Assembly (NCBI RefSeq): GCF_003330725.1
Contig: NZ_CP030840.1
Coordinates: 2,356,001 to 2,420,000, forward strand
Length of the DNA stretch: 64,000 nt
Source: Acidisarcina polymorpha
GTDB taxonomy: Bacteria; Acidobacteriota; Terriglobia; Terriglobales; Acidobacteriaceae
Direction of reading: 5' to 3'
Both the position numbers and the translations under genes were made by a program. The notes beneath the pieces are model-generated. The model was not told where the DNA came from, ran no database searches, and worked only from the letters and a program-made list of their open reading frames with translations. The first letter of the stretch is position 1. Every line of letters starts with the position of its first letter. Positions 1 to 64,000 of the stretch are shown one piece after another.

Positions 1-1
1 C

Positions 2-172
2 TACCTGCTTTACAAGGCAAAACAATCGCTGAAGGACCGGCGCGAGCTGCAGCGCAACCTCAAGGGTTTCCTGACCTTGTCCAAGTACCTGCTGAAGGGC
101 AGTGAACACGAGAAGACCTCAGCTGCCACAACGCCCCAGGCTCCTAATAAAACCCAAGGCGCCACAGCCTAA
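2..172 (+). CDS. C-terminal fragment of an unidentified protein
   Basis: An open frame enters from the left edge and stops with TAA after 56 codons. The visible tail is basic and helical (KAKQSLKDRRELQ...LKGFL) followed by a low-complexity Ala/Thr/Pro/Gln end. No domain is recognisable. The next gene on the same strand is a glycosyltransferase, so a polysaccharide-related role is possible but only by neighbourhood. A hairpin follows the stop almost at once. Confidence 0.55.
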   Translation, partial: YLLYKAKQSLKDRRELQRNLKGFLTLSKYLLKGSEHEKTSAATTPQAPNKTQGATA

Positions 173-179
173 CGAGCTA

Positions 180-222
180 GCGCGCGACTCCTCCATGGGT
201 GAGTCGCGCGCGCTCCTCTTTC
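180..222 (+). terminator. Probable rho-independent terminator
   Basis: An 11-bp perfect GC-rich stem (arms 180-190 and 201-211, core GCGCGCGACTC) with a 10-base loop is followed by a pyrimidine/T-rich run. It lies just after the stop of the partial gene and just before the TTG start of the glycosyltransferase gene, so that gene would need read-through or a start signal inside this short gap. Confidence 0.5.
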
Positions 223-226
223 GGTT

Positions 227-1300
227 TTGAAAGCGCACGTGAAGACTCCGATCGAAGCCACGCCACTTACGAATCGAGCAGGTTTGGTTCAGTCCGCCTT
301 ACCACCTTCTATTTCGGTAATCATCCCGACGTTCAATGGGGCGCGCCGGATCGGGCAGTGTCTGACGGCATTGCTCTCCCAGGCAGGGAGCCGCGACCTC
401 GAAATCCTGGTGGTCAATGACGGCTCGACCGATGATACGGCAGCGGTGGTGGGCGGCTATTCCGGTGTCCGCCTGATTAACCAGGCCAATTCAGGGCCCG
501 CGGCGGCACGGAATCGCGGCGCTTTGGAATCGCGCGGAAGTATCCTGCTCTTCACCGACGACGATTGCGTTCCTATGCCGGATTGGCTGGACGCGATGCT
601 GGAACCGTTTGCGGACCCGGAAGTAGTTGGCGCCAAGGGGATTTACCGGACCCGGCAGACTGCCTTGGCGGCGCGATTCGTTCAGATCGAGTATGAAGAT
701 AAATACCACCTCATGGCCGGGCTGCCGAGTATCGACTTCATCGATACTTATTCGGCGGGCTTCGTTCGGGAGCGCTTCCTCGAAATGACCGGCTACGACA
801 CCTCGTTTCCGGTGGCGTGCGCGGAAGATGTCGAGCTTTCTTATCGAATGTCAGCGCGTGGCTGGAAGATGGTCTTTGTTCCCAAGGCGATCGTTTACCA
901 TACGCATCCGGCGACGTTCTGGAGCTACCTGAAGAAGAAATACAAATTCGCCTTCTGGCGCGTGCTCGCGGTGGGAAAGAACCCCAGCAAAGGTGTGAAG
1001 GATAGCCATACGCCGCAGCTCATGAAGTTGCAGCTTCTATTTGCCCCTGCACTGATGGCCGGCTTGCTCATCGATCGAGTGGTGCGGCCTCGAGTTTCAG
1101 TGAGTGCTGTAGTGATTGGCTCTTTCCTTGTGAGCACGCTGCCCTTCGTTGGGCGGGCCCTGCGGAAGGATCCGGTGATCGCGGCATTATCCCCTTTGTT
1201 GTTGGCCGCTCGGGCGTGCGCCCAGGTCTTGGGAGTTGCTGGAGGCTTAATCTACGCACGTCGCCATCCGGCGGCGATTCGTACCGATCTACCCGCCTAA
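227..1300 (+). CDS. Family 2 glycosyltransferase with C-terminal membrane segments
   Basis: The 357-residue product has the GT-A fold signature of family 2: the beta-strand start ISVIIPTFNG near residue 30, VVNDGSTDDT near 65, and the metal/nucleotide-sugar DxD-like motif FTDDDCVP near 110, followed by an acceptor-side CAEDVELSYR segment near 198. Residues about 265-335 contain two or three hydrophobic stretches, so it probably sits at the inner membrane and transfers sugars to a lipid-linked or polysaccharide acceptor. The start is TTG; a GTG four codons later is an alternative, and no strong ribosome site is visible. Donor and acceptor cannot be read from the sequence. Confidence 0.85.
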   Translation: MKAHVKTPIEATPLTNRAGLVQSALPPSISVIIPTFNGARRIGQCLTALLSQAGSRDLEILVVNDGSTDDTAAVVGGYSGVRLINQANSGPAAARNRGALESRGSILLFTDDDCVPMPDWLDAMLEPFADPEVVGAKGIYRTRQTALAARFVQIEYEDKYHLMAGLPSIDFIDTYSAGFVRERFLEMTGYDTSFPVACAEDVELSYRMSARGWKMVFVPKAIVYHTHPATFWSYLKKKYKFAFWRVLAVGKNPSKGVKDSHTPQLMKLQLLFAPALMAGLLIDRVVRPRVSVSAVVIGSFLVSTLPFVGRALRKDPVIAALSPLLLAARACAQVLGVAGGLIYARRHPAAIRTDLPA

Positions 1301-1364
1301 GCGTACTCCTTGACGTTTAAAGCTCAGTTGTCTCGGGATGCGTACAAGATCGGCGACTCCGTCG

Positions 1365-1410
1365 CTCCCGCTGCGGATGACAGTGAGTGCGAAGGGCACA
1401 ACTCCTATAA
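1365..1410 (-). repeat. Possible remnant of intergenic repeat module A
   Basis: Minus strand has TGTCATCCGCAGCGGGAGC then GACGGA, resembling TGTCATCCTGAGCG...GGAGCGAAGGA in the modules near 60 kb. Similarity is partial and could be chance. Confidence 0.3.
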
Positions 1411-1437
1411 TTCCGCAGACCCGGGTGGCCCTTCACC

Positions 1438-2454
1438 ATGCGCGTCTTCCGATTCAGGGAATTTGAGTTTTACGAGCAAACGCTGGAGCTCCAGAGGAGC
1501 GGCGCGCCGGTCCATCTTCAGCAGCAGCCGGCGCGGGTGCTTGCCTTTCTCCTGAACCATCGCGGTTCGCTGGTCACTCGCGAGCAGATTCGCCTGGCGA
1601 TTTGGGGTGAGGACACTTTTGTTGATTTCGAGCAGGGGCTCAACTTTTGCATCCGTCAGATACGCCTTGCCATGAATGATCAGGCTGAGCACCCGCGGCA
1701 CATCGAAACCCTTCCCCGGCTCGGTAATCGCTGCATTTCGCCGATCGACGAGATCGGTGAGCCTGCCTTGGCGAAGAAGCGCATTCGCATCGCGGTGGTT
1801 CCTTTCGAAGACCTTTCCGGTGAAATTGCAAGCTACTTCGCCGCTGGACTCACTGAAGATATGGTCTCCGCGCTTTCGCGCATTCAACCGGCGAGCCTAC
1901 GAATCAGTGCGATCCCCAGGCTGAATGCAGACGATGCCTCCTCTGACTACTTCGAACGGCTGCAAAGGCAGCTCAATCTGGACTATCTTCTGCGTGGGTC
2001 GGTGAGGCGATCGGGCGATCGGCTTCGCATTTGCGCCCAGCTTTATGATCTCCGCGACAAAAGCATCCTTTGGTCGGAGACCTACGACCGGAAAACGGGC
2101 GATCTGCTGGCGATGCAGGAGGAGGTCACGCAGCGCGTGAGTCAATCGCTGACGCTGGAACTCTTTCCCGGCGCCACTTTTGGTTCCCGACGATATTCGC
2201 GATCGTCCGCCCCGTACGATGCTTATCTCAAAGGCCGCTTCTTCTGGCACAAGATGACCACAGAGGCGATCCGGACCAGCATGGCCTACTTTCAAGAGGC
2301 ATTGTCTATCACTAGAAGCTTTGCGCCGGCACATGCGGGTCTGGCCGACTGTTATGCCCAGATGGGATCGGTGCGCGTGGGGCAAATGAGGAGAGGTGGA
2401 AAGCCAGCACGGCTGAGAATGCCGCCCGTTCGCCTGCCGAGGCAGCTATGGTAG
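1438..2454 (+). pseudogene. Truncated CadC-like regulator (winged helix + TolB-like domain), frameshifted
   Basis: Residues 1-100 form an OmpR/PhoB-type winged-helix DNA-binding domain ending in the wing motif ETLPRLGNRC. Residues about 115-235 match the TolB-like N-terminal module common in acidobacterial CadC-type regulators (AVVPFEDLSGE, GLTEDMVSALSR, DYLLRGSVRRSGDRLRI). One TPR-like start (FAPAHAGLADCYAQMG) follows, then the frame turns into unrelated Arg/Pro-rich sequence and stops. In another frame the text from about 2388 still reads like TPR sequence (EERWKASTAENAAR). Family members usually continue through many TPRs, so I infer a frameshift plus 3' loss. The N-terminal half could still be made and bind DNA. 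Confidence 0.65.
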
Positions 2455-2464
2455 GTTTTTTCTT

Positions 2465-3436
2465 ATGGACCAGAATGTCGTTCTAATCGCCGCAAAGTCT
2501 TCAGGCCCGCGCCCGGAGCTCCTGACCCCGATCGAAAATGACGCGCGGATTGTGGTGGGTAACAGTCTGGAGGCGTTCGGCGATTCCCTCGCCGAAGCCA
2601 CCGTGCTGTTCAACTGGTCAGCATCAAAAGAGCTGCTTCGCCAAATCGTCCTCGCCGCCCCAAAGCTGCGCTGGGTGCACTCCCGCAATGCCGGGCTCGA
2701 CAACATGCTTTTTCCCGAGCTCGTGGAGAGCCCGATTCCCCTCACCAACGGCAGCGGAGTCTTCAGCCCCTCGCTCGGCGAGTTCGCGTTGCTCGCCATG
2801 CTCTACTTTGCCAAGGACGTGCCGCGGCTCCGGCGCCAGCAGATTGCCGGACTCTGGAAGCCCTTCGACATGCATCCCATCGAGCGCAAGACGGTTGGGA
2901 TCGTAGGCTACGGGGACATCGGGCGCGAAGTCGGTTTGCGCGCCAAGGCGATGGGGATGCGGGTCCTGGCTCTGAAACGCCATCTTCCGCAAGCCGGAAG
3001 CGACCCTGGACCGGTGGACGCCTTCTATGCGACCAGCCAGCTTGTCGAAATGGCCGGTCTCTGCGATTACCTGGTCGTAGCCGCGCCGCTCACCGCTGAA
3101 ACCCATCATTTGGTGGGAGAGCAAGTCTTCGCGGCGATGAAATCCGAAGCAGTCGTCGTCAATGTAGGCCGCGGTCCGGTCATCGACGAAGCCGCGCTGG
3201 TCCGCGCCCTGAGCGAGGGGCGCATCAAGGGCGCGGGCCTCGATGTCTTCGAGCACGAACCGCTCCCCGGAGACAGCCCGCTCTACAAGCTCGAAAATGT
3301 TTTGCTCTCTCCCCACTGCGCCGACAATCACGCCGAGTGGCTCGAGGACGCGGCGCGGTTCTTTATCTCGCAGTATGAGCGTTTTCGCAAAGGCGAATCC
3401 CTGCGCAACGTCGTCGACAAAAAGCTCGGCTACTGA
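2465..3436 (+). CDS. D-isomer-specific 2-hydroxyacid dehydrogenase
   Basis: A 323-residue NAD(P)-dependent dehydrogenase of normal length for the family. The Rossmann motif GYGDIG is near residue 149. The catalytic trio is visible in order: Arg in VNVGRGPVIDE (about 238), Glu in DVFEHEPLP (about 267) and His in LSPHCADN (about 285). Such enzymes interconvert 2-keto acids and D-2-hydroxy acids in the cytoplasm; the substrate is not predictable here. It begins 10 bases after the stop of the decayed regulator and is convergent with the following reductase. Confidence 0.88.
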   Translation: MDQNVVLIAAKSSGPRPELLTPIENDARIVVGNSLEAFGDSLAEATVLFNWSASKELLRQIVLAAPKLRWVHSRNAGLDNMLFPELVESPIPLTNGSGVFSPSLGEFALLAMLYFAKDVPRLRRQQIAGLWKPFDMHPIERKTVGIVGYGDIGREVGLRAKAMGMRVLALKRHLPQAGSDPGPVDAFYATSQLVEMAGLCDYLVVAAPLTAETHHLVGEQVFAAMKSEAVVVNVGRGPVIDEAALVRALSEGRIKGAGLDVFEHEPLPGDSPLYKLENVLLSPHCADNHAEWLEDAARFFISQYERFRKGESLRNVVDKKLGY

Positions 3437-3460
3437 CAGAGCTTCCTGCCCGCTCTGCTC

Positions 3461-4522
3461 CTACGCGGGGATGATTCTCCCCTCCCGCAGCCGCGTGAAG
3501 ACGTCGACGAAAGATAGATAGGTCTCCTGATATTCCTCAAAGCCTGCTTTGCGGCTCTTGGTCATGTCGTTGACGCACTCGACCTCCCGGCCAAGATCGG
3601 CATCGGTGTGCCACCAGGAGGCAAGCTTCTCTACCTCTTCCTCGACGAGCCCGTGCTGGCCGGCGATCTCTTTCCAGATCCGGCCCGCATCGCGCATGAC
3701 TCCTTGAAGAGGTGCGGGAACCTGGCCAGGGCCAACCGCGCGCACACCGAACCACTCTGCCAGTTGCGGCCACAGCCACCGCCACCGGAAGATCTCTCCA
3801 TTGACGATGTTGAATGCCTGGTTGGCCACCGCTGGCGTGGTGGAAGCCCACTCAAGATGATGGGCCAAAATTCTCGCGTCGGTTACGTCCGTCAGGGCGT
3901 TCCATTGAAACTGCGAGCCAGGAAAGACGAACGGCTCACCGGTATGCCGGCAGATGGTCGCATAGACGGCCAGTGTCACCCCCATATTCATGGCATTGCC
4001 AAGGGCGTAGCCGATTACTGTGTGCGGACGATGAACGCTCCAGGTGAATCCGTGCCGCTGGGCAGCAGCGTAAAGGATGTCTTCCTGGGTGTAGTAGAAG
4101 TTCAGGCCGGGGAGACGCGGTGCATCCTCCCGGAAAGGAGTCTCGGCGGTTGATTGTCCGTAGGACTCGAACGGCCCCAGATAATGCTTGGTACCCGTAA
4201 CCAGGGCGGCGTGGGCGAGCGATTTGGCGGGCGCGAGCGCGGCGAGCAGATTCTCGACCATCGCCCCGTTCACCCGAACGTTTTCTATTTCAGTTTCCTG
4301 TCTGGCCCACGTACAGATAAAAAGATGGCTCACATCTAACGCGGAAAGCGCATCGCGTACCGAGTCGGCATCCTGCAAGTCTGCAATGACGGGCCGAAGA
4401 CCGGGTAGCGGACGCGGACGCCGCGCCAATCCGTAGACCCCCCAACCCTTGGCAAGCAGATGAGCGGCAAGGTTCTCGCCGGTAATGCCAGTCGCGCCGG
4501 CTATCAGGGCAGTTCGATTCAT
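3461..4522 (-). CDS. Atypical SDR reductase of the PRISE (progesterone 5-beta-reductase/iridoid synthase-like) type
   Basis: This 353-residue protein opens with the NAD(P)-binding motif GATGITG and carries the NFYYTQED motif near residue 145. That motif matches the NFYYxxED signature of PRISE-type extended SDRs, in which the usual YxxxK active site is displaced. The family reduces activated C=C bonds of enones. The conserved VHRPHTVIGY and NIVNGE segments also fit. The natural substrate in a bacterium is unknown. It is transcribed towards the hydroxyacid dehydrogenase, with about 25 bases between stops. Confidence 0.85.
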   Translation of the reverse strand: MNRTALIAGATGITGENLAAHLLAKGWGVYGLARRPRPLPGLRPVIADLQDADSVRDALSALDVSHLFICTWARQETEIENVRVNGAMVENLLAALAPAKSLAHAALVTGTKHYLGPFESYGQSTAETPFREDAPRLPGLNFYYTQEDILYAAAQRHGFTWSVHRPHTVIGYALGNAMNMGVTLAVYATICRHTGEPFVFPGSQFQWNALTDVTDARILAHHLEWASTTPAVANQAFNIVNGEIFRWRWLWPQLAEWFGVRAVGPGQVPAPLQGVMRDAGRIWKEIAGQHGLVEEEVEKLASWWHTDADLGREVECVNDMTKSRKAGFEEYQETYLSFVDVFTRLREGRIIPA

Positions 4523-4647
4523 GAGGACTCGCTTTCCGCAGGCGCGACAACATCCACGCCGCGCTCTTCCTTTTAACTAGATTGAGACTTCCTAATTAGA
4601 GAGATGCTGCCAGAATGAAGAAGGAGCCATGGCCAGGCTGCTCCGAC

Positions 4648-5706
4648 TCACATCGTGGATTCAATCCTGGCCAGGAAGGCAGTCAGGTCGGCGGGAAGCG
4701 GCGATTGCAGCGCAACCGTCTTTCCGGTACGGGGGTGGGCGAATTCCAGTTCCGCCGCGTGAAGGAAATTCCGGTCGAGGGAGACCGATCCAGCCGAGAT
4801 ATCCGGGAGACGCTTGCGGCGCAGGGTCGATGCGGTCGCCAGTGGAATCACCGCGGGAGCGCCATAAAGCTTATCGCCGACTACCGGATGGCCGATCGAG
4901 GCCATGTGCACCCGGATCTGGTGGGTGCGACCGGTTTCGATGCGCACCGAGACCAGAGTAAAGCGGCCGAAGCGGGTGTTCAACCGGCGTAGGACCTTGT
5001 AGTGAGAGATGGCGGTGCGTCCGGCATCGGAGCGGCGAGTCGTCATGCGGGTGCGGCGCACCACGTCACGGCTCACCGGCGCATTGATGGTCCCGAAATC
5101 CTGCTTTAAATCACCATGAACCAGCGCCAGGTAAGTCTTGCTCAGGCTGCGGCTGGAGAACATCTCTGAGAGCGCCTGATGGGTCCGGTCATTCTTGGCG
5201 ACGATGATGAGGCCGCTGGTCTCCTTGTCGAGGCGATGAACGATGCCCGGCCGCAGTTCGCCGGCAGTGGTCGATAGCGATTGAAAGTGATGCAGAAGCG
5301 CGTTTACTAGGGTGCCGCGGTTGCGCGCGTCATCGGTATCGCCGGCGCCCGCGTGCACCATCATTCCGGCCGGCTTGTTGATCACGGCAAGATCCTCGTC
5401 CTCAAAGACGATGTCGAGCGGGATCTCTTCAGCTAGAGCGCGGAGCGGCGGAGGCTGCGCTTCGCCGGTGACCACAATCGACTCGGTTCCATGCAGTTTA
5501 TGGGAGGCTTTCGCCTGCTTCCCGTCGACCACAATGCCGCCCTGATCGAGGAGCAGTTGAATCCGTGACCGGCTGATGCCGTCGAGATGCGTCACCAGGA
5601 ACTGGTCGAGACGGCGGCCCGCGAACTCGGGAGTGACCTCAAAGCAGCGAACTTCGGGTTCCTCGGCGGGGAGTTCGATTCCCGAAGATGGTACTGTGTC
5701 GGCCAT
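4648..5706 (-). CDS. rluD: RluD-family 23S rRNA pseudouridine synthase
   Basis: An N-terminal S4 RNA-binding domain (RRLDQFLVTHL...SRSRIQLLLDQGGIVVDG, about residues 30-75) is followed by the RluA/RluD catalytic domain with the nucleophilic Asp in VHRLDKETSGL and the late motif GRTHQIRVHMA. Length (about 352) fits RluD, which makes pseudouridines in helix 69 of 23S rRNA; RluC-type specificity cannot be excluded. Two ATGs lie two codons apart. The ribosome site AAGGA abuts the first and is six bases from the second, so the second is chosen. It is divergent from the following small gene. Confidence 0.9.
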   Translation of the reverse strand: MADTVPSSGIELPAEEPEVRCFEVTPEFAGRRLDQFLVTHLDGISRSRIQLLLDQGGIVVDGKQAKASHKLHGTESIVVTGEAQPPPLRALAEEIPLDIVFEDEDLAVINKPAGMMVHAGAGDTDDARNRGTLVNALLHHFQSLSTTAGELRPGIVHRLDKETSGLIIVAKNDRTHQALSEMFSSRSLSKTYLALVHGDLKQDFGTINAPVSRDVVRRTRMTTRRSDAGRTAISHYKVLRRLNTRFGRFTLVSVRIETGRTHQIRVHMASIGHPVVGDKLYGAPAVIPLATASTLRRKRLPDISAGSVSLDRNFLHAAELEFAHPRTGKTVALQSPLPADLTAFLARIESTM

Positions 5707-5840
5707 AGACATTCCTTCTCAAGACTATCTCCTGTTCCGGCTGCGCAGGTTTTTAATCCAACTTCAGAAGAACCAATCGCCCCGGTAAAACATCATAACG
5801 AGGCGGCGTTCTTGATCGCGCAAGGGAGATTGCTGGCGAA

Positions 5841-6206
5841 ATGGCTGAAAAATCAGAAGAACAACCGAAAGACGATCTGCTCCTGGTGGCCCATGTGAGG
5901 GCCCGCTTGTTGGGTGGCGAGGTGATTGACCTATTACCCTTCAAACACGAAACCGATGTGCGTGGAGAGGTCAACAGGTTTATCGAAGATTGGGTGAAAA
6001 CTGGTTTCCTTTTGAAGCAGAACCTGTTGTATCCATGGCATCAAGTGCAGCGGGTGGAGGTGGTGTCGGTACAGATCCTGAACCCGGAGCAGGCCCAGCC
6101 ATATCTCGAAGTCTGGAAGCTCGACACCGACGGCCAAAAGGACTTCTGGAAGACCCGTCAGCCGCAGGGCAAAAAGGACGGCGAAAAAGAGGGCGGCGCT
6201 CACTAG
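5841..6206 (+). CDS. Conserved-looking hypothetical protein
   Basis: A 121-residue soluble protein with no recognised domain. The centre (about residues 25-95) has a regular alternation of hydrophobic and charged residues (VIDLLPFKHETDV, FIEDWVKTGFLLKQ, WHQVQRVEVVSVQ), suggesting a small folded alpha/beta domain. The last 20 residues are Lys/Glu/Gly-rich and probably disordered. Codon use matches its neighbours, and it occupies its own space between divergent rluD and the convergent TonB receptor gene, so it is likely real. No function is proposed. Confidence 0.65.
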   Translation: MAEKSEEQPKDDLLLVAHVRARLLGGEVIDLLPFKHETDVRGEVNRFIEDWVKTGFLLKQNLLYPWHQVQRVEVVSVQILNPEQAQPYLEVWKLDTDGQKDFWKTRQPQGKKDGEKEGGAH

Positions 6207-6430
6207 CGCGCCCGGAGAGATCCATATCAGCGAACGATCTGAGGCAGCGCGGATTCAGCGTTTGAAGGGGCGCGGCTTTTCAGCCGTGCGGTAAGTGCAA
6301 GCAGTTAAGGGCGGCTTCAACCGCTGGAGGCGAGCGCAATTCAATCAAAGCTTCCCCAGTGAACTGCCTAATGCTTTCCTGTCAACACGAGAACCGCTGG
6401 ACGCAGCTTCGGAAAATACCTAAACCACCC

Positions 6431-9400
6431 TCAGAACGTGAGCCGAACGGCGAGTTGAATCTGCCGCTCCCGGTAGAGATTGCTGCTATTGCTATTGGTA
6501 ACGGTGCCGAAGCCAGGCTGGTATGTGAGCCGAGGCAAGCTGGCCGGGGAGACCGCTCCGTCGATCAGGTAGCCGGAAGTGTTGACGCTGGTGACATTTT
6601 GATGGTTGAGCAAGTTGAATGACTCTCCCATCAATTCGAGATCGCTGCGCTCCGTGATTTTGAACGATTTCGCCGCACGCACATCGAGATTGCAGACGGA
6701 CGGATAGCGGTAAGTATTGCGACCTATCTCTGCGATTCGATTGTCGCCGCCGGAGCCGTTGATGCTCGCTCCTAAACCGCTAAGTGTCTCGACCCTATCG
6801 ACCGTGTCCACGTATTTGGTCGATGGTACTGAGCCGGTCGTTCGCAGCGAGTAAGGAAGGCCGGTGCGCAGCTCGACTATCGGGGCCAGCGAGTAGCCAT
6901 TCAGGATCTCGCCTTTCCATCCATGCACCCTCCAGGGCGTTTTGAGAATGGCATGACCGGTGAGGCGCTGCCGGATGTCGAAGTTGGATATGCCGTATTC
7001 CAGTCCGAAATTCGATGGATCGAGAATGTCGTTGTTGTCCGCGAAGGTCGTTGAGTTCTGATTAAAATCGACCGCCTGCGAGTAGGTGTAAGTCGCATGG
7101 AGCTCGCCGGCTCGTCCCAGACTGTGAGTCAACTTGACCATGCCTGCTTCGTAGCGGGAGTTAGTCTCAGTAAAAATGTCCGTAAGTTGGCTGTAATCGG
7201 GATTGATCCGGCTGGTGTAAAGAGCGGTCGTATAAGTCTTACCCTTTAGAGGTCCTTTTCCAGTTGAATCATCGACAGTGTAGGTAATGGTCTGCGCTTG
7301 ACTTAGATCGATATTGTGATCGATGAAGTTGGGTAGCTTGCGGCCTAGCGAAACCAGCAGGCTGATCGTCAGCTCGGTTCTAAAACCTAACTGCTGACCT
7401 AAGGATAGTTCCATCTCCTGTACCACCGGATCACGCGTTCGCGGATCGAAGTAGACCACATTTGGTTGGTTCGAGAATGGCGGCTCGGCGGTAAAGACGT
7501 GAGGAAAAGGCGGCGCGCCCTGATCTACCGGCTTGAAGTAGTAGTTGCGCTGCGACGCCGCTGAGCCAGTTTCTGTAAGAGCGGCGAAGGCGGTGGAGTT
7601 CACGATCCGCCCATAATAGAGGCCATACCCTGCGCGTAGAACAGTGTTTCCATGACCAAAGACGTCCCAGGCGATACCCACCCGCGGCGCGATGTTTCTG
7701 CGAATTTGCGGCAGCACGCGGGTCTCCGGAATGGCTGGGTTGAGCAGCGCCTGGGGAGGATTGGGTAGCTGTTGATACTCCTCGCGCAGGCCCAGGGAGA
7801 AAGTCAAGTTATGAAATAGCTTCCATTCATCCTGAAGATAAGCGGCGTAGTCGTTGGTGGTGAAACGGAAGATAGATGGTCCTAAGGCCTGGGTAGCATA
7901 TTCATAACAAGGAAGACGGCCGACGCCAGCATCTCCTGCGTCGCAATGGCTTGGCGCATATAAGTCGGATGTGAAATTGAGCACATTCGTATAGAGATAG
8001 CTTCCGGTGCCGTTGTAGAGGTTATTGGTGTTATCGATAACATGACTGAAGTCGTAGCCTACCTTCCAGGAGTGCTTTCCATGAACCCAGCTTACCGTGT
8101 CGACGAACTGCGAGCGAAGCTCGTCCGGATACGCGGCCCGGTTCAGAAAAGAAGGTTTGCCAAAGGTAAAGCCATAACTGCTGCTGGCGATCGAGATCTG
8201 CGGGGAGAAACCCTGCACATTGTTGGCGAAGGGCGCTTCAAAGGGCGTCGGCGTTTGTGCGAACTCCGATTCGAAGTCGCGGCCTAGCTGATAGCGCGCC
8301 TCATTGAGCAGATTGGCGGTAAGGAAGTAGTTCCAACGCACGATTCCCCAGTCTTCCGAGACGAAGTCATTGCCGAAGCTCGCAATTCCATAGTTATTGG
8401 AAGCTTGTGTTTGCACCCCGGCGGGTGAGTTCCAGCGCATGTGGTTGTACTGGAAGATCAAGTGATTGCGGTCATTCAGGTCCCAATCGATCTTGGGGAA
8501 GAGGATGTATTGATCGGCGGTTCGCGGTACCGGTCCAAGCATCGAGTCGAGGCCGGCAAGGACCGTGTTGTAATCGGCGAGCGCCGCGGCGGAGTTGGTT
8601 TGAAGCCGCGCGGCCAACACGTCCAGCTGCTGCGCTGAAGGTAGATTGAAGAGTTTGAGGGCGGTTCCGGAGCGTGCGTCGGCGGTGCGCGCGACTCCGG
8701 GGAAGTTCCGCTTGTATTGGTCATAGGCGAAAAACCAGAAGACTTTGTCCCGCTTCACCGGGCCGCCAATCCCCGCGCCCCATTGTTTGCGCCAATCCAC
8801 CGGCTGGAATGGAGTGGTGGCATAGCTTCCATCGGCGAGACGCTGGGTTAGCGTGGTGAATGGATTAGTCGCGCCCCAGGCGTTGTCGCGATCGTAGAAG
8901 AATGCCTGGCCGTGGAACTGATTGCCGCCAGAGCGGGTCACAGTGTTGACGACGCCCCCCGCCGCCCGGCCATACTCCGCGGCGTAGTTCGAGGTGTTTA
9001 CCTGAAACTCCTGGACCGCCGCCTGGGTGGTCGAATAGCCGATGCGTGTGCGGCCCCGCTCTTCGGAGAAGAAGGCCTGGTTGTTATCCACGCCATCGAT
9101 GGTGTTGTTGTTGAGCAGCACGCTGATGCCGCGAAAGCTGAGCAGGCCATAACCATTCTGATCCGGAGTGACGCCTTCAGTTTGAAGGGCGAAGTTGGAC
9201 CAGCGGCGGCCATTGCTTGGCAGGTTCTCGAGAGCGGTGTTGCTGAGGTTGGTGGTGATGGCGGCCGAGGTTGTATCCAGACCCGGCACCTCGGAGCGGA
9301 CCAGCACCGTATCCTGCCGGCCGGCCACGGCGAGGCGGGGAAAAATGGTGGTGATGCGGCCGACCTCGATCTCGACCGAGTCGGCCCGCCAGGCGGCGAA

Positions 9401-9712
9401 GTTGGCCGCCGACGCCTCAACCGCATAGCTGGCAGGACTCAGACCTGGGATCTCGAAGCTGCCCGAAGCATCCGTCGTGGCCGTGCGTTGCTGGCCCGTC
9501 TCCGGATCAGTCGCAACCAAGCGAACTCCGGGTATGGCGCGCTGCTGGCTATCGGTGACCGTCCCGGACAACGCTCCACTGGTGGTCGACTGGGGTTGTG
9601 CCACTCGGGGCGCGAGCAGCATAAATATGACCGCAACGCAGCCGAGATACAATCGGGGCGCCCCCAGCCAGATGGCGGAGATGCAAGGCAAAGCGAACCA
9701 TCGTGACGCCAT
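6431..9712 (-). CDS. Oar-like TonB-dependent outer-membrane receptor 1 (CarboxypepD_reg-like N terminus)
   Basis: A 1093-residue exported protein. A long hydrophobic leader ends near residue 42 (VAQPQ). Residues about 46-130 are a carboxypeptidase-regulatory-like Ig fold (SGALSGTVTDSQQRAIPGV...). The plug follows (ENLPSNGRRWSNFALQ, FRGISVLLNNNTIDGVDNNQ, RAAGGVVNTVTRSGGNQFHG) and then a beta barrel ending in an aromatic terminal strand (IQLAVRLTF), as expected for BAM-inserted proteins. Acidobacteria carry many such receptors, usually linked to glycan or peptide uptake; the ligand is not predictable. GGAGAG lies six bases before the ATG. No degradative enzyme gene is adjacent. Confidence 0.9.
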   Translation of the reverse strand: MASRWFALPCISAIWLGAPRLYLGCVAVIFMLLAPRVAQPQSTTSGALSGTVTDSQQRAIPGVRLVATDPETGQQRTATTDASGSFEIPGLSPASYAVEASAANFAAWRADSVEIEVGRITTIFPRLAVAGRQDTVLVRSEVPGLDTTSAAITTNLSNTALENLPSNGRRWSNFALQTEGVTPDQNGYGLLSFRGISVLLNNNTIDGVDNNQAFFSEERGRTRIGYSTTQAAVQEFQVNTSNYAAEYGRAAGGVVNTVTRSGGNQFHGQAFFYDRDNAWGATNPFTTLTQRLADGSYATTPFQPVDWRKQWGAGIGGPVKRDKVFWFFAYDQYKRNFPGVARTADARSGTALKLFNLPSAQQLDVLAARLQTNSAAALADYNTVLAGLDSMLGPVPRTADQYILFPKIDWDLNDRNHLIFQYNHMRWNSPAGVQTQASNNYGIASFGNDFVSEDWGIVRWNYFLTANLLNEARYQLGRDFESEFAQTPTPFEAPFANNVQGFSPQISIASSSYGFTFGKPSFLNRAAYPDELRSQFVDTVSWVHGKHSWKVGYDFSHVIDNTNNLYNGTGSYLYTNVLNFTSDLYAPSHCDAGDAGVGRLPCYEYATQALGPSIFRFTTNDYAAYLQDEWKLFHNLTFSLGLREEYQQLPNPPQALLNPAIPETRVLPQIRRNIAPRVGIAWDVFGHGNTVLRAGYGLYYGRIVNSTAFAALTETGSAASQRNYYFKPVDQGAPPFPHVFTAEPPFSNQPNVVYFDPRTRDPVVQEMELSLGQQLGFRTELTISLLVSLGRKLPNFIDHNIDLSQAQTITYTVDDSTGKGPLKGKTYTTALYTSRINPDYSQLTDIFTETNSRYEAGMVKLTHSLGRAGELHATYTYSQAVDFNQNSTTFADNNDILDPSNFGLEYGISNFDIRQRLTGHAILKTPWRVHGWKGEILNGYSLAPIVELRTGLPYSLRTTGSVPSTKYVDTVDRVETLSGLGASINGSGGDNRIAEIGRNTYRYPSVCNLDVRAAKSFKITERSDLELMGESFNLLNHQNVTSVNTSGYLIDGAVSPASLPRLTYQPGFGTVTNSNSSNLYRERQIQLAVRLTF

Positions 9713-9945
9713 TGGAGTCTCTCCGCAGCAACACAGTCAACGCGCGATCGAGCCCCCTTCAGGCGCAAGGATGCCGCCTTTGGGGGTAGATCGCGCACGC
9801 TCAGCAGCATTTCAGCCGAGAAGCGAGGTATCGAGAACATTTGGGAAATTGGGTGAAGCATACTCCATTGGCTACACTAAAGAAAGGCAGAAAAATGGAA
9901 ACGCCGGAGTGTGCAAGCGAAAGACGCCCGAGTTGCACTGGTTGA

Positions 9946-11028
<1,083 letters not shown>

Positions 11029-11100
11029 GTGCATTTTCCGAGGCATCCCAGACCCCGGGCAGAGATCCCCACGTTGCTTCCTTCCGAGTTTGGGTGGCGG

Positions 11101-11634
11101 CTATAGCTCGAAGAGCCCGGTGGGCTTTTCCGCGGGCCTTGTGGATCGGCCGGGGCGAGTGCGAGGGGAGCCGATTGGGGAAGCAAGGATTCCGGCCAGC
11201 TCGCGCAGCTCTTTCTTCACTTTGGAGAGCGCCGCGTCGGCGTGATTGGAGCTCGCTACAGCGAGGGGTAACTCGGGCGCGGAATTCTTCTTGCGGAACT
11301 CCCGGGCCTCGGTTTGAAAGACCTGACGCGCCCCGGGAATGGTATAGCCCTGGTCGTAAAGCAGGCGCTTGATGCGCAGGCACATCTCCACGTCGCGCCT
11401 GCGATAGAGGCGCTGGCCAGTGCCGCCCTTATTCGGCTTGAGCTGTTGGAATTCGGTTTCCCAGAAGCGCAGAACGTAGGCCGGTACCTCGCAGATGCGG
11501 GCGACCTCACCAATCCGGAAATAGAGCTTGTCCGGAATTTCAGACGGAGCGGTGCGCCGTTGCTGGGAAGTGGGAATCGGCATCATGGGCCACAAAGGGG
11601 GCACGGGCGGCTGATTCCGTTGCCCTTCCACCAA
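11101..11634 (-). CDS. MerR-family transcriptional regulator
   Basis: Residues about 38-110 form a MerR winged-helix domain: YFRIGEVARICEVPAYVLRFWETEF, then LYRRRDVEMCLRIKRLLYDQGYTIPGAR. The tail is Lys/Arg-rich with a short helix and no conserved cysteine pair, so it is not an obvious metal sensor. The start is TTG with GAGGGGG eight bases upstream; an internal ATG pair at codons 17-18 has no ribosome site. A 9-bp inverted repeat lies just upstream. The Old Yellow Enzyme gene precedes it on the same strand, 83 bases away, so the two may be one unit. Confidence 0.85.
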   Translation of the reverse strand: MVEGQRNQPPVPPLWPMMPIPTSQQRRTAPSEIPDKLYFRIGEVARICEVPAYVLRFWETEFQQLKPNKGGTGQRLYRRRDVEMCLRIKRLLYDQGYTIPGARQVFQTEAREFRKKNSAPELPLAVASSNHADAALSKVKKELRELAGILASPIGSPRTRPGRSTRPAEKPTGLFEL

Positions 11635-11660
11635 AGTATAGGCCCCCTCGATGTAAATTC

Positions 11661-11690
11661 GTCCCTGTTCTTATGGTGCAAAACAGGGAC
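11661..11690. promoter_or_regulatory. Inverted repeat upstream of merR-like gene, possible operator
   Basis: Perfect 9-base arms GTCCCTGTT and AACAGGGAC are separated by 12 bases, between the stop of the Old Yellow Enzyme gene and the TTG start of the MerR gene. There is no T-run after it on the gene strand, so it looks more like a protein-binding site than a terminator. Autoregulation by the MerR protein is an inference from position. Confidence 0.4.
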
Positions 11691-11717
11691 AAATCTCCGG
11701 CATCGGCGCTGCCTGGT

Positions 11718-12836
11718 CTACTTCTCCGCAGCCGGCTTCCGTTCTGCAGAGCCGGCCGGCGCGGCGCGAAGATACTGTGGCGGCCAGGAGGTCACGTCGT
11801 GAAGATCCTGCGCAGCGTGCAACGCCCAGTAGGGGTCGCGCAGAAATTCTCTGGCTACGAAGATCAGGTCGGCCTGGCTGGTCTGGAGAATGTGCTCCGC
11901 CTGCGCTCCGCTGGTGATCATTCCTACGGTGCCGGTGGGGATCTGCACCTGCTTCCTTATCTGATTCGCGAATTCCGTCTGGTACCCAGGGCCGGCGGGG
12001 ATTCTGACTCCGGGAACCAGACCGCCCGAGGAGACATCGATCAGGTCGACGCCGCGCGTCTTCAATAGCTTCGCCAGAGCAATCGATTGGTGCAGGTCCC
12101 AGCCACCGCTCTCGGCCCAGTCGGTAGCCGAGATCCGCACGAAGAGCGGCCGGTCGAGCGGCCAGACCTCCCGAACAGCGTCTACCACCTGGATCAGGAA
12201 GCGGGCGCGGTTCTCGAAACTCCCACCATATTCATCGGTGCGGTGGTTGCTCAGTGGCGACAGGAACTCATGCAGAAGGTAGCCGTGCGCTGCATGAATC
12301 TCGACCACATCGAAGTTCGCCTGAAGCGCGCGCCGGGTGGCATCCTGGAAGGCCTGGACCAGCTGCTTGATGCGGTTGACTTCGAGAGCCGCCGGTTTCG
12401 CATAGGCGTCGGAGAAGGGTATTGCGCTCGGAGCCAGCACATCATCCCAACCGCCCTCGCTCACGGGTTTTACGCGCTCTTGTCCTTCCCAGGGACGGCT
12501 CATGCTTGCCTTCCGGCCAGCGTGCGCGAGTTGAATCCCGGTCTTCGCCCCCTGGTTATGAAGGAACTCGACGATTCGCTTCCACTCGGAGACATGCTCG
12601 TCTTTCCAGAAACCGAGGTCCTGCGGAGTGATGCGGCCTTCGGGAGAGACGGCCGCGGCCTCGGTAAAGACCAGACCGGCGCCGCCAACCGCGCGGCTCC
12701 CGAGGTGGACGAAATGCCAATCATTGGCGAAGCCATCGACAGAGGAGTATTCGCACATCGGCGAGACGACGATGCGGTTTGGGAAGGTAATGCCAGCCAG
12801 GGTGAACGGGGAGAAGAGTGCCGAACTATAAGTCAT
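11718..12836 (-). CDS. Old Yellow Enzyme, YqjM/xenobiotic-reductase type ene-reductase
   Basis: A 372-residue FMN-dependent TIM-barrel enzyme. The start (LFSPFTLAGITFPNRIVVSPMCEYSS) carries the Cys that marks the YqjM/thermophilic-like subgroup. HAGRKAS near residue 102, the paired substrate-binding histidines in VEIHAAHGYLLHEFLSPLSN (about 177-182), and the FMN-phosphate segment GMITSGAQAE are all visible. Such enzymes reduce C=C bonds of activated enones with NADPH; physiological roles usually lie in electrophile detoxification. It precedes the MerR gene on the same strand. Confidence 0.9.
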   Translation of the reverse strand: MTYSSALFSPFTLAGITFPNRIVVSPMCEYSSVDGFANDWHFVHLGSRAVGGAGLVFTEAAAVSPEGRITPQDLGFWKDEHVSEWKRIVEFLHNQGAKTGIQLAHAGRKASMSRPWEGQERVKPVSEGGWDDVLAPSAIPFSDAYAKPAALEVNRIKQLVQAFQDATRRALQANFDVVEIHAAHGYLLHEFLSPLSNHRTDEYGGSFENRARFLIQVVDAVREVWPLDRPLFVRISATDWAESGGWDLHQSIALAKLLKTRGVDLIDVSSGGLVPGVRIPAGPGYQTEFANQIRKQVQIPTGTVGMITSGAQAEHILQTSQADLIFVAREFLRDPYWALHAAQDLHDVTSWPPQYLRAAPAGSAERKPAAEK

Positions 12837-13017
12837 CTATGGTCGAACCTGTCCCTTCGGCGCGAAAAGTCTTTCCGCGCGCGGATTCCTCACGTAAGCT
12901 TGTCGCCTACTGATTCACCTCATGAGATGCCCAAGCAACCGAATAGTCGCGGCGGCTGCGATTCGGAACGGAAGCATCTCTGGTTGCGTAATTCAACAAA
13001 GCAGGAGCCGTCAGCCC

Positions 13018-13623
13018 ATGAAAGCGACAAGCAGACTCGGACCTAATATTCTTCTACTCCTGGTTTTCTCTACTCTTTGCGCCGGCTGTACGGTTTCCGT
13101 CGATAAGTCCAAGGACGGCCAGGAAAATAACGTCAAGGTCGATACCCCGCTGGGGGGCGTCCACGTCAATTCAAACGGCACCAGCGCCGCTGATGTTGGA
13201 TTGCCGGTCTACCCGGGAGCGAAGCTGTGGTCGAAGAAGGACGGCGACAAGCCTGCCGACATCCGCGTTGGCTTTGGCGAGTGGCAGTTCCGCCTCAAGG
13301 TGGTGAAGTATCAGAGCTCCGACCCGGCGGAGAGCATTCTGACGTTTTACAAGAAAGCTTTAGGCCGGTATGGCGATGTCATCGCATGTAACGGCCAAGC
13401 AGTTGTCGGCACGCCGACCATGACTCATGAGGGGCTCACCTGCGACGAATCCACGAATCATCCGCAGGTCAACATGGATGCCACTGAGTCGCTCAAGGCG
13501 GGTTCAAAACATCATCAGCACATTGTGGGCATTGAGAAGCATGACGGCCCGGGAACGGTATTCAGCCTGGTGGAGATCGACCTTCCTGGCTCGGTCGATA
13601 GCAGTAAGCAGGTGAGCAACTAG
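13018..13623 (+). CDS. Exported lipoprotein of unknown function
   Basis: About 201 residues. The N terminus MKATSRLG...LLLLVF...LCAGC is a classical lipoprotein signal with lipobox LCAG-C, so the mature protein begins at Cys and is anchored in a membrane. The ATG follows AGGAG by 11 bases; a longer frame upstream lacks a signal. The mature part has a short charged linker (VDKSKDGQENNVKVD) and a compact region (GLPVYPGAKLW, FGEWQFRLKVVKYQSSDPAESILTFYKKAL) resembling small ligand-binding alpha/beta domains that pair a helix with sheet strands. No named family is recognised. The gene stands alone. Confidence 0.75.
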   Translation: MKATSRLGPNILLLLVFSTLCAGCTVSVDKSKDGQENNVKVDTPLGGVHVNSNGTSAADVGLPVYPGAKLWSKKDGDKPADIRVGFGEWQFRLKVVKYQSSDPAESILTFYKKALGRYGDVIACNGQAVVGTPTMTHEGLTCDESTNHPQVNMDATESLKAGSKHHQHIVGIEKHDGPGTVFSLVEIDLPGSVDSSKQVSN

Positions 13624-13715
13624 ACTCCGGGTTCCAAGTTCCACGAAGTTTAGACGCGAAGCATTTGCGGGGTGCGAATTGCTTCGCCTGTTGCAGTGGG
13701 GTACCTTCAAAGGAG

Positions 13716-14393
13716 ATGGAAAAAGCCTGTCACCGGTGCGGTTCGGCCCTCGCTCCACCAGAGTATTTCTGCCCCAACTGTGGCGCGCCGCAGTTGCTCT
13801 ATGAAGCGGATGGCGAGAGTCCAAGCAGTGCACCCAATGCGGGAGAGCTGATCCCAAGGAATATTCAGTGGAAGACGGCCATCGGCGCGGCTGTGACCTT
13901 TGCGGTGCCAGTCGGCTTGCTGTGTTCCTCGGTCGTACCCCTGCTTTCGAGCGGGTGTTGTCTGTGGGTGGTCGGTGGTGCGGTGGCCGCGGTCGGCCTT
14001 TACCAGCGGCGGGCCGCGAGCCGGTTGCTGACCCGGCCGATCGGCATCCAGATTGGAACGATCATTGGAGTCCTGGCTGCTTTCGTGGCCAGCGCCTTCA
14101 ACGCCGGCTCCATGGTCTTCGAGCGTTACATTCTCCATGGCGGGGAGGCGATGGAGAAGGCTTTCCAATCCAGCATGGAACAAGGCTCGGCGATGGCCGC
14201 GCAGTTTATCTCCGCTCCTCCCGCCCAGGCGAAAGAGGCCCTGCATTTCTGGACCTCGCCGGATGGGCGGGCTGCTGCCACGTTGCTGACCGCGTTGATG
14301 ACTTCAATCGGCATCACCGTCTTCTCGATGATCGGCGGAGCGCTCGGCACTCGCATCTTTTCCGGACGCAATCCCTCTTTGCGGAATTCCTGA
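13716..14393 (+). CDS. Zinc-ribbon membrane protein
   Basis: The product starts with a double CxxC zinc ribbon (CHRCGSAL...FCPNCGAP) in the first 25 residues, then a short linker and a hydrophobic region with at least four membrane segments (about residues 55-75, 80-100, 115-135 and 205-225). Between segments three and four is an amphipathic Ala/Met/Glu-rich stretch (EKAFQSSMEQGSAMAAQ). Zinc-ribbon plus integral membrane proteins of this kind are common in acidobacteria and unassigned. AGGAG touches the chosen ATG; a TTG 51 bases upstream (13665) is an alternative. It lies 67 bases before the Hsp70-like gene and may be cotranscribed. Confidence 0.7.
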   Translation: MEKACHRCGSALAPPEYFCPNCGAPQLLYEADGESPSSAPNAGELIPRNIQWKTAIGAAVTFAVPVGLLCSSVVPLLSSGCCLWVVGGAVAAVGLYQRRAASRLLTRPIGIQIGTIIGVLAAFVASAFNAGSMVFERYILHGGEAMEKAFQSSMEQGSAMAAQFISAPPAQAKEALHFWTSPDGRAAATLLTALMTSIGITVFSMIGGALGTRIFSGRNPSLRNS

Positions 14394-14460
14394 TTCCGCA
14401 CGATCGTTTTCCGCTCGACCTGGTTCGCTCCAGACGCCAAGATACGAAACAATAGGTGGG

Positions 14461-15804
14461 ATGGAGCCTGCTCAGGATCGGCAAACCTTCGTCGGTATCG
14501 ACTTCGGAACGACCAACAGTTCGATTGCGATTTCAACCGGCGATTCTCAAACCCAACTTATTTCTTTTCCCAACCGCATCCAGTTTGGCGGCGAAACGAC
14601 CTTTTCTTATCGTTCGGTCCTCTACATGGACCAGGGGAAGGAGTCCGGAAAGGTGCGGACGCACTCATGGACCGGTCCCGCCGCGATTGAACACTATCTG
14701 GCGGCCGAAGAGAAGGGCCGTTTCATTCAATCCTTGAAGTCGCATCTTTCGAGTCGCACGCTTACCGGCACGGCGATCTTTGGGAGGCACTACAATCTCG
14801 AAGTTTTGATTTCGCGCATCCTCGCCGACCTGCGCCAACACGCGGAGCGGCAACTCGGCTCCCCGATCCGCAGGGCTATGGTGGGCCGGCCGGTCCGGTT
14901 TGTGGGAGCGGAGAATGAGCAGGACGATGGCTTTGCGCTGGAGCGGCTTCGACTGGCCTTTGAGACTGCCGGTTACGAGACTGTCGACTTTGAGATGGAG
15001 CCGATAGCCGCCGCCTATGCTTATGGCTCGACGCTCGACCACGACGAACTCATCCTCATCGGCGACTTCGGTGGCGGCACCAGCGATTTTTCACTGCTGA
15101 CGGTCGGCCCCGAGATCCGGCGCCGCGGCCGAAAACCGGGCGACCTGCTCGGCAGCCTGGGCCTGGGATTGGCGGGCGACGCATTCGATGCGCGGATCAT
15201 CCGCAAGCTGGTCTCGCCCGCCCTGGGCGCGGACTCCCTGGCGCGCTCCCTCAAGAAAGTGCTGCCTGCGGTGCCTGCCTGGATCTATGCCAACCTCGAG
15301 CGCTGGCATTACCTCTCATTCCTGCGCACCAGGAACGTCACCGAGATTCTAAAGAGCGCCCACGCCCGGGCCCTGGAACCGGAGAAGATCGAAGCTCTCA
15401 TTAACCTGATTGAAGAGGACCTTGGCTATCAGCTTCATCAAGCGGTGCAACGCGTGAAGGTCGAGCTGTCACAACACCAGGCAGCCAAGTTCAGCTTTCG
15501 CGATGGCAGCATGGACCTGGAAATCGCCGTGACCCGGGCGGAGTTCGAAAGCTGGATCGCCGATGAACTACTCGCCATTGAGAACTGCGTCGCGGCGCTC
15601 TTCAAGACCTCGGGCGTCGACATGCGCGAGGTCGACCGCGTCTTCCTTACTGGCGGAACCTCCTTCGTGCCTGCGGTGCGAAGTATCTTTGAACGGGGAT
15701 TAGGCGAGCGGGGATTCGGCAAGGATCGAGTCCGAACCGGAGAGGCGTTTACCTCCGTCGCCCGTGGACTTGCGCTGCGCGCCGAAGAACTGGGGACTTC
15801 GTAG
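14461..15804 (+). CDS. Hsp70-family protein, YegD-like
   Basis: The 447-residue protein has the actin/Hsp70 ATPase motifs in order: phosphate-1 GIDFGTTNSSIAI (about 12-24), phosphate-2 GDFGGGTSDFSLL (about 201) and the adenosine motif FLTGGTSFVPAV (about 398). It ends right after the ATPase fold, so the substrate-binding beta domain and lid of DnaK are absent. This matches YegD-type proteins, which are ATPase-only Hsp70 relatives of unclear function. No J-protein or GrpE gene is nearby. The zinc-ribbon membrane protein lies just upstream on the same strand. Confidence 0.88.
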   Translation: MEPAQDRQTFVGIDFGTTNSSIAISTGDSQTQLISFPNRIQFGGETTFSYRSVLYMDQGKESGKVRTHSWTGPAAIEHYLAAEEKGRFIQSLKSHLSSRTLTGTAIFGRHYNLEVLISRILADLRQHAERQLGSPIRRAMVGRPVRFVGAENEQDDGFALERLRLAFETAGYETVDFEMEPIAAAYAYGSTLDHDELILIGDFGGGTSDFSLLTVGPEIRRRGRKPGDLLGSLGLGLAGDAFDARIIRKLVSPALGADSLARSLKKVLPAVPAWIYANLERWHYLSFLRTRNVTEILKSAHARALEPEKIEALINLIEEDLGYQLHQAVQRVKVELSQHQAAKFSFRDGSMDLEIAVTRAEFESWIADELLAIENCVAALFKTSGVDMREVDRVFLTGGTSFVPAVRSIFERGLGERGFGKDRVRTGEAFTSVARGLALRAEELGTS

Positions 15805-16007
15805 GGAGTCTCTAATTCTGTTGGCGAGTTGCCTTTGTCCAGGATGGCGAGAGTTGTTCGACCCTGACACGCAGGACTAGAGCGGAAGGTCTCGCTCTCC
15901 GGACGATTTGACCCTGTCGACGGCTTCATGTAACTTTCGCTACGATTGGGCCTCTAATGGTTGCAGACGCTTTCGCTTCCGGATGATTCTGCGGTAGGAG
16001 AAATCAA

Positions 16008-16694
16008 ATGTTGAGCTCGTTCAATCGTGCCATCTCACTGCTTTTGGTCTTGACCGGATTCGTTGGTTGCGGTCTGGTCAACGCCGCGCCTAGCGCGCCA
16101 GTCCCGCCACCCTCCACTGATGTTCCCCTCGCGAGCGTACCCACCGCGGAAGGTGCAGTTTTTGCCGGGGGTTGCTTCTGGGGCACCCAGGCGGTCTTCG
16201 AGCGAGTGAAGGGGGTTACGACGACCACGGTTGGTTACTCGGGTGGCTCCGCTGCGACCGCGACCTATGATCAGGTCACGACCGAAACTACTGGCCACGC
16301 TGAGTCAGTCCACGTGGTCTACGATGCTTCGAAGATTACTTACGGGCAATTACTGAGGATTTTCTTCTCCGTGGCCCATGACCCGACCCAGAAAGACCGG
16401 CAGGGGCCGGATGTCGGGACCTCGTATCGCTCGGTCATCTTCTACGCAAACGACGAACAGAAACGGCTGGCCGAGGCTTATATCGCGCAGCTCAATGCTG
16501 CCGGGACTTTCGGAAAGAAGAAGATCGCGACCCAGGTGGTTCCATTGAAGGCCTTCTACAAGGCCGAGGACTATCACCAGGACTATGCGCTGAAGAACCC
16601 GGGCAATCCCTATATCGAAGTCTGCGACCGGCCCAAGATTGCGGCCCTGAAGCAGGAGTTTCCGGAACTCTTCATGGACTATAAAGGCCACTGA
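16008..16694 (+). CDS. msrA: Exported peptide-methionine (S)-S-oxide reductase
   Basis: The MsrA active-site motif GCFWG is near residue 56, with VVGYSGG-type (VGYSGGSA), GHAESV and YHQDYALKNPGNPY motifs typical of MsrA following. The enzyme reduces methionine-S-sulfoxide. The first 27 residues are a hydrophobic leader (AISLLLVLTGFVGCGLVNA) that could be cut as a normal signal or at FVGC as a lipoprotein, so repair is likely periplasmic. A Cys near the C terminus (EVCDRPK) is a candidate resolving residue. No msrB is adjacent. Confidence 0.93.
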   Translation: MLSSFNRAISLLLVLTGFVGCGLVNAAPSAPVPPPSTDVPLASVPTAEGAVFAGGCFWGTQAVFERVKGVTTTTVGYSGGSAATATYDQVTTETTGHAESVHVVYDASKITYGQLLRIFFSVAHDPTQKDRQGPDVGTSYRSVIFYANDEQKRLAEAYIAQLNAAGTFGKKKIATQVVPLKAFYKAEDYHQDYALKNPGNPYIEVCDRPKIAALKQEFPELFMDYKGH

Positions 16695-16753
16695 GGATCC
16701 GAGACGAGGGAGAGTTGACGGTCGGTTGCTGTAGTACAGATCAGTGGAAACTC

Positions 16754-16789
16754 GGACCCTCCACTTCGTTCAGGGTGACGGGAGTTTGT
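16754..16789 (-). repeat. Diverged copy of intergenic repeat module A
   Basis: On the minus strand this reads GTCACCCTGAACGAAG then TGGAGGGTCC, clearly related to the GTCATCCTGAGCGACC...GAAGGACC module found five times at 59.1-61.2 kb. It sits between the convergent msrA and TPR genes. Confidence 0.55.
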
Positions 16790-16811
16790 TGCCAGTTCTA
16801 AACTTACGGCA

Positions 16812-17966
16812 CTAGCCGGGAGGCGTGGTCTGCTTCCCGGCCTGGGTCCGCTGCTTCTCTCGTAACTGCGCACTTAGAGCGCGCTGCTTTGCGCCTTCAG
16901 CGGGACGTCCTGCCTGATTGAGCGCCGTCCCTAGAATGTAGTGGGCTTCGGCATCGTTGGGATCGAGCTTCGTCGCCTGCTCCAAGGGAGCAATCGCGGC
17001 GGCCGGTTGCTCGAGCGCAATCTTTGCTTGTCCTAACGCGAGCAACGCGTCCCGGTAGGCGGGGTTCACTGTCAGGGCGGCTTCGAGATATACGACCGCC
17101 TCGGCGGGATGGTTGCGCTTGCTCAGAATGCGTCCCAGGGTGCAGTTGGCGATGGGGTCTTTGGGATACCGTTCCAGCTCCAGCCGAAATTCGCGTTCGG
17201 CCGCATCCAGGTTATCGTTCCGCCAGAAGATGACACCGAGACCGGTGTGAATTCCCGGATAGTGAGGATCGACCGCCGCCGCCGCCTGAAATTCCTTAAT
17301 GGCTTCGTCTTCACGAAAGAGCTTATCGTCGGCCATCGCCAGCATCACATGGGCCTCGGCCGAGTTAGGGTCGATCGCCATAATCTGGCTGAAGACCTCG
17401 GTTGCGCCCGAATAGTTTTTCGTCCGCATGTAGGCTTTGCCAAGGATATCCAGGGTGTGGAGATCGTTCGGCTGCAACTGATGCGCGGCGGCGAGATACT
17501 TGGCGGCCTCTTCGTAGCGATCGAGGGCGAAGAGGTCGAGACCGGTAAGATCGAGCGCCTGATAGCTCGAAGTCTCTTGCGCGAAAGCGGTCAGCAGGGG
17601 CAGCGCCAGTTGATACTTCTGCGCGCGAAAGTATGCGACGCCGAGATTGCGTTTGGTTACGGGGTCGCCCGGCTTAAGTTGCAAGGCGCGTTCGTAGAGG
17701 CCAATCGCTTCGGCCTCGCGCTGCTGGCGGGCGAGCGCGATAGCGAGGTTATTGAGCAAAGGCACGGAGTCGGGATCCAGCTTGAGCGCTTCGCGGAAGG
17801 CGAGTTCGGCGGCTGCATAGTCCCCCCTTTGTAAGGCCGCCGATCCGGCTGACACCGCGGCCTGCAGAGTGTCCTGGCCCATACCCCCGGCTGGTGCGGC
17901 GGCGATCGGCGCGATGCCGACCAGCCAGATCAGCGCCACTGCCATCCTGCGTTGACGCGGCGTCAT
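16812..17966 (-). CDS. Exported tetratricopeptide-repeat protein
   Basis: About 384 residues. A signal peptide (RRMAVALIWLVGIAPIAAA) is followed by roughly nine consecutive TPRs from residue 30 to the end, each with the W/L-G-A-P spacing (ALQRGDYAAAELAFREALKLDPD, EAIGLYERALQLKPGD, and so on). TPR arrays act as protein-protein scaffolds; location should be periplasmic. The chosen ATG follows GAGGAG by nine bases; a longer frame adds 23 residues that spoil the signal peptide. The tail is Gln/Lys/Thr-rich. No partner is evident. Confidence 0.85.
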   Translation of the reverse strand: MTPRQRRMAVALIWLVGIAPIAAAPAGGMGQDTLQAAVSAGSAALQRGDYAAAELAFREALKLDPDSVPLLNNLAIALARQQREAEAIGLYERALQLKPGDPVTKRNLGVAYFRAQKYQLALPLLTAFAQETSSYQALDLTGLDLFALDRYEEAAKYLAAAHQLQPNDLHTLDILGKAYMRTKNYSGATEVFSQIMAIDPNSAEAHVMLAMADDKLFREDEAIKEFQAAAAVDPHYPGIHTGLGVIFWRNDNLDAAEREFRLELERYPKDPIANCTLGRILSKRNHPAEAVVYLEAALTVNPAYRDALLALGQAKIALEQPAAAIAPLEQATKLDPNDAEAHYILGTALNQAGRPAEGAKQRALSAQLREKQRTQAGKQTTPPG

Positions 17967-18455
17967 CAACTTGGGCTCCTCAAGGGGATGGTTGAAGGGG
18001 ATGGTTGCGATCCTCGTTGCGGCCGGGTTCGGCAACTGCTTTGGTTGTCGAATGCCACGCTCCAGAATAGCTGTCTGCCCGGCGCAGAATCGAGTAGTTA
18101 TCTGTTTATCCCTGTTTATCTATACATACAGAACGACATTAAGATCGGAACAAAAGATCGGCGAGCTTTGCTCTTATGAGGGTTGCAATGTCTATCTCCG
18201 GGAGGTTAATTTTGTTGACAAACAGTTAGGATGTAAATAATTTTATTGAAACGTTCTAATATGTCAGCTCATCGAGCATCTGGAACCAGCTATCTCCTGC
18301 TAATTGTTCTACGACAAGGCGGCGATCGCTAACCGTTCCTGGCATACGTTTTGACACTTTCTCAAGGTGTCTTTAGCCCTCCCGGGCCCGATAGTTCGCC
18401 TGTCAGTAAGCACTATAACGAACCGTTTCACACCTTCTTCGATTGAGGCCATTCG
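17967..18455. other. Divergent intergenic region between TPR gene and TonB receptor 2
   Basis: About 490 bases with no convincing gene. It is AT-rich compared with its surroundings, contains two TGTTTATC copies near 18106-18119 and a strong promoter/operator at 18215-18259 (listed separately). The 200 bases from there to the receptor ATG form a long leader that includes another AACCGTTTCA-like element near 18420. Confidence 0.6.
18215..18259 (+). promoter_or_regulatory. Sigma70-type promoter with palindromic operator for TonB receptor 2
   Basis: TTGACA at 18215-18220 is followed by a 17-base spacer and TAATTT at 18238-18243. The imperfect palindrome TTGAAACGTTCTAA (18246-18259; symmetric core AACGTT) covers the expected transcription start. 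Its form resembles operators of LacI-family repressors. No repressor gene is adjacent, so it would act from elsewhere. The leader to the receptor ATG is about 200 bases. Confidence 0.6.
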
Positions 18456-21400
18456 ATGAAAACGCGTTTTTGTTGGTTACTTCTCTTGGCAATCCTTCTT
18501 TCCTCCTCCACCATTCTGCTCGCCCAGGAACTCGCCGCCAGCTTGACCGGTAACGTCACCGACCCCTCGGGCGCTGTTATATCCGGCGCGACCGTCACCA
18601 TCTCCAACACCGGAATCAAAGGCGATACGAGGACCGCGACGTCCGACAGGAGTGGCAGCTATACCGTCACGAACCTCTCGCCGGGAACGTACACCATCAC
18701 CGTCACGGCGCCCGGCTTCGAAACGTTCACCGCCCCGAACGTTACCGTTTTCGTTGCCCAGAAGCGCACGGTCAACGCGCAGCTCTCCCCCGGCTCGATC
18801 GACCAGACCGTCACCGTACAGACAAATACGGTCGCTATCGAGACCTCAAGCAGTGAGCAGGCCGGCACGGTGAGCGGCACCCAGGTGCGGGAGCTCGAGC
18901 TTAGCAACCGCAACTTCGAGCAACTCGTCACCCTGCAGCCCGGCGTGGTCAGCGGCCTGGGCGATGAAACCGGCTTCGGATTGAATAACACCACCGCGCT
19001 ATCGGTGAACGGCGCCCGGAGCAGTTCCAACAACTGGAGCGTGGATGGTGCCGACATCAACGACAGCGGCTCGAATACCACCCTGCTCAACGTCCCCAGC
19101 GTTGACGCCATTCAGGAGTTCACTCTGGAACGCGGCTCCTATGACGCCGGTTACGGACGCAGCGGCGGCGGACAGGTCCTGGTCGCGACCAAGCAGGGAA
19201 CCAGCCAATTCCATGGCGATGTTTACGAGTTCGTCCGCAATAACATCTTCAATGCGAATACTTACTTCGGCAATCAGACGGGCACACCGCGCGGGATCGA
19301 GCGGTACAACAACTATGGCTTTACCCTGGGCGGTCCGCTTTACATTCCGAAGGTCTATAACGAAAGCCGAACGAAGACATTTTTCTTCTGGTCGGAAGAG
19401 TGGCGCAAGGTCAGCTCGCCGACGACCAATAGCGTGACCGCGCCCACTACGGCGCAATTGAATGGCATCGTCTCCGGCCAGGTAACGGGAGCGCCGGCCG
19501 GTTGCGTCACCTACGACGCAGCGACTAACGAAAGCACGATCAGCCCGGCCTGCTACAGCAAGAATGCTTCGGTCTATCTCACCAACGTCTTCGACCAGTT
19601 TCCGGCCAACAGCGGCGGCAACAATGTTTCGACCTTCTCGTCGCTGAACAATGTCCGGCAGGACATCGTGCGCATCGACCATAACTTTACCGACAAGATC
19701 CATTTCTTCGGGCGGGCCATTCAGGATGAGACCCCAGAGAACTTTCCGACTGGTCTTTTTGCGGGTTCGAACTATCCCGGCCTGGTGAACACTTCGGTGA
19801 ATGCGCCTGGCGAGAACGTGGTTGGCAATCTCACTTATGCGATCACGCCTAACATTGTGAACGAAGCCGAATTTGCCTATTCGCAAGGCGCGATCAATGC
19901 TTCGTTGACCGGCGTCGCCAACTCGCCTTCGGTATATAGCTCGCTCACCAACAACTTCGCGTATATAGACCCGTACGGACGCGTCCCCAGTATTACCTTT
20001 ACCGGTGGCACCATCACCGGTCTGAACCAGGGGAGCGCTCCGTATAACGAACGTAATCTCGACCGCACCTTCTTCGACAATCTCTCTCTTACTAGAGGCA
20101 AGCACACGGTGCGCGTCGGATACAGCGTTTCGCAAATGCTGAAGACGGAAAATGCTTCAGAAGGCGCACCCAGCTTCAACTTCAATACCTGGCAGGATTT
20201 TCTGCTCGGCAATGTCAGCACCTATTCGCAGGCCAGCCGCGATATCATTCCCGACCTTCACTACATCAACATGGAAGCCTACGGCCAGGACGACTGGAAG
20301 GTAAATCGGCGGCTGACCCTGAACCTCGGTCTGCGCTGGAGTTACTTTCCCTCTCCGACCGACGTGAAGAATACACTGAACAACTTTGTTCCGAGCCTCT
20401 ATAACCCAGCTGCCGCTCCCGCCATCGACGCCGGCGGCAACTTTGTCGCCGGACAAGCGATCACTCCCGCGACCTACACGAATGGGCTCATCTTCCCCGC
20501 CGGCTCGGCCTGCACTCAAGCCCAGGCCATCTCGCCGCAGGTCACGTGCTCTCCCTACGGCGGTCGGGTCAATCCGAATTCGAACCTCAACTTTGGACCG
20601 CGCGTAGGGTTCGCGCTCGATGTCTTCGGCAACAGCAAGACGTCGCTCCGCGGCGGCTTCGGTACTTTCTATGACCGCACCTTGAACGGGATCTGGGAAC
20701 AGAATGCTTTCACCGATCCTCCGCTGGTTCAAACGGCGACGGTCAACAACACCAGCTTTGACAACCCCTTGGCAGGGACCTCGGCGGTCTCGCTCGGGCC
20801 AAACCGCCTGACTACTACCGGTACGCCTAGTTTCAAGGTGCCGTCTTACGCCGACTACAACCTCTCAGTACAGCAAGAGGTCGAGCCAGGCACGGTGCTC
20901 GAAATCGCCTATGTCGGTTCGACGGGACGTCACCTGCTCGGGGAACTCGACCTGAATCAACCCACCCTCGCCGCCCGGGCCGCCAATCCAACCGTTAACG
21001 TCAATGCGGTCAGGCCTTACTTGGGATACTCCTACTTCGAAGCGCGTATTCCCGGCTTCACGAGCAACTACAGCTCGCTGCAGGTGACCGTGAACCATCG
21101 CGTCACTCGCGGCCTTACCGCCGGTATCGCCTATACCTGGTCAAAGATTCTAACCACCCAGGCGAACGATCGAGGCGGCGCCAATACCGACACCTACAAT
21201 CCAAAGCTGGATTACGGTCCCTCTTCGTCCAGCTCCAACAACACCACCGGCAATACACCTCAAGTCTTCATTGCCAACTATGTCTACCAACTGCCGTTCT
21301 TCGCGGAACAGCATGGATGGACCGGACACATTCTGGGTGGATGGGAAGTCTCCGGAATCACCACCTTCGAATCCGGAAAGTCGACGACCGTAACTCAAGC

Positions 21401-21866
21401 CGCCGATCCCTTCGCCTGTACGGTCAATGGGGCCAATACCACCGGACTAGACCCCAACGCCTGCGAGGCTGGAAGCGCCGCAGGCACCTACCCCGGCGGC
21501 CTCGGCATCAGCACGCCGAATGCGGATATTGCTCCTCGCGCCGACTTGATCTCGAATATCAAGCTCACCAAGACGCAGGCACAGTGGTTCACCACTTCGT
21601 CTTTTGCTCCCGCAGTCGGCCATTTCGGCTCCGCCCGCAACGGCATCTTCCTCGGACCCGGCTATGAGAACTGGGACCTTGGAGCGATCAAGAATATCCA
21701 ACTCAGCGAGCGCTTCAAGTTCCAATTCCGCGGCGAGTTCTTCAACGCCTTCAACCACACCAACTTCTCGGCAGTCGATACCGGGCTGAACGACACCAGC
21801 TTCGGTCAAATCACCGCAACCCATCTGCCCCGCCGCATTCAACTCGGGGCCAAGCTGTACTTCTAG
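18456..21866 (+). CDS. Oar-like TonB-dependent outer-membrane receptor 2
   Basis: A 1136-residue exported protein with a clean signal peptide (FCWLLLLAILLSSSTILLAQE). Residues about 28-110 form the carboxypeptidase-regulatory-like domain (SLTGNVTDPSGAVISGATV). The plug (RNFEQLVTLQPGV, NNWSVDGADINDSG, GRSGGGQVLVATKQGTSQFHG) and barrel follow, with the terminal aromatic strand IQLGAKLYF. Its position before an esterase, an alpha-galactosidase and a uronate-type gene set suggests uptake of plant-derived oligosaccharides; this is inference from context. It has a strong promoter with an operator upstream and a strong terminator downstream, so it is probably monocistronic. Confidence 0.92.
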   Translation: MKTRFCWLLLLAILLSSSTILLAQELAASLTGNVTDPSGAVISGATVTISNTGIKGDTRTATSDRSGSYTVTNLSPGTYTITVTAPGFETFTAPNVTVFVAQKRTVNAQLSPGSIDQTVTVQTNTVAIETSSSEQAGTVSGTQVRELELSNRNFEQLVTLQPGVVSGLGDETGFGLNNTTALSVNGARSSSNNWSVDGADINDSGSNTTLLNVPSVDAIQEFTLERGSYDAGYGRSGGGQVLVATKQGTSQFHGDVYEFVRNNIFNANTYFGNQTGTPRGIERYNNYGFTLGGPLYIPKVYNESRTKTFFFWSEEWRKVSSPTTNSVTAPTTAQLNGIVSGQVTGAPAGCVTYDAATNESTISPACYSKNASVYLTNVFDQFPANSGGNNVSTFSSLNNVRQDIVRIDHNFTDKIHFFGRAIQDETPENFPTGLFAGSNYPGLVNTSVNAPGENVVGNLTYAITPNIVNEAEFAYSQGAINASLTGVANSPSVYSSLTNNFAYIDPYGRVPSITFTGGTITGLNQGSAPYNERNLDRTFFDNLSLTRGKHTVRVGYSVSQMLKTENASEGAPSFNFNTWQDFLLGNVSTYSQASRDIIPDLHYINMEAYGQDDWKVNRRLTLNLGLRWSYFPSPTDVKNTLNNFVPSLYNPAAAPAIDAGGNFVAGQAITPATYTNGLIFPAGSACTQAQAISPQVTCSPYGGRVNPNSNLNFGPRVGFALDVFGNSKTSLRGGFGTFYDRTLNGIWEQNAFTDPPLVQTATVNNTSFDNPLAGTSAVSLGPNRLTTTGTPSFKVPSYADYNLSVQQEVEPGTVLEIAYVGSTGRHLLGELDLNQPTLAARAANPTVNVNAVRPYLGYSYFEARIPGFTSNYSSLQVTVNHRVTRGLTAGIAYTWSKILTTQANDRGGANTDTYNPKLDYGPSSSSSNNTTGNTPQVFIANYVYQLPFFAEQHGWTGHILGGWEVSGITTFESGKSTTVTQAADPFACTVNGANTTGLDPNACEAGSAAGTYPGGLGISTPNADIAPRADLISNIKLTKTQAQWFTTSSFAPAVGHFGSARNGIFLGPGYENWDLGAIKNIQLSERFKFQFRGEFFNAFNHTNFSAVDTGLNDTSFGQITATHLPRRIQLGAKLYF

Positions 21867-21898
21867 CAACTTTCGATTGAGAAAAGACGCAAACTTCT

Positions 21899-21940
21899 TG
21901 CTGCGGCGCTATCGGCGCCGCAGCATTTTTCTTTTATTTT
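21899..21940 (+). terminator. Rho-independent terminator after TonB receptor 2
   Basis: Perfect 11-bp stem (TGCTGCGGCGC and GCGCCGCAGCA, arms 21899-21909 and 21915-21925), five-base loop, followed by TTTTTCTTTTATTTT. It is a textbook intrinsic terminator 33 bases after the receptor stop. Confidence 0.9.
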
Positions 21941-21978
21941 CACGCGGTCAGGAATTCGATCGCGGTTGCGCTTTCGCT

Positions 21979-22923
21979 CTAAGCCGCCGGCTCCCGCTTC
22001 TCAATGCCCTCGCCGACCGGTCCCTGGTGATGCAGTTCTCGATTAAGCCAGACAATCATTTGCCGCTCCCAATCCGGGTCGCCGGGAAGCTTGTACCAGC
22101 CGCCGGTGCCATGATGTCCGCCAGGAATTCGAATGATTTCTGAGCTCACCCCGACGTTCTTCAGAGCGGCATCGAGATTGGTCGCCTCGGTAAATGGAAT
22201 GTACTCATCCTTATCTCCCAGGATCTGCAGAAATGGGGGCGCGTGCTTCGATACATACGTGATCGGAGACGCCGCGCGCAGCGCGGCTGCCTCACCCTCC
22301 TTCTGAATCAGCGGGTCGAGCAGCGCATGAACGTTGGCGTTGAGCGGAACGGTGGCGAAGCTGCTCTGCGCAAAGAGTGTCACCACGGCCTGCACCTCAG
22401 AGCTTTCGCGGTCTACGGGGTCGGCCGCGTGCGGGTCGCCCTTCTCGCCTCGCAGCCCCGCCATGTTGCTCAGAAAGCCGCCAGCCGATCCGCCGACCAG
22501 AGCAATCTCGTTCGGCTCGGCATTCCAGCGTTTTGCGTTGTAGCGCAAGTAGCGAATGGCTCGTTGAACATCCTCGACCATCGCCGGATAGGGGTACTTC
22601 GGGGCCAGACGATAGTTGATGGCGAAGACGGCGTAGCCCGCTGGCGCCAGGAAGTCGGCGCAATACGCCTCGCTCCCATTACGGCTGGTCCCACCGATGT
22701 AGCCGCCGCCATGAATGATGATCGCGATGGGATGGGGGCCGTCGCCCTTGGGCGCGTAGTAATCCATCGTCAAGGGCTCGCCACTCGCCTCTCCATACAC
22801 CAGGTTGCTGTCCGTCGGCGTACGCGTGTTCTGCGCCAGCAGAGCAGGAGATGGCGGGGCAGGAGACAGCAGAACCAGACACAGGCCGGCGAACAGGATC
22901 AGCTTAGATTTAGGGGTCATCAT
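21979..22923 (-). CDS. Exported alpha/beta-hydrolase esterase (BD-FAE/acetylesterase-like)
   Basis: About 314 residues. A signal peptide (LILFAGLCLVLLSPAPPSPALLA) precedes an alpha/beta hydrolase with the oxyanion motif IIHGGGYIGG, nucleophile motif GGSAGG, acid in LGDKDEYIPF and His in PGGHHGTGG. This is the carbohydrate-esterase style fold seen in acetyl- and feruloyl-esterases. GAGGAG precedes the chosen ATG. It is divergent from the GH27 gene and convergent with TonB receptor 2, fitting a role in trimming ester groups from glycans before uptake, though the substrate is inferred only from context. Confidence 0.82.
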   Translation of the reverse strand: MMTPKSKLILFAGLCLVLLSPAPPSPALLAQNTRTPTDSNLVYGEASGEPLTMDYYAPKGDGPHPIAIIIHGGGYIGGTSRNGSEAYCADFLAPAGYAVFAINYRLAPKYPYPAMVEDVQRAIRYLRYNAKRWNAEPNEIALVGGSAGGFLSNMAGLRGEKGDPHAADPVDRESSEVQAVVTLFAQSSFATVPLNANVHALLDPLIQKEGEAAALRAASPITYVSKHAPPFLQILGDKDEYIPFTEATNLDAALKNVGVSSEIIRIPGGHHGTGGWYKLPGDPDWERQMIVWLNRELHHQGPVGEGIEKREPAA

Positions 22924-23185
22924 GAAGGCATCGTGCTCCTCTTGGGGAGAGTGTGGCAAGCCCGGACGCGACGGGCGGTTCGATCATTCGGCGCCCATCA
23001 GGAACGCCGATGCAATCGTATACAATCCCTCTTGCTTCCACATTGGACGGTTTTGCGGTGGCTAATCATTAGTGCACGGTAGTCGAAGAGCAGCCGCAAG
23101 ATCACGGCGGCTCGCGACGATCATGCCTTTTCCGTGCTCCACATCAACACACATCATGTGGAGGGGGCGAGAGAAGAGAGGGATC

Positions 23186-24715
23186 ATGCAGAGAAACCGA
23201 TTTGTTAGAGAGTGGGCGGCTGCCAACGCTCTGATCATCGCTGTACTCGCCGCGGGGTCGATGCTGTCGCAAGCCGCATTCGCGCAGACGCTCGCAGGCA
23301 AATGGGCCGCTACTGACCGCGTCATGGATAACGGCGAGCCGCACAAGATGGTCCTCGATCTGCAGCAATCCGGCGACAAGATCAGCGGAACTCTGGCCAC
23401 GAACAGCAACTCGATTGCCCTGAACGGCACGGCGACGGGAAAGCATTTCGAGTTATTCAGCGCGCGGGACCCTAAGAAGCCATTCCTGGTGGGCGACCTG
23501 AATGGCGGTGAGCTACACCTTGTCATTCGCGACCGGGATACGGTGGTGGCCAAGCCGGCGACCGCAGCCGATGAAATCCCCAAGGTTGAGTACATCGAGC
23601 CGCCAACATCGCTGCACACCGTTGCTTCGAATGGATTGGCTAAAACGCCGCCCATGGGTTGGAACAGCTGGAACAAGTTCGCGGGCAAGATCGATGACGC
23701 AACTGTACGGGCCATCGCGGATGCCATGGTGTCGAGCGGCATGCGGGACGCCGGCTACATCTATGTGAATATCGACGACACCTGGCAAGGAGTGCGTGAC
23801 GCTCAGGGAGTCTTGCAGCCGAACCACAAATTTCCCGACATGAAGGCGCTGTCGGACTATGTGCATTCGAAGGGGCTGAAGCTGGGCATCTACTCCTCGC
23901 CCGGGCCGCGGACCTGCGCCGGCTACCCTGGCAGCTATGGACACGAAGAGCTCGATGCGAAGACCTGGGCCGGCTGGGGCATCGATTACGTGAAGTACGA
24001 CTGGTGCAGCGCGAGGACCATCTACAAAGAGTCGGATCTGCATGCCGTCTATCAGAAGATGGGAGACGCGCTGGCGGCGAGCGGCCGTCCGATGGTCTTT
24101 AGCCTTTGCGAGTACGGATGGGGCCAGGTAGAGAAATGGGGTCCCGAAGTCGGCGGCAACCTGTGGCGGACAACCGGCGACATCCGTGACGAGTGGTCGA
24201 GCATGATCGAGAACGTCGAGAAGCAAGTGCCCACCGCACCATACGCGGGCCCCGGCCGCTGGAACGACCCCGATATGCTCGAAGTCGGGAACGGGCACAT
24301 GACCGATGACGAATACCGCACCCACATGAGTCTGTGGGCGCTGGTCGCGTCTCCTTTACTCGCGGGCAACGACATTCGCGATATGTCGAGCGAGACCAAA
24401 GCAATCTTGTTGAACAAGGAAGTGATCGCAATCGATCAGGACGCATTAGGCAAACAAGCCTCGCCGGTCAAGAGCGGCGATCTCGAAACCTGGATCAAGC
24501 CGCTGGCCGATGGCAGTGTCGCCGTCGGTGTTGTCAACCTCGGATCCTCCTCGGCCGCCGCAACCGTCAAGGCAAGGGATCTAGGACTCACCGGCGAGGT
24601 CAAAACAGCCCGGGATGTCTGGTCTCACACTGATGTCAGCTTCAAAGGAAACACCTACACCGCTACCCTACCCAGTCACGGTGCACTCTTATTGCGAGTC
24701 TCCGCAGGGAAGTAG
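23186..24715 (+). CDS. GH27 alpha-galactosidase, exported
   Basis: About 509 residues with a signal peptide (ANALIIAVLAAGSMLSQAAFAQ). A small N-terminal beta domain (about 27-125, WAATDRVMDNGEPHK...) precedes the GH27 TIM barrel, which starts at TPPMGWNSWNKF. The nucleophile Asp lies in YVKYDWCS (about 272) and the acid/base motif in RWNDPDML (about 360). A C-terminal beta domain follows. The enzyme removes terminal alpha-galactosyl groups from plant galacto-oligosaccharides or galactomannan in the periplasm. A longer frame adds 38 Arg-rich residues and is not chosen. The LarA-like gene follows 144 bases later. Confidence 0.92.
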   Translation: MQRNRFVREWAAANALIIAVLAAGSMLSQAAFAQTLAGKWAATDRVMDNGEPHKMVLDLQQSGDKISGTLATNSNSIALNGTATGKHFELFSARDPKKPFLVGDLNGGELHLVIRDRDTVVAKPATAADEIPKVEYIEPPTSLHTVASNGLAKTPPMGWNSWNKFAGKIDDATVRAIADAMVSSGMRDAGYIYVNIDDTWQGVRDAQGVLQPNHKFPDMKALSDYVHSKGLKLGIYSSPGPRTCAGYPGSYGHEELDAKTWAGWGIDYVKYDWCSARTIYKESDLHAVYQKMGDALAASGRPMVFSLCEYGWGQVEKWGPEVGGNLWRTTGDIRDEWSSMIENVEKQVPTAPYAGPGRWNDPDMLEVGNGHMTDDEYRTHMSLWALVASPLLAGNDIRDMSSETKAILLNKEVIAIDQDALGKQASPVKSGDLETWIKPLADGSVAVGVVNLGSSSAAATVKARDLGLTGEVKTARDVWSHTDVSFKGNTYTATLPSHGALLLRVSAGK

Positions 24716-24859
24716 GGCCTCAAGCCGCCAGGGGTTGCCAAAAGCTATGCTGGAATTCAACCTCCCCAAGTTCAGGTTTATCCTGATCCAGACCGGTATG
24801 TTTCGCAAGCGCCCACAATGCGCCTGCCGCTCCCGGATTCTTCAAGGGGAGTTGGCAAA

Positions 24860-26128
24860 ATGAGTCTTTATTGCGCCATTGGCAGCCCCACGACCGAGTT
24901 ATCGTCACAGCAACTGCAAGCTTTGCTCTCTGAAGGCCTAGCCAAGCTCGGAGAGCGCCGCCGCGTGCTGGCTGTGCCTCCCGACGAGACCCGCTCCCAT
25001 TCACGGGCCGGCGAACTGACCCGCTACGTCTGGGACTATTTCGGCGACCGGCTGCAGGCGATTCTTCCCGCGCTCGGCACCCACTCGGCCATGCGGCCCG
25101 AACAGCTCGACCGCATGTTCACTGGCGTTCCTCATGAGTTGTTCCGCGTCCATCATTGGCGAACCGATATCGAGACGCTTGGGGAGGTTCCGGCGGAATT
25201 TATCCGCGAGCAGTCCGAAGGCAAGCTCGAGTATTCCTGGCCGGCGCAGGTCAACACGCTGATCACGCGCGGCGGATTCGATCTGGTGCTGTCGATCGGG
25301 CAGGTCGTCCCACATGAAGTAATTGGGATGGCCAACTACAACAAAAATATTTTGATCGGGACCGGCGGCGGAGAAGGTATCAACCGCAGTCACTATCTTG
25401 GCGCCGTCTACGGCATGGAGCGCATCATGGGACGCGCCGACAACCCGGTGCGCGCCGTGCTCAACTATGCGTCCGACCACTTTCTAGGGGGATTGCCCAT
25501 CGTCTATGTTCTCACCGTCGTCGGCCGCGCGGAGGATGGACGACTCGCGGTGCGCGGGCTCTTCATCGGCGACGATGCGGAGTGTTTCTACCGCGCCGCC
25601 GAGTTGAGCCTCAAGGTCAACTTCGAGGTGCTCGAGGAGCCGATCCGGAAGGCGGTCGTCTTTCTCGATCCACATGAATTTCACAGTACCTGGCTGGGCA
25701 ACAAAGCCGTCTATCGAACCCGCATGGCACTGGCCGATGGCGCGGAGCTGATCATTCTGGCTCCCGGCGTCAAGGAGTTTGGCGAGGACAAGACGATCGA
25801 CGCGCTGATCCGGAAGTACGGATATCACGGAACTCCAGCGACGGTTGCGGCGGTGAAGGCAAATCCCGATCTCGCCAACGAACTAAGTGCCGCGGCGCAT
25901 CTCATTCACGGCTCCTCCGAAGGCCGTTTCACGATCACCTGGTGCCCCGGCCATCTCACCCGGGAGGAAGTTGAAGGCGTTGGCTTTGAGTATCGTGATC
26001 TCAAAACCATGCTCTCTCGCTACAATCCAGAGAGACTCCAGCACGGCTACAACCGAGTCGACGGAGAAGACGTTTTCTTTATCGCCAACCCCGGGCTGGG
26101 TTTGTGGGCGTACCGCGATAAGTTGTGA
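24860..26128 (+). CDS. LarA-family (DUF2088) nickel-pincer racemase/epimerase homologue
   Basis: A 422-residue cytoplasmic protein. Recalled key residues of Lactiplantibacillus plantarum LarA (His108, His174, Lys184, His200) have counterparts: His in LPALGTHSAM; His in VVPHEV; Lys in NYNKNIL exactly 10 residues later; and His in INRSHYLG 16 residues after that Lys. The two last spacings match LarA exactly, so binding of the nickel-pincer nucleotide and hydride transfer at an alpha-hydroxy acid carbon are likely. Cotranscription with UxaE and an SDR points to a sugar acid, not lactate, as substrate. LarB/C/E cofactor genes are not in the window. AGGGGA precedes the chosen ATG. Confidence 0.85.
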   Translation: MSLYCAIGSPTTELSSQQLQALLSEGLAKLGERRRVLAVPPDETRSHSRAGELTRYVWDYFGDRLQAILPALGTHSAMRPEQLDRMFTGVPHELFRVHHWRTDIETLGEVPAEFIREQSEGKLEYSWPAQVNTLITRGGFDLVLSIGQVVPHEVIGMANYNKNILIGTGGGEGINRSHYLGAVYGMERIMGRADNPVRAVLNYASDHFLGGLPIVYVLTVVGRAEDGRLAVRGLFIGDDAECFYRAAELSLKVNFEVLEEPIRKAVVFLDPHEFHSTWLGNKAVYRTRMALADGAELIILAPGVKEFGEDKTIDALIRKYGYHGTPATVAAVKANPDLANELSAAAHLIHGSSEGRFTITWCPGHLTREEVEGVGFEYRDLKTMLSRYNPERLQHGYNRVDGEDVFFIANPGLGLWAYRDKL

Positions 26129-26145
26129 AATGAGGGACATCTAGA

Positions 26146-27411
26146 ATGGCAAGTGGAGCAATGAAGCTTAGCAAATATTCCATCGGAACCGGCGACCGGT
26201 TCGGGCATCAGGCAAAGGCGCAGTTGCAAGCGTGCGTCCAGGCGCTCGACCGCGGGACCGAGATAGCGCCTGTCTGGAACAAGTCGAATCGCGAACACAC
26301 CATCATCGGGTCGGAGCCGGATTCAACTCGACGCGCGGCCGATGAGGCGGTCCAAGCACTGCATTGGGAAAAGGCTTACTTCTGCGACGCCGACCATATC
26401 ACTCTCCAGACCGTGGAACGGTATCTCGCGCCATGCGATTTCTACACCATCGACGTTGCCGATGCGATCGGCAAGCCCGCGCCTGCCGCGGCGATCGAGG
26501 CCTTTGTCAAACGTCACCCCGAGCTGCTGGGTCAGATTCAGTTGGAGGGCATTGAGGAAAGCTTCGCAATTACACCCGAAGACCTGCAGCAGACTGGTGA
26601 AAAATTTCTAGCGGCAGTGAAACAGGCGGGCGAGGTCTATCGCAAGATCGAGGGTGCGAAGGGCAAAGGCAACTTCGTTCCCGAAGTCTCGATGGACGAG
26701 ACCGACCGCGCGCAAAGTCCGGTTGAGCTGCTGATCATTCTCGCGGCCATTGCCGACGAGGGCATCCCGATTCAAACGATTGCTCCCAAGTTCAGCGGCC
26801 GGTTCAACAAGGGAGTGGATTATGTCGGCAACGTAGGCCAGTTCGAACGCGAGATGGCGCTCGATATAGCGGCCATCGCCTACGCGGTACGCCAGTACGG
26901 ATTGCCCGAAAATCTCAAACTGAGCGTGCATTCCGGCAGCGACAAGTTCTCGATTTATCCGGCGATACGCGCGAACATGCAGCGGTTCGATGCAGGCGTC
27001 CACCTGAAAACCGCCGGGACCACATGGCTAGAAGAGCTCATTGGCCTGGCCGAGTCGGGCGGCGATGGCCTGGCCCTGGCCAAGGAGATTTATGCGGAGG
27101 CTTTCGCACACCGCGAAGAGCTGTGCGCGCCGTACGCGACGGTGATCGACATCGATCCAGCGAAGCTGCCGTCGCCGCAGGAGGTTGCGGGATGGTCTTC
27201 GGAGCAGTACACGTCGGCGCTGCGCCATGTCCCGAACTCTGCGGCTTATAACAGCAGCTTCCGGCAACTGCTTCATGTCGGCTTCAAGGTAGCTGCCAAG
27301 CTAGGCCGCCGATATCTTGATCTGCTCGAAGCCAACGAGGCGATCATCGCTCGGAATGTGACGGAGAATCTCTACGACCGGCACATCGTTCCCGTCTTCC
27401 TGGGCAAGTAG
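26146..27411 (+). CDS. uxaE: Tagaturonate epimerase family protein (UxaE)
   Basis: The 421-residue protein matches the UxaE family in length and in its core segments (YSIGTGDRFGHQ, FYTIDVADAIG, TIAPKFSGRFNKGVDYVGN, LKLSVHSGSDKFSIYP). UxaE, first described in Thermotoga maritima, interconverts D-tagaturonate and D-fructuronate in hexuronate catabolism. Conserved His, Asp and Lys residues in SVHSGSDKF are likely active-site residues. The gene begins 17 bases after the LarA-like stop with GAGGG in range, and an SDR gene follows after 66 bases, so the three form an operon. Galacturonate from pectin is the probable source. Confidence 0.88.
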   Translation: MASGAMKLSKYSIGTGDRFGHQAKAQLQACVQALDRGTEIAPVWNKSNREHTIIGSEPDSTRRAADEAVQALHWEKAYFCDADHITLQTVERYLAPCDFYTIDVADAIGKPAPAAAIEAFVKRHPELLGQIQLEGIEESFAITPEDLQQTGEKFLAAVKQAGEVYRKIEGAKGKGNFVPEVSMDETDRAQSPVELLIILAAIADEGIPIQTIAPKFSGRFNKGVDYVGNVGQFEREMALDIAAIAYAVRQYGLPENLKLSVHSGSDKFSIYPAIRANMQRFDAGVHLKTAGTTWLEELIGLAESGGDGLALAKEIYAEAFAHREELCAPYATVIDIDPAKLPSPQEVAGWSSEQYTSALRHVPNSAAYNSSFRQLLHVGFKVAAKLGRRYLDLLEANEAIIARNVTENLYDRHIVPVFLGK

Positions 27412-27477
27412 CCCGGGACAATGTTTCTAGAGAATGCCGGCCGCCGGTAGTATCGCCTTAAACGTAATGGAGAAAGA

Positions 27478-28251
27478 ATGACCGACATTTTTAGCCTTCA
27501 CGGAAAAACCGCGGTAGTCCTCGGCGGCACCTCCGGTATTGGCCGCACGTTGAGTCTGGGCCTGGCCGATGCCGGGGCCGATGTCATCGCCTCGGCCAGG
27601 CGGCAGCAGCAGGTGGAGGAGACGGCCGACGAGATCGAGCAGCGCGGACGCAAGAGCCTGCGCCTGACTGCCGACATGAGCGATCGCGGCTCGCTCGAAA
27701 GGCTGCTCGCTGCTACTCTCGATGCTTTTGGAGACGTGCACATCCTCATCAACTGTGCCGGAAGGATCAAGCGCACGCCGACCCTTACGATGCCTGAAGA
27801 CGAGTGGGCAAGCATTATCGACACCAACCTGACCGGGACGCTGCGTTCCTGCCAGATCTTTGGCGCACATATGCTGGAGCGCGGCTACGGGCGCATCGTC
27901 AACATCGCTTCGCTGAACAGCTTTGTCGCGCTCAACGAAGTCGCCGCTTATGCTGCCAGCAAGTCAGGGGTCGTCTCGCTGACGCGTTCGCTTGCGGTTG
28001 AGTGGTCCCGACAGGGGGTTACGGTGAACGCGATCGCTCCCGGCGTCTTCCGCACTGCGCTGAATGCCGACCTGCTGGATAACACTCCGCGCGGCAAGGA
28101 GCTGCTCATGCGGACCCCGATGGGCCGCTTCGGCAAGACGGAAGAGCTGGTCGGCGCAGCGGTGTATCTCGCCTCCGACGCCTCGTCCTTTGTAACCGGG
28201 CAGACCTTGGTCGTCGACGGAGGCTTCCTGGCCAGCGGAGTCAACCAGTAG
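27478..28251 (+). CDS. KduD-like short-chain dehydrogenase
   Basis: A 257-residue classical SDR. The cofactor motif GGTSGIGR is near residue 18, NCAG near 91, catalytic Ser in NIASLNSF and Tyr/Lys in YAASKSG. SDRs of this subgroup (KduD, gluconate 5-dehydrogenase, fructuronate reductase types) act on keto sugar acids. With UxaE and the LarA homologue upstream it probably reduces or oxidises the keto acid produced there; fructuronate to mannonate is one option. AGGAGA-like GGAGAAAG precedes the ATG. It ends convergently with the thioesterase gene. Confidence 0.85.
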   Translation: MTDIFSLHGKTAVVLGGTSGIGRTLSLGLADAGADVIASARRQQQVEETADEIEQRGRKSLRLTADMSDRGSLERLLAATLDAFGDVHILINCAGRIKRTPTLTMPEDEWASIIDTNLTGTLRSCQIFGAHMLERGYGRIVNIASLNSFVALNEVAAYAASKSGVVSLTRSLAVEWSRQGVTVNAIAPGVFRTALNADLLDNTPRGKELLMRTPMGRFGKTEELVGAAVYLASDASSFVTGQTLVVDGGFLASGVNQ

Positions 28252-28270
28252 AGCCGAGTCGCTTCGATGC

Positions 28271-28816
28271 TCAGGCTTGCTTCCCGTTGAGTTTCTCCCT
28301 GGTCAAGTCATTCCAAGCAACCATCGATGCGGAGACCGGCGGCGACTCGGCTCCTTTCTGGACGAGGTCGACGATCGACTGCGGGGCGATATTGCTGCCG
28401 CGTTCCTGAAAGAGTGCTTTGACCCAGGCGGTCGAGGCGAGTCCTTCGCGGGAGCGGATGATCTGCTCCGTGTAGAACCAGCGTTCGTCCCAACACAGCG
28501 TGCGGGTGCTAAGCGTGAAGCCGGCCCACAGCGGCAGCGAACGCCGGTAAACGATATCGATCGACCCGACGAGCGGCGTCCAGCGGCGGCGTATGGCGAG
28601 GTCGAGGATGCCGGCGGCGGCGAGCATGTGGATGCGGCCGTAATCCATGCAGGTGAGGAAGCGGGAGTTGTTGAGATGAAAATTGAAGTCGATGTCGTTC
28701 GGCCATACCCGCATGCGGACCTGGTCCTCGTCGAGTACGCCGATTCGCGGCAGGGGACGAAGACGCTGCCGCAGGGCGAGCAGGGGGATGCGGACAAAAC
28801 TGTTGATGTGGGCCAC
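28271..28816 (-). CDS. Hotdog-fold acyl-CoA thioesterase-like protein (THEM6-like)
   Basis: A 181-residue protein with the 4HBT-type segment VWPNDIDFNFHLNNSRFLTCMDYGR near residues 38-62, where Asp and the HLNN turn are typical of the 4-hydroxybenzoyl-CoA thioesterase/THEM6 group. Hydrophobic strands follow (TPLVGSIDIVYRRSLPLWAGF, TRTLCWDERWFYTEQ). The acyl substrate is unknown. It is convergent with the KduD-like gene and divergent from the lactonase gene, and has no obvious link to the sugar-acid operon. Confidence 0.8.
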   Translation of the reverse strand: MAHINSFVRIPLLALRQRLRPLPRIGVLDEDQVRMRVWPNDIDFNFHLNNSRFLTCMDYGRIHMLAAAGILDLAIRRRWTPLVGSIDIVYRRSLPLWAGFTLSTRTLCWDERWFYTEQIIRSREGLASTAWVKALFQERGSNIAPQSIVDLVQKGAESPPVSASMVAWNDLTREKLNGKQA

Positions 28817-28926
28817 GTTGCAGTGTAGTTCAGGGGTGTTCAGAGCGGTGGTCAGTCATGGGCGGATTCAGACCAGCTATGATGATCGGGTTGTGGAGAC
28901 GAATTCGCGATTGACAGGACGGACAA

Positions 28927-30087
28927 TTGAGGACAAGGAGACATTTTCTGGCAGGGGTGGCGGTCGCGCCCTGGCTGGCACATGACCTGGCATGGGCCAA
29001 GGCTAGCGGCGACGACACGCTTTTCGTAGGCACCGGCACCAACACCGGAAGCAAGGGAATTTACGCGTACCGCTTCGATGCCGCGAAGGGCTCACTGGAA
29101 TCGCTGGGTGTCGCCGCGGAGGCGCCCTCGCCATCATTTCTCGCGCTCTCGCCGGATGGTAAGGTACTGTTCGCGGTGAACGAAGTGGATTCCTACCAGG
29201 GAGCGAAGACCGGGGCGGTGAGCAGCTACGCGCTCGACCGAGGTGCGGGCAAGCTCACCCTGATCAACACCGTTGCCTCGGGAGGCTCTGGACCTTGTCA
29301 TCTGACGACCGACCACACCGGCCGCGTCCTGCTGGTGGCGAATTATAGCGGGGGCAGCGCGGCATCTTTCCAGATCGGCGCGGACGGCAAGCTTAGCGAA
29401 GCCGTCTCGGAGTTCCATTACCCGTCGAATGGCCCGGGCGCGGGTCAGGACAAGGAACGCCAGAACGCTTCGCACGCGCACCGCGCAACCGTTCCTCCCG
29501 GCAATCGCTTTGTGCTGATCAATGACCTGGGACTGGACTGCATCCACATCTACCACCTGGATGCCGCTACGGCGAAGTTGACTGCGAACGATCCGGCAGA
29601 GTGGCGGGCGGCGGCAGGATCAGGTCCGCGCGCGCTGCGGTTTCATCCCAGCGGGCGCTGGGCGTACTGCGTGAACGAGCTGACCTCGACGGTCGATCAA
29701 CTCAGCTGGGACGGCGCGGCCGGCAGTCTAAAGCTGATCGAAGAGACTGCTTTGCTCCCCGAAGGCTTTCATGGCATCAGCCGGGCATCAGAGATTGTCT
29801 TTGACAGGAAAGGCGCCTGGGCCTACGTCGCCAACCGGGACAACGACTTTCTGGACAGCTTCGCGGTCGATCCGGGTACGGGAAAGCTTTCTTCGCTGCA
29901 GCGCACACCATGCGGCGGGAAGATTCCGCGGCACATTGCGCTTGGTCCGAGCCAGCACTGGCTGCTGGTTGCGAACCAAGACTCCAATTTGATCGCGGTC
30001 TACCGGCGTGACGTGAAAACGGGCCGATTGGCGGCGACCGGACAGAGCTTCCCGATCCAGTCGCCGCAGTGCCTGCTGTTCGCGTAG
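28927..30087 (+). CDS. Tat-exported lactonase, 6-phosphogluconolactonase-like beta-propeller
   Basis: A 386-residue protein. The start is TTG (AGGA eight bases upstream), and the N terminus TRRHFLAGVAVAPW is a twin-arginine signal. The rest is a seven-bladed propeller of the Pgl/lactonase family, with repeated blade edges (FLALSPDGKVLFAVNE, HLTTDHTGRVLLVANY, ALRFHPSGRWAYCVNE, HIALGPSQHWLLVANQD) and the conserved HAHRATVPPGNRFVLINDLG segment. Export argues against phosphogluconolactone as substrate; a free sugar-acid lactone fits better. It is close to the uronate-type operon but has its own start region. Confidence 0.85.
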   Translation: MRTRRHFLAGVAVAPWLAHDLAWAKASGDDTLFVGTGTNTGSKGIYAYRFDAAKGSLESLGVAAEAPSPSFLALSPDGKVLFAVNEVDSYQGAKTGAVSSYALDRGAGKLTLINTVASGGSGPCHLTTDHTGRVLLVANYSGGSAASFQIGADGKLSEAVSEFHYPSNGPGAGQDKERQNASHAHRATVPPGNRFVLINDLGLDCIHIYHLDAATAKLTANDPAEWRAAAGSGPRALRFHPSGRWAYCVNELTSTVDQLSWDGAAGSLKLIEETALLPEGFHGISRASEIVFDRKGAWAYVANRDNDFLDSFAVDPGTGKLSSLQRTPCGGKIPRHIALGPSQHWLLVANQDSNLIAVYRRDVKTGRLAATGQSFPIQSPQCLLFA

Positions 30088-30106
30088 TTAGACAGGAAGA
30101 ACTACT

Positions 30107-31009
30107 TCAGTCCAGTCGCACCAGGTAGGCATTTCCTGCTGAAGGCCGGTCTTTGCTGGCGATCTCGAGGGCGCGCTGTTTGTCGTCGTTGGCGGGGCGA
30201 ATCCGTACCCAGTGCCCGGTGGGGCCGGTGAACTCGATGACGTTGGCGGTGGTGTATTTCTTCTGCAGATGAGCTTCGATCTTCTTCGCCTCGCGCTCGC
30301 TTTGGATTGCGCCGATCTGGACACACCAGCGTCCACCCTGGGCGATCGGGGCGGGGGTTTCGAAGACTTCGATGCGTACCTGGGCGGTTCCCGGAAGATA
30401 GACGCCGACGGCCCTGGCTGAGGCCAGGGAAAGATCGAGCACCCGGTCCGGAACGAACGGACCGCGATCCGTGACGCGCATGATTGCCGATTGTCCGGTC
30501 TGGATGTTGGTCACTCGAAGCAGCGAATTCATCGGCAAGGTGCGGTGTGCGGCAGTCATCGCATCCTGGTTGTAGATCTGGCCGTTGGCGCCTTTGCGGC
30601 GGTTGTAGGGCGGTCCGTACCAGCTTGCCTTGCCGGTTTCTGAATAGATTGGCGTTCCGGCGGCGACCAATGCCGCGTCGCCCGGGCTGTCCGCCGGCGG
30701 ACTCTTCTCTGGAGAGGTCGCTTTTGCCGTGGGAGGGAGTGCACCGGGTGCGGGCGCATTCGCGACGGGAGCTTCGGGGGGCGTAGGCGCGGGAAGGACT
30801 GGAGCAGCCGCGGAGGCGATGACGACGGGCGGTTGGTGACGAGCGCAGCCACTCGCGAGCAGCAGGAATATCAAAGATCCGAATACTGATCCGAACGCGG
30901 GGCCGGGCACAGAGTTGGGCACAGATCCGAGCGTTGATCCCAGCAGCGCGCCGCGCCGAGGGAGATCAGCGATCGCCGAGGGACCCAGCCTTGTCAACAC
31001 GGTCTTCAT
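30107..31009 (-). CDS. rlpA: RlpA-family lytic transglycosylase lipoprotein with SPOR domain
   Basis: About 300 residues. An unusually long leader (about 53 residues) ends in a lipobox LASGC, followed by a Pro/Ala-rich linker. The RlpA double-psi beta barrel spans about 125-215 (GKASWYGPPYNRRKGANG, MTAAHRTLP, RVTDRGPF with the catalytic His and Asp). A SPOR domain (about 225-298, WCVQIGAIQSEREAKKIEAHL) binds denuded septal peptidoglycan. Its ATG directly follows the stop of the 76-residue gene, so the two are translationally coupled. Confidence 0.9.
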   Translation of the reverse strand: MKTVLTRLGPSAIADLPRRGALLGSTLGSVPNSVPGPAFGSVFGSLIFLLLASGCARHQPPVVIASAAAPVLPAPTPPEAPVANAPAPGALPPTAKATSPEKSPPADSPGDAALVAAGTPIYSETGKASWYGPPYNRRKGANGQIYNQDAMTAAHRTLPMNSLLRVTNIQTGQSAIMRVTDRGPFVPDRVLDLSLASARAVGVYLPGTAQVRIEVFETPAPIAQGGRWCVQIGAIQSEREAKKIEAHLQKKYTTANVIEFTGPTGHWVRIRPANDDKQRALEIASKDRPSAGNAYLVRLD

Positions 31010-31240
31010 TCAGGGACGGCGCTTGTCGAGGTGCTCGGCTAATCGCTGCAGGTGTTCGGCTGCGACCCGCAATGCCTGGGAGGAGTTCTGCCGTACCTGG
31101 GGCACGACTTCGTCATTCAGGTAGGCGATCACCTTCTTCACTTCTTCTTCAACGCGCGGAAGGGCGTCGCCGACGCGTTCGTCGATCTTGCGTCCGAATT
31201 CCTCGAAGCGAGTTTTGGCCGATTCCGAATCCTGTGCCAT
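31010..31240 (-). CDS. Small coiled-coil-like protein upstream of rlpA
   Basis: A 76-residue highly charged protein predicted to be almost all helix (TRFEEFGRKIDERVGDALPRVEEEVKKVIAYL...), with amphipathic heptad-like spacing and no signal or membrane segment. Homologous-looking short phasin/apolipoprotein-like helices are common but not diagnostic. Stop and rlpA start are contiguous, which supports that it is translated. Function unknown; a link to envelope biology is suggested only by the coupling. Confidence 0.65.
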   Translation of the reverse strand: MAQDSESAKTRFEEFGRKIDERVGDALPRVEEEVKKVIAYLNDEVVPQVRQNSSQALRVAAEHLQRLAEHLDKRRP

Positions 31241-31416
31241 GCTAGACCTATCCTGGTGCTGCCGCGTACTCTCAGTATTCAGCCCGCGGATCGCCGGGTC
31301 AATCGCGCAACCGGAGAAATCCCAGGCAGGGTGCCTGAACGATCACTCTGCGGCTCGCCTTGGGCTTGGGGTTAATACATCCCCGATTGCGCTTTGCTTC
31401 TCCCATTGCTGTGCCT

Positions 31417-32358
31417 ATGAAATCTTTGGTTGCCGATTCCAAGACGATGTTCCCTTCGAAGTATCGAAAGACGATTCCGCGGAAGAGCAGCCCGAAAGGG
31501 TGCTGGCTCCGTGTTCTGCCCGCCCGGACATCGCCGGCGGCGGCAGCCTTTCTTGTGACGTTGTCGATGCTTCAGCCGCCATGCCGCTCACTCGCGCAGA
31601 CGGCGGCCCAAACGGAAGATGTCGCCCGCCTTCCCGAAGCGCCTACGCCCATGGCAAACCCCGGCCCTGCGCCGGCGCAGGACACGACCCAAACCGGGAC
31701 GGTGAAAACAGCCTCTCCGCTGCCTATTTTTAAAATTGGCCCCTGGCGCGACCCGAAATCTCTGGACCTCTCGATGCCCGTGGCCCCGCTCTCTTCTGGT
31801 GAGAAGCTGAGGCTCTCGTTCCAGGAGCAGTTAACGCCCTTTGCTCTGGCGTCGATGCTCTTTGCTTCAGGCTGGGAGCAGTTGGTGAACAGCAATCCGA
31901 AATACGGAACCAACAGCACGGCCTACGCCGAACGCCTGGGGGCGGCTGCGGCGCGGCAGACCAGCCAGGCCGTCTTCTCCGACGGCATCTACGCCTCCGT
32001 CTTTCATCAGGACCCTCGCTATTACCGGCTCGCCAGCGGCTCGACGTTCAAACGCATCTTTTATGCGGCGGGACGGACCTTTCGGACGCGGAGTGACTCC
32101 GGGGATGCGGAGATCAACTACTCGCTGCTCTTCGGCCACGCCACTGCGCAGGGGTTGACCCTCGCCTACTATCCGGACCGCAGCCAGAACGGGCGGGTCG
32201 CGGCAACCGGCTTCGCCTGGTCGCTGTTTGGAAGCATGCTGGGCAATCAGTATCACGAGTTTTGGCCTGACGTGGTGCAGACAATTTTTCAGCGTCCGCC
32301 GAATGCCCCCAGGCGGGCAGCAGCTCCGGTCGAGCAGAAATCGATCGCGCCTCAGTGA
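31417..32358 (+). CDS. Exported hypothetical protein, possibly envelope-associated
   Basis: About 313 residues. A basic N terminus leads to a hydrophobic stretch (SPAAAAFLVTLSMLQPPCRSLAQ) like a long signal peptide, then a Pro/Thr/Ala-rich linker. The mature domain (about 110-290) has aromatic- and glycine-rich segments (FASGWEQLVNSNPKYG, YASVFHQDPRYYRL, INYSLLFGHATAQGLTLAYYPD) that suggest a membrane-associated beta or helical bundle. I recognise no family. Three in-frame starts are possible (31360, 31417, 31447); none has a good ribosome site. Confidence 0.65.
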   Translation: MKSLVADSKTMFPSKYRKTIPRKSSPKGCWLRVLPARTSPAAAAFLVTLSMLQPPCRSLAQTAAQTEDVARLPEAPTPMANPGPAPAQDTTQTGTVKTASPLPIFKIGPWRDPKSLDLSMPVAPLSSGEKLRLSFQEQLTPFALASMLFASGWEQLVNSNPKYGTNSTAYAERLGAAAARQTSQAVFSDGIYASVFHQDPRYYRLASGSTFKRIFYAAGRTFRTRSDSGDAEINYSLLFGHATAQGLTLAYYPDRSQNGRVAATGFAWSLFGSMLGNQYHEFWPDVVQTIFQRPPNAPRRAAAPVEQKSIAPQ

Positions 32359-32643
32359 CAGACCGGCTTGCTACGGCAAACCAGCCAAGAATGCAGACTC
32401 CATTCAGAACGCCAGATAACCTCCCGGTATGCAAAATTCGCCATTCAGCAACGAGGCTTTCCGCTTTTGCGGAAGCATGATTACTCTTAGGAGTGGTAAA
32501 AGGCTGATGGGACGGCGCTTAGGAATCTTGACCGCGACCGTTTATCAAAGGAACACACAACGAATTTTGTCTGCTGGGCAATCTTACTTGCTGTCAAGAT
32601 AGCCAATAACGGATAACCAGTTGGACTCAGGAGAACACGATAC

Positions 32644-34746
<2,103 letters not shown>

Positions 34747-34811
34747 GGACTCGCCCGCCAGGCAGGACTAGCCGTCCAGACGTACGCGGCTTTGCCGCAC
34801 GAGCAACAGCG

Positions 34812-34845
34812 AAAGCCATCCGTGAGGATGGCTTTTGTTGTCTAT
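34812..34845. terminator. Bidirectional terminator after the radical SAM gene
   Basis: Perfect 10-bp stem (AAAGCCATCC and GGATGGCTTT, arms 34812-34821 and 34826-34835) with loop GTGA, then TTGTTGTCT on the plus side and AAA-rich (T-rich on minus) on the other. It lies between two convergent genes and can serve both. Confidence 0.8.
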
Positions 34846-35333
34846 TGCGCCAGCGTTAGCTCTACCGGAATGGTGTCAGTATGCGGAGGCAGGCAAACGC
34901 GGTCGTTGCAGGACTGATAGCGAACCAGGACACGCAATGTTCCTGGCCCCGGAGCGGTCTCTCGCGCCGCCTGCAGATATAAGGTGAAACCGGCCGAGCC
35001 TTCAAAGAATTTGGTGGGTTTTTGAAAGACCGGGTCGGGAAGCACGTGGGGCTTGGCTTCTTCCACGCGCAAGAGGTCCGCCGGGTCGCCATCGGTGAGA
35101 GCGACCTCCGTGGCCACTGGTCCACCCGGCGGCTCTTCGAGCGCATAGAGATGCCAGCCGGGGTCGATGTGGCCCGTGATCGAAACGGTGAACTTCGCGC
35201 CTGCCTTGACCGGCTTTGCAGGCGCTGCCTTGATCTGCCATTGCACCACCGGTTTGGGTGCGCCGTCAGCAGTAGAGACTCCGAGAGCGAGCAATGCCAG
35301 CAGGAGTAGGCCTCCTTCAGTCAGCGACCTCAT
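34842..35333 (-). CDS. Exported DsbD N-terminal-domain-like protein
   Basis: About 163 residues. A signal peptide (LLLLALLALGVSTADGA) precedes an immunoglobulin-like domain of the DsbD alpha (DsbC/DsbD N-terminal) type, with the redox pair in RYQSCNDRVCLPP near the end of the domain and the typical HIDPGWHLYA and GSAGFTLYLQA strands. In DsbD this domain passes electrons to periplasmic partners; here it stands alone without the membrane domain. Its ATG starts one base after the stop of the thioredoxin-fold gene, so the two are coupled and probably act together. The terminator of the convergent radical SAM gene overlaps its end. Confidence 0.85.
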   Translation of the reverse strand: MRSLTEGGLLLLALLALGVSTADGAPKPVVQWQIKAAPAKPVKAGAKFTVSITGHIDPGWHLYALEEPPGGPVATEVALTDGDPADLLRVEEAKPHVLPDPVFQKPTKFFEGSAGFTLYLQAARETAPGPGTLRVLVRYQSCNDRVCLPPHTDTIPVELTLAQ

Positions 35334-35334
35334 G

Positions 35335-37131
35335 CTATTCGGCCTCTTTCTGCGGCTCGCCGACCGGAACATAGGCGCTTTGCAGGACGCGGTGAGTCAC
35401 GGAATCCTGCACCCATGCGGCAATGGCGAGATGCTGCGGTTCCATCGTCATGTCTTTGGTCAGGAAGGTGATCTTCCCGAACCGATCGTTCTTCTGCTCG
35501 AAGCCGTCGAGATAGGAGGTGAGGGATTGACTGATTGCCGCCGGATCGAAAGAGGCGTCGAGCGAGGAGCTCTCGTTCAGGGCGACGGAGAAGCCTGAGT
35601 CCGCAGGCTTTGCCAGCGCGCGCATGACCATGCGGTGAAAGCGAATGCCGTTCTCCCCGCTATAGCGAATATTGTCTTCCACCAGGGCGAAGTTGATGAG
35701 CAGGCGTGGCTCAGGCTCTGAGCCTGCAGGCGCGGCTGCTTCTCCTGGGGCCGAAGCAACCGGAGTTTTCTTCCCTGCCTCAGAGGCGCCTGCGCCCGAA
35801 TCCGTCTTGCGGACGAGTTCCTTTTGGATCTCACTTAGCGACGGGAGCTCCACGTCCGCATGAGCCTTCACCACACCACCGGCGTCGGTGGCGGAAAGCT
35901 TGAGCTTGATTTGGCTGGGAGCAGTCGTTCTGGCGTTCACTGCGGTGGACAGCTTGTCGTAGATCTTGCGGCTGCCGACGCGTGAGGACCCATTGAAATC
36001 CTGCGCCTCGCCGTCGACCACAAAGGTCGGTGTCCCGCCGACCTGGTATAGCTCCGCGCGCGCCACAGAGTTTGGATTCGCGAGCGGGTCTGGACCCGGA
36101 ATATGCTGGTCGAGCGCCAAAACCACGACCGCGCTCCGAGGATAAGCGCCGAGCACCGCGTCGACGGCCAGATCTCCGCCCACGCATGGTACGCATGCCG
36201 AGCCGGTGAAAAGCTCCAGCAGCACGGCATGACCAGACGCCGTCGGCGCCTTCTCGGCTGTGAAAGGCGGCGGAAAGAGCTGCGCATAACGAGCATCCAT
36301 CTCCGCGGCGAAACCGGCGTCGCTGCCCGCGTGTGCAGCGCGGTAAAGCTCCATCATCTTCTTGCGGTCGGCGTCGCTGAGAGCTCCCACCAGCTGGGCG
36401 CGCTCAAAGGAGTCAAGCGCCAGGGCATTGTCCTGGTCGAGAAGCGCCAGCCGGCCTCGCTGTGAGTTGACGTCGTCGACCAGCGGATCAAGTTGAAACG
36501 CCTCGGCAATCAGAGTTGCCGCCCGAGCCTGCTTTCCTTGCCGTAGATAAACATCAGCCAGAATCGCCAGGGCATCCGCGCGGGTGTTGGCGAACTCGCG
36601 GTGAAGAGCTTCAGGTTTAGGGAGCGGCATCTTGTTTTTGACGTCGTCCAACGTCATCTCGTGATCGTAGGCGCTCTCGGTGAGATGCTTAGCGGCATCG
36701 GCGGCGAGCTTTTCGGCCAGCGGAAGGTCAACCCCGGATGAGCCGGCTTCCGCCAAGAGAAGGGCTGCATAGGTCTCCCGGTCCCAGCGAGAAGTCCCCT
36801 TGCCGGAGCGTTTCACCCAAAGCTTCGCCTGGGCATCGATCTCGGCAGCGCGCTGCGGGAAGCTGTCGAGCAACGTCTTGAGGATCGACTCCTGGGCGCT
36901 GTGCACGCGTTTGCTCTTGGGATAGTCGCGGATGAAGGCGCGCATGGCCGCCAGCCGCGCTTCGGGTTCCACCATCGCTCGGGCCGCTTTGTAGGCGCGC
37001 TCATCGGCCGGAAGCTGCTTTTTTACGGCGGGGGCGACGCTTTGTGCGTGGAGAGAACTTATAGACAAGAAGAACAGACAGCTAAATACGAGCGCGAAGT
37101 ATGACTTGGGTTGAAGATCTCGACGAAACAT
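35335..37131 (-). CDS. Exported protein with thioredoxin fold and CxxC, N-terminal helical repeats
   Basis: About 598 residues. A signal peptide (YFALVFSCLFFLSISSLHAQ) is followed by about 250 residues of TPR-like helices (ADERAYKAARAMVEP, ADALAILADVYLRQGKQARAATL). The thioredoxin-fold domain starts near 275 (AVLLELFTGSACVPCVGGDL, redox CVPC) with a cis-Pro motif GGTPTFVVDG. The final region, after a Pro/Ala/Gly-rich linker, is beta-rich (LLINFALVEDNIRYSGENGIRFHRMVMRAL). It probably acts in periplasmic disulfide exchange or as a folding factor with the coupled DsbD-N protein. The chosen ATG gives the clean signal; no strong ribosome site is seen. Confidence 0.78.
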   Translation of the reverse strand: MFRRDLQPKSYFALVFSCLFFLSISSLHAQSVAPAVKKQLPADERAYKAARAMVEPEARLAAMRAFIRDYPKSKRVHSAQESILKTLLDSFPQRAAEIDAQAKLWVKRSGKGTSRWDRETYAALLLAEAGSSGVDLPLAEKLAADAAKHLTESAYDHEMTLDDVKNKMPLPKPEALHREFANTRADALAILADVYLRQGKQARAATLIAEAFQLDPLVDDVNSQRGRLALLDQDNALALDSFERAQLVGALSDADRKKMMELYRAAHAGSDAGFAAEMDARYAQLFPPPFTAEKAPTASGHAVLLELFTGSACVPCVGGDLAVDAVLGAYPRSAVVVLALDQHIPGPDPLANPNSVARAELYQVGGTPTFVVDGEAQDFNGSSRVGSRKIYDKLSTAVNARTTAPSQIKLKLSATDAGGVVKAHADVELPSLSEIQKELVRKTDSGAGASEAGKKTPVASAPGEAAAPAGSEPEPRLLINFALVEDNIRYSGENGIRFHRMVMRALAKPADSGFSVALNESSSLDASFDPAAISQSLTSYLDGFEQKNDRFGKITFLTKDMTMEPQHLAIAAWVQDSVTHRVLQSAYVPVGEPQKEAE

Positions 37132-37349
37132 ATTGGCAGTATAAGAGCGCGAGATTGCGATCTGATATGGAGTCTCCGCACTCAAGTGCAGAGGCCCTGG
37201 AGCGAGCTATTGATCCGGAACATAGCGACTGTGCGAGACACTCTCGATCTCGCAACACGGCGATGAATGCCGGAAAGAGCAGTGAGGTGTTACGCATGAC
37301 ACTCCCAAAGTAAAATCTCTGGCCGCTTAATCTGATCTTCACACAAAGG

Positions 37350-37414
37350 AAAACCCCACCGAAATGATGGGATTTTGTCGACCAAACGAAAGCCCGCTTG
37401 AGAGCGGGCTTTCG
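37350..37414 (-). terminator. Tandem hairpins after the Gly/His-rich gene
   Basis: The first hairpin met by transcription from the minus strand is a perfect 12-bp stem (CGAAAGCCCGCT and AGCGGGCTTTCG, 37387-37398 and 37403-37414). A second one (37350-37376, AAAACCCCA against TGGGATTTT with one G-U pair) is followed by TTTTCCTTT on the minus strand. Together they form a strong terminator 40-110 bases after the stop. Confidence 0.8.
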
Positions 37415-37455
37415 TAGGACGAGATGATCCAAGGAGAGAGTCCAGGGAGAGACTC

Positions 37456-38058
37456 TTACCGGTGACCGCCACCGCCGCCACCGTGGAATCCACCACCGCC
37501 GCCACCGTGGAAACCGCCACCTCCACCGCCGTGGAAGCCGCCGCCACCACCGCCATGGAATCCGCCGCCACCGGCGAAGCCACCGCCCGGCGAACCGTGG
37601 AAACCTCCGCCTGGGGAACCATGGAAACCTCCGCCACCGCCATAGGTAGGCCGTGCACCTCCCGGATAGCCGCCATGGAAGCCGTTCCCGTAGCCGGTGC
37701 GTCCGTAGAAGCCGCCGCCACGATAGCCACCATAGCCGTAGCCAGCGCGTCCATAGAAGCCGTGGCCGTAGCCGCCCCAGGGTCCGCGTCCCCAATAACC
37801 CCTGTACCAGGGACCGGCTCCGATGAAGATGCCGCCGGCAAACCAGGTCGGGCCATAATAGCCATAAGGAGCACAGGAGTAAGGATAATAAGGATAGTAG
37901 CCATAGCTGCAGACCGGCGGTCCGTAGCCGTAGTCGCCGTAGTAGCCGATCGGGGCAACTGCCGGCCCTATCCCAATGCCGACAGCGACTTGCGAGTGCG
38001 CAAACGCAGCCGGAATGGCGAGAAGACTGAGCAGTAAAAGTGAACGAAGAACGCGCAT
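37456..38058 (-). CDS. Exported Gly/Tyr/His-rich repeat protein
   Basis: A 200-residue protein with a signal peptide (LLLLSLLAIPAAFAHSQ). Residues about 36-110 are Tyr/Gly/Pro-rich (GYYGDYGYGPPVC, YYPYYPYSCAPYGYYG). The C-terminal 75 residues are near-perfect Gly-rich repeats, GGGFHGSP three times and FHGGGGGG four times, giving regularly spaced histidines that could bind metal or mediate phase-like assembly. Such proteins are often extracellular or surface-attached. The repeats make the antisense strands look like long open frames. Strong terminator downstream; no operon partner. Confidence 0.8.
   Translation of the reverse strand: MRVLRSLLLLSLLAIPAAFAHSQVAVGIGIGPAVAPIGYYGDYGYGPPVCSYGYYPYYPYSCAPYGYYGPTWFAGGIFIGAGPWYRGYWGRGPWGGYGHGFYGRAGYGYGGYRGGGFYGRTGYGNGFHGGYPGGARPTYGGGGGFHGSPGGGFHGSPGGGFAGGGGFHGGGGGGFHGGGGGGFHGGGGGGFHGGGGGGHR
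37462..37630 (-). repeat. Tandem short DNA repeats encoding Gly/His units
   Basis: The 3' part of the gene is built of 18-24 bp units of the type CCGCCGCCACCGTGGAA (plus-strand view) repeated about eight times with small changes. Unit number is likely variable between strains because such repeats slip during replication. Confidence 0.7.
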
Positions 38059-38551
38059 TTGAGTAGACCTCCCTCGCCAGGAATCTGGTTGCCCATGTAG
38101 GCCATCCTTCAGAACCTGACGCGACTCCGGAGTGGCTGAACGCTCGCACGAAGTCTAACTGTATAAACAAGAGATGCGTGGAAAAGTTGTGGGCTTCATT
38201 GTTCCCCCGACGGTGAGAACCGCCGGCATTGGAGTTCCGAGTCTGGATCCCCTCAAAATGGGCGCGGTGGCTTTAAGCGAATAGCGCCGGAGACACAAAC
38301 CCTTCACTTTGTTCAAGGTGAGGAGGGTTGTTTCCGAATGCTCAGGCTCGATTGGCCTTGATTCAGAAGTGCTGTTGGTCGGCGTGAGTACAACGGGCGG
38401 TCTGTGCCGGACGTTGGTTTGTCGGCCCTCCTTAGCGGGAAACCCTTACGCCGTGAGTTCGGATTCGAGTGGCCGGACTCCTGCTCTCAACCTGCGTGCT
38501 GGCGGCTGATAGAGTATCCGAAGCGCTTCGCAGCGGGAAGATACAGTAGCT
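38059..38551. other. Intergenic region between Gly/His-rich gene and murC
   Basis: About 490 bases without a credible gene. The only structure noticed is a diverged module A repeat at 38296-38332. The left end should hold the promoter of the minus-strand gene (AT-rich TGTATAAACAAG near 38160) and the right end that of murC; neither has a clear -35/-10 pair. Confidence 0.5.
38296..38332 (-). repeat. Diverged copy of intergenic repeat module A
   Basis: Minus strand reads CTCACCTTGAACAAAG then TGAAGGGTTTG, related to the GTCATCCTGAGCGACC...GAAGGACC module near 60 kb. It lies alone in the murC upstream region. Confidence 0.5.
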
Positions 38552-39931
<1,380 letters not shown>

Positions 39932-40269
39932 GAGACAGGCGGCAACTTGCGATTTCGAGTGGGGTTTCCACACAAGTCCGAGAATAGTAGGTTCGCGTTG
40001 GCTCCCGGACCCGTTATCCCAGCCGGTGCGTCGTATCCGGCTCCGAATGATGTAGAAGCACACCGGAAGGGTGACGGATGCACGTTGTGTGGATGGCAGG
40101 AGACATCCGAGAGCTAGGGATAAGCATCCATCTCTGGGCACCTTCCGACATCCAATGTAAGGCACAATCTCGAGCAATTAGACGAAACATCATCCGGCGC
40201 CTTCGCGGATTGAAGCGGAATTTTTTGTTATCCGCAGTGAAATATACCCGGAACGTGGAGAAGGAATCT
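39932..40269. other. Intergenic region between murC and YXWGXW lipoprotein gene
   Basis: About 340 bases. An in-frame upstream extension of the next gene (from 40078) has no signal peptide or ribosome site and is not believed. No clear promoter, repeat or hairpin was identified. Confidence 0.45.
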
Positions 40270-41916
40270 ATGAAATGGACTGAACGATATACGGCGTTGC
40301 CGGCTTACGGGGCATTGCCGGTTTTCGCGCTCGCGTTGACTCTCGGAGTAGCGGGCTGCAACAAAACTCCTGATCAAAGTGCGCAAGATCAAAGCGCGCA
40401 GAACTCGAATCCGCAAGACCAAAGCGCACAGGATCAGGGTGATCCGGCGGCCGCAAACATGGCGCCGGTCGACAATTCGGCGGCCAGCAGTTCGGCGCCC
40501 GCAGCCCCGAGTAGCTCGAGCAGTGCCGCTCCGCAGCAGGAGGCGCCTGCCCAGCAATCCGCACCTGCCCAACAATCTGCGCCGCAGGATCAATCCTCGG
40601 CGCCGGCGCCGCAAGATCAGTCTTCCGCACCCGCTCCGCAATCGGACAATCAAGGCTCGACCGATTACAGCGAGGCTTCGTACAACCCGGCCCCGGCGCA
40701 GTACGCTCCGCAGCCTCCGCCTCCGCTGCCTGATTACCAGCAGCCACCGATCCCCGCACCAGGATATCTATGGACCCCGGGCTACTGGGCCTATGCGCCA
40801 ACCGGCTACTATTGGGTTCCGGGAGCCTGGACTGAGCCTCCTTACCAGGGCGCCTTATGGACACCACCTTACTGGGGATTCTCGGGCGGTAGATACGGGT
40901 TTTTCCACGGATATTGGGGCCGCTACATCGGCTTCTATGGCGGCGTCGATTATGGCCACGGCTACACTGGCCGGGGCTATCAGGGTGGCTACTGGCACGG
41001 GAACGACTTTAATTACAACCGCTCGGTGAACAACATCAGCAACGTTCATATCACCAACGTCTATAACCGCACGATCATCAACAACACGACCATCAACAAC
41101 AACCGAGTCAGCTACAACGGTGGCCCGCAGGGCGTTCAAGCGCGGCCGCTACCCGCCGAGGTAGCAGCTTACCGCGCGCCTCACGCCCCGGCGATGACTT
41201 CTCAGGTGCAGTTGGAGAGACAAGCCGCCGCCAATCGCCAACAGTTCGCCAAGGTGAACAACGGACGGCCGGCGGTCTTCGCCGCTCCCAAACCGCTCCC
41301 AGCCCAGAAAGGTATCCCTCCGGCCCCAGTGATGCGTCCGGTCAACCGTGCGGAGGCGCGCCCGGGCAATACCATGGAAGCTCGCCCGAACAATACGATG
41401 GAAGCGCATCCGAACAACACCATGCAAGCGCGCCCGGGAGCTACCCCGGCTCGTCCTGAGGCGAACAGCCCGCGTCCGGGAGCTACCCCGGCTCGTCCTG
41501 AGGCGAACAGCCCGCGTCCGGGAGCTACCCCGGCTCGTCCCGAGGCGAACAACCCGCGTCCCGGCACGCCTCAGAAACCTGAGACTGCGAATCGGCCGGA
41601 GAACAATCGGCCGGACAACAACCGACCGGCGCCAAATCGGCCGACACCTGAGAATCGGCCCGAGGCCAAGCCCGCTCCGCAAACCAGGCCAGCTCCGCAG
41701 ACCAGGCCGGAGCCGCAAACCAGGCCGGAGTCGACGAACACTCCACAGTCCCGTCCCGAGAACCGCCCGGCTCCGAGCCGTCCGGCTCCCGAGGCGCACC
41801 CGAACCCCCAACCTCATCCCGAGCAGCAGGCGCGGCCCGCCCAGCAACCGCGGCCTGCTCCTCAACATGACCAGAGCAAGCCAGAGTCCCACCCGGAAGA
41901 GGAACATCCTAGATAG
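40270..41916 (+). CDS. YXWGXW-repeat lipoprotein with Gln/Ser-rich and Pro-rich low-complexity regions
   Basis: About 548 residues. The signal ends in lipobox LGVAGC. Residues about 28-150 are Gln/Ser/Ala/Pro-rich (repeated QDQSAQ and PAPQDQSS). A central YXWGXW-type region follows (GYLWTPGYWAYAPTGYYWVPGAWTEPP, ALWTPPYWG), then an Asn-rich stretch (NNISNVHITNVYNRTIINN). The last 150 residues are Pro/Arg/Glu repeats, including three 14-residue units RPGATPARPEANSP and many R-P-E/Q-N triplets. This suggests a surface or periplasmic protein with long flexible arms, perhaps crossing or coating peptidoglycan. GGAGAAGGA precedes the ATG; a perfect terminator follows. Confidence 0.82.
   Translation: MKWTERYTALPAYGALPVFALALTLGVAGCNKTPDQSAQDQSAQNSNPQDQSAQDQGDPAAANMAPVDNSAASSSAPAAPSSSSSAAPQQEAPAQQSAPAQQSAPQDQSSAPAPQDQSSAPAPQSDNQGSTDYSEASYNPAPAQYAPQPPPPLPDYQQPPIPAPGYLWTPGYWAYAPTGYYWVPGAWTEPPYQGALWTPPYWGFSGGRYGFFHGYWGRYIGFYGGVDYGHGYTGRGYQGGYWHGNDFNYNRSVNNISNVHITNVYNRTIINNTTINNNRVSYNGGPQGVQARPLPAEVAAYRAPHAPAMTSQVQLERQAAANRQQFAKVNNGRPAVFAAPKPLPAQKGIPPAPVMRPVNRAEARPGNTMEARPNNTMEAHPNNTMQARPGATPARPEANSPRPGATPARPEANSPRPGATPARPEANNPRPGTPQKPETANRPENNRPDNNRPAPNRPTPENRPEAKPAPQTRPAPQTRPEPQTRPESTNTPQSRPENRPAPSRPAPEAHPNPQPHPEQQARPAQQPRPAPQHDQSKPESHPEEEHPR
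41431..41556 (+). repeat. Three tandem 42-bp repeats inside the YXWGXW lipoprotein gene
   Basis: Three adjacent 42-bp units (41431-41472, 41473-41514, 41515-41556) are nearly identical, differing at only a few bases, and each encodes RPGATPARPEANSP (last unit NNP). The length is a multiple of three, so copy-number change keeps the frame. Confidence 0.9.
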
Positions 41917-41956
41917 GCTTATGTAGCCCTGATTGTTCGGGCGCACGGGCTGATAA

Positions 41957-41994
41957 ATAAAGAAACCCCATCGAAGCTGATGGGGTTTCTTTAT
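41957..41994. terminator. Perfect bidirectional terminator
   Basis: A 16-bp perfect stem (ATAAAGAAACCCCATC and GATGGGGTTTCTTTAT, arms 41957-41972 and 41979-41994) with a six-base loop lies 41 bases after the lipoprotein gene stop. The AT-rich outer stem provides T-runs on both strands, so it can also stop the convergent Ig-like gene. Its core resembles the hairpin at 37350-37376. Confidence 0.85.
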
Positions 41995-42191
41995 GGACGA
42001 AGGTCTTCTCTTTGGAGACAACTCGGGGCGGCGGAGAGAACTCAGGCGGCGGAGATTTCTGCAATGCCGCCACTACCGGGCCACAAATGCACCCCGGAAT
42101 CTCACTCCAGAGTCGCACTCCAGCAGGCGCGACCCCAGAATACGCCCATGACCGGCGGCGCGGGTCATGGGTTGAGACCGTCCCTACACTT

Positions 42192-43187
42192 CTAGTTTGC
42201 CGTAATGTCCAACGTGAGCTTCACTGAGCCCGTCGACAGGGTGCTTCCTGTTCCTGTGATGCCAGAGACGGTCACGGTATAAACACCTACTGGAGTGCCT
42301 GGATTCGCGGAGGGCGGCCGATGGAAGTAAGAATAGCGCTGAGAGCATGCGCCCAGGCCCAGGCCGCCTGACAGCAGCAAGGCCAGCAACCCCAGCATTT
42401 TCAGCGAAGAGTTGATTCTGCCGGGAAGTCCGCGCTTGCGGGCGAGGCCCAGTCCAACCAGCGCCAGGATGCCTGGAACTACCACCGCGTAGGTTGTGCG
42501 ATCGTTGCGCCAAGAGGCGGGATCCTTCAGCAATGCGCCAGAGGGAGCGATCGACTGGAGGCTCAGCGTACTGAGCGCCGGCACTCCGTTGGGGGCGGCG
42601 GCTGAGGGAATTCCCGGGGTAACTTGCGCCGGAGTAAAGACACAGGTCACCGAGGCATAAGGAACTCCAGAACAGGATAGGGAAACCGCCTGGGCGAAGC
42701 CGTTCTCTGGCGTTGCCGTGATGACTGTACTTACCGGAACTCCGGCTGGCGTTTTTAAAGAAGACGCGCTCGCGCTGAGGGTAAATCCCGGAACTCCGGA
42801 AGCCAGGGAATTGACTGTTGAAGGCGCGGAGCTTGACGCCGAATGACTGTCATCGCCTTCATACACGGCGGTGATCTTCTGTTCGCCCAAGGGCAGAGCG
42901 TCGACTGAATAAGTAGCTTTGCCCTCGCTGTCGAGAACCGCCGAGCCGAGTGACCGGTCGCCATCCATGAAACTGACGCTTCCGCTCGGTAGCGGGGCGC
43001 CGTCGGCGCCGGCCGCGGCTTGCACGCTAAAGGTCGCCTGGGTGCGGCTTGCTCCCTCGAGAGTCGAGACACTCAACTCGATACGGGATGGTGTTTTCTC
43101 CGTCTTCGCTGTCTGGCCCACGGCGACCAGTGGCAGGATGACAGATAACCAACAGAATCCGGTCATCAACTTGATAACGGCGGACAT
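42192..43187 (-). CDS. Exported Ig-like domain protein with C-terminal membrane segments
   Basis: About 331 residues. A signal-like start (MTGFCWLSVILPLVAVGQ) precedes a bacterial Ig-like domain 3/5 repeat (SVSTLEGASRTQATFSVQAAAGADGAPLPSGSVSFMDGDRSLGSAVLDSEGKATYS, split here for brevity) and a second beta-rich domain (FTLSASASSLKTPAG...). Two hydrophobic segments near 235-255 and 275-292 (VVVPGILALVGLGLA, LLGLLALLLSGGLGLGAC) separated by basic residues anchor it before a short final beta domain (VYTVTVSGITGTG). The pattern is common in acidobacterial surface proteins. Start choice between two ATGs seven codons apart is uncertain. Confidence 0.7.
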   Translation of the reverse strand: MSAVIKLMTGFCWLSVILPLVAVGQTAKTEKTPSRIELSVSTLEGASRTQATFSVQAAAGADGAPLPSGSVSFMDGDRSLGSAVLDSEGKATYSVDALPLGEQKITAVYEGDDSHSASSSAPSTVNSLASGVPGFTLSASASSLKTPAGVPVSTVITATPENGFAQAVSLSCSGVPYASVTCVFTPAQVTPGIPSAAAPNGVPALSTLSLQSIAPSGALLKDPASWRNDRTTYAVVVPGILALVGLGLARKRGLPGRINSSLKMLGLLALLLSGGLGLGACSQRYSYFHRPPSANPGTPVGVYTVTVSGITGTGSTLSTGSVKLTLDITAN

Positions 43188-43671
43188 CCGGGGAAATGCC
43201 CGGCCTGATGGAAGTCCAACTTCCGATTGCAAACGACTGACGATTCCTGCCTGGTACTTGCAAAGTTCTAAGCTGCTCGACTTCAAATCCATCCCTCAAC
43301 CTGGAGCACACGCCACTCTCGTCCAAGGACCTTTCGATCCTCAAAGCTGGTGACTCAAACTGTATTGTATCTGCGTCAGGCGCAAACGCACCGCACCTCT
43401 GACCGGGAAAGCTGTTGGGGCAGACGATCGGAGCAGTGGTCAGCCGCCTATCGAGCGGTTACCGCAGTAACTCTGTCGCTAATGCCCTCGACATATACAC
43501 TTCTTGTAGCCGCTCGGTTCACATCCCTTAGAGAGAATCCAGAGTGACGGCGGTGCTCCGCAAGCAGCCTTGACTTCAACCGCTTTCCAACCAACCGCTT
43601 TCCAATGGAGAGCGTGTCCCGGGATTTTGATCCTGGTGTTTCCGACAACACAGCAGTTTTGAGGAGATCCT
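43188..43671. other. Divergent intergenic region before the multicopper oxidase gene
   Basis: About 480 bases. No credible gene. A 15-bp near-tandem repeat CAACCGCTTTCCAA occurs twice at 43577-43605, upstream of the oxidase gene. Promoters for both divergent genes should be here but no convincing -35/-10 pair was found. Confidence 0.45.
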
Positions 43672-45942
43672 TTGCGCTTTCTATCCGCGTCCGCACAAAG
43701 AAGTGTCTTTTGCCAGCTAGCTTTGCCGTTGCTTGTCTTAACGCCGGCCTCGATCGCTCTTGCCCAGCTGCCTGGCGGGATGCATGCCATGGCCGCTCCC
43801 GCTCTCGCTCAGGAATCTTACTCCAGCTTCGCTTCCGCGACACCGGCGGCGGACCCGGCCGACTCGGTCTGCGCGCGCCAGCCGGTTGGATCTGTCATTT
43901 CGTCGCCGAGCCAGTTGACCAGCACCAATGGTGTTCTGGAGACGACCTTCTCCTTTAAAAGGGTGGTCGATCAGGCTGGACTGACGCGCTATTGCTACAT
44001 CTCGAACACCGGCGTCCAGGCCCCTACGTTGCGAGTGAACCCGGGCGATCAGCTCATCATTCACTTCGTGAATGACATCCCCGCCAGCGCAGCGGTCAAG
44101 GCCCAGGCCATGCCCGGCATGGTGATGAAGGGTGATGCGGCAGCCGCGGCCAGTAGTGATTGCAGCGCCACGTCGGTCGGCGCCACCTCGACCAACATGC
44201 ATTTTCACGGCTTGAACGTATCACCGGCATGTCACCAGGATGAGGTCATCCACACCATCATTCAGCCAGGAGCCAGCTTCGACTACACCGTCCAGATTCC
44301 CGCGAATGAGCCTTCCGGGATGTACTGGTACCACCCTCATCCGCACGGATTCAGCCAGAGCCAGGTGCTGGGGGGCGCGACCGGGATAATCATCGTTGAG
44401 GGAATCCAGAACTTCAATTCCGCGGTGGCCGGCCTGCCGGAACGCATCCTGGTGATTCGCGATCAGGCGCTTACCTCCGCCGAACAGAAGATCTCCGGCG
44501 CCCAGCCGGGTGATGACCTCTCGCTCAACTACGTGCCCGTCAACTATCCCAAGTACACGCCCGGTGTCATTCAGACTCCGCCAGCTACCAAGGAATTCTG
44601 GAGAGTTGCGAATACTTCGGCTAATTCGCTCATTAATCTTGAAGTCAACATCGGCGCCACGCATCCCACCCTGCAGATTGTCGCCACCGACGGCGTGCCG
44701 GTGACTGACGGCAGCGGGAACCCAACCACTCTTTCGGCCCAGAATGTCGTGCTGCCGCCCGGCGCCCGGGTCGAGTTCATCTTAGTCACTCCCAACGCCG
44801 GACAGGGCGCCCAGTTGATTGCGCAAACGTGGAACAACGGTCCTCAAGGCGATGCCGACCCGGGCCGGCCGCTGGCCAATATCGTGGCCAGCGCTTCGAC
44901 CAGCGATGGCGGCCTTCCTCGAACCTCCGGCACACCGGTCACCATCCCGGCCGTTAACCATTCGCTGCCGCCTTTGCGCTTCAAGGCGTTAGATTCGGCC
45001 GCGGCGACAGTGCAGCGCAACCTCTACTTCTCGATCAAATCCGATTTCAGCCAGTTCTATATCACCGTCGCCGGTCAGACACCTGCGCCCTTCAGCATGG
45101 ATGGACCGCCCAACATCACCGTCCACGCGGGCACCGTCGAGCAGTGGACGATCAGCAATCATTCACTGATGGATCACGCCTTCCACATCCATCAGATCCA
45201 CTTCCGCACCCTCGCCATCAATGGGAGCCCGGTCACCGACTATACCGAGCGCGACACCATCAACGTGCCCCACTGGAGCGGTTCGGGCGCCTACCCAAGC
45301 GTGACCCTGCTGATGGACTTTTCTGATCCTGATATCGTCGGCACCTTCGTCTATCACTGCCACATCCTCTCGCACGAAGATCTCGGCATGATGGGCTCGA
45401 TTCAGGTGCTGCCCTCCACCTCGCCTGCGCCGACGCTTACCAGCATCAGCCGTAAATACGGGGCCTACGGCGCAGTCGTCACCGTCAACGGGACGAATCT
45501 CGGCGCCACTCAGGGCAACAGCACGCTCACCTTCAACGGCGTTCCGGCTTCGTCAACGTCCTTCTACACCATGACCTGGTCGAACACCAGCATCACCACC
45601 ACGGTCCCCGCGCGGGCCACCACCGGCGATGTCGTCGTGACCGTCGCCGGCAATACCAGCAACGGCTTCGGCTTCGTCGTCTACCCCGACCCGGTGATCA
45701 CCAGGATCTCGCCCACCAGCGGCCCCGCGGGAACTGTCGTCACCGTAACCGGCACCGCCCTCATGGATCCTCAGGGACAAGGTTTGGTGACCCTCAACAA
45801 CGTCACCGTGCCGTTTACGGGGACGCAGTCGAACACCGCGCTGAGGGTCATCATTCCCAAGGGGGCGACCAGTGGGGAACTGCGCGTTCACGCCTCGGGA
45901 GCGGGCGACAGCAACGCCGCTTCTACCTTTACGGTGAACTAA
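43672..45942 (+). CDS. Multicopper oxidase with two C-terminal IPT/TIG domains
   Basis: A 756-residue exported protein; TTG start with GAGGAG well placed, and a signal peptide (CQLALPLLVLTPASIALAQ). Cupredoxin domains carry the copper sites: HFHGLNV (about 178), WYHPHPHGF (about 222), HAFHIHQIHF (about 503) and YHCHILSHEDLGMM (about 562), the last with the Cys-His bridge and axial Met of type 1 copper. After residue 580 two IPT/TIG Ig-like domains follow (ISRKYGAYGAVVTVNGTNLG, ITRISPTSGPAGTVVTVTGT). The enzyme probably oxidises phenolics or Cu(I)/Mn(II) outside the cytoplasm; the TIG tail may attach it to a surface or glycan. Confidence 0.9.
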   Translation: MRFLSASAQRSVFCQLALPLLVLTPASIALAQLPGGMHAMAAPALAQESYSSFASATPAADPADSVCARQPVGSVISSPSQLTSTNGVLETTFSFKRVVDQAGLTRYCYISNTGVQAPTLRVNPGDQLIIHFVNDIPASAAVKAQAMPGMVMKGDAAAAASSDCSATSVGATSTNMHFHGLNVSPACHQDEVIHTIIQPGASFDYTVQIPANEPSGMYWYHPHPHGFSQSQVLGGATGIIIVEGIQNFNSAVAGLPERILVIRDQALTSAEQKISGAQPGDDLSLNYVPVNYPKYTPGVIQTPPATKEFWRVANTSANSLINLEVNIGATHPTLQIVATDGVPVTDGSGNPTTLSAQNVVLPPGARVEFILVTPNAGQGAQLIAQTWNNGPQGDADPGRPLANIVASASTSDGGLPRTSGTPVTIPAVNHSLPPLRFKALDSAAATVQRNLYFSIKSDFSQFYITVAGQTPAPFSMDGPPNITVHAGTVEQWTISNHSLMDHAFHIHQIHFRTLAINGSPVTDYTERDTINVPHWSGSGAYPSVTLLMDFSDPDIVGTFVYHCHILSHEDLGMMGSIQVLPSTSPAPTLTSISRKYGAYGAVVTVNGTNLGATQGNSTLTFNGVPASSTSFYTMTWSNTSITTTVPARATTGDVVVTVAGNTSNGFGFVVYPDPVITRISPTSGPAGTVVTVTGTALMDPQGQGLVTLNNVTVPFTGTQSNTALRVIIPKGATSGELRVHASGAGDSNAASTFTVN

Positions 45943-45962
45943 ACTACCTATCAACTAAACCG

Positions 45963-46011
45963 CTAGACAACAGAAATGCCGCGGAGAATCTCCGCGGCAT
46001 TTGTTGTCTAG
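45963..46011. terminator. Long bidirectional terminator between multicopper oxidase and dnaN
   Basis: Inner 11-bp perfect stem (AAATGCCGCGG and CCGCGGCATTT) plus an outer 9-bp stem (CTAGACAAC and GTTGTCTAG) with a two-base bulge. It lies 20 bases after the oxidase stop and 15 bases before the dnaN stop, between convergent genes. Confidence 0.8.
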
Positions 46012-46025
46012 CTTCCAAAACTCTC

Positions 46026-47198
46026 TCAGATCCGCATCGGCATGATGATGTAACGGTAGCGGTATTCATCATCGGCATCCTCGGGACGAACCTGCCCCGC
46101 AGACTGCGCGTCTTTGAATTCGAGCCGCACTTCGCCGGCATTCCCGACCGCTCTCAAGAAGTCGATCAGGTAGGAAGAATTGAAGCCGACTACAATCGCA
46201 TCGAAGTTGTAGGGCGTCTCGATGGTGTCTTCAGATTCGCCCGAGTCGGTCGAGGAGGAGGATATTTTTAGCTCATTCTGCTCCAACCGCATCTTCACCG
46301 CGCCCGAACGTTCGTCCGCAAACTGCGCAACCCGCTGGATCGAAGCCATTAAATCTTCGCTGCGCACCACCACGAATTTGTTATTGTCCCGTGGCAACAC
46401 CGCTTCGTAGTTAGGGAACTGGCCAGTCAGCTTGCGCGAAGTCAGTGTCCGATGCCCAACTTTGAAGAACAAGGTATGGTCGTCATCCGAGAAATCGACG
46501 AACTCGGCATCGCTGTTCGAGAGCAGCGATTGCAGCTCCGATAAAGCTTTGCGCGGAATCAGCGTCCGCTTCTCGCCGCTGATATTCGCCAGCGACTCGC
46601 CCGTCTTCTCCACATGCGCCAGCCGGTGGCCATCCGTCGCCACCATCGCCAGGCTCTCCGCCTTCAGGATCAGCAGCGCTCCGTTGAGCGTGTAGCGCGA
46701 CTCTTCGTTCGAAATCGCAAAGATCGTCTTGCCGATCATGTTCTTAAGCGATGCCGAGGGAATCTTGGTGACGCCTGCCTCAGGAAAGGCTGGAACCTGG
46801 GGAAAATTCGCGCGCGCCATACCGACCATCTTGGTGTTCGATCGTCCCGAGCGGATCTGTACCCAGTGGTTGTCCATCAGCTTGATCGAGATGTCGCCAT
46901 CGCCGAGCAGCTTGATGTAGTCGTAGAGTTTGCGCGCAGGAATCGTGCACGCGCCTGGCTTCTTGACCTTTGCCGCACAGGAAGTCTTGATGCTCTGGTC
47001 GAGGTCGGTGGCGGTAATCGTCAGCCGGTCGTCAGCGGCTTCGATAAGGAAATTCGACAGGATGGGTATGGTCGTTTTCCGCTCCACCACACTTTGGGTC
47101 GCGGTCAGTTCGCGCAGCAACTCAGCGCGACTGACGCTGATCTCCATGGCTCCGCTAGCCACCAGCGGCTTCTCCTGCTCCAACTCTAAGCCCGGCAT
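46026..47198 (-). CDS. dnaN: DNA polymerase III beta subunit (sliding clamp)
   Basis: About 390 residues with the three-fold clamp architecture: MEISVSRAELLRELTATQSVVERKTTIPILSN starts domain 1, GVTKIPSASLKNMIGKTIFAIS domain 2, and the C-terminal strand ends YRYIIMPMRI, where IMPMR is the hydrophobic pocket signature. The clamp tethers polymerase III to DNA. The ATG chosen has GAGGGGG nine bases upstream and gives a 17-residue extension before the usual MEI start (47147), which has GGAG only two bases away; either may be used. dnaA is not in the window. Confidence 0.94.
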   Translation of the reverse strand: MPGLELEQEKPLVASGAMEISVSRAELLRELTATQSVVERKTTIPILSNFLIEAADDRLTITATDLDQSIKTSCAAKVKKPGACTIPARKLYDYIKLLGDGDISIKLMDNHWVQIRSGRSNTKMVGMARANFPQVPAFPEAGVTKIPSASLKNMIGKTIFAISNEESRYTLNGALLILKAESLAMVATDGHRLAHVEKTGESLANISGEKRTLIPRKALSELQSLLSNSDAEFVDFSDDDHTLFFKVGHRTLTSRKLTGQFPNYEAVLPRDNNKFVVVRSEDLMASIQRVAQFADERSGAVKMRLEQNELKISSSSTDSGESEDTIETPYNFDAIVVGFNSSYLIDFLRAVGNAGEVRLEFKDAQSAGQVRPEDADDEYRYRYIIMPMRI

Positions 47199-47827
47199 AG
47201 TGCATCGCCCCCTCTTGTCGGTTTGCCACACTCTACACCACTACAGCCGAAAAGGCACACTGGTGTTTATGGCAGACTGCTACTGCCCTCATTCTAGTGA
47301 GAATTTTGATGGCCGGCCCTGCGGAAAACTGGTCATTCCGGTGGAAGTCAAGGTCAGAACAGGAAATGAGTTTTCCTGGATCGGGATGGATGGAAGCGCC
47401 GTTCTCTATGCCGGCGGCAGTCACCGTCTCCGTCCCAAGAACGACTGCTTTTAAGACTGTTCTTAAAGTCTTATTGAAACCAGTAGCAGTAATAGTTAGC
47501 CGTGGATAAGTGGAAACCGAGCCCAAAACCCATGCCACGGCGCTGCTAGTCTATGGCCCGGATTTAGAAATCCTGTCCTCTCAAAAAGCACAATCAGGAA
47601 AGTCGGGGCCGGTCTCTCACGGAACCGCCGAGTTTCCCAAGTTCTGCACAGTCTCTCCAAAGAGCCTGGTGTGGAAACCATGCGGTGGAAGTGGAAAGCA
47701 TGGTCCCGCACACTGGGGATGCGCCAGTGCGCGCGCCCCGCCTTGCACAGAAGACGCATTTTCCTAAGTTTCCTCAACGCTCGGGATGACTCGTGAGACA
47801 ACAGTTAGGAGAGAGGTTTGAGTCGAG
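47199..47827. other. Intergenic region upstream of dnaN with DnaA-box-like sites
   Basis: About 630 bases between divergent genes. It has no credible gene. TTATCCACGG (minus strand, 47501-47510) matches a DnaA box at most positions, and GTTTCCAC lies next to it. GTGGAAAC/GTGGAAG/GTGGAAAG recur at 47671-47697. An AT-rich palindrome TAAGACT...AGTCTTA lies near 47453-47475. This could be the regulatory region of dnaN or part of a replication origin; the sequence alone does not decide. Confidence 0.35.
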
Positions 47828-48559
47828 ATGCCGGCCACCGCCAAAAGTGAAGCGAAGCCGCAAACTCGGCTGGCCCTGCTGCGGGAGCTTGAAGCGGTCG
47901 CCGATGAGCGCAAAGCACAGAGTCATGCCTGGTTTTTCAAAACCGGCAAGGGGGAGTACGGGGAAGGCGACATCTTTCTCGGTATCACCGTTCCCATCGC
48001 GCGAAAAATAGCCCTCCGCTATACTCACCTGCCGCTCGCGGAGATAGAGAAGCTGCTCGCCTCGCCTATTCACGAACATCGCTTCGCCGCGCTCGAGATC
48101 CTGGTTGTGCAATACGAACGAGGCGACGAGATGCTACGCCAGCAGATTTATGATTTTTACCTGCAGAATACGCGCCGGGCGAACAACTGGGACCTGGTCG
48201 ACACCTCCGCCCCATACATCGTCGGCGAGCACCTCAGGACGCGGCCGCGGGCCGTTCTCGATCGGCTGGCAGCCTCGTCCATGCTGTGGGAGAGGCGGAT
48301 CGCCATGGTCGCGACCCTTGGTCTGGTGCGCCACGGAGAAATCAAAGACAGCTTCCGCATCGCCAAGCGGCTCTTCAACGACAAAGAGCCGCTCATTCAC
48401 AAGGCTACGGGATGGATCCTTCGCGAAGCCGGAAAGGTCTCGCGAGAAGAGCTGATCCAATTTCTCGAAAAGTATGCGGCGAAGATGCCGCGGACGACCT
48501 TGCGGTATGCGATTGAGCGGTTTTCGCCGGAGGAGCGGAAGCAGTGGCTGAAGCGCTAG
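47828..48559 (+). CDS. AlkD-like DNA alkylation repair protein
   Basis: A 243-residue HEAT-like repeat protein. WFFKTGKGEYGEGD near residue 35 is the family signature; NNWDLVDTSAP (about 116) and KATGWILREAG (about 191) carry the Trp/Asp residues that AlkD uses to flip and excise 3-alkyl and 7-alkyl purines without base flipping into a pocket. Pairs of helices with LL/AA spacing run throughout. No signal peptide; cytoplasmic. It is divergent from dnaN across a 630-base gap. Confidence 0.9.
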   Translation: MPATAKSEAKPQTRLALLRELEAVADERKAQSHAWFFKTGKGEYGEGDIFLGITVPIARKIALRYTHLPLAEIEKLLASPIHEHRFAALEILVVQYERGDEMLRQQIYDFYLQNTRRANNWDLVDTSAPYIVGEHLRTRPRAVLDRLAASSMLWERRIAMVATLGLVRHGEIKDSFRIAKRLFNDKEPLIHKATGWILREAGKVSREELIQFLEKYAAKMPRTTLRYAIERFSPEERKQWLKR

Positions 48560-48849
48560 CGTCCCCAGCTCGCACTGCGAAGCAACACTTGCAGGCAGCG
48601 CCGTTGTTGACCGGGCCGCGCGTTTGCTTGTTGAGATCTTTGGCTCGAGGGACGCCATCTGCTTTCAAAGACGACGACGGGCCCCGTCCCAGGCGGCCAG
48701 CTGCCACTGCACCGAATCCAGTGCGGACGCAATGGCCGTCAGATCGGGAGCGATGAATTCCGGAATCAGTTGTCGAACGCCGGTGACGCTGCCGGACATG
48801 AGCCCTTTACCAAGCTCACAGCTGACACGGTGGTTCGCAGGCAGCCTTA
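48560..48849. other. Short gene-free gap
   Basis: About 290 bases between the convergent AlkD-like and rpsT genes. No credible gene, hairpin with T-run or repeat was identified. Confidence 0.4.
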
Positions 48850-49125
48850 TTAAGCAGCTTTGACGAGCAACGCCTTGACCCGCGCATTCAGCCGGCTCTT
48901 GTACCGCGACGCGGTGTTGTCATGCAGAATGCCCTTCTGCACGCTCTTGTCGAGCGCCGAGGTGGTCAGCCGCAGCTGCTCCTGCGCGGCGGTGTGGTCG
49001 CCCTTCGCGATCGCCTCGCGCAAGCTGCGCAGGCTGCCACGGACGCGGCTCCGGTTGGCACGGTTCACGGCTGTTTTCTTTTCGGTCTGACGGGCGCGCT
49101 TGAGCGAAGATACATGGTTCGCCAT
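48850..49125 (-). CDS. rpsT: 30S ribosomal protein S20
   Basis: A 91-residue Lys/Arg-rich helical protein with the S20 pattern [30 protein letters not shown] (shown in part), [24 protein letters not shown]20 binds 16S rRNA in the small subunit body. Length fits the family. A good promoter lies about 90 bases upstream (TTGACC, 17-base spacer, TAAACT on the minus strand), and AGGA precedes the ATG by nine bases. Confidence 0.95.
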
Positions 49126-49213
49126 CTTGATAAATCCTTATCTAACCCGGTAAAGGGTGCTGGAAATGGAATGCGCGCAGATAGACATCTTCTTTCATGC
49201 CGCGCAAACCTTA

Positions 49214-49242
49214 AGTTTATTGGAATTTGGGGTCGTGGTCAA
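49214..49242 (-). promoter_or_regulatory. rpsT promoter
   Basis: On the minus strand TTGACC (49242-49237) is separated by exactly 17 bases from TAAACT (49219-49214). It lies about 90 bases before the rpsT ATG and matches sigma70-type consensus at five of six and four of six positions. Confidence 0.65.
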
Positions 49243-49419
49243 TCCAGGATGGCGCTCTCTCAAGGTGCTAGTTCATAAGAGTAGGCGAACTCGCTGTTCT
49301 CCCTTAGGTGTGCAGAAGGAACTAACTTCATGCGGCGGGTTGATGAAGCCTGAAATCTATCTTTCCGATACACTTGACTTTCCGCTTCCTATTCACACAC
49401 TGATATCGGATCGAGGCCA

Positions 49420-50781
49420 ATGTTCATGCTGTTGACGAGGCGCGTTGTATCTGCTGTAACTGTGTCGTTTCTTGCGGCGGCTGCTTTTGCCCAGACTGCC
49501 TCGCCTTCGTCGCCTAAAGATATGGTGATTTCGAACGCGACAGTGATGACTGTGACCCACGGTACCCTCGAACATGCCAGCGTGTGGATCCATGACGGCA
49601 AGATCGCCGGAGTCGGCGCCAGCGTTGCCGCTCCAGCCGACGCCGTCAAAGTCGATGCGAGCGGCAAATTTCTGACCCCGGGAATTATCGATCCGCACTC
49701 CCACTCCGCGCTCGATAGCGATGTCAACGAGGCCACCAGCCCGGTCACGCCCAGCATGATGATGATCGATGCATTCGATAACCGGGACAAGGCCCTCTAC
49801 CAGGCCCTGGCTGGCGGCGTCACTACAGAGCTGCTCCTGCATGGATCGGCAAACATGATCGGCGGGCAGGCGGTGGTTATCAAGAACAAGTTTGGGCTCT
49901 CCCGCGATGCCATGATTTTTCCCAACGCACCGCGCTCTATCAAATTTGCCAGCGGCGAAAATCCCAAGCGGGTTTACGGCAGCCGTAACCAGCTACCATC
50001 GACGCGCATGGGGAACTTTGAGGTGATGCGCCAGTCCTTTGAAGACGCCAAGGCCTACATGGCCAAATGGGACGCTTACAACGCGAAGGTTGCCAAGGGG
50101 GACAAGGAAGCCGAGAAGCCTGGTGTTGATCTCAAGCTCGAGGCCCTGGCCGATGTCTTGCGCGGTAAGCTCTATGTCCAGATTCATTGCTACCGCGCCG
50201 ACGAATTCCTCACTGAAGAGGCGATCGCCAAGCAGTATGGTTACAAGATTCGCGCCTTTCACCATGCTTTAGAAATGTACAAGGTCGCCCCGACGATCGC
50301 GGCGGACGGCACCGCTATCGCCACCTTCGCGGATTGGTGGGGATACAAGGACGAAGCCTGGGACGCGATTCCGTGGAATGCCGTGATGTCGATGCGGCAA
50401 GGTGTGCGGGTGGCTCTGAAGAGCGACTCGAACGACTACATTCGCCGGCTCAACCAGGAGGCCGGCAAGATGGTCCGGTACGGCGGGGCGACGGAGGAAG
50501 AAGCGCTCAAGATGGTCACACTCAATGCGGCGTGGATCATCGGTGTCGACGACCGCGTGGGCTCGATTGATGTCGGAAAAGACGCCGACCTTGTGGTCTG
50601 GAACATGGATCCGCTCTCCATTTATGCACGCACCGAGAAGGTCTACATCGATGGCGATCTGTTTTTCGACAGCAGCCTGCCCGGCTTCGGCACCACTCAT
50701 TTCAATGGGGTGATGCACGACTCCGGCGGCTTCGGCGGCGACGATGAGGATGAGGTCTCGAGCAGCAAACAAGGCAATTGA
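49420..50781 (+). CDS. Exported amidohydrolase-family protein (metal site intact)
   Basis: A 453-residue protein with a signal peptide (VVSAVTVSFLAAAAFAQ) and the amidohydrolase beta-sandwich/TIM-barrel fold. GIIDPHSHSALD holds the HxH metal pair; further candidate ligands are His in VQIHCYRADE and FHHALEM and Asp in LKSDSND. The composite C-terminal strand block (GSIDVGKDADLVVWNMDPL) is typical. Substrate unknown; relatives include imidazolonepropionase- and dipeptidase-like enzymes. A second ATG two codons in has better spacing from GAGG. DUF1330 and a second amidohydrolase gene follow on the same strand. Confidence 0.85.
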   Translation: MFMLLTRRVVSAVTVSFLAAAAFAQTASPSSPKDMVISNATVMTVTHGTLEHASVWIHDGKIAGVGASVAAPADAVKVDASGKFLTPGIIDPHSHSALDSDVNEATSPVTPSMMMIDAFDNRDKALYQALAGGVTTELLLHGSANMIGGQAVVIKNKFGLSRDAMIFPNAPRSIKFASGENPKRVYGSRNQLPSTRMGNFEVMRQSFEDAKAYMAKWDAYNAKVAKGDKEAEKPGVDLKLEALADVLRGKLYVQIHCYRADEFLTEEAIAKQYGYKIRAFHHALEMYKVAPTIAADGTAIATFADWWGYKDEAWDAIPWNAVMSMRQGVRVALKSDSNDYIRRLNQEAGKMVRYGGATEEEALKMVTLNAAWIIGVDDRVGSIDVGKDADLVVWNMDPLSIYARTEKVYIDGDLFFDSSLPGFGTTHFNGVMHDSGGFGGDDEDEVSSSKQGN

Positions 50782-50805
50782 TGCAGTTGATGGAGAGGAG
50801 AGGTC

Positions 50806-51093
50806 ATGAAGGGATACATCGTCTTCAACAAGGAAAAGACGCTGGACGCCGCCGAGATGGCAGCCTATACGGACAAGGTCGCCTCGACCTTCGTAGGCCA
50901 TGACATTAAGGTGCTTGCCGCCTACGGCAAACACGAGGTGCTTGAGGGCGAGCCGACTGAAGGCGTGGTGATTGCGGAATTTCCAACCGTCGAGGCGGCG
51001 AAGGCCTGGTACGAGAGTCAGGAGTACCGCGAGGTCCGCAAGCATCGGCACAATGGCGCAATCTATCGTGCCATCCTGGTCGAAGGGGTTTGA
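50806..51093 (+). CDS. DUF1330 domain protein
   Basis: A 95-residue alpha+beta ferredoxin-like protein of DUF1330 (GYIVFNKEKT, VLAAYGKHEVLEGEPTEGVVIAEFPTVEAAKAWYES). The dimeric fold resembles antibiotic-biosynthesis monooxygenase-like domains; no activity is established. GGAGAGGAG precedes the ATG. It lies 25 bases after one amidohydrolase and 57 before the other, so it is probably in one operon with both. Confidence 0.88.
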   Translation: MKGYIVFNKEKTLDAAEMAAYTDKVASTFVGHDIKVLAAYGKHEVLEGEPTEGVVIAEFPTVEAAKAWYESQEYREVRKHRHNGAIYRAILVEGV

Positions 51094-51150
51094 TTTCGAG
51101 TTGTCTTCCTAGAATGAAGGGGCTGGTAACTTCGCCGAAAGGGTTTTGAA

Positions 51151-52530
51151 ATGGCGTTTCACGACAACTTCGTTCCTGGCTATTTTGGCGCAAAGCTAGC
51201 GGGAATGGGTATTGCGTTCTCTGCACTCGTCGCTTTCGGGCAAGCGGTCGCGCCCACCGACCTCGGCACTCCCGCTCCTATCGTTGCCATCACTGGCGGC
51301 AAACTTCTTACGATCAGCCATGGCGTCATCGAAAACGGGACTGTCGTTCTCTCCGGCGGAAAGATCGCTGCTGTCGGCGCCGCTTCAACGGTGAGCATTC
51401 CTTCCGGCGCACAGATTGTCGATGCTAAGGGGATGACGGTCTATCCCGGATTGATCGACTCCGAAACGAATCTTGGCCTGTCTGAAATCGAAGCCGACGA
51501 GGCCAGCAACGATCTGGTCGAGACCAGCGAAGAGATCTTCCCAAACATGCATGTCTCCGACGCCTTTCATGCCGAGACCGAGCGCATCCCTGTCGACCGG
51601 ATCAACGGCATCACGAACGCCATCGTCGCTCCCGCTTCAGACGATACGCTTCCTGGCCAGGACATCTTCATTCAGCTAGCGGGTCGTGATCGCGATCAGA
51701 TGATACTCGCCAAGGATGTCGCGCTTGCCATGAATTTTTCCGGCGAGCAGCGCCGCCGCGGCAAGGATCGCAAATTCCCCAGCACCCGCATGGGTCTGGC
51801 CACACAGCTCCGGCAGACGTTCATCGACGCCCAGGCCTACGCCGCCAGTAAGAGTGAATATCAGGCCAAGCTCGAGAAATGGCAAAAAGGCGAGAAGAAG
51901 GACTACGCGCCCACACCGCCCAAGATGGACCTCAAGTCGGAAGCGCTGCTTCCTTATCTACGCGGCGAACGACCGGTCGTCCTCGGCGCGTATGAAAGCT
52001 ACGAAATTGAAGTTGCGATGCAGATCGCACAAGAGTTCCACCTGAAGGTCGTTCTCAATCACGTTACGCATGGGCAGGAGATTCTCGACAAAATAGCAGC
52101 CTATAAGGTGCCGGTGATCGTCGGACCGATCTACGACTTCCCCTCCGCCAACGAACGCTACGACTCCGTCTACACGCTGCCTGCCGAATTGTACAAACGG
52201 GGCGTGAAGATCGCCTTCTCCTCCGCGGGCAGCGCGAACAGCGGGAGCCCGGGCGGCTTCGAACGCAACCTTCCCTACGCGGCCGGCTATGCTGTCGCCT
52301 ACGGCTTGCCCTACGACGAAGCGCTGAAGGCCATTACGTTAAATCCAGCCGAAATCTGGGGCGTCGCCGACAAGCTCGGCTCGCTCGATGTGGGCAAGAC
52401 GGCCAACATTGTGATCGCCAACGGAGACCCGCTCGACGTCCGCACCGATGTCAAGCAAATCTATATCGAGGGCCATGCGATTCCGATGCAGTCGCGACAG
52501 ACCAAGCTAAGGGACGAATACAGTAAGTAG
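51151..52530 (+). CDS. Exported amidohydrolase-like protein with degenerate metal site
   Basis: A 459-residue paralogue of the upstream amidohydrolase, with the same fold and composite C-terminal block (KLGSLDVGKTANIVIANGDPLD) and a probable N-terminal signal/anchor (GMGIAFSALVAFGQ). The expected DxHxH motif after beta-strand 1 reads GLIDSETNLGLSE, with no histidine, and the usual late Asp region reads AFSSAGSANS. One His-rich segment (VLNHVTHGQEI) remains. It is therefore probably not a normal metal hydrolase and may be a partner subunit of the intact paralogue, or use other chemistry. Confidence 0.8.
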   Translation: MAFHDNFVPGYFGAKLAGMGIAFSALVAFGQAVAPTDLGTPAPIVAITGGKLLTISHGVIENGTVVLSGGKIAAVGAASTVSIPSGAQIVDAKGMTVYPGLIDSETNLGLSEIEADEASNDLVETSEEIFPNMHVSDAFHAETERIPVDRINGITNAIVAPASDDTLPGQDIFIQLAGRDRDQMILAKDVALAMNFSGEQRRRGKDRKFPSTRMGLATQLRQTFIDAQAYAASKSEYQAKLEKWQKGEKKDYAPTPPKMDLKSEALLPYLRGERPVVLGAYESYEIEVAMQIAQEFHLKVVLNHVTHGQEILDKIAAYKVPVIVGPIYDFPSANERYDSVYTLPAELYKRGVKIAFSSAGSANSGSPGGFERNLPYAAGYAVAYGLPYDEALKAITLNPAEIWGVADKLGSLDVGKTANIVIANGDPLDVRTDVKQIYIEGHAIPMQSRQTKLRDEYSK

Positions 52531-52555
52531 CAGCCCTGCCCAAGCGACGAGAACT

Positions 52556-53104
52556 CTACGAGTGACCGGCCAGCGCCTTTCGCTCGATGCTGGCCGCGAA
52601 AAGAGGCGTCTCGCGGCGGTTGTGATCTCCACCATCGCGCTGCCTGCCTGCGGCTGCTTCCTCAAAGCTTATCTTGTGGCTGGCGATGAACTCCATGAAT
52701 TCCGCTGTCGGGTGTGCCTGCACGCTGTTCGTATATTCGCAGGTGAGGTCATCGATACGCTTAGCGCTGAGGGTCCAGATCACCTGCACACGTGTACGGC
52801 CGTTGGGAGTGAAGGCATCGGAGACAGAGACCATGCGGCACAGCGCCGGTGTCGCCACCTCCGCCACATAGTGCTGGATCATCAGAGTCTTCCCAATCAT
52901 CTCGACGTTGATCGACATGGGGGTGCCGTCGTCAGTTGATGTGGTGCCGCAGGAGATGTGATCGGGCGGGCAGCAGCGTTGGTACTCCGCCTCGGGCAAT
53001 TTGAATAGCCATGCGGCGATGTCGATCTTCTCGATTGGCGCTTGGATGATATGGCTGTATGCGGAGTTGGATAACTCCCTATCACTCAGAATGGTGTCAC
53101 TCAT
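52556..53104 (-). CDS. Hypothetical protein
   Basis: A 182-residue soluble protein without signal or membrane segments. The central part (about 20-150) alternates strands and helices (IQAPIEKIDIAAWLFKLPEAEYQRC, VEMIGKTLMIQHYVAEVA, RTRVQVIWTLSAKRIDDLTCEYTN), which resembles a START/SRPBCC-like sandwich with a conserved-looking Cys pair (RCCPPDH). Family not recognised. It is convergent with the amidohydrolase operon and divergent from lepB. Confidence 0.65.
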   Translation of the reverse strand: MSDTILSDRELSNSAYSHIIQAPIEKIDIAAWLFKLPEAEYQRCCPPDHISCGTTSTDDGTPMSINVEMIGKTLMIQHYVAEVATPALCRMVSVSDAFTPNGRTRVQVIWTLSAKRIDDLTCEYTNSVQAHPTAEFMEFIASHKISFEEAAAGRQRDGGDHNRRETPLFAASIERKALAGHS

Positions 53105-53352
53105 GGCGGTTCCCTCTTATCGCGGCTGTTTAGCAGGCCGACCAGGTTTTTTGCAATGGCAATGAACGATTCGTCGTTTGCCATGGTAAGACGCTTGAAT
53201 GCTCGGTTTTGTTGGCCTTCGGACGCCGCCTTTACTTGCCTGACTTGTGCAATGCACAGGTTCGGCAGGACAAGGCGGGGCTTGCCCGGCAATCGTCAAC
53301 GTCTTCCGCCGGAGATTACAATTGCAGGCGATACTCGAAAAGGACCGAATCC

Positions 53353-54129
53353 ATGGGTGCCAAGCTGTTGAATGAGAAACACTCCTCTCGCGAGACGTTT
53401 CTCGATGGAATCGCTTCAGTTTTTAGCGTCCTCGCAGTAGGACTATTCGCCCTTACCTTTATCTTTCAGAATTTCATGATCCCATCATCGTCCATGGCAA
53501 GTACGCTGCTCGCCGGCGACCATGTAGTTGTCGAACGCGAGGCCTTGGCTCCGCCTTCCACCTGGGCCAGCTTCTTGCCCTATCGCGAGGTCCGCCGTGG
53601 AGATGTCGTGGTCTTTTACAAACCTACGGAAGAGACGAATGGCGAACATATCTTCTTAGTGAAACGTGTCATTGGAGTTCCTGGCGACCGCCTTCATCTC
53701 CGAAATGGCACCGTTTACCTGAACGGAGTTGCCCAGACAGAGCCTCAAGCTGCCAAGCCGACTTTTGCCAACTACGATCCCTACATCAACGACTTCCCCG
53801 CGGTCGCTCCTTCAACCGAGCCAGGAGTCACAGCCGTCTGGTCGCTGATGCTGCCCACATACATTGAAGATGGTGATGTGGTTGTCCCTCCGGGAAAGTA
53901 TTTTGTCATGGGGGACAATCGGACGAAGAGCATGGACAGCCGCTACTGGGGGTTTGTCCCGCGAGAGAACATCATCGGGCATCCACTTTTCGTCTACTGG
54001 TCGATTGTTATTCCGGAATCTGGAACGGAAGAAGTGCCGCTCTCGCAGCGAGCAGGAGCGAGTCTTCATGAGTTAATTCACTTCTTCGATGAGACTCGGT
54101 GGACCCGAACGTTCCACGTAATCAAGTGA
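53353..54129 (+). CDS. lepB: Signal peptidase I
   Basis: A 258-residue S26A protease. An N-terminal membrane anchor (IASVFSVLAVGLFALTFIFQNF) is followed by the catalytic Ser in MIPSSSMAST and Lys in FLVKRVIGVPGD, then the box-E motif GDNRTKSMDSRYWGFVP. It removes signal peptides on the outer face of the inner membrane. A longer upstream frame lacks sense; the chosen ATG follows AGGA by eight bases. It stands alone. Confidence 0.93.
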   Translation: MGAKLLNEKHSSRETFLDGIASVFSVLAVGLFALTFIFQNFMIPSSSMASTLLAGDHVVVEREALAPPSTWASFLPYREVRRGDVVVFYKPTEETNGEHIFLVKRVIGVPGDRLHLRNGTVYLNGVAQTEPQAAKPTFANYDPYINDFPAVAPSTEPGVTAVWSLMLPTYIEDGDVVVPPGKYFVMGDNRTKSMDSRYWGFVPRENIIGHPLFVYWSIVIPESGTEEVPLSQRAGASLHELIHFFDETRWTRTFHVIK

Positions 54130-54470
54130 GGTGCGGATTCCTTATCAGGGGGGCGGCAAGAGTAAGATTGCCCTGGTGCGCTCTGTCAGGGCGGCTAACT
54201 CATTGGCCTCCAATGACTTGCTGGTGGCGCTAGCTTCTTAGCTGTGCTGAATCGGGCGTAATTGTATAGCGCTTCTGGATCTATCCCTTCGATCTTCCGG
54301 ACAATCCTTGTTTTCTTGTGTTAAAAATTGTTGGTGGTAATTTCCCGGGTGTGTTGAGAATTTCGAGAGGCTGTCGATCTTCTCGCTCCTGCGGTATCAT
54401 TCGCGGGCAGAATTTTTCTCACTAGGGGTTGTTCCCTGTAAGACTCTTATCTGAATTCTTTGTAGAGTGA
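54130..54470. other. Intergenic region after lepB
   Basis: About 340 bases with no convincing gene. A 6-bp inverted repeat (GCCCTG...CAGGGC, 54170-54192) lies 40 bases after lepB without a T-run, and the 3' half is AT-rich (TTAAAAATTG near 54320) as expected for a promoter region. Nothing else was seen. Confidence 0.4.
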
Positions 54471-54710
54471 ATGCACTCGAAGGATGTGACTTTGACCTTA
54501 GTGAATCGGGCTTGTCCGAAATGCAGCTTCGCCGAGCCTAGCAGATTACCCCGGGAAAGCTGGATTGCGCGCCGGATCATGCCCCATTTTGGATGCTACC
54601 CCTGGGAGTGTCCACTTTGCAGGGTGAAGTTCTATCGCAGAAACCGTTTGGAATCGGGACAAAGGCTTACACCAAGCGGCGTGAGCTATCGTTCCAGCGG
54701 ATTGAGCTAA
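54471..54710 (+). CDS. Small zinc-ribbon protein
   Basis: A 79-residue basic protein with CPKC near residue 15 and CPLC near 47 separated by a cluster of Arg and aromatic residues (PRESWIARRIMPHFGCYPWE), ending RVKFYRRNR. This CxxC...CxxC plus basic pattern recurs in short acidobacterial proteins often annotated as hypothetical or membrane-associated. Binding of one zinc ion is likely; role unknown. It is convergent with ctaA. Confidence 0.55.
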   Translation: MHSKDVTLTLVNRACPKCSFAEPSRLPRESWIARRIMPHFGCYPWECPLCRVKFYRRNRLESGQRLTPSGVSYRSSGLS

Positions 54711-54719
54711 TCACCCGAA

Positions 54720-55733
54720 TCACCGGCCTGCGCGGAGTCGGCAAGTAGATCCCGGACAACCCAACGGTACGACGCTGAGTCTCGCAGTCAGTACGACGAG
54801 TGTAGCCCAGAAAACGTCTGCGCCCAGCAGATGCAGGATTTGCATCCACGTCGGTGCCCGAAGCAGCACATCGAGCCCGCCCAAGGCGAATTGAAAGAGC
54901 AGCAAGCCGATGACCGTGTTGGCAAGTTGCCGATTTGTAGCCGAGCCTCGGGCGCTGCTTGCCCAGATAAGTCCCAGGACAAAGATGCCGGCCAGCAGGC
55001 TGGCGGCAGGATGCATCCAGCGTAGGCGCAGGATCCAGGGGCTGGACTGCGCAAAGTCCTGAGCGAATGTGGCATTCGGGAAGAGCGTATCGCCGAGCGC
55101 AGCCAGCGAGCCGGTCACACCCACGGCAATCGTGGATCCCAGACCGATGAGGGTCAAGCCAAAGTAGCGATATTCCACGCTACCGTCCATGAATCCGGAG
55201 TCGCGGCTGAGGAAATGGGCGGTCAGCGTCAGCGCGCCGAGCAGCAGGAGGGTGTTCGCCAGGTGAATCGGGAGCACGATGAACCGGCCGAGCGACTGGT
55301 TGTTGACCACGTACCCGAGCTTGACGAGCAAGGCTCCCAGAAAGGCCTCGTTGAGCAAGAGCAAGGTTGAGGCAACGGCAGTAATACGGGCCAGATGCCG
55401 ACCCTTGGTCGCACGAAAAGTCCAGATCAAAAGAGCGAGGATCGTAAATGTCGCCCCTCCGGTCATCGCCCGATGGGTAAATTCAATCATCGTCGCGATG
55501 CGCGGCGAGGTGGGGAAGACTTCTCCATTGCAGAGCGGCCAGTGGTTGCCGCAACCCGCTCCGGAGCCGGTGGCGCGGACAATGGCGCCCCACAGGACTA
55601 CAGTGATGTTCCACCCGAGTACGAACCAGGCATATTTCCGTAGCGAAGGAGCAATCCCGTCAGAAATTGGAGCCGCCAGCGGTTCCAGGAACCGGGGCGC
55701 GGGGACGGATTGACTTGCGATTGAACTTTGCAT
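54720..55733 (-). CDS. ctaA: Heme A synthase
   Basis: A 337-residue integral membrane protein with about eight helices in two similar four-helix halves. The conserved histidines are visible in EFTHRAMTG, LPIHLANT, RWMHPAASL and ILHLLGAD, which bind heme in CtaA/Cox15. ATGSGAGCGNHWPLCNG between helices 1 and 2 carries the Cys pair of type-B CtaA. It oxidises heme O to heme A for cytochrome oxidase. No ctaB or cox genes are adjacent. Confidence 0.92.
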   Translation of the reverse strand: MQSSIASQSVPAPRFLEPLAAPISDGIAPSLRKYAWFVLGWNITVVLWGAIVRATGSGAGCGNHWPLCNGEVFPTSPRIATMIEFTHRAMTGGATFTILALLIWTFRATKGRHLARITAVASTLLLLNEAFLGALLVKLGYVVNNQSLGRFIVLPIHLANTLLLLGALTLTAHFLSRDSGFMDGSVEYRYFGLTLIGLGSTIAVGVTGSLAALGDTLFPNATFAQDFAQSSPWILRLRWMHPAASLLAGIFVLGLIWASSARGSATNRQLANTVIGLLLFQFALGGLDVLLRAPTWMQILHLLGADVFWATLVVLTARLSVVPLGCPGSTCRLRAGR

Positions 55734-55846
55734 CGCAGATTTTGCTACACAGTTATTGTACGGCCTTGGAGTCTAATCCAAGAAGGCGTGGGGAATGCAG
55801 AGTGTCCTAAGAAGGCACAGCAACTGCTTTGCTCTAGAATTTTGAG

Positions 55847-57046
55847 ATGCCTCCGGTACTCGAATCGATGCGTGTCGTTGAGATTACCGAAGCGCTGGCG
55901 GGTCCATACTGCGCCATGCTGTTAGGCGACTTTGGCGCGGATGTGATCAAAGTGGAGCGCCGAATCACAGGAGATCATGCCCGCGGCTGGGGTCCACCGT
56001 TTGCCGCTGGCGAATCCGCCTACTTCCTCGCCGCCAACCGCAACAAACGCTCATTGACCCTCGACTACGATCATCCCGCTGGCCGGGAGGTTCTAGAGAG
56101 ATTGATCGCGACCGCCGACGTCCTGCTGATCAATCAGCCATCCCTGGCGTCGCTGCGGCGACGGGCCCTCGATCCGGAGACGCTGTTGAAGCAGTATTCC
56201 CGGCTAATCTACTGCGCCATCTCCGGATATGGCCTGGGACCCTCAGTGAAGACCGGACAGCCAGGCTACGACATCGTCGCCCAGGCAGAGGCCGGGGTCA
56301 TGAGCTTTACGGGTGAGCCTCAAGGAGAACCGGTGCGCTACCCGGTAGCCATTGCCGATATGACCTGCGGCGCCTATGCCGCCATGGGCATTCTGGCGGC
56401 GCTGCTCGCCCGGGAAAGATCAGGGCAGGGACAGTTCCTCGACATGGCCTTATTCGACTCGCAACTTACCTGGCTGATCAACATCGGCAGCAATTGGCTG
56501 AACTGTGGAAAGGAGCCAGTACGGTGGGGCAACGCTCATCCGAGCATCGTGCCCTACGAGGTGTTTGCTGGTTCCGACGGGCGCAACTTCGTACTCGGCG
56601 TCGGCACCGAGCCCCTCTGGCTTAAGTTGACGAATCTTCTCGGAGAAGAAACCGGCTGGGCCGACGAACCTCGTTTTGCAACGAATGCCCAACGGATCGA
56701 GCATCGAGCTGAATTGATACCCATGCTGCGCGAAAGATTTCGACGGCGACCCGCCGCCATCTGGCTGGAGAAGCTGGCTCTGGCCAAGATCCCCGCGGCA
56801 GCGATCCAGAGCGTTCCGGAGGCGCTCGGCCAGGCTCAATCCGTCGAAAGAAGCATGATCGTTGAAATTGAGCATCCATTATTAGGCATCGCCCGGAGCG
56901 TCGGCAATCCGGTGCGGCTCTCGCAATCGCCTCCAACCTATCGCTTGCCACCGCCGCTTTTGGGGGAACATACCGCGGCGATTCTCGGCGAATTGCGCTA
57001 CGACGAAAACGAAGTAGCCGAATTAAGGCGAAGCGCCGCCGTCTAG
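55847..57046 (+). CDS. Family III CoA-transferase (CaiB/BaiF type)
   Basis: A 399-residue protein with the family start MRVVEITEALAGPYCAMLLGDFGADVIKVER, the RNKRSLTLD segment and the catalytic Asp in VAIADMTCGAYAAMGILAAL (about residue 169). These enzymes move CoA between carboxylic acids through a mixed anhydride on that Asp. The partner acids are unknown. The ATG has only a weak ribosome site. It is divergent from ctaA. Confidence 0.9.
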   Translation: MPPVLESMRVVEITEALAGPYCAMLLGDFGADVIKVERRITGDHARGWGPPFAAGESAYFLAANRNKRSLTLDYDHPAGREVLERLIATADVLLINQPSLASLRRRALDPETLLKQYSRLIYCAISGYGLGPSVKTGQPGYDIVAQAEAGVMSFTGEPQGEPVRYPVAIADMTCGAYAAMGILAALLARERSGQGQFLDMALFDSQLTWLINIGSNWLNCGKEPVRWGNAHPSIVPYEVFAGSDGRNFVLGVGTEPLWLKLTNLLGEETGWADEPRFATNAQRIEHRAELIPMLRERFRRRPAAIWLEKLALAKIPAAAIQSVPEALGQAQSVERSMIVEIEHPLLGIARSVGNPVRLSQSPPTYRLPPPLLGEHTAAILGELRYDENEVAELRRSAAV

Positions 57047-57207
57047 CCGGATTCGCAAGCGAGGAAGTTTGATCCTTCATGGCGCTGATGGAAGCCAAAG
57101 CCAGGCCGCGATAGATCGGCATTGCTGAAGGTCAAGTGAGAAAGAGGCGTGGAGGAGAACTGCCCGCAGGCTTCGCGGGGAAGCCGACCGCGGCCCCCTT
57201 GTTCGTC

Positions 57208-58455
57208 CTAAAGCTTCATCCGGATAGGCGTCGATTCGATTTCTCTTCCGGGCTGATCGTTGAAGAGTGGAATGGTCGTTTCGGGAAGTCGATGCTCCGA
57301 GATTTCGTACGTGGTAATTGCGATCCCATCTTGCACCCGGACGGCGTGCACCCGAACCCATGAGTTCGTAACTCCCTCACCGTAGGAGGGGACATCTGCC
57401 CGGTAGGGATTGCCGGTGAGAACGACCTGCTTGTAGGCCTCGAAGAGGCCCATCGTACAAGTGCCAGGAAGAAGTTCGCACATTTTGCCGCCGAGTAGGG
57501 CCTGGCGGGGAAGACCGGCGATCTTCTCCGCTTTCATGTTGAGGAAAGTAATTACAAAGTCCTCGATATCGCCGTTGCAGTCGCGAATGGCTTCGCAGAT
57601 AAAAAGAGCGTCCGGACTACTCTCCGCAACGGCGCGCCAACAGTCCCGCTCCCGGCGGAGGACGGCTTCCATTCTCAGCAGAACATCTTCCTGCCGTTTT
57701 CGCTCGCTTAGGTCGCGAACCACCTTGGCGAATCCGACCAGCTTTCCGCTTGGACTGCGAACTGCTGTAATGACAAAGCTCGCCCAGTAGCGCTCGCCGT
57801 TCTTCCTGATTCGCCAACCCTCTCCCTTACAGGACCCGCGAAGCGCAGCAGCCGAGAGTTCTCGGTCGGGCACTCGCGATTCGATGTCCTCCGGCACGAA
57901 AAACAGAGAATAGTGCTGCCCTAGAACTTCACTGCTCTTATAGCCTTTGTTGTGCTCGGCGCCTATGTTCCAGGTGAGAACCCGGCCGCTACAGTCCAGC
58001 ATGTAGATCGCATAGCTCTCGATTGATTCAACCAGCAGGCGAAACTGTTCTGCTTCTTGAAGCCTTTTTGCCAGGAGAGCGTGGTTTGCGGGCGAGCTAT
58101 CGCTGGTTACCGGAGGAGCATAAGTGAGCCTGGCGTTGGGATGGAGGGTGGTGCGGAGTGCGCCGGCGGTTAAACGATAGCCCCGCCCGGGCAGGGTTTC
58201 AATGAATTCAGACCCATCGGGGAGCTTTCCTAGGGCCCTGCGGATCAAGAAGATTGTCTGGGTGAGATTGCTGTCTTCGACAAAGCTTCCCTTCCAGACC
58301 TTTGTAAAGAAGAGCGGCTTGGATACGACTTTCCCGCGAGCTTCCACCAGGAGTTCAAGAACCTTGAACTGTTTCGGTGACAGACGTATGAGTCTTTCGC
58401 CCTCTCGTAGCTGGGGCGGCTCCCACGAGATCGTGTACTGGCCCAGCGCCTTCAT
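57208..58455 (-). CDS. Winged-helix regulator fused to two PAS domains
   Basis: A 415-residue protein. Residues about 8-98 form an OmpR/PhoB-type winged helix (RLIRLSPKQFKVLELLVEARGKVVSK, ETLPGRGYRLTAG). Residues about 135-255 are a PAS domain (AIYMLDCSGRVLTWNIGAEHNKGYKSSEVLG) ending with a PAC-like segment (LVGFAKVVRDLSERKR), and about 275-395 a second PAS domain (AVAESSPDALFICEAIRD). There is no kinase, receiver or membrane segment, so it would be a one-component sensor regulator with an unusual domain order. Target genes are not evident. Confidence 0.8.
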   Translation of the reverse strand: MKALGQYTISWEPPQLREGERLIRLSPKQFKVLELLVEARGKVVSKPLFFTKVWKGSFVEDSNLTQTIFLIRRALGKLPDGSEFIETLPGRGYRLTAGALRTTLHPNARLTYAPPVTSDSSPANHALLAKRLQEAEQFRLLVESIESYAIYMLDCSGRVLTWNIGAEHNKGYKSSEVLGQHYSLFFVPEDIESRVPDRELSAAALRGSCKGEGWRIRKNGERYWASFVITAVRSPSGKLVGFAKVVRDLSERKRQEDVLLRMEAVLRRERDCWRAVAESSPDALFICEAIRDCNGDIEDFVITFLNMKAEKIAGLPRQALLGGKMCELLPGTCTMGLFEAYKQVVLTGNPYRADVPSYGEGVTNSWVRVHAVRVQDGIAITTYEISEHRLPETTIPLFNDQPGREIESTPIRMKL

Positions 58456-58735
58456 GTCGGTATTTTATGCGCTCTGTGGACAACTGGCCCTCAATTATTT
58501 ATCACATTGATGATTTTGGGCGCAGCTTTGGAGTAGTTTCATGTCCAACATAGAGGCGTCACAAGTAACAACTCAGAGTACTAGCTCTTCCCGCCCCCCT
58601 TTATCTTCTTTGAATATCCTTTGCGTGCGACCCCCTTCCCAACCAGCCTCGAAATGCCCACCGGAAGGTGGGTGCGTGTTGGTGCATAAGCGCCGTCTTC
58701 TCCCTGGAAGGCTCCTTTGTTGATCGAGGGATCGG

Positions 58736-58767
58736 CAATAGTAGAAGTAGCCAATAGTAGAAGTAAC
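58736..58767. repeat. Two tandem copies of a 16-bp sequence
   Basis: CAATAGTAGAAGTA(G/A)C occurs twice in direct tandem (58736-58751 and 58752-58767), differing at one base. Confidence 0.8.
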
Positions 58768-58990
58768 CAAACTTCGATTACCGTTTCCTGCGATGTATGT
58801 GACTATAACGGTTTAAGAGGGCATGTGTAGGGAGAATCGTCGCGCCAAATGCTTTACTTCCCAGATTGGGTCTAACGGGGTCGCCGCGCAAGTTTGCCAC
58901 TGCCGCTCAGATTTTGGCGGAGGGCTTTTAGAAGTCACTTAATTCTTAATAGAGTGGTCTATGACGAAAGTGAGACCTTTTGGAGATCAG

Positions 58991-59157
58991 CCGGGTGCCC
59001 CATTCGAGCCGACCTCGGCTTGAGCGGGATAACAGACCCCAACACACCCCAGCTACCAGGCCCAGCTACAAGACCCAAAGAAAGCTGTGTCATCCTGAGG
59101 CGACCCAGGGGAGCGAGGGACCCGGGAGGCCACAACTCCCTGCAGAAATCCAACCCG
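58991..59157 (+). repeat. Intergenic repeat copy 1: module B then module A
   Basis: Module B (58991-59040) has GGGTGCCCCAT, the hairpin AGCCGA-CC-TCGGCT and GGGATAACAGAC. A linker follows, then module A (59087-59150) with GTCATCCTGAGGCGACCC, GAGCGAGGGACCCGGGAGG and CCACAA. It ends about 50 bases before the DUF302 gene. Confidence 0.8.
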
Positions 59158-59203
59158 CCTGCGATATGCTGTTCACGAAAGCGAGACCCACAGGAGATCG
59201 GCC

Positions 59204-59596
59204 ATGCAGCCGGGAATCGTCAGCAAGCCAAGTCGCTACTCCGTCGACGAAGCAGTCGCCAAACTCGAAGCCATCCTCCACGAGAAGAGCATCAAGCTCT
59301 TCGCCCTCATCGACCATTCCGGAGAAGCCGCCGCCGCCGGCCTCCACATGCCGCCCACCAAGCTGCTCATCTTCGGCAATCCCAAAGGCGGAACCCCCAT
59401 TATGCTCGCCGCCCCCACCGCCGCCCTCGACCTGCCCCTCAAGATCCTCATCGCCGAAGACCCCCAGGGCAAAACCTGGCTATCCTGGAACGACCCCACC
59501 TATCTTCAACGACGCCACAACATTTCACCGGAACTAACCCAGAACATCGCCGTCCTCGAAACCCTAACCAAAACCCTCATCCCACCCGAAGTCTGA
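59204..59596 (+). CDS. DUF302 domain protein
   Basis: A 130-residue cytoplasmic protein of DUF302 (YSVDEAVAKLEAILHEKSIKLFALIDHSGEAA..., LLIFGNPKGGTPIMLAAPTAALDLPLKILIAED, split). The fold is a compact alpha+beta sheet; members are linked to stress and metabolism but have no set activity. Codons are C-rich like its neighbours in this region. It sits between repeat modules. GGAGATC precedes the ATG. Confidence 0.88.
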   Translation: MQPGIVSKPSRYSVDEAVAKLEAILHEKSIKLFALIDHSGEAAAAGLHMPPTKLLIFGNPKGGTPIMLAAPTAALDLPLKILIAEDPQGKTWLSWNDPTYLQRRHNISPELTQNIAVLETLTKTLIPPEV

Positions 59597-59618
59597 CAAC
59601 CAGGTCCCGCGAAGCAAA

Positions 59619-59738
59619 GCTGTCATCCTGAGCGACCCAAGGGAGCGAAGGACCCGGGAGGCCACAAACCCGCAAGAATCTAGCCAGCCAGGACGCCCCA
59701 TGCAAGCCACCTTCGGCATGAGTGGGATAACAAAATCC
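59619..59738 (+). repeat. Intergenic repeat copy 2: module A then module B
   Basis: Module A (59619-59680) has GTCATCCTGAGCGACCC, GGGAGCGAAGGACCC and GGGAGGCCACAA. Module B (59691-59738) follows with GCCCCAT, a weaker hairpin (AGCCACCTTCGGCAT) and GTGGGATAACAAAATCC. Order A-B is the reverse of copy 1, so the modules move or arise independently. Confidence 0.75.
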
Positions 59739-59799
59739 AAAGGAACCAAAGCGCCACGAACTCAGCAAGCCACCAAGCCCAGGCCCCTTCCAAATTCCT

Positions 59800-60609
59800 C
59801 TAAACTCCCCGCCAAAAGAAGTACCCCGCCATCCCCAACCCAATCGCCACCACCACTCCCCGCATCACCCGCGCATCCACCCGCCGCGCCCATCTCCCCC
59901 CGAAATACCCGCCAATCGCCGCCGTCACCATCATCAGCAGGCACGTCTGCCAAAGCACCTGCTTCTCGATCACAAACGTCACCACCGCGATTCCATTCGC
60001 CAGGCAAGTCGTCACCACCTTCAGCGCGTTGATCTGGTTAATCTCTTCCACCCCAAAGATCGCCAGCAGCGACATCACCAGAAACCCCGCCCCGGCGCCG
60101 AAGTACCCGATATAGAAGCAGACCAGCACCATCCCCAGGAACAACGGCGTCATCGAAACCCGCCCCGCGGGCAGCGTCGACCCACTCACCAGCCGCGCCG
60201 TCTCTCGCGCCGCCGCCCGGCGTTGCAGCCATCTCGAGACCGGGGTGCTCACCGCAAACAGCAGCGCCGCCACCAGCAGCAGCCACGGCACCAGCCGCAG
60301 AAACGTCGCCTGCCCGGTCCGTAAAAGTACCAGCCCGCCGGCCAACCCGCCCAGCAGCGCCGCCGCTCCCAAAGGCGCCAGCAGCCGCAAGTTATGTTTC
60401 AGATCGTCCCAATAAGCGGCGATCGAGGCGAACTGCCCCGGCCACAAAGCCACCGTATTCGTAGCATTCGCCTGAATCGGCAGCATGCCCGTCCCTAACA
60501 CCGCCGGGAACGACAGAAAGGAGCCGCCGCCAGCCATCGCATTTAGCGCCCCGGCCAGCAACGATGCGATCAACAGCCAAACGTGGGGCCAGGTCAGAGT
60601 CGGCAACAT
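59800..60609 (-). CDS. TSUP-family (TauE/SafE) membrane transporter
   Basis: A 269-residue integral membrane protein of the sulfite exporter TauE/SafE family. The conserved N-terminal block (LLIASLLAGALNAMAGGGSFLSFPAVL) and its second-half repeat (FLVMSLLAIFGVEEINQINALKVVTT) are visible, with about eight hydrophobic segments. TSUP proteins export small anions such as sulfite or organosulfonates; the substrate is unknown. It is flanked by repeat modules and lies convergent to the DUF302 gene. Confidence 0.88.
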   Translation of the reverse strand: MLPTLTWPHVWLLIASLLAGALNAMAGGGSFLSFPAVLGTGMLPIQANATNTVALWPGQFASIAAYWDDLKHNLRLLAPLGAAALLGGLAGGLVLLRTGQATFLRLVPWLLLVAALLFAVSTPVSRWLQRRAAARETARLVSGSTLPAGRVSMTPLFLGMVLVCFYIGYFGAGAGFLVMSLLAIFGVEEINQINALKVVTTCLANGIAVVTFVIEKQVLWQTCLLMMVTAAIGGYFGGRWARRVDARVMRGVVVAIGLGMAGYFFWRGV

Positions 60610-60703
60610 GCTTCAACGATTCTAAGTCCCGCACGGCACCCCAGCCCGAAGCTCACCGCCCCATTCCAGCCAAGTCAGACTTAAGTTGAGACCAGCAAGT
60701 CTC

Positions 60704-60990
60704 CGGGTGCCCCATCAAGCCGATTTCGGCTAAAGCGGAATAACAGACTTCCAACCATTCCAGCGAACCCAGCGACCCAAAGGGGCCCAAGCAAAACTGT
60801 GTCATCCTGAGCGACCAAAGGAAGGGAAGGACCTCTCAACCCAGCGACCCAAAAGGAACCCAAGCAAAGCTGTGTCATCCTGAGCGACCAAAGGGAGCGA
60901 AGGACCTGGGAAGCCACAATCTCAAGCGAATCGAACTCGCCCCAATACTCCATTCAAGCGGGACAAGACTTACCAGGAAAGCTCCTAATC
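60704..60990 (+). repeat. Intergenic repeat copy 3: B, two A modules and a decayed B
   Basis: Module B (60704-60750) has the hairpin AGCCGA-TT-TCGGCT and GGAATAACAGAC. A shared linker (CCAACCATTCCAGCGAACCC, CCCAAGCAAAACTGT) leads to module A at 60800-60835 and again at 60870-60932, the latter ending in TCAAGCGAATC. A hairpin-less B remnant (CTCCATTCAAGCGGGACAAGAC) follows near 60948-60970. Confidence 0.75.
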
Positions 60991-61045
60991 AATGTAGCTG
61001 CAACAGTTACAAATCAAAGGAATATCTCGGCCAATCCATCAAGGC

Positions 61046-61240
61046 CGGGTGCCCCATCAAGCCGATTTTGGCTTGAGGGGGATAACAGACCTCCAACCAT
61101 TCCAGCGAATCCAGCGACCCAAAAGGAACCCAAGCAAAACTATGTCATCCTGAGCGACCAAAGGAAGCGAAGGACCTGGGAAGCCACAACCTCAAGCGAA
61201 TCCACCCGCCCCAAACCTCCATCCAAGTGGGATAACGAAC
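61046..61240 (+). repeat. Intergenic repeat copy 4: B, linker, A and B remnant
   Basis: Module B (61046-61090) with GCCCCATCAAGCCGA and GGGGGATAACAGAC, the same linker as in copy 3 (CCAACCATTCCAGCGAATCC), module A (61142-61203) and a B remnant (CTCCATCCAAGTGGGATAACG). The shared linker shows that B-linker-A was duplicated as a unit. Confidence 0.78.
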
Positions 61241-61351
61241 TGCTAGGACAACCACACAGGCACCGCTGCTGCGCGTCCAAGAAGAACACACCCCAACAGC
61301 CCCAGCATTTAGAATCACCCCGCCGAACAAATCTTCCTTCCGGAGCCCGGT

Positions 61352-62449
61352 TTGAAACTCCACCGCCATTTCTGCCTCGTCGCCTCGGTCCTCCTGCTCG
61401 CCGCCATCCCCGCCAGCCCCCAGGCCACCCACGGAGCCGTCCAGCACATCACCGTCCACGGCAAGCTGCTCGAAGGCAATCTTCTCGGCGACACCGCCGA
61501 TCGTCCCGTCAGCGTCTATCTGCCACCCAGCTATGCGACCCAGCCGGATCGCCGGTACCCGGTCGTCTATTTCCTCCACGGGTTCACCGACTCCGACACC
61601 GAATGGTTCGGTCAGGAGCTCAAGAACGGGAAACCTTGGATCAACCTCCCCGAGATCGCCGACCGCGTCTTCGCAGCCGATCCCGCCCACGAAATGATCC
61701 TGATCGTCCCCAACGCCAACAACAAGTTCAAAGGAAGCTTCTACTCGAGCTCTGTCACCACTGGCGATTGGGAAGACTACATCGTCACCGAGCTTGTCGC
61801 CTACATCGACCAGCACTATCGCACCATCGCCCGCCCCGAAAGCCGTGGCCTCGGCGGCCATTCCATGGGTGGCTATGGGACCCTGCGCCTCGGCATGAAG
61901 CATGCCGATGTCTTTTCCAGCATCTACGCCCTCAGCCCCTGCTGCCTGATCGTCTCCGCGCCGGCTCCATCGGCCGCCCCGGCGCCAGCTTCGCAAGATG
62001 GCAAAATCCACGCCGCCGCTCAAGTCAAGAGCGACGCCGATCTCCAAAGAGCGGACTTCTTCACCCTGATCACGCTGGCTTTCGCCTCGGCCTGGTCTCC
62101 CAATCCCGGCAATCCACCCTTCTATCTCGACCTGCCCACCGCGGACGGCAAGCCCCGCCTTGACGTCGTCGCCAAATGGCTAGCCAACGCGCCGCTCGTG
62201 ATCTTGGACCAATATGCAATCGGTCTGAAGCATCTCCACGCCATCGCCTTCGATGCCGGGACCAATGACGAATTCAAGCAGATTCCCCGCGATCTCATCA
62301 CCCTCGACCGCGATCTCACCCTGAATAAAATTCCTCACACCTACGAAACCTACGCCGGCTCCCACATCGATCACATCCCCCAGCGCCTCGAAGAGAAAGT
62401 GCTACCTTTCTTCGCCCGGAATCTCTCCTTCACCCAACCAACTCCATAG
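61352..62449 (+). CDS. Exported esterase (D-type alpha/beta hydrolase)
   Basis: A 365-residue protein; TTG start with GGAG upstream and a signal peptide (FCLVASVLLLAAIPASPQA). The esterase/S-formylglutathione-hydrolase-like fold shows VYLPPSYATQPDRRYPVVYFLHG, the nucleophile in GLGGHSMGGYG (about 170), a candidate acid in FDAGTNDEF and His in AGSHIDHIPQ. Such enzymes hydrolyse esters of acyl or feruloyl groups. Location is outside the cytoplasm. It stands alone after the repeat cluster. Confidence 0.85.
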   Translation: MKLHRHFCLVASVLLLAAIPASPQATHGAVQHITVHGKLLEGNLLGDTADRPVSVYLPPSYATQPDRRYPVVYFLHGFTDSDTEWFGQELKNGKPWINLPEIADRVFAADPAHEMILIVPNANNKFKGSFYSSSVTTGDWEDYIVTELVAYIDQHYRTIARPESRGLGGHSMGGYGTLRLGMKHADVFSSIYALSPCCLIVSAPAPSAAPAPASQDGKIHAAAQVKSDADLQRADFFTLITLAFASAWSPNPGNPPFYLDLPTADGKPRLDVVAKWLANAPLVILDQYAIGLKHLHAIAFDAGTNDEFKQIPRDLITLDRDLTLNKIPHTYETYAGSHIDHIPQRLEEKVLPFFARNLSFTQPTP

Positions 62450-62807
62450 CCAATCCGATCCAGCTATGCAACTTTTCTTAGGGATTTAAGGAGCGCTTGT
62501 CACTTCCTACAACGAGTGGGACAGAAATGATCTATTCAGGGAGTAACGGTGTGTCGAATGCCGCTGCGGGAGGTATCTGTTGCATCGGATCCGACCGAAC
62601 GGCAAAGCCTGGTTCATCTCAGCTTCGAAGGCTTCGATGCTGAAGGCAGTAAGACAAGAGTTATATGCATCACCTGTGTCAATCTAGCGGTGAACATAAG
62701 CGCCAGTCCGATCCTGGTAAACTTCGAGCCGTTAATCCTGCGAAGGCACACAGCAACAAGCTCTAAAACAAACGAGAAGCGCGGGCGACCAGCAGGGGTG
62801 CTCTCGG
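62450..62807. other. Gene-free gap
   Basis: About 360 bases between the convergent esterase and COG4705-like genes. Short frames on both strands lack ribosome sites and any recognisable content. No hairpin with T-run or repeat module was seen. Confidence 0.4.
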
Positions 62808-63695
62808 TCAGTTGCGAAATGCTCCTCGCTTCCGCGCTCTCCATGCAAACAGGCATCCCAGGAACATGGCGCCGGAGACAGCGGTACTCAGCGGAAGACC
62901 GAGGTTCAGCCCGTTGTGCAGCCCTGGATCTTCCCGAAAGGCAAGCCAATCACCAGCCGTAGTTCCCGCCGCCCGCAATGCGATGACGGCCGTCCAGTAC
63001 GCCGCTTTGGTGGTCCATCCATCGCGCCTTCCCAGGGCAAGAACAAGCCCGAAGATCGCGGTCAGCAGCAGCGTCCCATAGCCCGTGCTGAGATGAAGTT
63101 CATCGGCTACCCAGTCGCCGATCGCCGTGCCCAAAGTTCCCGCCGTCAACAAGGAAAGCCAGTACCAGCCACCGGTCGCTGGCCGCCCCTTGCTGTCTGA
63201 AGCCGCTGCAAGCAGCCGGGGTGCAACCGGCCAGACGACCAGAGCCTGAAGAACTGCCAGTCCCCGGATCACCTGAAGATATGGCAAAGCAAAGGTGTGC
63301 GTGGCGAGGTCTGCAAGGTTGGTGGCCGCAGTGCGCAACACGATCACGGCGCCCCAGTACCATACCTGGCTTCGAACCGAGGAACGGCGCTCGCCAAATA
63401 GCACCGCAAAAAAGATCAACGCCAGTGGACCCAGACCTATCCAGTGATTCCACCCGAAATAGTATGAGCAGTCGTCGCCGGTATTGCAGCCCAGGACGCT
63501 GGCCATTGCCATCACCGCCCAATACCGCGCGTCGACATCTGGCACGCTTCCATAATGCATGGGCCGGATAAAGTCAGGCCATTTCACCGCGACCCCTTGA
63601 TGGTTAAGACCTTGATGCTCAATACCTTGGTGCTTAATACCTTGATGCTTGATACTCTGTTCGCTCACGCTTGCCTCCACTCTCATGGTTCGCAT
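62808..63695 (-). CDS. COG4705-like multispanning membrane protein with N-terminal tandem repeat
   Basis: A 295-residue integral membrane protein with internal repeats of the type YW..V..LR.AGT..GDWLA (WYWGAVIVLRTAATNLADLATH, WYWLSLLTAGTLGTAIGDWVAD, AYWTAVIALRAAGTTAGDWLAF), characteristic of the COG4705 group of unknown function, with about eight helices. The first 40 residues are hydrophilic and contain four pentapeptides (IKHQG, IKHQG, IEHQG, LNHQG) encoded by a 15-bp tandem repeat. The tail is basic. Substrate unknown. Confidence 0.8.
   Translation of the reverse strand: MRTMRVEASVSEQSIKHQGIKHQGIEHQGLNHQGVAVKWPDFIRPMHYGSVPDVDARYWAVMAMASVLGCNTGDDCSYYFGWNHWIGLGPLALIFFAVLFGERRSSVRSQVWYWGAVIVLRTAATNLADLATHTFALPYLQVIRGLAVLQALVVWPVAPRLLAAASDSKGRPATGGWYWLSLLTAGTLGTAIGDWVADELHLSTGYGTLLLTAIFGLVLALGRRDGWTTKAAYWTAVIALRAAGTTAGDWLAFREDPGLHNGLNLGLPLSTAVSGAMFLGCLFAWRARKRGAFRN
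63595..63654 (-). repeat. Four 15-bp tandem repeats in the COG4705-like gene
   Basis: Plus-strand units of the type CCTTGATGCTTAATA occur four times with exact 15-base period (63595-63609, 63610-63624, 63625-63639, 63640-63654). They encode the KHQG/EHQG/NHQG pentapeptides in frame. Confidence 0.9.
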
Positions 63696-63789
63696 CCTCT
63701 ACCTGCGTGCTTCTGCGTACTCCTTGCGCCCGGACTTTCTGTCGGTGGAGTTCAGCAGTCGCTGAGATTTCATCGCGGCAGTGTCGCCG

Positions 63790-64000
63790 CTAGCGAAACA
63801 CGACCGTGCTGTGGTTCAGCTCCCATCCAGAGACCACGACTACCGTGCCCGCGGGATGGCCCGGAGAATCTTCAACCATAACTACTTTTTCGCCGATCGC
63901 AAGCTTCACCGGAACTGCTTTGCCCGGTTCTAGCGTGATCTCGCTCTCACCAGCCTTGACCTTCATCTCCACCTTGGAATCGTTCCGCAGGTTGAAGCTC
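63790..64000 (-). CDS. Partial gene, beta-rich protein of unknown function
   Basis: An open frame runs off the right edge; the visible 69 residues end with WELNHSTVVFR and stop. They are strand-rich with alternating valines (EITLEPGKAVPVKLAIGEKVV, PAGTVVVVSGWEL), resembling a small exported beta domain. Homology to the upstream part is unknown because the start lies beyond the window. Codon use fits a coding region. Confidence 0.6.
   Translation of the reverse strand, partial: SFNLRNDSKVEMKVKAGESEITLEPGKAVPVKLAIGEKVVMVEDSPGHPAGTVVVVSGWELNHSTVVFR

Follow-up and report, generated by a model that had tools for sequence, protein, structure and literature searches.

The window analysed here, i.e., a stretch of 64,000 nucleotides from contig NZ_CP030840.1 of the soil bacterium Acidisarcina polymorpha, holds three genes arranged head to tail on the + strand according to the ORF listing, namely (i) a LarA homologue at 24860-26128, (ii) a UxaE-type tagaturonate/fructuronate epimerase at 26146-27411, and (iii) a short-chain dehydrogenase/reductase (SDR) oxidoreductase at 27478-28251. 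The first is assigned to LarAH group 18 (subclade 18a) and regarded as a putative NPN-dependent epimerase from its matches to NF052594, Lar_N and 4NAR, its conserved residues and its position in the tree. The coordinates confirm the gaps given in a preliminary description of this DNA, i.e., 17 bases between the LarA homologue and UxaE and 66 bases between UxaE and the SDR. The reading frame of the LarA homologue is open from 24818, the ATG at 24860 being favoured by homologues and by a Shine-Dalgarno-like stretch, and a purine-rich stretch precedes the start of each of the three genes, which are presumably transcribed as one operon.

The LarA homologue matches the NCBIfam model NF052594 (NPN_18_hexonate, "nickel-dependent putative hexonate epimerase") with 647.9 bits (E 5e-195; cut-off 500) and over its full length, residues 11-417 of the protein aligning with positions 2-410 of the 411 of the model. 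Pfam Lar_N is recognised with 25.6 bits (cut-off 23.3), and a PDB search yields a single match with E <= 1, namely 4NAR (E 2.4e-36), the structure of Thermotoga maritima GntE2 according to Desguin et al. (2020; PMC7583248). As previously described, the His, His, Lys and His residues of LarA are kept, here as H75, H152, K162 and H178, the last three being separated by 10 and 16 residues exactly like LarA H174, K184 and H200; D42, R45 and H75 are the counterparts of LarA D72, R75 and H108, all these correspondences being assigned by motif and spacing rather than by alignment to the LarA sequence. The six core residues are identical in all 131 rows compared (38 of subclade 18a, 88 of subclade 18b and five GntE-like). 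Catalytic and NPN-binding residues stand at the spacings that the preliminary description gave for the lactate racemase LarA, but differences exist: Phe175-Phe176 of LarA is replaced by Glu-Val (E153-V154), again in 131/131 rows, and the gene context is one of uronate metabolism. This Glu-Val loop is a feature named for LarAH groups 18-20 by Desguin et al. (PMC7583248). At the places of LarA Q295 and K298, as located by simple offset from a Tyr taken as Y294 and not by alignment to LarA, an Arg and a Met are found.

The identity of the middle gene as UxaE, already put forward in the preliminary description, is borne out by 165.3 bits against PF16257 (cut-off 27.1) and by matches to solved UxaE structures (best E 1.4e-27); no model matched it in the NCBIfam search. 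The SDR was earlier called KduD-like, which stands as regards the broad kind of SDR, but since it scores 251.6 bits against the KduD model TIGR01832, below the cut-off of 338.85, its identity as KduD itself was rejected. It matches Pfam adh_short_C2, and gluconate 5-dehydrogenases are among its best PDB matches; from its place in the operon, we infer a UxaD-like fructuronate reductase giving D-mannonate.

NPN biosynthesis genes, sought by genome profile search, are present in the source genome as a single cluster of larE, larC and larB, side by side at C1:5999329-6002293 and all over cut-off, some 3.6 Mb from the trio. One LarA homologue was detected in the genome by the family model, and the cluster would serve the LarA homologue of the trio. 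A gluconokinase (GntK) gene, likewise unlinked to the trio, lies at C1:2737873 (158.9 bits, TIGR01313), and no match to UxuA (PF03786) was obtained in this genome.

Among 396 Acidobacteriota genomes, 45 have a match above the NF052594 cut-off, 36 of them in the family of the source, source genome included. Neighbours were counted on the same strand within 4 kb at 37 group-18a loci, window included, of which 32 have at least 4 kb on both sides (L025, on a 3 kb contig, was left out); the window and loci L031, L033 and L044 provided the seeds, the UxaC, ExuT and GntR labels being read from sequence and the GntK label checked against NCBIfam. An SDR (>= 60% identity) neighbours LarAH in 26 of the 37 loci, GntK in 20, UxaC in 20 and UxaE in 19, a transporter-like ExuT in three, and larB, larC and larE each occur somewhere in 14. 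The conservation of gene order is partial: LarAH, UxaE and a close SDR share a strand within 4 kb at 18/37 loci, the window counted, but 10/37 have none of UxaE, SDR, GntK or UxaC within 4 kb. A recurrent arrangement is UxaC-LarAH-UxaE-GntK-SDR with larB-larC-larE adjoining on the opposite strand (L033, L058, L068, L079), and in eight loci (L056, L057, L059-L062, L066, L075), LarAH has GntK or SDR but no UxaE beside it, as would be the case for a route restricted to glucuronate. In the 38 genomes with 18a (the corresponding 38 rows include one identical pair), PF03786 finds a match in 11, above 320 bits in four (G049, G139, G273, G382), and 14 lack a gluconokinase of the TIGR01313 type, the single kinase model searched.

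Taken as a whole, the sequence data make it likely that the LarA homologue is a nickel-pincer-dependent D-mannonate/D-gluconate 2-epimerase joining UxaE and the SDR to gluconokinase. Galacturonate would be converted to tagaturonate by UxaC, tagaturonate to fructuronate by UxaE, with fructuronate as the entry point for glucuronate, fructuronate to D-mannonate by the SDR, D-mannonate to D-gluconate by the LarA homologue through C2 epimerisation, and D-gluconate to 6-phosphogluconate by GntK. With chemistry of the LarA type, one His would abstract the hydroxyl proton, the C2 hydride would pass to the cofactor held by K162, with nickel near H178, and hydride and proton would return to the opposite face. 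The earlier suggestion of a sugar-acid epimerase in place of a lactate racemase is thereby sustained, with the group-18 "hexonate" family match on its side and the malate racemase models far under their cut-offs; its list of substrates can be narrowed to mannonate and gluconate by the presence of GntK in the cluster at 20/37 loci, substrate and direction of the reaction being predicted. This assignment is favoured by the family match, GntE2 as nearest structure, the Glu-Val loop, larE/C/B and GntK in the genome, the failure to find UxuA, the recurring neighbours, the Gnd gene at 11 of 80 loci of the sister subclade 18b and the comparable operon of T. maritima. Against it count the 10/37 loci devoid of these neighbours, the UxuA matches in 11/38 and the missing TIGR01313 GntK in 14/38 18a genomes, as well as the distance of both GntK and larE/C/B from the trio in the source and the high KM for mannonate of the related GntE1.

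This reading narrows the earlier idea and is in line with published proposals, so that it is not new. A hexonate substrate was proposed for LarAH group 18 by Desguin et al. (2020; PMC7583248), who also measured the interconversion of mannonate and gluconate by enzymes of groups 19 and 20, among them T. maritima GntE2; a third GntE is demonstrated in PMC11770544. The route itself was proposed for T. maritima by Rodionova et al. (2012), who noted gntE homologues in Acidobacterium and Terriglobus (as related in PMC6978723). In the portions of this literature considered, no experimentally tested member of group 18 was found. For the curated family NF052594, the assignment proposes a single reaction that can be assayed, and it suggests a way for acidobacteria lacking UxuA to use uronates derived from pectin.

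The closest known counterpart is the system of T. maritima, where gnd-uxaRED-gntEK form a single operon. Its GntE2 (LarAH20, 4NAR) is homologous to the protein of the window (E 2.4e-36), carries a Glu-Val/Ser loop and has UxaE, an SDR-like UxaD and GntK as partners. The two systems nonetheless differ, in that the sequences are distant, the GntK gene of the source genome is unlinked to the trio, and T. maritima has uxuA, unlike the source genome, in which UxuA was not found.

Three other explanations were weighed. The true substrate could be a different acid from uronate metabolism, either a hexonate or an aldarate (altronate, galactonate, glucarate), mannonate then being a side substrate if one at all; for a group 19 relative in a uronic acid context, GntE1, a high KM for mannonate leads Desguin et al. 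to doubt that it is the native substrate and to suggest a uronic or aldaric acid (PMC7583248), but the recurrence of UxaE (19/37) and GntK (20/37) brackets mannonate and gluconate, and UxaE leads to fructuronate and not to tagaturonate reduction, which makes this explanation unlikely. It is likewise unlikely that the kinase acts first, mannonate being phosphorylated by GntK before the LarA homologue epimerises the resulting 6-phosphomannonate to 6-phosphogluconate: such a sequence has been measured with extracts from Lactobacillus suebicus, whose epimerase gene is unknown (PMC6978723), but GntE1 and GntE2 work on free acids (PMC7583248) and the LarA homologue gives no sign of a phosphate site. 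Finally, a lactate or malate racemase with uronate genes beside it by accident is hardly credible and was rejected, since apart from NF052594 NCBIfam gives only two matches, both to malate racemase models and both far below cut-off (25.7 bits against 500, 23.3 against 462), and the uronate neighbourhood recurs across many genomes; with the group-18 "hexonate" equivalog as best match, the HMM comparison by itself likewise places the protein outside the lactate racemases. The mannonate/gluconate epimerase thus stays the preferred assignment.

NF052594 in fact covers two subclades, 18a, to which the LarA homologue of the window belongs, and 18b, about 43% identical to it. The scores divide accordingly, 619-665 bits for 18a and 571-599 bits for 18b, and 18b sequences are 41-47% identical to the LarA homologue of the window, except for a second copy in L158 at 52%. 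A 52-row tree sets 18b on one side of a branch supported at 92/93, a value that rises to 100/100 once the divergent L158 second copy is removed; the base of 18a is without resolution. The 88 rows of 18b contain three records in duplicate (pairs without a difference in the last 380 residues), and the genome sets overlap. As the 80 18b loci (L113-L192) hold UxaC (16 loci), UxaE (11), Gnd (11) and an FGGY kinase (7), the role of 18b looks similar to that of 18a; the Gnd label was confirmed in L139, and the FGGY kinase of L137 falls below both the xylulokinase and the gluconokinase cut-offs.

Unexpectedly, LarC seems scarce in this sister clade. In a genome-wide search of 54 Acidobacteriota genomes, LarB is over cut-off in 51 and LarE in 50; LarC was not detected in any of the seven LarB-bearing genomes holding 18b alone (six Terriglobus and G014), as against 43 of the 44 other LarB-bearing genomes, the exception being G250, which is 81% complete. 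Among 19 Terriglobus genomes, both with 18a-type scores (G396, G404) have LarC, which was not found in the other 17, i.e., 16 with 18b-type scores and G401, where the gene is in pieces and unclassed; 13 of these 17 reach a completeness of 90% or more with contamination of no more than 5%. When the search was carried to 50 genomes from the 80 18b loci, LarB was present in all 50 and LarC in 15, three of these being partial; the remaining 35, in which LarC was not found, include T. roseus DSM 18391 with its complete genome. LarC is therefore not missing from the whole 18b clade, and as the genomes are related, these counts represent non-independent events. In the flanks of the 80 loci, many of them on short contigs, LarB occurs 25 times, LarE 22 times and LarC not at all, e.g., at L116:10001-13547, where larE and larB accompany the 18b gene. 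The LarC search used TIGR00299 and PF01969 for G014, G250 and the six sampled Terriglobus genomes, and PF01969 alone for the others; the LarC-less genomes may hold a divergent LarC or a different insertase.

Two histidines set 18b apart, at positions 78 and 148 of the LarA homologue of the window, i.e., three residues after and four before catalytic histidines, in 87 of 88 rows, compared with 0/38 in 18a and 0/5 in GntE-like rows. Tentatively, 18b may mature its nickel-pincer cofactor without LarC, via LarB and LarE alone, the metal (nickel or other) being self-acquired or supplied by an as yet unrecognised insertase, the two additional histidines perhaps taking part, with 18a as the LarC-dependent counterpart in the same pathway; the presence of LarC in 15/50 18b genomes lowers the standing of this proposal, which we consider rather doubtful. 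No clear candidate for a LarC replacement emerged among the families present in at least six of the 80 loci, namely LarAH, LarB, LarE, SDR, UxaC, UxaE, ExuT/MFS2, Gnd, FGGY kinase and a hydroxyacid-dehydrogenase-like protein. Between larE and larB in T. roseus, stops interrupt two frames and one is open over the stretch read, with nothing recognised in it. A Cys located three positions ahead of the nickel His and common to all of five 18b sequences was entertained as a LarC substitute and dropped, since across the 88 rows the position holds Cys 65 times, Gly 22 times and Asn once. Pairwise dN/dS values in six Terriglobus loci (15 pairs per gene, starts uncurated) lie at 0.07-0.14 for the 18b gene, compared with 0.08-0.28 for larE and 0.07-0.27 for larB; the LarC search had covered three of these six genomes.

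In the parts consulted of the open-licence literature (PMC7583248, PMC11770544, PMC11796402, PMC12611868), we came across no LarA homologue that has LarB without LarC, which leaves possible publication elsewhere; the converse, genomes with larB, larE and larC but without larA, is mentioned in PMC11796402. The 18b genomes call into question whether each LarA-type enzyme requires LarC, and Terriglobus offers a ready test, with LarC in two 18a-type genomes and none found in the other 17.

As for GntE-like sequences, two loci (L047 and L083, in genomes G073 and G121) carry a LarA homologue of this type with the six core residues kept; LarC is unmatched in both genomes, and the LarB and LarE matches are far below cut-offs. 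In the window itself, Pfam scans recognised no pectinase among 19 other ORFs. Directly upstream of the trio (21979-24715) lie a BD-FAE family esterase on the - strand and an alpha-galactosidase on the + strand, which would fit with plant polysaccharide use, and downstream, at 28927-30087, a seven-bladed lactonase-family protein (PF10282) with a twin-arginine-like start, which might act on a sugar-acid lactone. Further along, the - strand carries at 46029-47231 the gene of the DNA polymerase III beta subunit (sliding clamp).
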